This document shows, one piece after another, positions 1 through 20,097 of a stretch of DNA of 20,097 bases. Positions within the stretch are counted from its first letter, which is position 1, and each line of letters opens with the position of its first letter. Origin of the DNA: a virus; the IMG/VR virus record IMGVR_UViG_3300017967_002759, positions 1 to 20,097 of that record. One strand, given 5' to 3'. The notes beneath the pieces were generated by a model. The model ran no database searches and was not told where the DNA came from. It was given only the letters and a program-made list of their open reading frames with translations. Position numbers and translations under genes: made by a program.

Positions 1-87
1 TATCCAGGACACACTGTTGAATCACTTACACATGAACTTAATTCAAAATCTCTTGAAAAAATTAGAAGGGAATTTGGATATGAGTAA
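1..87 (+). CDS. C-terminal end of an unidentified protein (partial)
   Basis: Frame 1 is open from the window edge to a TAA at 85-87 and gives 28 residues, beginning YPGHTVESL and ending RREFGYE. I prefer this frame over the competing long frame because its stop overlaps, in typical phage fashion, an ATG at 80 that carries a good ribosome binding site (AAGGGA, 66-71). The fragment is too short to assign a family; no catalytic motif is visible. It belongs to a unit that continues upstream of the window. Confidence 0.6.
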   Translation, partial: YPGHTVESLTHELNSKSLEKIRREFGYE

Positions 88-217
88 GTGGTTTAAAGAC
101 TTGATTAGAATGATTAATATGACCCCAACTGAAAGATATCTGTCACAAGCTACAGATCGTTATGATCTTGAGCAAAGACAAAAAAATCTTGCACTTGGAA
201 AGGTGAATTTATTCTAA
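80..217 (+). CDS. Small DUF3563-like protein
   Basis: This is a 45-residue protein starting MSKWFKDL. The segment ERYLSQATDRYDLEQRQ matches my recollection of the short DUF3563 domain, which has the pattern E-x-YL-x-QA-x-D-x-x-DLE-R and is found in small proteins of unknown role in proteobacteria and phages. The frame is open further upstream, with a TTG at 17, but the ATG at 80 is preferred. It has AAGGGA eight bases upstream, overlaps the previous stop, and the upstream codons belong to the other frame's gene. The protein is amphipathic, with no signal peptide or membrane segment. The family match is from memory; function is unknown. Confidence 0.6.
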   Translation: MSKWFKDLIRMINMTPTERYLSQATDRYDLEQRQKNLALGKVNLF

Positions 218-258
218 TGTGGCCTTATACTGACGAAGAAGTGGATTTTATTTCTTAA
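217..258 (+). CDS. Possible 13-residue peptide ORF
   Basis: An ATG overlaps the previous stop (TAATG at 215-219) and opens the frame MWPYTDEEVDFIS before TAA at 256-258, immediately ahead of the terminator at 266. Translational coupling to the DUF3563-like gene would be possible. The peptide has an unusual W-P-Y and acidic composition, but 13 codons is too short to judge by coding statistics. It may be chance. Confidence 0.3.
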   Translation: MWPYTDEEVDFIS

Positions 259-265
259 CATATAT

Positions 266-296
266 AAAGGGAGACGGGAAACTGTCTTCCTTTTTT
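266..296 (+). terminator. Intrinsic (Rho-independent) terminator
   Basis: AAGGGAGAC (267-275) pairs with GTCTTCCTT (284-292) as a 9-bp stem including one G-T wobble. The loop is GGGAAACT, and the T-run continues to 296. It closes the unit holding the DUF3563-like gene and sits directly before the Shine-Dalgarno sequence of the methyltransferase gene. Confidence 0.8.
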
Positions 297-309
297 ATTG
301 GAGATTATT

Positions 310-909
310 ATGTGGACACAAATTGACGTATCATTTTTACCAGTACCAGATCCTAACCAACACGATCCTGAAGTAGGTAAACAGGCCTGGGGTTATCTAC
401 CCTACAATGATCCAGATCTTCTTGAATGGTTTGAATCTGTTGGTTATCAGAATAAAATTAAAACAGTTTTCGAGATAGGAACATTTGCAGGTTATTCTGC
501 AACAATGTTCTTAGAAATGTTTCCTTTCCTAGAAAAAATAACAACTATTGATCCCAATCTCTTTTCTGTAAAAGCGGGTGTTGCACTAAAAGAAAAGTAT
601 GGTGATAGGGTAGAGTTCATACCGTCCAGTTCTGGTATGTACAAGGAGCGTGACCAAGTTGATCTAGTTTATATTGATGGTGATCATATACACCCTAAGC
701 CAATGGAAGATATAGATATGGCTTTGGAAATGAAGCCCAGATTTATTATGATGGATAACGTAGAATTACCAGATGTTAGAAGAGCAATAAAAAGATTTGA
801 ACTTATGGATCTAAAGTATGATCCTCAGTATTTCTATTACACCAACACCCACAAGAATAGAAGATCTCCTGGCATTATAGGATTATTCAAAAATGTTACT
901 GACAGATGA
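310..909 (+). CDS. Class I SAM-dependent methyltransferase
   Basis: The product is 199 residues, of the length and layout of the Methyltransf_24-like small-molecule methyltransferases. Motif I for SAM binding is FEIGTFAGYS (about residues 54-63). The acidic loop appears as TTIDPN, and VYIDGDHIHP followed by a downstream MMDN is the usual pairing in this group. The start chosen is the ATG at 310, which has GGAG at 300-303 seven bases upstream. An in-frame TTG at 298 lies inside the terminator T-run and is rejected. The 3' end overlaps the next gene by 17 bases. The substrate is not predictable; small molecules or sugars are more likely than DNA because no target-recognition region is present. 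It stands next to a QueC-like protein and the pair may act together. Confidence 0.75.
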   Translation: MWTQIDVSFLPVPDPNQHDPEVGKQAWGYLPYNDPDLLEWFESVGYQNKIKTVFEIGTFAGYSATMFLEMFPFLEKITTIDPNLFSVKAGVALKEKYGDRVEFIPSSSGMYKERDQVDLVYIDGDHIHPKPMEDIDMALEMKPRFIMMDNVELPDVRRAIKRFELMDLKYDPQYFYYTNTHKNRRSPGIIGLFKNVTDR

Positions 910-1567
910 TAGTGGTAATACTGTAGATTACTTTAATCGTTTTCCTGAAGGACATAATATCGGTCTTGCATTATCCGGTGGTACGGATTCTGCATTACTC
1001 CTTTTTCTTTTAATTGAAATGGTATACCGTAGAAAAGAAAGAGTAAACATATATCCTATTCACGGATATGATACCTCTCGTAAAAATACTCAAAGCTGGC
1101 AAGCAGCAGAAAACGTACATTCCTGGATAGAATCATATTATTTAGATGCATGGGAAATGAAATCATTAAATTATTTGAAGCCTCTGGAAATCTTTTCATA
1201 TGAAAAGGACGGTGATAGCAAAGAGAAATATCACCAACCACATTACCGTTATATGAAAGAAAGATATGATATACCATTTATCATCCGGGGTATGAGCCAA
1301 GGTATGCCAGAGGAGACTAGACCAAACCAAGACATTATACAAGACAAAGATCTGTATGAAATGGGGAACGATCCGAACAGTTGGGTCGTAATGCCATGGG
1401 CACAGGTCGACAAGAAATTTATATATCATCAGTACAAAAAATATGATATAATGGAGTTATCAAAACTAACTGTGAGCTGTATAGGTGATCCGGGTCCTTG
1501 CCGAAAGTGCTTTTGGTGTCGTGAAAGAAAATGGGCATTTGGTAACTATGATGGGGGTTTACTTTAA
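893..1567 (+). CDS. QueC-like PP-loop ATPase with Cys4 zinc site
   Basis: This is a 224-residue protein. The PP-loop SGGTDS (residues 28-33) marks the adenine nucleotide alpha-hydrolase superfamily. The C-terminal cysteines at about 196, 203, 206 and 209 (GPCRKCFWCRERKWAF), followed by ERKWAF, match the zinc-binding end of QueC (7-cyano-7-deazaguanine synthase), which has C-x(n)-C-x-x-C-x-x-C then ERKEAF. QueC converts carboxydeazaguanine to preQ0 using ATP and ammonia. No other preQ0 gene (folE, queD, queE) or DpdA transglycosylase is seen in this window, so the family-level call is firmer than the exact reaction. The middle of the protein does not follow canonical QueC closely by eye, and a different amidating or thiolating substrate is possible. 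The gene overlaps the methyltransferase by 17 bases. Confidence 0.7.
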   Translation: MLLTDDSGNTVDYFNRFPEGHNIGLALSGGTDSALLLFLLIEMVYRRKERVNIYPIHGYDTSRKNTQSWQAAENVHSWIESYYLDAWEMKSLNYLKPLEIFSYEKDGDSKEKYHQPHYRYMKERYDIPFIIRGMSQGMPEETRPNQDIIQDKDLYEMGNDPNSWVVMPWAQVDKKFIYHQYKKYDIMELSKLTVSCIGDPGPCRKCFWCRERKWAFGNYDGGLL

Positions 1568-1586
1568 TCACATCCTGCGGTATAAT
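1553..1586 (+). promoter_or_regulatory. Promoter ahead of DNA polymerase (G-run/TTTACT/TATAAT family)
   Basis: GGGGG (1553-1557) directly precedes TTTACT (1558-1563). A 17-base spacer ends in GG, then TATAAT (1581-1586). The predicted start near 1593 leaves a leader of about 20 bases containing GGGAG before the polymerase start. The -35 box overlaps the end of the QueC-like gene. Confidence 0.8.
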
Positions 1587-1612
1587 ACTATCTACATTAT
1601 GGGAGAATTGCA

Positions 1613-4153
1613 TTGAGCTTTTACACATCAGTTGACGTCTATATGAATCGTATCCTGTACCGTGGATACAACGATTCTGGCAAACGTATCACCGGACGAT
1701 ACGAATTTAAACCTACCCTATTCCTACCTGACCCTCAGGATTCTACAGACTGGAAGACCATGGACGGTGATCCAGTGGCTCCGTTACAATTCAATTCACC
1801 ATCTGACATGCGTGACTTCACCAAGAAGTACGATGGTGTAGAAGGCTTTCAGTACTTCGGTATGGATCGTGCAGTCTTCCAGTTCCTTGCCGAAAAGTTT
1901 CCCAATGATATTAAATTCAACAAAGGTCATGTCAATGTGGTCAACCTTGACATTGAGGTTCACTCCGAAGATGGTTTCCCTTATCCAGAAGACGCACTTC
2001 ATCCCATCACAGCTATTACTGCTAAGTCGTCACGGTCTGGTATCTACCACGTCTGGGGTCTAAAAGACTACGACGTATCACAATCCCCACACGATCATCT
2101 CATGATCAAGTACGTCAAGTGTGAATCTGAAACAGAATTACTCGTACGTTTCCTTAAGTGGTGGAAGGATGACTATCCAGATATTATTACTGGTTGGAAC
2201 ATCCGCTTCTTTGACATACCATATATCATCAACCGTATTCTCCGTATTGGTTCAGAAGAAGCTGTTAAGTCTCTATCACCTTGGGGCGTTGTTCGTGAGA
2301 AAAAGGTTCAGTTCAAGAACAAGAATATGGATTCGTACATGATCGTTGGTATCAACGCATTAGATTACTACGATCTGTTTACTAAGTTCGGTTACAGTTA
2401 CGGTGCACAAGAATCATATGCGCTTAACCATATTGCAAACGTTGTCCTTGGTGAACGTAAACTATCCTATGAAGAGTTCGGTTCACTACGTAATCTGTAC
2501 AACGAAAACCATCAGCTTTATATCGACTATAATATTAAAGACGTTGAACTTGTAGAACGTATTGATGAAAAGATGGGTCTAATTGAACTTGCTATGACAC
2601 TAGCCTACAAAGCTGGGGTCAACCTCACAGATGTATTTGGTACTACATCTATCTGGGATTCTATTGTATATCGTGAACTAAATAAGAAAAAGATCGTGGT
2701 ACCAACTATGGATCGTGCTAAGGCATCAGAGATTGCTGTAAAGTTTGCGGGTGGATACGTAAAAGAACCACAGATTGGTATACACGAATGGGTGGTTAGC
2801 TTTGACTTGAACTCACTGTATCCTAATATCATTGTACAGAACAATATGTCACCAGAGACATTAATTCGAGATGGATTGTTACCCCTTGTTCCTGGAACAT
2901 TGAATGTTAAGGTACCTAATCCAGATAAAGAAGGCGAAATGATTGAAGTACCGGTGTCTAGCCAAAATCCTAAAGGTGCAGTTGCGGCAAACGGTTCAAT
3001 GTACTCACACGACCGTCAGGGTGTTATGCCAGAGATCATTGTCAAGTACTATGATGAACGTAAGACTACTAAGCAGGCTATGCTTGCTGCACAACGTAAG
3101 TATCAGAAGGAAAAGACAAAAGAGTTGGAACGTGAGATTAGTCAGCTCGAAAACAAACAGATGGCTATTAAGATTCTACTCAATAGTTTGTTTGGTGCAC
3201 TCGGTAACAAATACTATCGTTACTTTGATCTACGGATTGCCGAAGGTATTACTCTTCATGGTCAGTTCATTATCAAATGGTGTGAACGTACAATCAATGA
3301 TGAACTGAATAAACTTCTTGATACTAACGAGGATTATGTTATCGCTATCGATACTGATTCGGTATACGTTAACTTCTCTAAGTTTGTAGAAAAGTTTCAA
3401 CCCGAAGATCCTGTTCAGTTCCTATCTAAAGTCTGTGAAGAACACTTCAACCCTATGTTTGAAAAGTCCATGGAAGAATTGGCTGAACACAGTAACGCAT
3501 ACACGAACCGTATGGTTATGGAGCGTGAAGTTATTGCAGATCGTGGTATTTGGCAGGCAAAGAAACGTTATATCCTCAACGTACATAACTCTGAAGGTGT
3601 TCAGTATGCTGAACCGAAGATGAAGATCATGGGTATTGAAGCTATCAAGTCTTCAACCCCACAAGTCTGTCGGGATAAGTTCAAAGACGCTTTCAAGCTT
3701 ATGATCGCTGGTGATAAAGATGCTACCCAAAAGTTCATCCAGGACTTCAAAAAAGAATTCAAATCTCTTCGCCCAGAAGAAGCAGCATTCCCTCGCGGTG
3801 TTACAGAGTTAGATAAGTGGGCTGATCGTCGTACCATTTATTCAAAAGGTACACCGATCCATGTACGCGGGTCACTGCTCTATAACCACTTGCTGCAGCA
3901 TCACAGTCTAAAGAACTACGAAGAGATCAAGAAGGGTAACAAGATCAAGTGGGCTTATATGCTTATCCCTAATCCAATCCGTGAAAATGTTATCGCATTC
4001 CCTGATTACCTTCCAGCAGAATTTGGATTAGATAAGTACATCGATTACAACAAACAGTTCGAGAAAACATTCCTTGAACCTCTCGAACCTATTCTTGAAG
4101 CCATTGGCTGGCAAGCAGAAGAACAATTAACTATGGATGATATTTTCGGATGA
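1613..4153 (+). CDS. 43: Family B DNA polymerase (T4 gp43-like)
   Basis: This replicative DNA polymerase with 3'-5' proofreading is 846 residues, close to T4 gp43 (about 900). Exo I is NLDIEV (D113, E115). Exo II is TGWNIRFFD (194-201) and Exo III is YNIKDVELVERI (306-317). Polymerase motif A is SFDLNSLYPNI (396-406), motif B is KILLNSLFGALGNKYYRY (520-537), and motif C is DTDS (580-583). All carboxylates are present, so both activities should be intact. The C-terminus LTMDDIFG resembles a sliding-clamp-binding tail (inference). The start is a TTG at 1613. No in-frame ATG lies near, SFYTSVDVY fits the expected N-terminus, and GGGAG at 1601-1605 is well spaced. It is preceded by a strong promoter and followed with ATGA overlap by the HAD gene. 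Confidence 0.95.
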   Translation: MSFYTSVDVYMNRILYRGYNDSGKRITGRYEFKPTLFLPDPQDSTDWKTMDGDPVAPLQFNSPSDMRDFTKKYDGVEGFQYFGMDRAVFQFLAEKFPNDIKFNKGHVNVVNLDIEVHSEDGFPYPEDALHPITAITAKSSRSGIYHVWGLKDYDVSQSPHDHLMIKYVKCESETELLVRFLKWWKDDYPDIITGWNIRFFDIPYIINRILRIGSEEAVKSLSPWGVVREKKVQFKNKNMDSYMIVGINALDYYDLFTKFGYSYGAQESYALNHIANVVLGERKLSYEEFGSLRNLYNENHQLYIDYNIKDVELVERIDEKMGLIELAMTLAYKAGVNLTDVFGTTSIWDSIVYRELNKKKIVVPTMDRAKASEIAVKFAGGYVKEPQIGIHEWVVSFDLNSLYPNIIVQNNMSPETLIRDGLLPLVPGTLNVKVPNPDKEGEMIEVPVSSQNPKGAVAANGSMYSHDRQGVMPEIIVKYYDERKTTKQAMLAAQRKYQKEKTKELEREISQLENKQMAIKILLNSLFGALGNKYYRYFDLRIAEGITLHGQFIIKWCERTINDELNKLLDTNEDYVIAIDTDSVYVNFSKFVEKFQPEDPVQFLSKVCEEHFNPMFEKSMEELAEHSNAYTNRMVMEREVIADRGIWQAKKRYILNVHNSEGVQYAEPKMKIMGIEAIKSSTPQVCRDKFKDAFKLMIAGDKDATQKFIQDFKKEFKSLRPEEAAFPRGVTELDKWADRRTIYSKGTPIHVRGSLLYNHLLQHHSLKNYEEIKKGNKIKWAYMLIPNPIRENVIAFPDYLPAEFGLDKYIDYNKQFEKTFLEPLEPILEAIGWQAEEQLTMDDIFG

Positions 4154-4857
4154 GGAATTACATATTTGATGTAGACGGTACGCTCACACCTAGCCGGGGT
4201 CAGATGGACAAAGAGTTCGCAAACTTCTTTGAACATTTTGCTACACACAATGCAGTGTACCTCGTAACAGGAAGTGATAGGTATAAAACTCTAGAACAAA
4301 TACCGATTGAGCTTTATTATCTTTGTATTAGCGTATACCAACAGTCTGGCAATGAAGCGTGGCAACAAGATCACTGTGGTTATCGATATGAATGGAAAGT
4401 TCCAGAAGATCTTATGTTCTTCTTAAATGAAAAGTTAGCTGAAAGTAAGTTCCATAATAAAGCTACTAATAATATAGAAGTTCGTGGTGGGATGGTTAAC
4501 TTTGCGATTCCAGGTCGGCCATGTTCACTCGAAACACGACATCTATATAAAGAATGGGACGAGCACAAACGCGAACGTGAAAACATTGCAGCAGAGGTAA
4601 TGGAAAAATTCCCTGGTATTACTGCTCAAGTAGCTGGCGAGACTGGGATCGATATCTTTGAAGAAGGTAAGGATAAGGGGCAGGTAGCAGAATGGTTACC
4701 ACATCCTATTACGTTCTTTGGTGACAATATGCAGGTTGGCGGCAACGATCATCCACTTGCAGTAAAGCTTGAAGGTTACAGTGGATCTAAATCTGTTCAA
4801 GTAAATAACTGGGAAGACACATTTAGGTGTTTACAAATGATTGAAAATGGGGTATAA
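4150..4857 (+). CDS. Phosphomannomutase-like HAD-superfamily protein
   Basis: The product is 235 residues, near the usual length of about 245 for eukaryotic-type phosphomannomutase (PMM). The HAD catalytic aspartates are in FDVDGTLTP (D7, D9). VRGGMVNFAIPGR matches the PMM substrate-binding segment, and a late FFGDNMQVGGNDHPLA matches the PMM metal-binding FFGD-x-GGND signature. PMM interconverts mannose 6-phosphate and mannose 1-phosphate, the entry to GDP-mannose. A plain sugar phosphatase of the same fold is the main alternative. The start codon overlaps the polymerase stop (ATGA). Its last codons contain the -10 box of the next promoter. A cupin with isomerase-like features and a glycosyltransferase occur elsewhere in the window. 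Confidence 0.75.
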   Translation: MRNYIFDVDGTLTPSRGQMDKEFANFFEHFATHNAVYLVTGSDRYKTLEQIPIELYYLCISVYQQSGNEAWQQDHCGYRYEWKVPEDLMFFLNEKLAESKFHNKATNNIEVRGGMVNFAIPGRPCSLETRHLYKEWDEHKRERENIAAEVMEKFPGITAQVAGETGIDIFEEGKDKGQVAEWLPHPITFFGDNMQVGGNDHPLAVKLEGYSGSKSVQVNNWEDTFRCLQMIENGV

Positions 4858-4858
4858 T
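4830..4858 (+). promoter_or_regulatory. Promoter ahead of the MazG-like gene, predicted leaderless
   Basis: TTTACA (4830-4835), a 17-base spacer ending in GG, then TATAAT (4853-4858). It lies inside the end of the HAD gene. The expected transcription start falls at about 4865, which is the A of the MazG-like start codon, so the mRNA would have no leader. Confidence 0.8.
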
Positions 4859-4864
4859 AGAATT

Positions 4865-5275
4865 ATGAAAAATTGGCATGAAGATATTTGGGATATGCAT
4901 TTCAAGTTTGGTGTTCATGAATGGATCATGAATAACATCAACGATAAAGAAAAGCTGGCCAAGTTCCTAGAATTCCGTATGAACTTTTTACGTGAAGAGC
5001 TAGATGAAACACAGAGTGCAATCGACAATAAAGATCCACAGGAAATCGTAGATGGCCTAATTGATCTTTGCGTTGTTGCTATTGGTACACTTGACGCTTT
5101 CGGTGTTGAACCACAGCGTGCTTGGGAGCAGGTACATAATGCAAATATGGCTAAGAAGGCAGGCATTAAGAAAGAACGTCCTAACCCTCTTGGTCTTCCC
5201 GATTTGATGAAACCTGAGGGATGGACAGCACCAGATCATGATGACAACACAGGGTATTTCCCTAACGCTCTTTAA
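4865..5275 (+). CDS. MazG / PRA-PH-like all-alpha NTP pyrophosphohydrolase
   Basis: This 136-residue protein resembles the all-alpha NTP-PPase superfamily (MazG, HisE, dUTPase types). The metal-binding acidic helices are seen as REELDETQ, followed by EIVDGLIDLCVVAIGTLDAFG. The superfamily removes pyrophosphate from NTPs or dNTPs, or from (p)ppGpp-like compounds in some phages; substrate cannot be set from sequence. The ATG at 4865 is chosen over an upstream in-frame TTG at 4841 because the latter lies inside the HAD gene and promoter. No proper Shine-Dalgarno site is placed for 4865, consistent with leaderless translation from the promoter at 4830-4858. The 3' end overlaps the next gene by 38 bases. 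Confidence 0.75.
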   Translation: MKNWHEDIWDMHFKFGVHEWIMNNINDKEKLAKFLEFRMNFLREELDETQSAIDNKDPQEIVDGLIDLCVVAIGTLDAFGVEPQRAWEQVHNANMAKKAGIKKERPNPLGLPDLMKPEGWTAPDHDDNTGYFPNAL

Positions 5276-6188
5276 GAGTCAGTTTGACAACAAGACTGAT
5301 AAACGTATGGATCTCTCTAACTTTGACGAGTTAGAGAAACTTCTCTATGGTTTGTCTAAGCAACCAAAGAAAGGCAAAAAAGATGCAGAACTTATTTCGC
5401 CTGCTGTATACGAAGCTGGTACTACTCGGGCCAACAAAAACGTTACTGCTTGGGCAGGTTGGTGTGCTGTTGATGTTGATGACCTTACGATTGATGGCAA
5501 CGTAAAAGATGTTGTTGATAATTGGTGTGGTGATTGGCGTTATATTTGTTATAGTACCGCCAGCTCTAAAGAACATCAACCTAAGTTTCGAATTGTCTTC
5601 CCAGTGTCACGAGATATTGGATCCGAAGAAATTGGACATTTCTGGCACGCACTCAACACTCACCTTGACTCTGCCGGAGATCGTCAAACTAAAGATCTTA
5701 GCAGAATGTACTATGTTCCTGCGACTTACGATAGCGCTTTTAATTTTATTTTCTCTGGTGGAAGCATCCCTATTGATGTGGATGATCTTCTCATCAGGTA
5801 TCCATATGTAGATAGGGCTAAGAGTGGTGGTACGTTTCTCGATCGACTACCTCCTGAACTTGCAGACGCCGTAGTACAACATCGTAAATCTAACATTGAA
5901 TCCAAAAATAACGATGTTGTTTGGTCAGGTTATGCAGACTGTCCGTTCTTCCCAAAGAAACTTGCATTGGAATATAGAGTTATTACAGGAACTGGTTGGT
6001 ACCACAAAATGTACCAGATAATGGTAGCAACTGCAGCAAATGCAATCAAACGTGAGTATCCTATTACTGCACAACAGATTGCAGAACTATGTCGAGAACT
6101 GGACGTCGAGACAGGTAACTGGTACGAAAATCGTCCATTGGAAACTGAAGCAGATCGTGCTTTAGAATATGCTTATAGGAACTGTTAA
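5238..6188 (+). CDS. Primase-like protein (AEP / VirE_N-like fold)
   Basis: The product is 316 residues. It shows the order of motifs seen in archaeo-eukaryotic primase-like domains of phage and plasmid replication proteins. A hydrophobic-D-x-D stretch AVDVDDL (77-83) is followed by YSTASSKEHQPKFRIVFPVSR (105-125), in which the KFRIVFPVSR part recalls RFRLIIPLSR-type segments. DLSRMYYVPA (153-162) comes next. The C-terminal 60 residues (TAQQIAELCRELD, then ADRALEYA) resemble a PriCT helical module. No zinc finger or helicase is present. This is the only primase candidate in the window, and the gp41-type helicase lies 8 kb away. The start at 5238 (or the adjacent ATG at 5241) overlaps the MazG-like gene; TLFKSQFDNKT looks like genuine N-terminal sequence. 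Family call is moderate. Confidence 0.6.
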   Translation: MMTTQGISLTLFKSQFDNKTDKRMDLSNFDELEKLLYGLSKQPKKGKKDAELISPAVYEAGTTRANKNVTAWAGWCAVDVDDLTIDGNVKDVVDNWCGDWRYICYSTASSKEHQPKFRIVFPVSRDIGSEEIGHFWHALNTHLDSAGDRQTKDLSRMYYVPATYDSAFNFIFSGGSIPIDVDDLLIRYPYVDRAKSGGTFLDRLPPELADAVVQHRKSNIESKNNDVVWSGYADCPFFPKKLALEYRVITGTGWYHKMYQIMVATAANAIKREYPITAQQIAELCRELDVETGNWYENRPLETEADRALEYAYRNC

Positions 6189-6356
6189 ATGAAAATGAAT
6201 CTTATGACAAAGCTGGAAGCTCTTGATGAAATCATTGAGGATCTTAGAGATCACATACAACCTCATGATACAGGACATATCCATACAACTATTAATGTTC
6301 TTACACACGAACGTAATAAACTACGAGATAAAATTGCAGAGGCGATACAGCGATGA
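6189..6356 (+). CDS. Small hypothetical protein (55 aa)
   Basis: ATG follows directly on the stop of the primase-like gene (TAAATG). The frame runs to TGA at 6354-6356, overlapping the cupin start (ATGA). The product begins MKMNLMTKLEALDEIIEDL and ends KLRDKIAEAIQR. It is charged and predicted helical, possibly a two-helix hairpin around HDTGHIHTT. It fills an otherwise empty 165-base gap with tight junctions on both sides, which supports it being real. Function is unknown. Confidence 0.7.
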   Translation: MKMNLMTKLEALDEIIEDLRDHIQPHDTGHIHTTINVLTHERNKLRDKIAEAIQR

Positions 6357-6847
6357 AAGCGGGAAAAGTATGGGGCACAACAGAGCTCATTGAAGCTAAT
6401 GGTGCATTAGAGTTTCACCGTATTGAAATGGAAGCAGGTGGGGTATGCTCTAAGCATCTACACCGTTATAAATGGAATGGATTCTATGTAGAGTCTGGTA
6501 AGATGCTCGTACGCGTGTGGCAGCGCGACTATGATCTTGTAGATGAAACCGTTGTTGGACCTAATCAATACACAAAGGTAAAGCCTGGACTATATCATCA
6601 GTTTGAATGTTTAGAGTCTGGTGTAGCTTATGAACTATACTGGGCAGAATTTAATCACAATGATATTGTACGTGAGTCTGTTGGCGAAATGAAATACGAA
6701 TTAACAGAATCGCCTGGTATTACAATAGATATTGATAACGATGAATTCCCTGATATTACAATAGGTATTGATAACGATGGTAGCTACATCAGCTGGCCTG
6801 GTGAAGATGGTGGTCCAGAAGATTTTAGTACTGGAGGGAGAGTATGA
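6353..6847 (+). CDS. Cupin-domain protein with acidic repeat tail
   Basis: This 164-residue protein has a single cupin in its first 105 residues. The first motif is seen as KHLHRYKWNGFYVESGKMLV (H35, H37, Y45 region) and the second as VKPGLYHQFECLESGVAYELYWAEF. The arrangement resembles small cupins and the cupin domain of type II phosphomannose isomerases. A metal-dependent sugar isomerase or a binding protein are both possible. Residues from about 118 onward form an acidic tail holding a 12-residue tandem duplication (ITIDIDND, then ITIGIDND). The gene overlaps both neighbours by about 4 bases. With the PMM-like HAD gene it may be part of a mannose-phosphate route, but this is inference. 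Confidence 0.7.
   Translation: MKAGKVWGTTELIEANGALEFHRIEMEAGGVCSKHLHRYKWNGFYVESGKMLVRVWQRDYDLVDETVVGPNQYTKVKPGLYHQFECLESGVAYELYWAEFNHNDIVRESVGEMKYELTESPGITIDIDNDEFPDITIGIDNDGSYISWPGEDGGPEDFSTGGRV
6713..6779 (+). repeat. Tandem 36-bp-period duplication in the cupin gene
   Basis: Two 31-base copies, 6713-6743 and 6749-6779, differ at only two positions (6717/6753 and 6729/6765). The period is 36 bases, so the reading frame is kept and 12 residues are duplicated in the acidic tail. High DNA identity suggests a recent duplication. Confidence 0.9.
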
Positions 6848-7293
6848 TGTACAAAGGGAAAGTTACAAAGGAATTTATTGAACGTAGAAACCAGTTGGTT
6901 GCTGAAGATAATAGACCAGAGAGCCAAGAGTGGAAAGAACGGCAATGGGACTTTGAATTTCCCGAACATCATCAGTGTTCTATCCCCTCATCTGGTCATA
7001 AGATCTTTGAAGGCTATGAAGCAGATACCGAACATGACTTCTTTGGTCGGTGTGACTTCAAACATGTAAATCGATTTAATGAAATCCATATTTCTAAGTA
7101 TATCCGTAAGGCTATGGAGAAGGGTAAGATCGATCACATTGTCCCTTGGAAGTTTTCTCCACATCCATCCCTCTGGGCTAATACACTACAGGAAGGTGAC
7201 GTAGTCAAATATGAAATTATTGACTATATCCCAGTAGATGAAATTTTATCTGGAAAAAATCAAATTAGGGGGTTTACAATTAATATGAAATAG
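6844..7293 (+). CDS. Hypothetical protein (about 149 aa)
   Basis: The gene is preceded by a strong GGAGGGAG Shine-Dalgarno region (about 6833-6840). Either adjacent ATG (6844 or 6847) may be used. The product is rich in charged and aromatic residues (KERQWDFEFPEHHQ, then GRCDFKHVNRFNEIHISKYI, then WKFSPHPSLW) with no membrane segment. The C-terminal part, LQEGDVVKYEIIDYIPVDE, has a beta-strand pattern like small OB or SH3-type barrels, but I do not recognise a family. The 3' end contains the next promoter. Function unknown. Confidence 0.8.
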   Translation: MMYKGKVTKEFIERRNQLVAEDNRPESQEWKERQWDFEFPEHHQCSIPSSGHKIFEGYEADTEHDFFGRCDFKHVNRFNEIHISKYIRKAMEKGKIDHIVPWKFSPHPSLWANTLQEGDVVKYEIIDYIPVDEILSGKNQIRGFTINMK

Positions 7294-7301
7294 TGTATAC
7301 T
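7268..7301 (+). promoter_or_regulatory. Promoter ahead of the 7332 gene cluster
   Basis: GGGGG (7268-7272) abuts TTTACA (7273-7278). A 17-base spacer is followed by TATACT (7296-7301). The predicted start near 7308 gives a leader of about 24 bases containing AGGAG (7317-7321). The element lies in the last codons of the upstream gene. Confidence 0.8.
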
Positions 7302-7331
7302 AGTATAGTAACAATTAGGAGACACTATATC

Positions 7332-7520
7332 ATGGGTAAACTCAAAAACTACGTAATGGAAGCAGACGAATTCGCTCAAGAGCATTATAATGCACCTCGT
7401 GAGGAATTTGTCATGATGACTAAATTCTACTTCGACGATCGTTTGCTAGAACAACGAGCTATTCAGCAGTTCGATGAAATTCGCTCTGAGCTCAATGCAT
7501 ATTTCCAGGGAGTACTATAA
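7332..7520 (+). CDS. Small hypothetical protein (62 aa)
   Basis: The product starts MGKLKNYVMEADEFAQEHY. The frame is open upstream to 7293, but the ATG at 7332 is chosen because it has AGGAG at 7317-7321, and the upstream codons overlap the -10 region and the predicted transcription start. It is acidic and predicted helical (REEFVMMTKFYFDDRLLEQRAIQQFDEI), with no membrane segment. It is the first gene of a promoter-led cluster and its stop overlaps the next start (TAATG). Function unknown. Confidence 0.8.
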   Translation: MGKLKNYVMEADEFAQEHYNAPREEFVMMTKFYFDDRLLEQRAIQQFDEIRSELNAYFQGVL

Positions 7521-7771
7521 TGGATACTAAAGCTATGGACCTAATCCAAAAGATGCCAGAAGACGTTGCTCGTGCATATGCTATTTCCATTATTGAAAAG
7601 CGGAGTGCACGTACCATCAATCAGAAGACTGCAAAGAACAGAGTAATCTATGATTTGCATGGTGCACCAGATAAAGGTGAAATTGTTCGTATTATGTACA
7701 ATCAGCTTCTAGCATCTGAAGGTCTTCGCACTACTGGCTCAGCATGGGGTAAGCATTATGACAACATATAG
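7520..7771 (+). CDS. Small hypothetical protein (83 aa)
   Basis: The start overlaps the previous stop by one base. The product is mildly basic, with a helical first half (MDLIQKMPEDVARAYAISII) and a basic centre (EKRSARTINQKTAKNRVIYD). No family is recognised. Its end overlaps the following gene by 14 bases, which fits a co-translated cluster of small phage accessory genes. Confidence 0.75.
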   Translation: MDTKAMDLIQKMPEDVARAYAISIIEKRSARTINQKTAKNRVIYDLHGAPDKGEIVRIMYNQLLASEGLRTTGSAWGKHYDNI

Positions 7772-8054
7772 TTGGGAAAGATATGCATCACATAAGATTT
7801 CTCAAAATGTTAACATGGCTGTTCCATTCTATCTTATGGCTGCATATGCTTACTATCAGGAAGACGATCCAATCTTCTCTGATTCGTTTTTTGACAACCT
7901 ATCCCAGAAGCTTCTGAAAGAATGGGATAACGTTACACACTGGCATAAAGATCTTCTTACTAAATCAGATCTTGAAGCTGGTACCTATCTGGGTGAATAT
8001 CCAGAACGTGTAAAAGGTGGTCTGAAAGCTCTTCGTCAAGTGAGGATTCGATAA
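7758..8054 (+). CDS. Small protein resembling the N-terminal domain Ia of NAD+-dependent DNA ligase
   Basis: This is a 98-residue protein. The stretch AYAYYQEDDPIFSDSFFDNL recalls the YY-x-x-D-x-P-x-x-SD-x-x-YD-x-L signature of LigA domain Ia, the part that binds the NMN half of NAD+. No adenylation domain follows, so it cannot be a ligase on its own. It may be a free-standing relative or an unrelated helical protein with a similar motif. The remaining half (HKDLLTKSDLEAGTYLGEYP) is unassigned. It is overlapped by genes on both sides. The similarity is by eye only. Confidence 0.65.
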   Translation: MTTYSWERYASHKISQNVNMAVPFYLMAAYAYYQEDDPIFSDSFFDNLSQKLLKEWDNVTHWHKDLLTKSDLEAGTYLGEYPERVKGGLKALRQVRIR

Positions 8055-8572
8055 TGTTTAAGAAGATCATATCAGCTGTACTATCTGCAGCACTTGTTAC
8101 TGGATGTATGAAAGCTGCACATTCAACAGATCACTTCTCAGAGTCTATTAAATGTCTTGCAGACAATATGTACTGGGAAGCTAGGAATCAGCCATTTGCT
8201 GGCCAGGTAGCAGTGAGCAACGTGGTGTTGAACAGAGTAGATGATCCACGTTTTCCTAATACTGTCTGTGAGGTAATTCATCAAGGACCAACTAAAAAGT
8301 CTTGGAGTGATCCCACAGTATATTATCCAGTACGTCATCGTTGTCAGTTCTCTTGGTACTGTGACGGTAAAAGTGATGAGATACCAGAATCTGATCGGGA
8401 GATGTACCAGCACATGCGAAGTGTAGCACTCAAGGTTTATACTGGTTGGTTCGGTGACAACACATTTGGTGCAACACACTACCATGCAAGTTACGTTAAA
8501 CCAGATTGGGCTGCAAGTAAAACAAGAACGACTAAGATCGGTCTTCATATATTTTATAAGTGGGAACAATGA
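8054..8572 (+). CDS. SleB-type cell wall hydrolase, predicted lipoprotein
   Basis: This 172-residue protein belongs to the Hydrolase_2 / SleB family, which cleaves peptidoglycan glycan strands. Seen motifs are CLADNMYWEARNQPFAGQVAVSNVVLNRV (in two parts: the YWEAR-x-QP-x-x-GQ core, then VVLNRV), FPNTVCEVI, CQFSWYCDGKSDEI, ATHYHASYVKPDWA and IGLHIFYKW. The Glu of WEAR is the expected catalytic acid. The N-terminus MFKKIISAVLSAALVTGC is a signal peptide ending in a lipobox (LVTGC, Cys18), so the mature enzyme would be lipid-anchored and face the periplasm. An exported peptidoglycan hydrolase among replication genes suggests a role in late lysis or lysis control rather than entry. It overlaps the next gene by 4 bases. 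Confidence 0.9.
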   Translation: MFKKIISAVLSAALVTGCMKAAHSTDHFSESIKCLADNMYWEARNQPFAGQVAVSNVVLNRVDDPRFPNTVCEVIHQGPTKKSWSDPTVYYPVRHRCQFSWYCDGKSDEIPESDREMYQHMRSVALKVYTGWFGDNTFGATHYHASYVKPDWAASKTRTTKIGLHIFYKWEQ

Positions 8573-9000
8573 AAATAGGATTTACAGCGTCTACATTTGA
8601 CTTGCTACACGCTGGACACATTTCTATGTTGCGAGAAGCAAAAAGTGTATGTGATTATCTAATTTGTGGTTTACAAGTAGACCCAAGCTATGATAGAATA
8701 GAAAAGAATAAACCGATACAAACACTTGTTGAACGTTACACACAGCTTCAGGCTGTAGGATATGTCGATGAAATCGTACCTTATCAAAGCGAAGCAGATC
8801 TGCTCGATATCATTCAGATGTATCCAATCAATGTACGTATCATTGGTGAAGAGTATCGCACTAAAGATTACACTGGTAAATCAGAATGTACTATGCTTGG
8901 TATTGAGATTTACTATAACGAACGGAACCACCGGTTCTCTTCTAGCGACCTGAGACAGAGAGTAGCTAATGAACAAAGTAACAGGAAGAAATCTGGGTGA
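8569..9000 (+). CDS. Cytidylyltransferase-like protein (TagD / glycerol-3-phosphate type)
   Basis: The product is 143 residues. The nucleotidyltransferase HxGH motif is HAGH (14-17) in FTASTFDLLHAGHISML. The second signature of the family (R-x-x-x-[IF]-S-[ST]-T-x-[IL]-[RK]) is seen as HRFSSSDLRQRV near the end, and RIIGEEYRTKDYTGK matches the GDDW-x-GK region. Such enzymes couple CTP with a polyol or amino-alcohol phosphate. The ATG at 8569 is used because it overlaps the hydrolase stop (ATGA) and gives the family's MKIGFT start; the upstream GTG at 8560 is rejected. Substrate is unknown. It overlaps the ThyA-like gene by 32 bases. Confidence 0.8.
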   Translation: MKIGFTASTFDLLHAGHISMLREAKSVCDYLICGLQVDPSYDRIEKNKPIQTLVERYTQLQAVGYVDEIVPYQSEADLLDIIQMYPINVRIIGEEYRTKDYTGKSECTMLGIEIYYNERNHRFSSSDLRQRVANEQSNRKKSG

Positions 9001-9706
9001 AGGCTTATTCAAGCTACGTCACCTACTATACCATCAGGGATATGAAATACAGACAGCATCGTGGCAGGGTACCGAGTCTCCTCCTGTTTTTTTAGAGGTA
9101 CTACATGCTGATCTGACAGCAAAGATGAGTGATGATCCGCAAGAAGCATCCGATCTTTGTAATGCCACGCAACCGTGGGCAGATGTCCACTTTGCAGAAC
9201 GTGTTGGTGGTGAACCACTTAATCCACCACCTTCACATACGATGTGGCTGAAAGATACTGATCAGTATTTGTCTGGTCAGGCTTTCAGTCACTCGTACCC
9301 TGAACGTATGTGGGCACCAAGTATGGATGGTATCAGGTTCAAAACTGGTAACCTTGGTGATGCAGTAGAACTTCTAAAGAAAGATCCTACTACTCGTCAA
9401 TGTTATATCCCTATGTGGTTTCCAGAAGATATTGTAGCTGCCAATGAAGGTGAACGTGTACCTTGTTCCTTTGGTTGGCACTTTATGGAACGTGGTGATG
9501 AACTACATTGTTCTTATCACATGCGTTCGTGTGACGTAGTTCGTCACTTACACAACGATCTGTACTTCGCAAACAGACTTGGTCTATGGTTAATTGAGCA
9601 AAGTGGTCTCACCTGTAAAATGGGGTATTTACATTTCAGCTCAACTAGTTTACACTGTTTTAGTAATGATCGTTTCGCACTTGGTAGATTGATTGGAGTA
9701 GAATAA
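8969..9706 (+). CDS. ThyA-superfamily pyrimidine methylase/hydroxymethylase with Asn-to-Asp switch (dCMP hydroxymethylase-like)
   Basis: This 245-residue protein belongs to the thymidylate synthase fold family. Seen motifs are TTRQCYIPMWFPED (phosphate-binding arginine region), VPCSF (catalytic Cys166), RSCDV (186-190), MGYLHFSS and LHCFSND (His229, for the HxYSN motif). Aligning RSCDVVRHLHND without gaps to E. coli ThyA RSCDVFLGLPFN puts Asp197 at the position of Asn177. Asn177 reads dUMP; Asp at this place in T4 dCMP hydroxymethylase reads dCMP. ThyX, encoded at 16086, can make dTMP, so this copy is free to modify dCMP. The N-terminal 90 residues are not recognisable as standard ThyA. Hydroxymethylation itself is inference. 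The 3' part holds a weak promoter. Confidence 0.75.
   Translation: MNKVTGRNLGEGLFKLRHLLYHQGYEIQTASWQGTESPPVFLEVLHADLTAKMSDDPQEASDLCNATQPWADVHFAERVGGEPLNPPPSHTMWLKDTDQYLSGQAFSHSYPERMWAPSMDGIRFKTGNLGDAVELLKKDPTTRQCYIPMWFPEDIVAANEGERVPCSFGWHFMERGDELHCSYHMRSCDVVRHLHNDLYFANRLGLWLIEQSGLTCKMGYLHFSSTSLHCFSNDRFALGRLIGVE
9622..9656 (+). promoter_or_regulatory. Weak member of the promoter family ahead of asnB
   Basis: GGGG (9622-9625), then TA, TTTACA (9628-9633), 17 bases, and TACACT (9651-9656). The spacing and G-run match the stronger copies, but the -10 box has only four of six consensus bases. The predicted start is about 43 bases before the asparagine synthetase gene. Confidence 0.4.
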
Positions 9707-10998
9707 TGTGTGGCTTTGTAGCTTATCCTGTTGGTAAGAATCCAGAAACAGTAATACGTTCTATTGGCTATCGTGGCCTAGAGAATTACATTGGTTATAG
9801 AGACTGGCAAGGTTTTACATTTGCACACACGTCACTACCATTTGTTAATCTAGACCCACTCTTTGCTATCCAGCCGAACACATACAGTGTCCCAGGATTA
9901 TTCGTTGGCGAAGTATTCAATTATGACACAGATTATGCTTCTGACGTAGAATATGTTCATAATGCATTTCATAATCATGGTACAGATTGTTTTCATGACT
10001 TTGATGGATTCTGGACATATGTCACAATGATTGATAATCATTTGTTTGGTATGACAGACTTCCTGGGTATTAAACCATTATATTACCGTACTGATGTAGA
10101 AGCAATGGCTTCTGAGATTGAGGTATTAAAGCTATTTGGTAAAGTTACACTCGACGAAACATTTATGTCGAACACAATGAAATGGGGTTACTCCCCTGAT
10201 CCACGTACACCGTACAATGAGATCAAACAAGTTCCACCTGGTCATTATGTACATAAAGGCCAGGTACACAGTTACTGGAATTGGGACAAAGTTGAGTATG
10301 GAGACCTATACCAAGACATGAAGCGTTCTGTCTCCGCGCGTCTTGGTGGTCAGAGAGAAGTTTCTATTCTTCTCTCAGGTGGTCTCGATTCCAGTATCAT
10401 CTACGGACTGCTGAAAGAACTTGGTCGTGATGTTACCACGATCCACGTAGATAATCATGAGAAAGACTTCGCACACTTAGTCTCCTCCTCCCTCGTCGAC
10501 GTCACTCTTGATGAAGTCAGTGATCTTGACGCAGTCCGTATCCACCAATCACCAGTCGACCTCGGGTCCGTTAAACCACAAATTGCTATGGCTAGAAAGC
10601 TACGTGAGTTAGGATTCCATGCAGTGTTGACTGGTGATGGTGCTGATGAATTATTCGGTGGTTACCGACGTGCAAAAGAATATGATAGTCAATATTCAGA
10701 TATATTCTGTGAACTACCATATTATCACCTTCCGAAGTTAGATCGTACTATGATGCGTTCTACAATCGAACTTCGTGCACCTTTCCTCGCACCTTATATT
10801 GTAAAGCACGCACTAAAAACGCCATACATATTAAGAGACGGTGAAAAGAAGGTTCTAAAAGAAACCTTTAAGGACATTGTTCCAAAGGAGATTATTGATC
10901 GTGATAAACATCCTCTCAAAACTAAAGAAATCCACGCCTCCCCAACCGCCAAAAGAGGTACCAATGACAACCTCTTCAGACAACTCCAAGTGGGATAG
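9706..10998 (+). CDS. asnB: Glutamine-hydrolysing asparagine synthetase-like protein
   Basis: This 430-residue protein has both AsnB domains. The N-terminal class II glutamine amidotransferase domain has nucleophile Cys2 (MCGFVAY), and GIKPLYY lies near 121-127. The C-terminal synthetase domain has PP-loop SGGLDSS (224-230) and GDGADELFGGY (310-320). It is shorter than the roughly 550-residue E. coli enzyme, mainly through a compact amidotransferase domain and a short C-terminus. AsnB makes asparagine from aspartate, glutamine and ATP; related proteins amidate other carboxylates, including peptides and metabolites, and the compact phage form could do so too. The start overlaps the previous stop (TAATG). 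The end overlaps the dCMP deaminase gene by 35 bases. Confidence 0.85.
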   Translation: MCGFVAYPVGKNPETVIRSIGYRGLENYIGYRDWQGFTFAHTSLPFVNLDPLFAIQPNTYSVPGLFVGEVFNYDTDYASDVEYVHNAFHNHGTDCFHDFDGFWTYVTMIDNHLFGMTDFLGIKPLYYRTDVEAMASEIEVLKLFGKVTLDETFMSNTMKWGYSPDPRTPYNEIKQVPPGHYVHKGQVHSYWNWDKVEYGDLYQDMKRSVSARLGGQREVSILLSGGLDSSIIYGLLKELGRDVTTIHVDNHEKDFAHLVSSSLVDVTLDEVSDLDAVRIHQSPVDLGSVKPQIAMARKLRELGFHAVLTGDGADELFGGYRRAKEYDSQYSDIFCELPYYHLPKLDRTMMRSTIELRAPFLAPYIVKHALKTPYILRDGEKKVLKETFKDIVPKEIIDRDKHPLKTKEIHASPTAKRGTNDNLFRQLQVG

Positions 10999-11416
10999 TA
11001 GATATATGCAACTTGCTAAGACTGTAGCAGGTTGGTCAAAAGATCCTTCAAGTAAGATTGGCGCCGTTGCTGTAAGCAGCAAAGGCCAAGTTTTGTGTAC
11101 AGGATATAACGGATTCCCGCGTGGTGTTGATGATAGTCTTACAAGATATTACGATAGAGAACTAAAATATAAGATGGTAGTTCATGCAGAAACGAACGCT
11201 ATCTTTAACGCTACATATAATGGTGTATCACTCGATGATGCTACAATGTATGTTTATGGATTACCTGTTTGTTCAGACTGTGCAAAAGGACTAATCCAAG
11301 TAGGGATTAAACGAGTCGTTATCCATGGCGAGATTGCTGATCGATGGAAAGAATCATGGAAACTAACAGAGCAGCTATTTAGAGAAGCTGGTGTAAAATG
11401 GGAATTTATTAAATGA
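10964..11416 (+). CDS. dCMP deaminase
   Basis: The product is 150 residues of the cytidine/deoxycytidylate deaminase family. The zinc site is HAETNAI (His-Ala-Glu with catalytic Glu) and PVCSDCAKGL (two Cys). The dCMP-type features SKDPSSKIGAV and TGYNGFPRG (binding the nucleotide phosphate) are present. It converts dCMP to dUMP, the substrate for ThyX. The ATG at 10964 is chosen, with GAGG about six bases upstream. The longer frame from 10877 runs inside asnB and gives a proline-rich N-terminus foreign to the family. Stop and next start overlap (ATGA). In a phage with modified cytosine this enzyme would also divert dCMP. Confidence 0.9.
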   Translation: MTTSSDNSKWDSRYMQLAKTVAGWSKDPSSKIGAVAVSSKGQVLCTGYNGFPRGVDDSLTRYYDRELKYKMVVHAETNAIFNATYNGVSLDDATMYVYGLPVCSDCAKGLIQVGIKRVVIHGEIADRWKESWKLTEQLFREAGVKWEFIK

Positions 11417-12228
11417 CAGAAGAATTTGAAGTAGAACAAAAACACCTTGATGCTGAATATTTTAATATCGGTATTGTTGGTACTAATACAGCAGCTAAAA
11501 CACTGGAATATGCTTTTAAACATAAACCACGTAATGCTGTAATGGTAGTTGATAATATCAATAAGCATATTGAAGATCTTATTGAGTTCGAACCACAGAT
11601 TACTTTCCTTTGTAATGAAGTTACTATGGATGATGATGGTGTAGTAGAAGCATCGCAGCTTGAAGATGCTATACTACAACTATCAGCCAAGACCAATGGT
11701 GGTATTGTTATTAAAACCCCGTTACCTATGGATTTGGTAGAAAGAAATTGTAAGAATCAGAAAGTGGTTTACTATCCTGATCTGTATTTCGGTAAAGATA
11801 ACATCGAGTCTCGACTAAATGTTCCTTATACATGTCTTGGTGGTACACCGAACAGTACAATGGCAGTTGCAGAGATTATTCATAGATTCTCTACATTTTC
11901 AATTGGACATTTTCATCATATTACACCAACAGAGGTATGTTTTATTGAACAGGTAACTGGTGCTATGCTTACTATGAATTCCGTGTTTGCTGCACAGCTA
12001 CATGATACTGTAAAAGAATTTGGTGGGGATTATCACACTATTGCTAGTATCCTAGCATCTGATGGACGTATTGGTACACATGGACTTCGGCAACCTAACA
12101 CAGATGATACTATGGGTGAAAGCTCACAACAGGCAAAGGATGCACTAAAGTCACTGAAAAAGTTCAGTGATAGGTTTACTTTACTTGAAGAGTGTGGTAT
12201 AATGAATGATCGTTACCAGGAAAGATAA
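11413..12228 (+). CDS. Degenerate nucleotide-sugar dehydrogenase-like protein (UDPG/GDPM-DH N-terminal and central domains)
   Basis: The product is 271 residues, against about 400 or more for UDP-glucose or GDP-mannose dehydrogenases. FNIGIVGTNTAAKTLEYAF is a Rossmann start, but the usual GxGxxG is altered to GTNTAA. GGIVIKTPLP, VYYPDLYFG, FIEQVTGAMLTMNSVFAAQLHD (the central dimerisation helix, in two parts) and ASDGRIG follow in the family's order. The catalytic Cys segment (GG-x-C-x-x-KD) is replaced by DDTMGESSQQAKDAL, with no Cys, and the C-terminal sugar-nucleotide domain is missing. Ordinary dehydrogenase activity is therefore unlikely; binding or another role is possible. ATGA overlap upstream. 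A promoter for downstream genes lies in its last codons. Confidence 0.7.
   Translation: MTEEFEVEQKHLDAEYFNIGIVGTNTAAKTLEYAFKHKPRNAVMVVDNINKHIEDLIEFEPQITFLCNEVTMDDDGVVEASQLEDAILQLSAKTNGGIVIKTPLPMDLVERNCKNQKVVYYPDLYFGKDNIESRLNVPYTCLGGTPNSTMAVAEIIHRFSTFSIGHFHHITPTEVCFIEQVTGAMLTMNSVFAAQLHDTVKEFGGDYHTIASILASDGRIGTHGLRQPNTDDTMGESSQQAKDALKSLKKFSDRFTLLEECGIMNDRYQER
12173..12203 (+). promoter_or_regulatory. Promoter ahead of the small gene and UvsX
   Basis: GG then TTTACT (12175-12180), a 17-base spacer ending in GG, and TATAAT (12198-12203). It lies inside the end of the dehydrogenase-like gene. The predicted start near 12210 gives a leader of about 18 bases with AGGAAAG before the ATG at 12228. Confidence 0.8.
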
Positions 12229-12434
12229 TGTCTGTACTTAAACTAAAAATTCATAAACGTATGGATGAATTGCAAGAGATGATGGAAAGTAATCGTCATC
12301 TGGAAGATCCTGACAGTGTTCAGGAACATTTGTACACAGTATCTAAATTCTGGTCAGTACTCTCAGAAGAGGATCGTGATTATATTCACTGTGCTCAACA
12401 CGCTATTGAAGAAAAGACGAAGTGGAATGTATAA
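12228..12434 (+). CDS. Small hypothetical protein upstream of uvsX (68 aa)
   Basis: This small protein starts MSVLKLKIHKRMDELQEMM and contains VSKFWSVLSEEDRDYIHCAQHAI. It is predicted all-helical and soluble. Both junctions are one-base TAATG overlaps, linking it to the dehydrogenase-like gene and to uvsX. It is the first gene after a strong promoter, so it is probably made together with the recombinase and may serve replication or recombination. I know no family name for it. Confidence 0.8.
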   Translation: MSVLKLKIHKRMDELQEMMESNRHLEDPDSVQEHLYTVSKFWSVLSEEDRDYIHCAQHAIEEKTKWNV

Positions 12435-13471
12435 TGTCAATTATGGATAAATTGAAAAAGAACTCAAAGATCAAGTCAACATCTGTGTTGGCTGATTCCC
12501 AGTTCTTTAATAAAAAAGATATGATCACGACCGATGTGCCAATGATTAACGTTGCACTATCTGGTGATCTAGAGGGTGGGCTAACACCAGGACTTACAGT
12601 TCTTGCTGGTCCATCCAAACACTTTAAGACGTCATTTGCGTTGCTAATGGCTTCTGCTTATTTGAAAAAGTATGATGATGCAGTCATCCTATTCTACGAT
12701 TCAGAATTTGGTTCACCCCAATCATACTTCCAACAGTTCGGTATCGATACCAACCGTGTACTGCACACACCAATCACCAACGTCGAAGAGCTCAAGTTTG
12801 ATATTATTAATCAGCTTGAACAGATTGACCGGGAAGACAAGGTCATTGTTGTTATCGATTCGATTGGTAACGTAGCATCAAAGAAAGAACTTGAAGATGC
12901 TATCAATGAAAAGTCTGTGGCAGATATGAGTCGTGCTAAAGCACTAAAAGGTTTGTTCCGTATGTGTACACCTTACCTTGCTATGAAAGATATTCCAATG
13001 TTGGCTGTCAATCATACATATCAGGAAATGGGTCTGTTCCCTAAAGCTATCGTTTCTGGTGGTACTGGTATCTACTATTCAGCAGATAATATCTGGATCA
13101 TTGGGCGTCAGCAGGACAAAAAAGGTACAGAGATTAAAGGTTACCACTTTGTTATTAACGTAGAAAAATCACGTTATGTGAAAGAGAAATCTAAAATCCC
13201 TATTAGTGTATCTTGGGAAGGTGGTGTACAACGTTGGTCTGGTCTACTTGAAGTAGGTATGGCTGGTGGTTATGTAGAAAAGCCATCACCTGGCTGGTAT
13301 CAACAGGCTGGATCTGAAAACAAAGTACGTGAAGCAGATACACTGAAGTCCGACTTCTGGTTACCTATTATTCAGAATACAGACTTTAAGGATTTTGTTG
13401 CTAAACAATATAAGATTGGGGAACAATCTGTTGTGTCTATGGACGAGATTGTCGAAGAGGACATGTCATGA
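12434..13471 (+). CDS. uvsX: UvsX-type RecA-like recombinase
   Basis: This 345-residue protein is close to T4 UvsX (about 390). Walker A is GPSKHFKTS (59-67), the T4-type variant GPSKxFKS rather than the bacterial RecA GPESSGKT. Walker B is VIVVIDSIG (137-145). AVNHTYQEMG matches the loop carrying the RecA-like Q/N switch, and SGGTGIYYSADNIWII resembles the L2 end. It forms filaments on ssDNA for strand exchange, repair and recombination-dependent replication. The start at 12434 overlaps the previous stop (TAATG). The frame extends to 12422, but that start lies within the upstream gene. ATGA overlap downstream. Confidence 0.93.
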   Translation: MSIMDKLKKNSKIKSTSVLADSQFFNKKDMITTDVPMINVALSGDLEGGLTPGLTVLAGPSKHFKTSFALLMASAYLKKYDDAVILFYDSEFGSPQSYFQQFGIDTNRVLHTPITNVEELKFDIINQLEQIDREDKVIVVIDSIGNVASKKELEDAINEKSVADMSRAKALKGLFRMCTPYLAMKDIPMLAVNHTYQEMGLFPKAIVSGGTGIYYSADNIWIIGRQQDKKGTEIKGYHFVINVEKSRYVKEKSKIPISVSWEGGVQRWSGLLEVGMAGGYVEKPSPGWYQQAGSENKVREADTLKSDFWLPIIQNTDFKDFVAKQYKIGEQSVVSMDEIVEEDMS

Positions 13472-13800
13472 AACAGAATAAAGATTACGAATTAGTTCCT
13501 GCAGATGAAGATCAATGGCATGTTCGTATCCTAACTGGCGAATTCACTGAAACTGTATTTCAATTTGGATCAATTACTATTGATGAAGATTATGAAGATA
13601 GTGATGAAGGTGGTCTAATGAGATATAACTTTGATATTATCTCAACACCAGATCCTATGATTGCTTCTGATAATATTGATGAGAATATGCCACTACAAGA
13701 AACCGTTGCAAACATTTTGGTTAGTATCATGGAGGACATTGTAGCTCCTGGTCTAGCGGAAGAAGCTAATGAAAATTCTGATAATGGGTCTGCCGGGTAG
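13468..13800 (+). CDS. Hypothetical protein downstream of uvsX (110 aa)
   Basis: This is a strongly acidic protein. Its N-terminal half (YELVPADEDQWHVRILTGEF, then TVFQFGSITIDED) looks like beta strands and its C-terminal half is helical (ETVANILVSIMEDIVAPGLAEEA). The stop overlaps the following P-loop kinase gene by 32 bases. Position between recombinase and helicase genes suggests a replication-associated role, but no motif shows this. Confidence 0.8.
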   Translation: MKQNKDYELVPADEDQWHVRILTGEFTETVFQFGSITIDEDYEDSDEGGLMRYNFDIISTPDPMIASDNIDENMPLQETVANILVSIMEDIVAPGLAEEANENSDNGSAG

Positions 13801-14215
13801 TGGTAAGACCTGGTTAGCAAAACAATTAGCATACCACTTTCTAGTACCACATCACAATGCTGATACCTATCGTGAATATAATGATGATTGGGACTTCAGC
13901 GAAATGGGTCGTGCTCGTCAGGCAAGACGTATGAGTATGCAGTGGGGCATTTTAGATTTTGTTTGTCCAACTGAAGCACTTCGTCGTATTACCAAGCCTG
14001 ACTATATAATATGGATGGATACGATCACAGAAGGTCGGTACCAGGATACAAATAAATTATTTCAATCTCCAGAAGTGTACGATGTAAGGATCATAGAATG
14101 GATTGGACAAAACCTACTACACAACTACTTGGAAGATTTCAACCCTGGCATCAAGGGCATACAGAGCTTTTTAAACGAGCGCATGCCACTACTGGGCAGT
14201 GTGTTCTCCTCGTAA
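13769..14215 (+). CDS. APS-kinase-like P-loop kinase, C-terminus read in an overlapping frame
   Basis: The Walker A motif is GLPGSGKT (7-14). WDFSEMGRARQARRM, DFVCPT and IWMDTITEGRYQDTN follow, a set like adenylylsulfate kinase (APS kinase) and related P-loop phosphotransferases. The family part ends near residue 110 (VYDVRI). The last 37 or so codons overlap, out of frame, the coding part of the nucleotidyltransferase gene (14098 on) and do not look like kinase sequence. The gene may be half of a formerly fused kinase-nucleotidyltransferase that was split by a frameshift, or two overlapping genes. Substrate is unknown; true APS kinase activity is not assured. The start at 13769 has GGAAG upstream. 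Confidence 0.75.
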   Translation: MKILIMGLPGSGKTWLAKQLAYHFLVPHHNADTYREYNDDWDFSEMGRARQARRMSMQWGILDFVCPTEALRRITKPDYIIWMDTITEGRYQDTNKLFQSPEVYDVRIIEWIGQNLLHNYLEDFNPGIKGIQSFLNERMPLLGSVFSS

Positions 14216-14466
14216 GAAAAACCCCACTTGACGAAAATAACCCCCTCGACGTAGTTAAGGTCATGGACAATATTGTCGAAGCTTTAACTACCGAGGGGTT
14301 TACTTTGGATGAAGATTATATTATAATGGTAGTACCAAACATCACTGATATTTCTTATGGTCGTGATGTCGGTTACTCTATTACACAACATGATCTTGGT
14401 GAAGACGTACATAAAATCTCTGCAACAGAGATCAGAAAACAAATGAGAGCACGCGGAGAGATATGA
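14098..14466 (+). CDS. Nucleotidyltransferase (NadM/cytidylyltransferase-like)
   Basis: This is a 122-residue protein. LLGRFQPWHQGHTELFKRA contains the T/HxGH-type motif HQGH (18-21). KISATEIRKQM near the C-terminus is the ISxTxIR second motif. The sequence VVPNITDISYGRDVGYSI lies between them, as in phage-type NMN adenylyltransferase-like domains. The ATG at 14098 has AAGGA at 14086-14090, so it can start on its own, although it lies inside the kinase gene in the -1 frame. The domain pair kinase plus nucleotidyltransferase suggests joint action on one metabolite. The gene contains a long inverted repeat and the promoter for the helicase gene, and overlaps the helicase start by 4 bases. Confidence 0.8.
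   Translation: MDWTKPTTQLLGRFQPWHQGHTELFKRAHATTGQCVLLVRKTPLDENNPLDVVKVMDNIVEALTTEGFTLDEDYIIMVVPNITDISYGRDVGYSITQHDLGEDVHKISATEIRKQMRARGEI
14241..14298 (+). repeat. Long imperfect inverted repeat beside the helicase promoter
   Basis: CCCCTCG (14242-14248) pairs with CGAGGGG (14292-14298). After a 2-base bulge (AC), GTAGTTAAGG (14251-14260) pairs with CTTTAACTAC (14282-14291), 10 bp with one G-T wobble. The 21-base loop holds a perfect 12-base palindrome, GACAATATTGTC (14266-14277). The right arm supplies the G-run that abuts the TTTACT box of the promoter at 14299. It lies fully within the nucleotidyltransferase coding sequence. Confidence 0.85.
14295..14327 (+). promoter_or_regulatory. Promoter ahead of the helicase gene
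   Basis: GGGG (14295-14298) abuts TTTACT (14299-14304), then a 17-base spacer and TATAAT (14322-14327). The predicted start near 14334 leaves about 130 bases of leader within the nucleotidyltransferase gene before the helicase ATG. The -35 side joins the right arm of the inverted repeat at 14241-14298. Confidence 0.7.
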
Positions 14467-15827
14467 TAGCAAATATAGAACAAACTGTCCTTCGTAACCT
14501 ACTGGTCAACGAACCGTATATGCGCAAAGTGTTACCGTTCATCAAACCAGAATACTTCGAAGGTGTATACCAAAAGCTATTCAAAGAAGTAGCTAAGTAT
14601 GTGGCAAAGTACAACCGATTGCCAACTGCAGAATCATTTAAGATTGAACTTGATGATTCCAATCTAACCGAAGAACAATACCGTCACGCAGTAGAAATCA
14701 TCCCGGAGATCTTTAAGAAAGAAGAAGTGGATGATGAATGGCTATATGACAAGACAGAGAAATGGTGTCAGGATCGTGCACTGTATAATGCAGTCATGGA
14801 ATCAATCAATATTATTGATGGTAAGCATGCCACACTAACAAAGAATGCACTACCAGATATCCTTACAAAGGCACTTGGTGTTTCATTTGATACAAATATT
14901 GGTCACGACTATATTGAAGATGTGGAATCACGTTACGAATTCTATCACAACAAAGAAGAACGTATCCCATTCGATCTACATCTATTCAATGAGATCACTA
15001 AAGATGGTGTACCGAATAAGACACTCAACATTGCTCTGGCTGGTACTGGCGTTGGTAAGTCTTTGTTTATGTGTCACGTTGCTGCAAGTGTACTATCACT
15101 CGGTAAGAATGTTCTTTATATTACCATGGAGATGGCAGAAGAACGTATTGCTGAACGTATCGACGCTAATCTATTGAACATCCCTATTGACCAGATGGAA
15201 AATGTATCAAAGGGTATGCTTACTGAAAAGGTAAACCGTCTAAAGACAAAGACAAATGGTAAACTGATTATTAAGGAATATCCAACAGGTGCAGCGAATG
15301 CTAACCACTTCCGAGCACTACTCAACGAACTGAAGCTAAAGAAATCCTTTGAACCAGATATGATCTTTATTGATTATCTAAATATCTGTGCATCATCACG
15401 TATGAAAGCCATGGGAGGATCTATCAATTCATACACTTACATTAAAGCAATTGCTGAAGAGTTACGTGGTCTTGCGGTCGAGTTCGACTTACCGATCTTC
15501 TCTGCAACGCAGACGACTCGTTCAGGTTATACTAACTCGGATCCTGGGCTTGAAGATACGTCCGAGTCTTTTGGATTACCCGCTACCGCTGATCTAATGT
15601 TTGCCCTTGTATCTAGTGAAGAACTAGAACAACAAGGACAGATTATGGTCAAGCAATTAAAAAATAGATATAATGATCCAAACAAGCACAAAAGGTTCAT
15701 TCTAAATATAGATAGAAGTAGGATGAGACTTTTCGACGCAGAGGCACAAGATCATGATTTAGTACAAGACACACCAGCGTTCGATAACGGTGAGATAGCA
15801 GAACGCTTTGCAGATTTTAAATTATAG
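14463..15827 (+). CDS. 41: Replicative DNA helicase (DnaB / T4 gp41-like)
   Basis: This 454-residue hexameric 5'-3' helicase is close to T4 gp41 in length. The N-terminal about 140 residues are the helical DnaB-type domain. The RecA-like C-terminal domain has Walker A AGTGVGKS (193-200), YITMEMAEERIAERID (H1a-type), Walker B MIFIDYLNI (300-308), SATQTTRSGY (motif H3, with sensor Gln) and FILNIDRSRM (with arginine finger) near the end. It would work with the polymerase and a primase at the fork; the likely primase here is the 5238 gene product. The start has AGAG upstream and overlaps the nucleotidyltransferase by 4 bases. It is followed by 9 bases and AGGAG for the next gene. Confidence 0.93.
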   Translation: MIANIEQTVLRNLLVNEPYMRKVLPFIKPEYFEGVYQKLFKEVAKYVAKYNRLPTAESFKIELDDSNLTEEQYRHAVEIIPEIFKKEEVDDEWLYDKTEKWCQDRALYNAVMESINIIDGKHATLTKNALPDILTKALGVSFDTNIGHDYIEDVESRYEFYHNKEERIPFDLHLFNEITKDGVPNKTLNIALAGTGVGKSLFMCHVAASVLSLGKNVLYITMEMAEERIAERIDANLLNIPIDQMENVSKGMLTEKVNRLKTKTNGKLIIKEYPTGAANANHFRALLNELKLKKSFEPDMIFIDYLNICASSRMKAMGGSINSYTYIKAIAEELRGLAVEFDLPIFSATQTTRSGYTNSDPGLEDTSESFGLPATADLMFALVSSEELEQQGQIMVKQLKNRYNDPNKHKRFILNIDRSRMRLFDAEAQDHDLVQDTPAFDNGEIAERFADFKL

Positions 15828-15836
15828 GAGAATATT

Positions 15837-16082
15837 ATGGGAAAGAAAAGATCACGGGCACATCAGGTATCAAAAGGTGAACGACGGCCACTCGATCGTG
15901 CAATACAAAAGGCTACACGTCGTGAATACAGAAACCGCTTTGAACGTCATATGAATCAGCTTCGAGCACATCTTGCTGGTAAGCCAACAATGATTACTAT
16001 TGCTAATCCTAACCCACAGGAAACCAATAAGCCATTCATTCGTGTTCCTGGTAAAGAATATTTTAATAAAACAGGTCGATAA
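15837..16082 (+). CDS. Small basic hypothetical protein (81 aa)
   Basis: The ATG is preceded by AGGAG seven bases upstream. The N-terminal half is very basic (KKRSRAHQVSKGERRPLDR, then RREYRNRFERHMNQLRAH). The C-terminal half carries MITIANPNPQETNKPFIRV. Such a basic head could bind nucleic acid, but no fold is recognised. It is separated from thyX by only three bases and probably shares its transcript. Confidence 0.8.
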   Translation: MGKKRSRAHQVSKGERRPLDRAIQKATRREYRNRFERHMNQLRAHLAGKPTMITIANPNPQETNKPFIRVPGKEYFNKTGR

Positions 16083-16085
16083 ATT

Positions 16086-16760
16086 ATGAAAGCACGTTTG
16101 ATATCTGCAAGCTCTCCTACCAATCACTTTGTTGGTATTGAAAGCGTACAAGATCTTATTGCACACGCAGCACGTGTGTCCAATCCAGGTAATCAGAATA
16201 ATAGTGATACAGCAGGCAAGCTACTCAACTACTTGATTAAGCACAAACACTGGTCACCGTTTGAAATGGCTAGTGCATGTATTGAGGTGGAAACTACACG
16301 TGATATTGCACGACAGTTATTGCGTCACCGTAGCTTTTCTTTTCAAGAGTTCAGCCAACGTTATGCTGATCCTACTAATGAGCTTTCATTTGTAACACGT
16401 GATGCACGTCTGCAAGATCCAAAGAATAGACAAAATAGTATTGAAACATCTGATACAGCCTTACAGGCTTGGTGGCATGCACAACAAGAATTTTTAATTG
16501 AGCACACTAAAAGAATATATATTGAGGCAATAGAAAGAGGTATAGCAAAAGAACAGGCACGTGCCGTACTACCAGAAGGTAACACTGTTTCACGACTATA
16601 TGTAAATGGTACTATCCGTTCCTGGATTCATTACGTTGAACTACGTAGTGGCCATGGTACACAACTAGAACATATTGAACTCGCGCGCGAGATCGGCCGG
16701 GCGATCACAGCTATCTTTCCAATGATAGAGGATTTTATTCATGGAAGTACAGATTCGTAA
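16086..16760 (+). CDS. thyX: Flavin-dependent thymidylate synthase
   Basis: This 224-residue protein has the ThyX signature RHRSFSFQEFSQR (80-92), fitting RHRxxSxxxxSxR. HWSPFEMA, the ARAVLPEG segment (the nucleophilic Ser region is not certain) and LRSGHGTQLEHIELARE near the end are all expected positions. ThyX makes dTMP from dUMP with FAD, NADPH and methylenetetrahydrofolate. With the dCMP deaminase it provides a dTMP route independent of the ThyA-like protein. The last 20 bases are identical to the end of the next gene, so its C-terminus GSTDS was probably formed or copied by the recombination that introduced the glycosyltransferase. Confidence 0.93.
   Translation: MKARLISASSPTNHFVGIESVQDLIAHAARVSNPGNQNNSDTAGKLLNYLIKHKHWSPFEMASACIEVETTRDIARQLLRHRSFSFQEFSQRYADPTNELSFVTRDARLQDPKNRQNSIETSDTALQAWWHAQQEFLIEHTKRIYIEAIERGIAKEQARAVLPEGNTVSRLYVNGTIRSWIHYVELRSGHGTQLEHIELAREIGRAITAIFPMIEDFIHGSTDS
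16741..16760 (+). repeat. 20-bp direct repeat, left copy
   Basis: ATGGAAGTACAGATTCGTAA is identical to 17567-17586. The copy serves as the end of thyX (in one frame, GSTDS and stop) and as the first codons of the glycosyltransferase (MEVQIR) in another. Confidence 0.95.
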
Positions 16761-17586
16761 TAAAGAAATCCTTACAGATCCCGACAGCTATATTGATCTT
16801 AAACCTTTAAATGATTTAAAAGTCTTAATCTGGCAAACCCACGTAGAACATTCTTATAACTATTTTGGTACATCGCCAGAACAGATAGAAGATTATAGAA
16901 CAAATAGGAGCAGCTATAGTAACTTTTATAAGTTTAGTTCTTATACATGTAAAAGATATGCTGAACGATGGGGATTTGATTACAGATTTGATCTGTACGA
17001 AGAAGAAGAATATGAGCCTTTTGTATTTGGCCAATCAAACTTCGATCAGTTTAAAGCTACAACATTTTTTAAAAAATATGATGCTGTTTTATATTTAGAT
17101 ACTGATGTTTTAATTATGCCATGGGCAGATAATATTATAGAAGAATATTCACCAGAAAGAGATTGGAGTAATATATTTGTTAATACCATAATTGGGAATA
17201 AGTTAAAAAATGTTTATCTGCATCGATCCGGTTCCTGTAATACTGGTGTAGTTCTATACTTTAAAGAAGCTGCTGGGGGTGCAATAGATGTAAAACTTAG
17301 ATCCAAAAGGTTTCTGAAAAACATAATTGAGGAAAATGCAGGTTTGTTAACCACCTTTCGATCTGGGCAATTTGATGACGATAAATTTTTTTATCTATTA
17401 CATAATAAACTAGATGGATCTAGACTATGCCATTTGGATGCCAAGTATAATACGGATTTTTATAGTTATAATCAAAATCTAGAAAATATATCGTTTTTAC
17501 ATTGTTCTGGCGAGATGAAACAGTATATAGAAAGAATATATAATAAAGTATACGATGGAGATCGAGATGGAAGTACAGATTCGTAA
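16741..17586 (+). CDS. GT-A-type glycosyltransferase, probable inserted cassette
   Basis: This is a 281-residue protein. KYDAVLYLDTDVLIMP holds the DxD metal-binding motif (DTD, 120-122), and the layout (N-terminal strand LKVLIWQTH, then a SSYTCKRYAERWGFDYRF segment typical of MNN10/GMA12 and GT8-like enzymes) supports a retaining, nucleotide-sugar dependent transferase. Late motifs include GSCNTGVVLYFKE and FLHCSGEMKQYI (His, metal or substrate). The acceptor is unknown; DNA, lipid or protein are possible. The gene looks more AT-rich than its neighbours by eye. It is bracketed by a 20-bp direct repeat, so it reads as a cassette inserted between thyX and the oxygenase. SD GAGG (16728-16731). 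The start overlaps thyX by 20 bases. Confidence 0.8.
   Translation: MEVQIRNKEILTDPDSYIDLKPLNDLKVLIWQTHVEHSYNYFGTSPEQIEDYRTNRSSYSNFYKFSSYTCKRYAERWGFDYRFDLYEEEEYEPFVFGQSNFDQFKATTFFKKYDAVLYLDTDVLIMPWADNIIEEYSPERDWSNIFVNTIIGNKLKNVYLHRSGSCNTGVVLYFKEAAGGAIDVKLRSKRFLKNIIEENAGLLTTFRSGQFDDDKFFYLLHNKLDGSRLCHLDAKYNTDFYSYNQNLENISFLHCSGEMKQYIERIYNKVYDGDRDGSTDS
17567..17586 (+). repeat. 20-bp direct repeat, right copy
   Basis: Identical to 16741-16760. Here it ends the glycosyltransferase gene (GSTDS and stop) and begins the oxygenase gene (MEVQIRN). After the repeat the two starts remain similar in protein (NKEIL against NSELI). Confidence 0.95.
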
Positions 17587-18238
17587 CAGTGAGCTGATTG
17601 AACAGCTTGATGGTTTTATAAATGACTTTTATGCCATTGAGGGATTCGATGATCCTGTATTCCACATGTACGACCCAAAGGATGCCAGAGAAAATGGTAT
17701 TCTATATACGTCAGAAGAATATCTTCACAAACAAATGGCACTTGGAAGTAAGCACACTGGATTCCCTGAACAACACTTTTCACAACCTGTTGGTCAGATG
17801 GCACAAAGGAATCCGGATCAGTTTGCTGATGTTGCTTTCCGTGTAAGAAAAAAATTCCCAGAAGTTTTAGGCGTTCACTCGAGCGCACTATTCAACTATT
17901 ATCCACCCGGTGGTTTCGTTGGTTGGCATACTAACTGGAATGCTAATGCCTACCAGATTCTTTTCACTTGGTCTAAGACTGGTGACGGATATTTCCGTTA
18001 CTGGGATAATCAAGAAAAGAAAATTGTTCACATCGAGGATAAACCAGGTTGGCAATGTAGATGGTACTACTTCGGAAGAGAGGATGAACCAGATTATCAT
18101 TGCTGGCACGCAGCCTATGCAGGATGTGATAGATTTACACTTGCATATAAATTTGTCAACGATAAGATTGGTACCGATAAGGATAGACAAGCTATTATCA
18201 TGAGGGACCAGCTCATAGAAGAAATCGAGGAAGAATAA
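17567..18238 (+). CDS. 2OG-Fe(II) oxygenase-like protein
   Basis: The 223-residue product shows a double-stranded beta-helix pattern: LFNYYPPGGFVGWHTNW, AYQILFTWSKTGDGYFRYW, then CWHAAYAGCDRFTLAYKF. The first iron ligand appears as H121 (HTN), the distal one as H181, and R189 fits the 2-oxoglutarate carboxylate. The usual HxD is HxN here (Asn123), so the third metal ligand is altered or lies elsewhere. The start is placed at the ATG at 17567, with GGAG at 17557-17560, rather than the in-frame ATG at 17555, because it matches the N-terminus of the glycosyltransferase. Substrate unknown; hydroxylation of a protein, base or small molecule are all possible. Confidence 0.75.
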   Translation: MEVQIRNSELIEQLDGFINDFYAIEGFDDPVFHMYDPKDARENGILYTSEEYLHKQMALGSKHTGFPEQHFSQPVGQMAQRNPDQFADVAFRVRKKFPEVLGVHSSALFNYYPPGGFVGWHTNWNANAYQILFTWSKTGDGYFRYWDNQEKKIVHIEDKPGWQCRWYYFGREDEPDYHCWHAAYAGCDRFTLAYKFVNDKIGTDKDRQAIIMRDQLIEEIEEE

Positions 18239-18239
18239 A

Positions 18240-18464
18240 ATGGCACACATTTCTACTTACTGGGCCGGAAACGGTAAAGAAGGTTACGCAGAAGTTCATA
18301 AAAATATTGAAGAAGGAGGATGCTTCATTCGTTATTTTGATAGTAATGGTGTAAGATTTTTCACAGAAGAGTTTCCTGGTAAATCGATTCATTATGTTGA
18401 GGATGCTGCAGAGAATTGGGCACTAGGTATAAAAAAACTCGGAGGGGATTTACTTCTAGGTTAA
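18240..18464 (+). CDS. Small hypothetical protein (74 aa)
   Basis: The product starts MAHISTYWAGNGKEGYAEV and carries GGCFIRYFDSNGVRFFTEEF, an alternating pattern suggesting a small beta sheet, and ends in helix (VEDAAENWALGI). It starts one base after the oxygenase stop. Its 3' end contains the promoter for the dNMP kinase. No family is recognised. Confidence 0.75.
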   Translation: MAHISTYWAGNGKEGYAEVHKNIEEGGCFIRYFDSNGVRFFTEEFPGKSIHYVEDAAENWALGIKKLGGDLLLG

Positions 18465-18477
18465 CATTTGGTATAAT
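18444..18477 (+). promoter_or_regulatory. Promoter ahead of the dNMP kinase, predicted near-leaderless
   Basis: GGGG (18444-18447), A, TTTACT (18449-18454), a 17-base spacer ending in GG, then TATAAT (18472-18477). The expected start near 18484 leaves at most about 3 bases before the ATG at 18487. No Shine-Dalgarno site is seen between the -10 box and the ATG. Confidence 0.8.
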
Positions 18478-18486
18478 AGTTTTATT

Positions 18487-18981
18487 ATGAAAATATTGAT
18501 AATTGGATATGGTCGGCATGGCAAAGATACAGTAGCAGAGTATCTCCGTGACCACTATGGCTTAACGTTTAAGTCGTCTAGTATGCACTGTGCAGAGAAT
18601 GCGGTGTTCCCTGCACTACGTGGCATGTACGGTTATAATACTGTAGAAGAATGCTTTGCCGATCGTTCTAACCACCGCACAGAATGGTATGATCTTATCT
18701 CAAAGTATTGTGAATCAGATCCTGCCCGTATTGGTCGTGAGATCTTCGAAGTCTCTGATATGTACTGTGGTCTGAGAAACAAACGTGAGTTTCATGCCAT
18801 TCGCAATAATGGTCTTGTAGATGTTACTATCTGGGTTGATCGTTCAGATTGGTTACCAGCTGAAGATAAATCAAGTAATACACTTGAACCTTGGATGGCT
18901 GATTATGTTATCGATAACAATCGTGACCTTGATGAGCTTTATTGTAACGTAGATGATCTAATGAGGAACATATGCAAATAA
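18487..18981 (+). CDS. Deoxynucleoside monophosphate kinase (T4 gp1-like)
   Basis: The product is 164 residues. The P-loop is GYGRHGKDT (7-15) and the sequence VAEYLRDHYG follows. FKSSSMHCAEN, NHRTEWYDLISKY and IREFHAIRNNGL-type segments (here REFHAIRNNG) are in the order of T4 gene 1 dNMP kinase and related phage proteins. WVDRSDWLP and the terminal YVIDNNRDLDELYCNVDDLM complete the typical fold. T4 gp1 phosphorylates dTMP, dGMP and hydroxymethyl-dCMP, so this enzyme could accept a modified dCMP. The start has no SD and sits at the predicted transcription start. The stop overlaps the TauD-like gene by 10 bases. Confidence 0.8.
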   Translation: MKILIIGYGRHGKDTVAEYLRDHYGLTFKSSSMHCAENAVFPALRGMYGYNTVEECFADRSNHRTEWYDLISKYCESDPARIGREIFEVSDMYCGLRNKREFHAIRNNGLVDVTIWVDRSDWLPAEDKSSNTLEPWMADYVIDNNRDLDELYCNVDDLMRNICK

Positions 18982-19877
18982 AACCTATACAAAATGGTGT
19001 GGCTGTTGAGATAACAGATATTGATATTACAGCCTTTGATAAGAGTAGTGATTATGATTTTGTAAGAGATACATTACATAAACATCTTGTTGTGGTTATT
19101 AAAAATCAATCTACTAATCCATGGGAATATACACGTTTCATAGAAAATATAGGTAGAGTTGCTAACTATAATCAATTTGGATTTACTATAGATGCTGAAG
19201 AATATCCACGGGATCAAGTAGTTCCTACTAATCGGTTTAAAGGTGATACTTGGCGTTATCCTGTACAACGAGTAACAGGAAAAAAGAAAAAAGGTAAGTT
19301 TACTGGTATATTTGGTACAGGTAAACTAGATTGGCATGCTAACTTAAATGGGCCAGATCGCGCTGATGGTGTTGCACTACAAGGATGGGAACATTGTGAA
19401 AATACATCGACATCATTCCTGAACACTAATCTAGCATATAATGACTTGGATCCGGATATGTTAGATGAAATAAAAGATCTCTATTGTGAATATGAATATG
19501 CACCTGAAGTTTGGGCTGAAGGCTTACCTGAAGACCAACTTCGTCGTATGAAACAAAATTCAAATAAGTATAAAATGTGGTTAATCCAAGAGAACCTAAA
19601 AGGCGTAAAGGGTCTTTATTTTTATACGAATAATAGATGTAAACTCATTTGTCCTGATCAGAGCCTTTATAATGAAATACATGATCATCTGTTTCAGGAC
19701 AAATACATATATCAACACTGGTGGGAACCCGGTGATATTGTATTAATGGATCAGCTCTTGACTTTGCATAAGCGTGACCAAAATGATACAGAAATATTAC
19801 AAAAGCGGGTATTACATAGAATTACTTTCAGAATTTCTAATGAAAATGGTTTTATAGCACGTAGAAACGATATATAA
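18972..19877 (+). CDS. TauD/TfdA-like dioxygenase
   Basis: This 301-residue protein resembles the TauD/TfdA 2OG-Fe(II) dioxygenases. The family begins with a similar N-terminus (GVAVEITDIDI, then HLVVVIKNQ) and WEYTRFIENIGR matches the FxxxFG region. The first iron-site motif is KLDWHAN (H122, Asn124 where Asp is usual). The distal end is GDIVLMDQLLTLHKRD (His266), followed by KRVLHRITFRI with the carboxylate-binding Arg. TauD-type enzymes hydroxylate small sulfonates or phenoxyacetates; phage homologues have unknown substrates. HxN instead of HxD is also present in the 17567 oxygenase. AGGA lies just upstream of the start at 18972, in the dNMP kinase end. Confidence 0.75.
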   Translation: MQIKPIQNGVAVEITDIDITAFDKSSDYDFVRDTLHKHLVVVIKNQSTNPWEYTRFIENIGRVANYNQFGFTIDAEEYPRDQVVPTNRFKGDTWRYPVQRVTGKKKKGKFTGIFGTGKLDWHANLNGPDRADGVALQGWEHCENTSTSFLNTNLAYNDLDPDMLDEIKDLYCEYEYAPEVWAEGLPEDQLRRMKQNSNKYKMWLIQENLKGVKGLYFYTNNRCKLICPDQSLYNEIHDHLFQDKYIYQHWWEPGDIVLMDQLLTLHKRDQNDTEILQKRVLHRITFRISNENGFIARRNDI

Positions 19878-19910
19878 AGATTGTAACGGTGAAGCAAACC
19901 AAAAGGTATA

Positions 19911-19944
19911 CTGGACACGGGGGCAGTACCCGTCGCCTCCACCA
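19911..19944 (+). ncRNA. tmRNA-like 3' arm: T-stem-loop, acceptor strand and CCA
   Basis: CTGGAC leads to a perfect 5-bp stem ACGGG (19917-19921) with CCCGT (19929-19933) and a 7-base loop GGCAGTA. CGCCTCC (19934-19940) then matches a 7-base acceptor strand, followed by A-CCA (19941-19944). These spacings are exactly those of the tRNA-like 3' end of tmRNA (CTGGAC-CGGG-TTCGATT-CCCG-CGCCTCC-ACCA). The T-loop is not TTCGATT. No 5' half with a matching GGAGGCG-type strand or tag reading frame is present on either side. The antisense translation MVEATGTAPVSS is the hallmark spurious ORF from tmRNA 3' ends. It may be an acceptor piece, a host-derived remnant or a mimic. Confidence 0.6.
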
Positions 19945-19963
19945 TAAACACATTGGAATATCA

Positions 19964-20097
19964 TTGAAGGCAACAAAAAAAAGAACCTTAGTCAAAGCAC
20001 TTATATACAGATGTTGGGTTATACTTTCAACTTATATTATGTTATTGATTACTGGACAAGATTATACAACAGCAATATTACCTGTTATCATTATAAA
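19964..20097 (+). CDS. DUF2061-like membrane protein (partial, runs off the window)
   Basis: Frame from TTG 19964 reads KATKKRTLVKALIYRCWVIL and continues to the window end (LPVIII) without stop. This matches the DUF2061 membrane protein pattern, in which a basic start RSLVKAIxWR is followed by a hydrophobic helix with TG and a second hydrophobic segment. The start is uncertain. TTG with GGAA at 19955-19958 is the best choice, and the frame also extends upstream to 19940. The gene begins right after the tmRNA-like arm. Confidence 0.6.
   Translation, partial: MKATKKRTLVKALIYRCWVILSTYIMLLITGQDYTTAILPVIII

Follow-up and report, generated by a model that had tools for sequence, protein, structure and literature searches.

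The glycosyltransferase (GT) gene located at positions 16741-17586 (plus strand, 281 aa) was probably inserted between two overlapping phage genes together with a target duplication of ~60 bp, an event by which this GT8-like gene took its start and its stop from the junction of thyX and a putative oxygenase gene. The gene was found in a 20,097-base IMG/VR virus record, whose whole length is referred to here as the window; the phage lineage bearing the GT is known from metagenomes alone. Upstream lies thyX, coding for the flavin-dependent thymidylate synthase (16086-16760, plus strand, Pfam Thy1 2e-39), and downstream a gene for a putative 2OG-Fe(II)-like oxygenase (17567-18238, plus strand). 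The 20-mer ATGGAAGTACAGATTCGTAA is present in two exact copies, at 16741-16760 and 17567-17586. No further copy was detected in the window when up to 3 mismatches were allowed, and none was obtained in 100 shuffles. Copy 1 constitutes the last 20 bases of thyX, which ends with ..FIHGSTDS and the stop codon, and it also contains the start of the GT gene (MEVQIRN.., from 16741). In copy 2 the GT gene ends (..DRDGSTDS, stop at 17586) and the oxygenase gene starts (17567). The three genes are read in three different frames and their overlaps consist of exactly the 20-mer, in agreement with the initial annotation, which had described each copy as the stop of one gene and the start of the next. Removal in silico of one copy plus the GT gene (826 nt) left thyX and the oxygenase gene intact letter for letter, as had been anticipated; the joined empty junction, with one repeat copy and no GT, contains GATTTTATTCATGGAAGTACAGATTCGTAACAGTGAGCTG. 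Since the same thyX-GT-oxygenase layout was found in three further contigs that are 99.7-99.96% identical to the window, it is not an assembly artefact.

Similarity between the beginnings of the GT and the oxygenase genes does not stop at the end of the 20-mer, but continues in degraded form to approximately base 60 (16741-16800, plus strand). The oxygenase family starts with (M)TEVxIRNKELLxxLDxFvdxF, the GT with MEVQIRNKEILTDPDSYIDL. When GT residues 8-20 were compared with the oxygenase profile in fixed register, just 35 of 157,801 segments drawn from other phage ORFs fitted at least as well (p=2.2e-4), whereas residues 21-29 did not fit the profile (p=0.94). The same boundary was seen in DNA comparisons of the GT gene with the oxygenase genes of the clade of nearest relatives described below (p=4.4e-5 for bases 21-60, p=0.91 for bases 61-100). 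Each of the GT bases 1-27 is present in at least one clade oxygenase gene, while the exact match to the window's own oxygenase gene is 20 bp, followed by 18 shared bases out of 40 at positions 21-60. The clade state, AATAAAGAA, is retained in the GT leader, and at the corresponding place the window oxygenase gene reads AACAGTGAG, indicating that the copies diverged after base 20. Judged by these comparisons, the duplication exceeds 20 bp, a point at which the initial annotation had only hinted.

The two ends of the GT protein were also compared with its nearest homologues, GT1 and GT2 of locus L035 (39% and 29% identity, respectively). Both start at a position aligned with residue ~26 of the window GT, i.e. 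25 residues later, and both end before DRDGSTDS, so that the last ~8 residues of the window GT (..GSTDS) are extra to the family, whose natural ends are here defined by these two homologues of 29-39% identity. Hence a GT body homologous to stand-alone GTs (about 16816-17556, plus strand) is preceded by a fused leader of oxygenase origin and followed by a thyX-type tail.

Assignment of the body to a family was less straightforward. The window GT scored 19.6 bits (E 7e-4) with Pfam Glyco_transf_8, below the curated cut-off of 24.3, and it is therefore called GT8-like only; its homologue L035 GT1 passed the cut-off with 25.6 bits. DxD, N-x-G and HxxGxxK motifs are marks of GT8, and the window protein has DTD (120-122), NTG (167-169) and HCSGEMK (254-260) in this order. 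The structure model (pLDDT 38) was too poor for fold assignment, and profile matches to LgtC were weak (E 0.07). No close relative or donor of the GT was found in phages, IMG/VR or genomes. An AlphaFold model of the oxygenase neighbour (pLDDT 94) matched 2OG oxygenases in Foldseek, with E of about 1e-4 and a low TM-score. Neither Pfam nor PHROG yielded a match for this protein at E 0.1 despite its relatives at 79 IMG/VR loci, and it carries an invariant HTN motif in place of the usual HxD.

In many of these 79 loci thyX lies directly upstream of the oxygenase gene. The predicted empty allele, in which thyX overlaps the oxygenase gene directly and in the same register without a GT, was found in L006, L007/L008 and L019-L021 (six contigs). 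A tree based on helicase, ThyX and oxygenase had the topology (L006, (window, (L007, L019))), with a support of 1.0 for the clade and 0.93 and 0.65 within it. The GT-bearing lineage is thus nested inside a GT-free clade comprising its nearest relatives, whose oxygenases are 66-75% identical to that of the window. In relatives outside the clade, the junction has the sequence ATGACTGAAGT, which contains the TGA stop codon of thyX. The clade junction is one codon short (ATGGAAGT); the thyX stop is lost and the gene reads through to a later one. ATG-GAA-GTA is confined to the clade, whereas the wider family has ATG-ACT-GAA-GT. Since the clade form is seen in the two window copies alike, the sequence that was duplicated originated locally. 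No GT was found in the remainder of the 35-kb L006 contig, and no GT-free allele of the window's own population was found in IMG/VR.

The cassette had been described as AT-rich, and the GC content of 16761-17566 is indeed 30.8%, compared to 39.4% for the rest of the window; this value is below those of all 17,639 other windows of equal length. At codon positions 1 and 2 the GT has the lowest GC content among all genes of the window. However, GC3 (0.217) and the codon-adaptation measure were within the range of the other genes, so that codon use as such is not odd. No clear excess of expression signals was detected: there were 14 promoter-like sites (10.1 +/- 2.9 in shuffles) and 2 terminator-like sites (1.4 in shuffles), and the sole plus-strand terminator-like stem near the GT is located inside the oxygenase gene.

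The GT-free nearest relatives and the differing composition support the cassette insertion proposed in the initial annotation. Of the two routes considered there, the one by duplication of the oxygenase 5' end is preferable, because the GT holds ~20 oxygenase-derived codons, more than the 20-bp core. From these features we infer the following route. In the ancestor, the overlap of thyX and the oxygenase gene would have been about 20 bases long. An illegitimate event, either a template switch or end joining, may have placed a GT8-like frame that lacked its own start and stop in this junction, and would also have produced a second copy of the oxygenase gene's first ~60 bases. From the left copy the GT would then have gained its start codon and, at the N-terminus, a leader of ~20 codons of oxygenase origin. 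On the right, the GT frame would have entered copy 2 in the frame of thyX and thereby taken over the thyX tail GSTDS and stop codon, while the right copy would have retained the oxygenase start. With each copy supplying ends in this way, both neighbours would remain whole in an operon that has no intergenic DNA to spare. Where there is no intergenic space only such a duplication would spare both neighbours, and selection would retain this outcome among many. Bases 21-60 of the left copy would have drifted later, the 20-bp core staying identical. A single simple duplication does not predict 20 identical base pairs followed by a sharp step, unless selection or gene conversion was involved; the core might have been kept identical by the dual-frame constraint, by gene conversion or recombination between the copies, or by a crossover within the core with DNA of a clade donor.

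The last possibility leads to a different, rather unlikely, origin of the arrangement: a phage of the same clade already had thyX-GT-oxygenase, and the block was acquired by homologous recombination in the flanks, the right crossover falling within the 20-bp core, so that the leader mirrors the oxygenase gene of the donor. The clade state AATAAAGAA of the GT leader would be explained in this way, and so would the identities to L019, which are 72% for ThyX and 66% for the oxygenase but 96% for the helicase. Divergence of the oxygenase gene after the insertion fits the same data, however, no such donor was found in searches of phages and IMG/VR, and the proposal merely shifts the origin to another phage. 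It is unlikely, too, that the GT was gained at the base of the clade and subsequently lost without scar, through deletions running exactly from repeat to repeat, in L006 and in the L007/L019 branch. Such a deletion would yield exactly the GT-free junctions observed, and the support within the clade is modest (0.65-0.93), but at least two losses are needed instead of one gain. As early gain followed by loss accounts for the leader equally well, parsimony alone decides in favour of insertion in the window's lineage.

It is highly improbable that the 20-bp repeat serves as the core site of a cassette mobilised by a site-specific recombinase or a homing endonuclease, although a direct repeat does flank a single gene of different base composition. 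The homology continues as coding sequence, fading out by ~60 bp, and a search for two classes of genes, tyrosine integrase (PF00589) and HNH (PF01844), found neither in the three contigs of the population (fragments of 16.6-49.6 kb). Across IMG/VR the 20-mer occurs in no other context and brackets no other gene, and other genes at the thyX/oxygenase junction are not accompanied by such repeats; the suggestion that the repeat lets whole genes move was not borne out. The location of the repeat at start codons recalls the start-associated sequences of cluster K mycobacteriophages, a 13-bp element located 3-7 bp upstream of many starts (PMC3203893). A functional start signal shared by several genes is almost certainly not the explanation here: in contrast to the cluster K element, the repeat begins at the ATG and is coding, and with just two copies in the window and none at other genes this reading is refuted for this genome fragment.

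The thyX/oxygenase junction has taken in unrelated single genes repeatedly, in different relatives. A 2OG-oxygenase-like gene is located there in L022 (625-1155), a second one in L031 (2214-2699), a small gene, gp74, in L025-L034 (L025:2515-2745), and a further small ORF in L032 (4494-4778). All these genes have ordinary stop-start overlaps and no repeat. A scan of 1.86 Mb of relatives did not reveal any general excess of similar neighbouring junctions (junction score of at least 16 in 8 of 1900 adjacent pairs and in 5 of 1632 pairs at distance two), indicating that the event is rare. In L035, GT2 (3377-4093), a second GT8-like gene, has an exact 19-bp repeat, CATTACAATTTAATTATGG, on either side, located at the 3' ends of GT1 and GT2 (L035:3351-4093) and followed by the similar gene starts ATGTCTAAAG and ATGGCTAAAG. 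Since GT1 and GT2 are distant paralogues, this is a weaker candidate than the window GT. It is quite doubtful that junction duplication serves as a recurrent and reversible way of entry and exit for GT8-like genes in compact operons, with repeats allowing scarless excision and with coexisting GT-plus and GT-minus phages that switch.

Another candidate for a second case, the TET-associated glycosyltransferase of L061 bracketed by CCCTTGAGGCATTTTT, was rejected. In many phages this family and the upstream Tet_JBP family share an S/T-L-E-x-F-F-like tail, whether the genes are adjacent or not, so that shared function is a better explanation for L061. The tail, conserved in the Tet_JBP dioxygenases and TET-associated glycosyltransferases of L061 (6686-8820) and L219-L281, is similar to peptides that bind the sliding clamp. 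For the two tails of L061, the identity also extends over 16 bp at the DNA level. The repeats in L045 and L147 are not gene brackets of the window's kind. A run of neighbouring genes with the common 5' leader AGGTATAACTTATGGCAATTAATATA was observed in L194 (G013 contig, 82630-92638); its members are probably paralogues with a shared N-terminus. Some other features of these sequences may be mentioned. The window encodes homologues of both ThyA-type (8969-9706) and ThyX-type (16086-16760) thymidylate synthases, and within an ORF at 6707-6778 it has two tandem copies of a 36-bp unit that are 89% alike. In L163, a near-identical contig, 13 of the differences from the window are clustered in a 49-bp tract of a kinase-like gene (window-equivalent 18576-18624), as if by a short recombination tract or an assembly join.

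Repeated sequence at gene borders is reportedly also found in the PeSL regulatory cassettes of T4-type phages, said to have been described by Arbiol et al. in 2010 and by Comeau et al. in 2014, which are promoter-terminator (stem-loop) elements thought to aid module shuffling; in this the window repeat is like them. Unlike PeSL, the window repeat is a coding junction. A closer parallel is Island3 gene 68, which is bracketed by a 60-bp repeat of the 3' end of the upstream gene, whereas Brujita has one recombinant repeat copy and no gene; general recombination was proposed for this pair in a 2011 mycobacteriophage study (PMC3029335). As in these Cluster I phages, there is a single extra gene with a repeat of ~50-60 bp at gene ends, a relative has one copy and no gene, and the C-terminal residues of the extra gene match those of the upstream gene. 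In Island3 the repeat covers 3' gene ends only, whereas in the window it spans an overlapping stop and start, and the downstream gene also contributes the start codon and the N-terminal leader of the GT. Moreover, the Island3 and Brujita genomes are nearly identical, while here the oxygenases of the GT-free relatives have diverged to the extent given above, and gene gain or loss by recombination between the copies would be consistent with the data. The GT resembles phage morons in being an extra gene between genes that are adjacent in relatives lacking it, and in its odd base composition. It differs from them in having no clear excess of promoter- or terminator-like sites, morons being described in PMC3029335 as typically having their own promoter and terminator.

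The window GT is thus Island3-like in its working, and what it adds is an overlapping stop/start repeat from which the GT obtains both start codon and leader. It provides a new and clear instance of a process seldom documented in phages, the gain of a whole gene with neither neighbour broken. Gene entry into packed, overlapping phage operons is usually invisible because insertion boundaries have usually decayed. Here both boundaries and the GT-free relatives can be seen, and the start, leader, tail and stop of the gene can be traced to the junction. The arrangement predicts that the GT would be lost without a scar through recombination between the repeats.

What the first reader, a model, noticed from the sequence alone, without database searches (positions are those of the whole stretch)
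19878..19963. Free-standing tmRNA acceptor-like arm with an unusual T-loop in a phage genome
In a genome with almost no intergenic space, this 86-base gap contains an exact tRNA-like 3' end: a 5-bp T stem, a 7-base loop, a 7-base acceptor strand and ACCA. CTGGACACGGG before the loop is tmRNA-like. The T-loop reads GGCAGTA instead of TTCGATT, which I recall from alphaproteobacterial two-piece tmRNA, so it may be an acceptor piece. No partner half is seen. It could trans-splice with a host coding piece, mimic tmRNA to affect trans-translation, or mark an old integration site. In a DNA-replication region of a lytic-type phage this is unexpected.
Basis: partly seen in the sequence, partly recalled or inferred. 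Interest (0 to 1): 0.82.

Follow-up and report, generated by a model that had tools for sequence, protein, structure and literature searches.

The report
Protein gene nested inside phage tmRNA
The tRNA-like end is the first half of a known kind of ribosome-rescue RNA (two-piece tmRNA) whose second half lies just past the end of this contig; the surprise is that the normally discarded spacer between the halves holds a small protein gene, a slot that many related phages fill with different, exchangeable genes.

Summary
The tmRNA-like arm is real (RF01849 alpha_tmRNA, E 4.5e-6). Its T-arm is the normal alphaproteobacterial one. It is not free-standing: the window is a contig that stops 153 nt after the CCA. 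Contig L039 (99.96% identical over 6.7 kb) runs on and holds a complete permuted two-piece tmRNA (106 bits), tag ANDNFAPQDMRLAA. Phage two-piece tmRNAs are already known (Melnitz).

What I did not find described concerns the spacer (intervening segment, IVS). Here it is 238 nt, 87% filled by a 68-aa DUF2061-like gene starting 19 nt after the CCA. In IMG/VR phages, 81% of IVSs of 160 nt or more are filled by a same-strand ORF (2.6% in shuffles), from about 20 families including HNH endonucleases, with purifying selection in the four families tested (dN/dS 0.07-0.24). None of five long bacterial IVSs was ORF-filled. The acceptor stem and an IVS closing stem covary across the ORF. Near-identical IVSs sit in divergent tmRNAs, and near-identical tmRNAs carry unrelated IVSs. 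One IVS was found outside any tmRNA, with an empty site in relatives. Most likely the IVS is a nested, exchangeable cargo slot. Transcription, processing and translation are inferred.

The parts
19882..19944 (+). acceptor piece of the permuted tmRNA, as far as RF04321 models it (true 5' end not mapped)
   Evidence: RF04321 match in L039 starts at 6488 = window 19882
19917..19933 (+). T-arm: stem ACGGG/CCCGT, loop GGCAGTA 19922-19928
19934..19940 (+). acceptor stem, 3' strand CGCCTCC; pairs 7/7 with GGGGGCG at L039 6788-6794, outside the window
19941..19944 (+). encoded ACCA 3' end
19945..20097 (+). intervening segment (IVS), cut by the window end; continues to what would be 20181 (L039 6551-6787, 238 nt)
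19945..19954 (+). 5' strand of the IVS closing stem (TAAACACATT); partner AGTGTGCTTA lies beyond the window
   Evidence: covariation; fold
19955..19958 (+). weak Shine-Dalgarno-like GGAA
   Evidence: by inspection only
19964..20097 (+). IVS-encoded DUF2061-like small membrane protein gene (68 aa, TTG start), cut by the window end; complete in L039 6570-6776

Best explanation
This is the 5' (acceptor) half of a complete, circularly permuted two-piece tmRNA gene of a T4-like phage. The order is acceptor piece - IVS - coding piece with tag. The coding half is missing from the window only because the contig ends. The IVS, which is absent from mature two-piece tmRNAs, here doubles as a small protein gene: an ORF begins just after the CCA and ends at the 5' end of the coding piece. 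In this phage group the IVS is a nested cargo slot. The tRNA-like ends and an IVS closing stem are kept so the precursor can still fold and be cut, while the loop between them carries a gene that is exchanged between tmRNAs and occasionally escapes to other sites. Shown from sequence: a complete gene, an intact tag, covarying stems, ORFs under purifying selection, IVS exchange, and one IVS outside any tmRNA with an empty site in relatives. Inferred: transcription as one RNA, processing into two pieces, translation of the ORF from the precursor or the excised IVS, and use of host SmpB.
For: Complete gene in L039: RF04321 106.2 bits, RF01849 100.5 bits; L039 is 99.96% identical to the window over 6,703 bp. 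The same gene is in 49.6-kb contig L135/L188 from another metagenome. Tag ANDNFAPQDMRLAA. IVS >=160 nt in phages: 81% have a same-strand ORF covering >=80%, against 2.6% of dinucleotide shuffles and 13% on the antisense strand. ORF starts mostly 7-23 nt after CCA; stops mostly at -12, -1 or +13 relative to the coding piece; +13 uses the tmRNA's own TAG. dN/dS medians 0.19 (13 sequences), 0.07 (6), 0.195 (5; window family), 0.24 (3; HNH). About 20 ORF families. Acceptor stem 7/7 paired in all 138 phage genes. In 40 distinct ORF-class ends the acceptor is 100% paired vs 90% with partners shuffled, and the IVS closing stem 91% vs 69% (max 74%), with both-side changes at every IVS pair. Exchange: L039 vs L189 IVS 1.00, acceptor 0.80, coding 0.69, no other homology in the compared flanks; L033/L042/L067/L091 share acceptor and coding pieces (coding 93-100%) with unrelated IVSs. 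Cassette outside tmRNA: L193/L213, absent in L215-L218.
Against: No RNA or protein data: nothing here shows that the two-piece RNA is made or the ORF translated. The window family's start is TTG with a weak Shine-Dalgarno-like motif. All large samples are metagenome contigs; the cultivated phage Melnitz has only a shorter candidate IVS ORF with no relatives found outside the four Melnitz isolates. Some IVS ORFs of 100-160 nt will be chance (9-12% in shuffles).
Confidence: 0.9

Rival explanations
1. A free-standing acceptor piece: a mimic of tmRNA, a trans-acting partner of a host coding piece, or a leftover integration site.
For: Within the window no coding piece is visible. A tag-less tmRNA form of phage DS6A that inhibits host tmRNA is reported (PMC11915505).
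Against: Contigs identical to the window continue into a complete coding piece with tag and a 7/7 matching acceptor stem.
Confidence: 0.02
2. The tmRNA is complete, but the IVS ORF is a chance open frame and not a gene.
For: Short ORFs arise by chance in IVSs below 160 nt (9-21% reach 80% coverage in shuffles); the window family starts with TTG.
Against: ORF coverage at >=160 nt far exceeds shuffles and antisense; dN/dS 0.15-0.22 in the window family; relatives of the ORF occur as ordinary genes elsewhere.
Confidence: 0.04
3. ORF-bearing tmRNA genes are decaying: a gene landed in the spacer and the tmRNA is no longer functional.
For: L193 shows the same IVS with no tmRNA around it. About a fifth of ORF-class genes gave no tag with my simple pattern.
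Against: All acceptor stems remain 7/7 paired, with compensatory changes and G3-U70 kept; tags ANDN...AA intact in at least 42 of 54. At the L193 site the relatives have an empty site, so there it was an insertion, not tmRNA loss.
Confidence: 0.05
4. The IVS proteins act in or on trans-translation or ribosome rescue, so the nesting is functional co-regulation and not just a convenient slot.
For: Two ORF families also occur directly upstream of a tmRNA in other phages (L195; Melnitz), suggesting a lasting association. The fold pairs the ORF's start region with its 3' end, which could link processing to translation.
Against: About 20 unrelated families, including HNH endonucleases and small membrane proteins, share the slot; relatives of the window ORF also occur away from tmRNA (L196-L200).
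Confidence: 0.15

Closest known systems
Permuted two-piece tmRNA of Alphaproteobacteria (Rfam RF01849 / RF04321)
   Same: Gene order acceptor - IVS - coding piece, T-arm, encoded CCA, 7-bp acceptor stem with G3-U70, ANDN...LAA tag.
   Different: Host genes mostly have short IVSs (RF04321 matches mostly about 190-260 nt long in 174 of 190 genomes sampled); the 238-nt IVS here is filled by a protein gene.
Two-piece tmRNA of Methylophilales phage Melnitz and Pelagibacter phage Mosig (PMC9004378)
   Same: Kyanoviridae phages carrying a complete alphaproteobacterial-type permuted tmRNA.
   Different: No IVS ORF was reported in the passages read. Melnitz has an unannotated candidate IVS ORF with a GGAG motif that runs on into the coding piece.
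Group I introns, some with homing endonuclease genes, in tmRNA genes (PMC11915505)
   Same: A protein gene inside a removed part of a tmRNA gene; some phage IVSs encode HNH homing-type endonucleases.
   Different: There the insert is a self-splicing intron in the T-loop; here the T-loop is intact and the gene fills the spacer of a permuted gene.
Unusual IVSs listed in PMC11915505 (one with a tRNA gene, one with a repeat)
   Same: Extra sequence in the IVS of a permuted tmRNA.
   Different: The passages read mention no protein gene in an IVS.
Tag-less tmRNA of phage DS6A (PMC11915505)
   Same: tmRNA-like domain in a phage.
   Different: The window's tmRNA has its coding piece and tag. Similar tag-less forms may occur in other contigs (L099, L053).

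Membership tests
Permuted two-piece tmRNA (RF01849/RF04321) | Covariance-model score above gathering for the whole gene | tested here: met
   L039: RF04321 106.2 (GA 47), RF01849 100.5 (GA 50); window alone 24.9/27.9, below GA because it is cut
Permuted two-piece tmRNA (RF01849/RF04321) | Acceptor piece upstream of coding piece, separated by an IVS | tested here: met
   L039: acceptor to 6550, IVS 6551-6787, coding piece from 6788
Permuted two-piece tmRNA (RF01849/RF04321) | 7-bp acceptor stem between the pieces with G3-U70, encoded CCA | tested here: met
   7/7 in all 138 phage genes; wobble in 40/40 distinct ORF-class ends
Permuted two-piece tmRNA (RF01849/RF04321) | Tag reading frame ending in Ala-Ala plus stop | tested here: met
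   ANDNFAPQDMRLAA* in L039; found by a simple pattern in 42 of 54 ORF-class genes
Permuted two-piece tmRNA (RF01849/RF04321) | Transcript cut into two pieces, charged with alanine, works with SmpB | not testable with these tools
   needs RNA from infected cells
IVS-encoded protein gene | ORF under purifying selection | tested here: met
   median dN/dS 0.07-0.24 in four families; window family 0.195
IVS-encoded protein gene | ORF translated | not testable with these tools
   no proteomics or ribosome profiling
DUF2061 (PF09834), the window's IVS ORF | Score above Pfam gathering cut-off | tested here: not met
   19.6 bits against 23.1, E 0.0012: DUF2061-like only
Group I intron form of tmRNA | Insertion in the T-loop | tested here: not met
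   T-loop intact at 19922-19928
DS6A-type tag-less tmRNA mimic | No tag coding sequence | tested here: not met
   coding piece with tag in L039

The most novel reading that the evidence does not exclude
The IVS of phage permuted tmRNA genes is a mobile cassette: a small gene between imperfect inverted ends (AAACACA...TGTGTTT) that uses the discarded part of a ribosome-rescue RNA as a safe harbour, spreads between tmRNAs and sometimes out of them (L193), with HNH-encoding members as a homing form; its RNA is both tmRNA precursor and messenger.
Probability: 0.3. Interest if true: 0.85.

Novelty: new variant of a known kind. Interest (0 to 1): 0.7.

Why it matters
The spacer of permuted tmRNA genes is treated as disposable. 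If in phages it is a gene slot, one transcript must serve as tmRNA precursor and as messenger, and RNA processing would decide between the two uses, which is directly testable. It also points to a refuge for phage accessory and homing genes that annotation misses: ARAGORN found 7 of 30 phage genes with IVS 200-250 nt and 0 of 11 with longer IVSs, so counts of phage tmRNAs based on it are probably too low.

Tried and rejected
Rejected: free acceptor piece, host trans-partner, mimic, integration scar (complete gene in L039/L188); unusual T-loop (it is the family consensus). A pairing of GAAGGCA (from 19966) with the acceptor strand, suggested by the first cmscan alignment, is spurious: that stretch is the start of the ORF. 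My first ARAGORN count misread the output and was redone. No relatives of the window's ORF or of the TKITKEN family in isolated phages. In one search BLAST linkage joined the window ORF to the TKITKEN family; I take that as an effect of hydrophobic composition, so the family count is approximate. Literature searches gave no report of IVS ORFs, but only open-access papers are held and only passages of two were read. One call to the genome search failed on a wrong handle.

Full report
OBSERVATION. The stem-loop, acceptor strand and ACCA are at the stated positions. cmscan matches RF01849 alpha_tmRNA (27.9 bits, E 4.5e-6) and RF04321 tmRNA_permuted (24.9 bits); only half the gene is present, so both are below gathering score. 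The RF01849 consensus T-arm is CGGGGGCgGUACCCG, so the T-arm is normal for this family.

THE MISSING HALF. The record is a 20,097-base IMG/VR contig that stops 153 nt after the CCA. L039 is 99.96% identical to window 13395-20097 and continues. It holds a complete permuted tmRNA: acceptor piece to 6550 (window 19944), IVS 6551-6787, coding piece from 6788 GGGGGCGAACTAGGATCGAC, tag ANDNFAPQDMRLAA; 106.2 and 100.5 bits. The 49.6-kb contig L135/L188 from another metagenome shows the same. Complete two-piece tmRNAs in related phages are known: Melnitz and Mosig (PMC9004378). The window phage is T4-like: DNA polymerase B, UvsX, DnaB-type helicase, ThyX; its polymerase is 53% identical to that of Phage C48C1, Kyanoviridae.

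THE SPACER IS A GENE. The 238-nt IVS carries a 68-aa ORF (window 19964 onward; L039 6570-6776), DUF2061-like but below Pfam's cut-off. Scans of IMG/VR plus the annotated phages gave 138 distinct complete permuted phage genes. In phage IVSs of >=160 nt, 81% have a same-strand ORF covering >=80%, against 2.6% of dinucleotide shuffles and 13% antisense. ORFs start mostly 7-23 nt after CCA and stop mostly at three places: 12 nt before, 1 nt before, or 13 nt into the coding piece, where the tmRNA's conserved TAG serves as stop. Bacterial control: 5 stretches with IVS in the 191-251 nt range in 84,980 species genomes; the four distinct ones plus one more of 165 nt (L209) were examined and none was ORF-filled. 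In 190 genomes of one alphaproteobacterial class sample, 174 match RF04321, mostly over 190-260 nt, which means short IVSs.

THE ORFs ARE REAL GENES. Median dN/dS is 0.19, 0.07, 0.195 (window family) and 0.24 in four families. About 20 families were found, among them HNH endonucleases (PHROG homing endonuclease, E 2e-13), DUF6356 (E 5e-12) and unknowns. Translation is not shown.

THE RNA IS STILL BUILT ACROSS THE GENE. The acceptor stem is 7/7 paired in all 138 phage genes. Over 40 distinct ORF-class ends it is 100% paired against 90% (max 94%) with partners shuffled among phages. A 10-bp closing stem formed by the two ends of the IVS is 91% paired against 69% (max 74%), with both-side changes at every IVS position. 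Such counts are inflated by relatedness, since one change inherited by several sequences counts several times. The L039 precursor folds better than shuffles (z -4.3) with both stems.

EXCHANGE. L039 and L189 have IVS identity 1.00 but acceptor 0.80 and coding 0.69, and the compared flanks show no other homology. A chimeric assembly is unlikely because each contig's acceptor halves match each other (CGCCTCC/GGGGGCG and CAGCTCC/GGGGCTG). Conversely L033, L042, L046, L067, L091 and L111 share acceptor and coding pieces (coding 93-100% identical) but have IVSs of 71 nt without ORF, 29 nt, a 47-aa ORF, or an HNH gene. L193/L213 carries the window-family IVS after an Hsp20 gene with no tmRNA halves: homology to L190 covers the IVS to within about 1 nt at each end. 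Relatives L215-L218 lack it; in L215/L216 the empty site reads TTTATGAATAGGGG, much like the IVS/coding junction TTTATGATGGGGG. Movement out of a tmRNA, perhaps by microhomology, is the simplest reading; direction and mechanism are inferred.

INTERPRETATION. Shown from sequence: a complete gene, conserved ORFs, covarying stems, IVS exchange. Inferred: one transcript, cut at the acceptor 3' end and the coding piece 5' end, with the ORF translated from precursor or excised IVS. That known two-piece tmRNAs come from one precursor cut by tRNA-processing enzymes is established (PMC11915505, PMC9004378). Whether the slot is passive or linked to trans-translation is open.

LIMITS. Exact-motif scans miss divergent genes and oversample the motif; the large samples are uncultured contigs; the literature check covers open-access papers only.

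Noticed in passing
L091, L105, L114 (IVS 464-514 nt): HNH-type ORFs in the IVS are preceded by TATAAATA inside a hairpin (e.g. CCTAGTTTTATAAATAACTAGG), resembling a T4 late promoter and the promoter-hairpin layout I recall for T4 homing-endonuclease genes.
   Followed up: partly
L122 (Melnitz MZ577097) 2554-2715: The cultivated phage Melnitz has an unannotated candidate ORF in its tmRNA IVS (MFKWLSKTRLVVITRDYFRERNRK..., GGAG motif) that runs on into the coding piece; same in all four isolates.
   Followed up: partly
L122 2238-2438 and L195 3001-3204: Relatives of two IVS ORF families lie directly upstream of a tmRNA instead of inside it.
   Followed up: partly
L193/L213 vs L215-L218: An IVS cassette without tmRNA sits after an Hsp20 gene; relatives have an empty site.
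   Followed up: yes
L099 near 7337 on the reverse complement; L053 1-90: tmRNA-like RNAs whose TTTCGAC segment is followed within about 40 nt by the T-arm, leaving no room for a tag: possible DS6A-like tag-less mini-tmRNAs, not called by Rfam at gathering threshold or by ARAGORN. L099 also carries a ROOL RNA and 8 tRNAs.
   Followed up: partly
L039, L188, L192 and other long-IVS loci: ARAGORN misses most long-IVS phage tmRNAs: 7 of 30 found at IVS 200-250 nt, 0 of 11 above.
   Followed up: yes
window 9706-10998 and 893-1567: An asparagine-synthase/glutamine-amidotransferase-type gene and a QueC-like gene lie in the replication region of this T4-like phage.
   Followed up: no
L123 (Erythrobacter phage vB_EliS-L02) 53-2850: A cluster of 19 tRNAs followed by a complete permuted tmRNA, none of them annotated in the record.
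   Followed up: no
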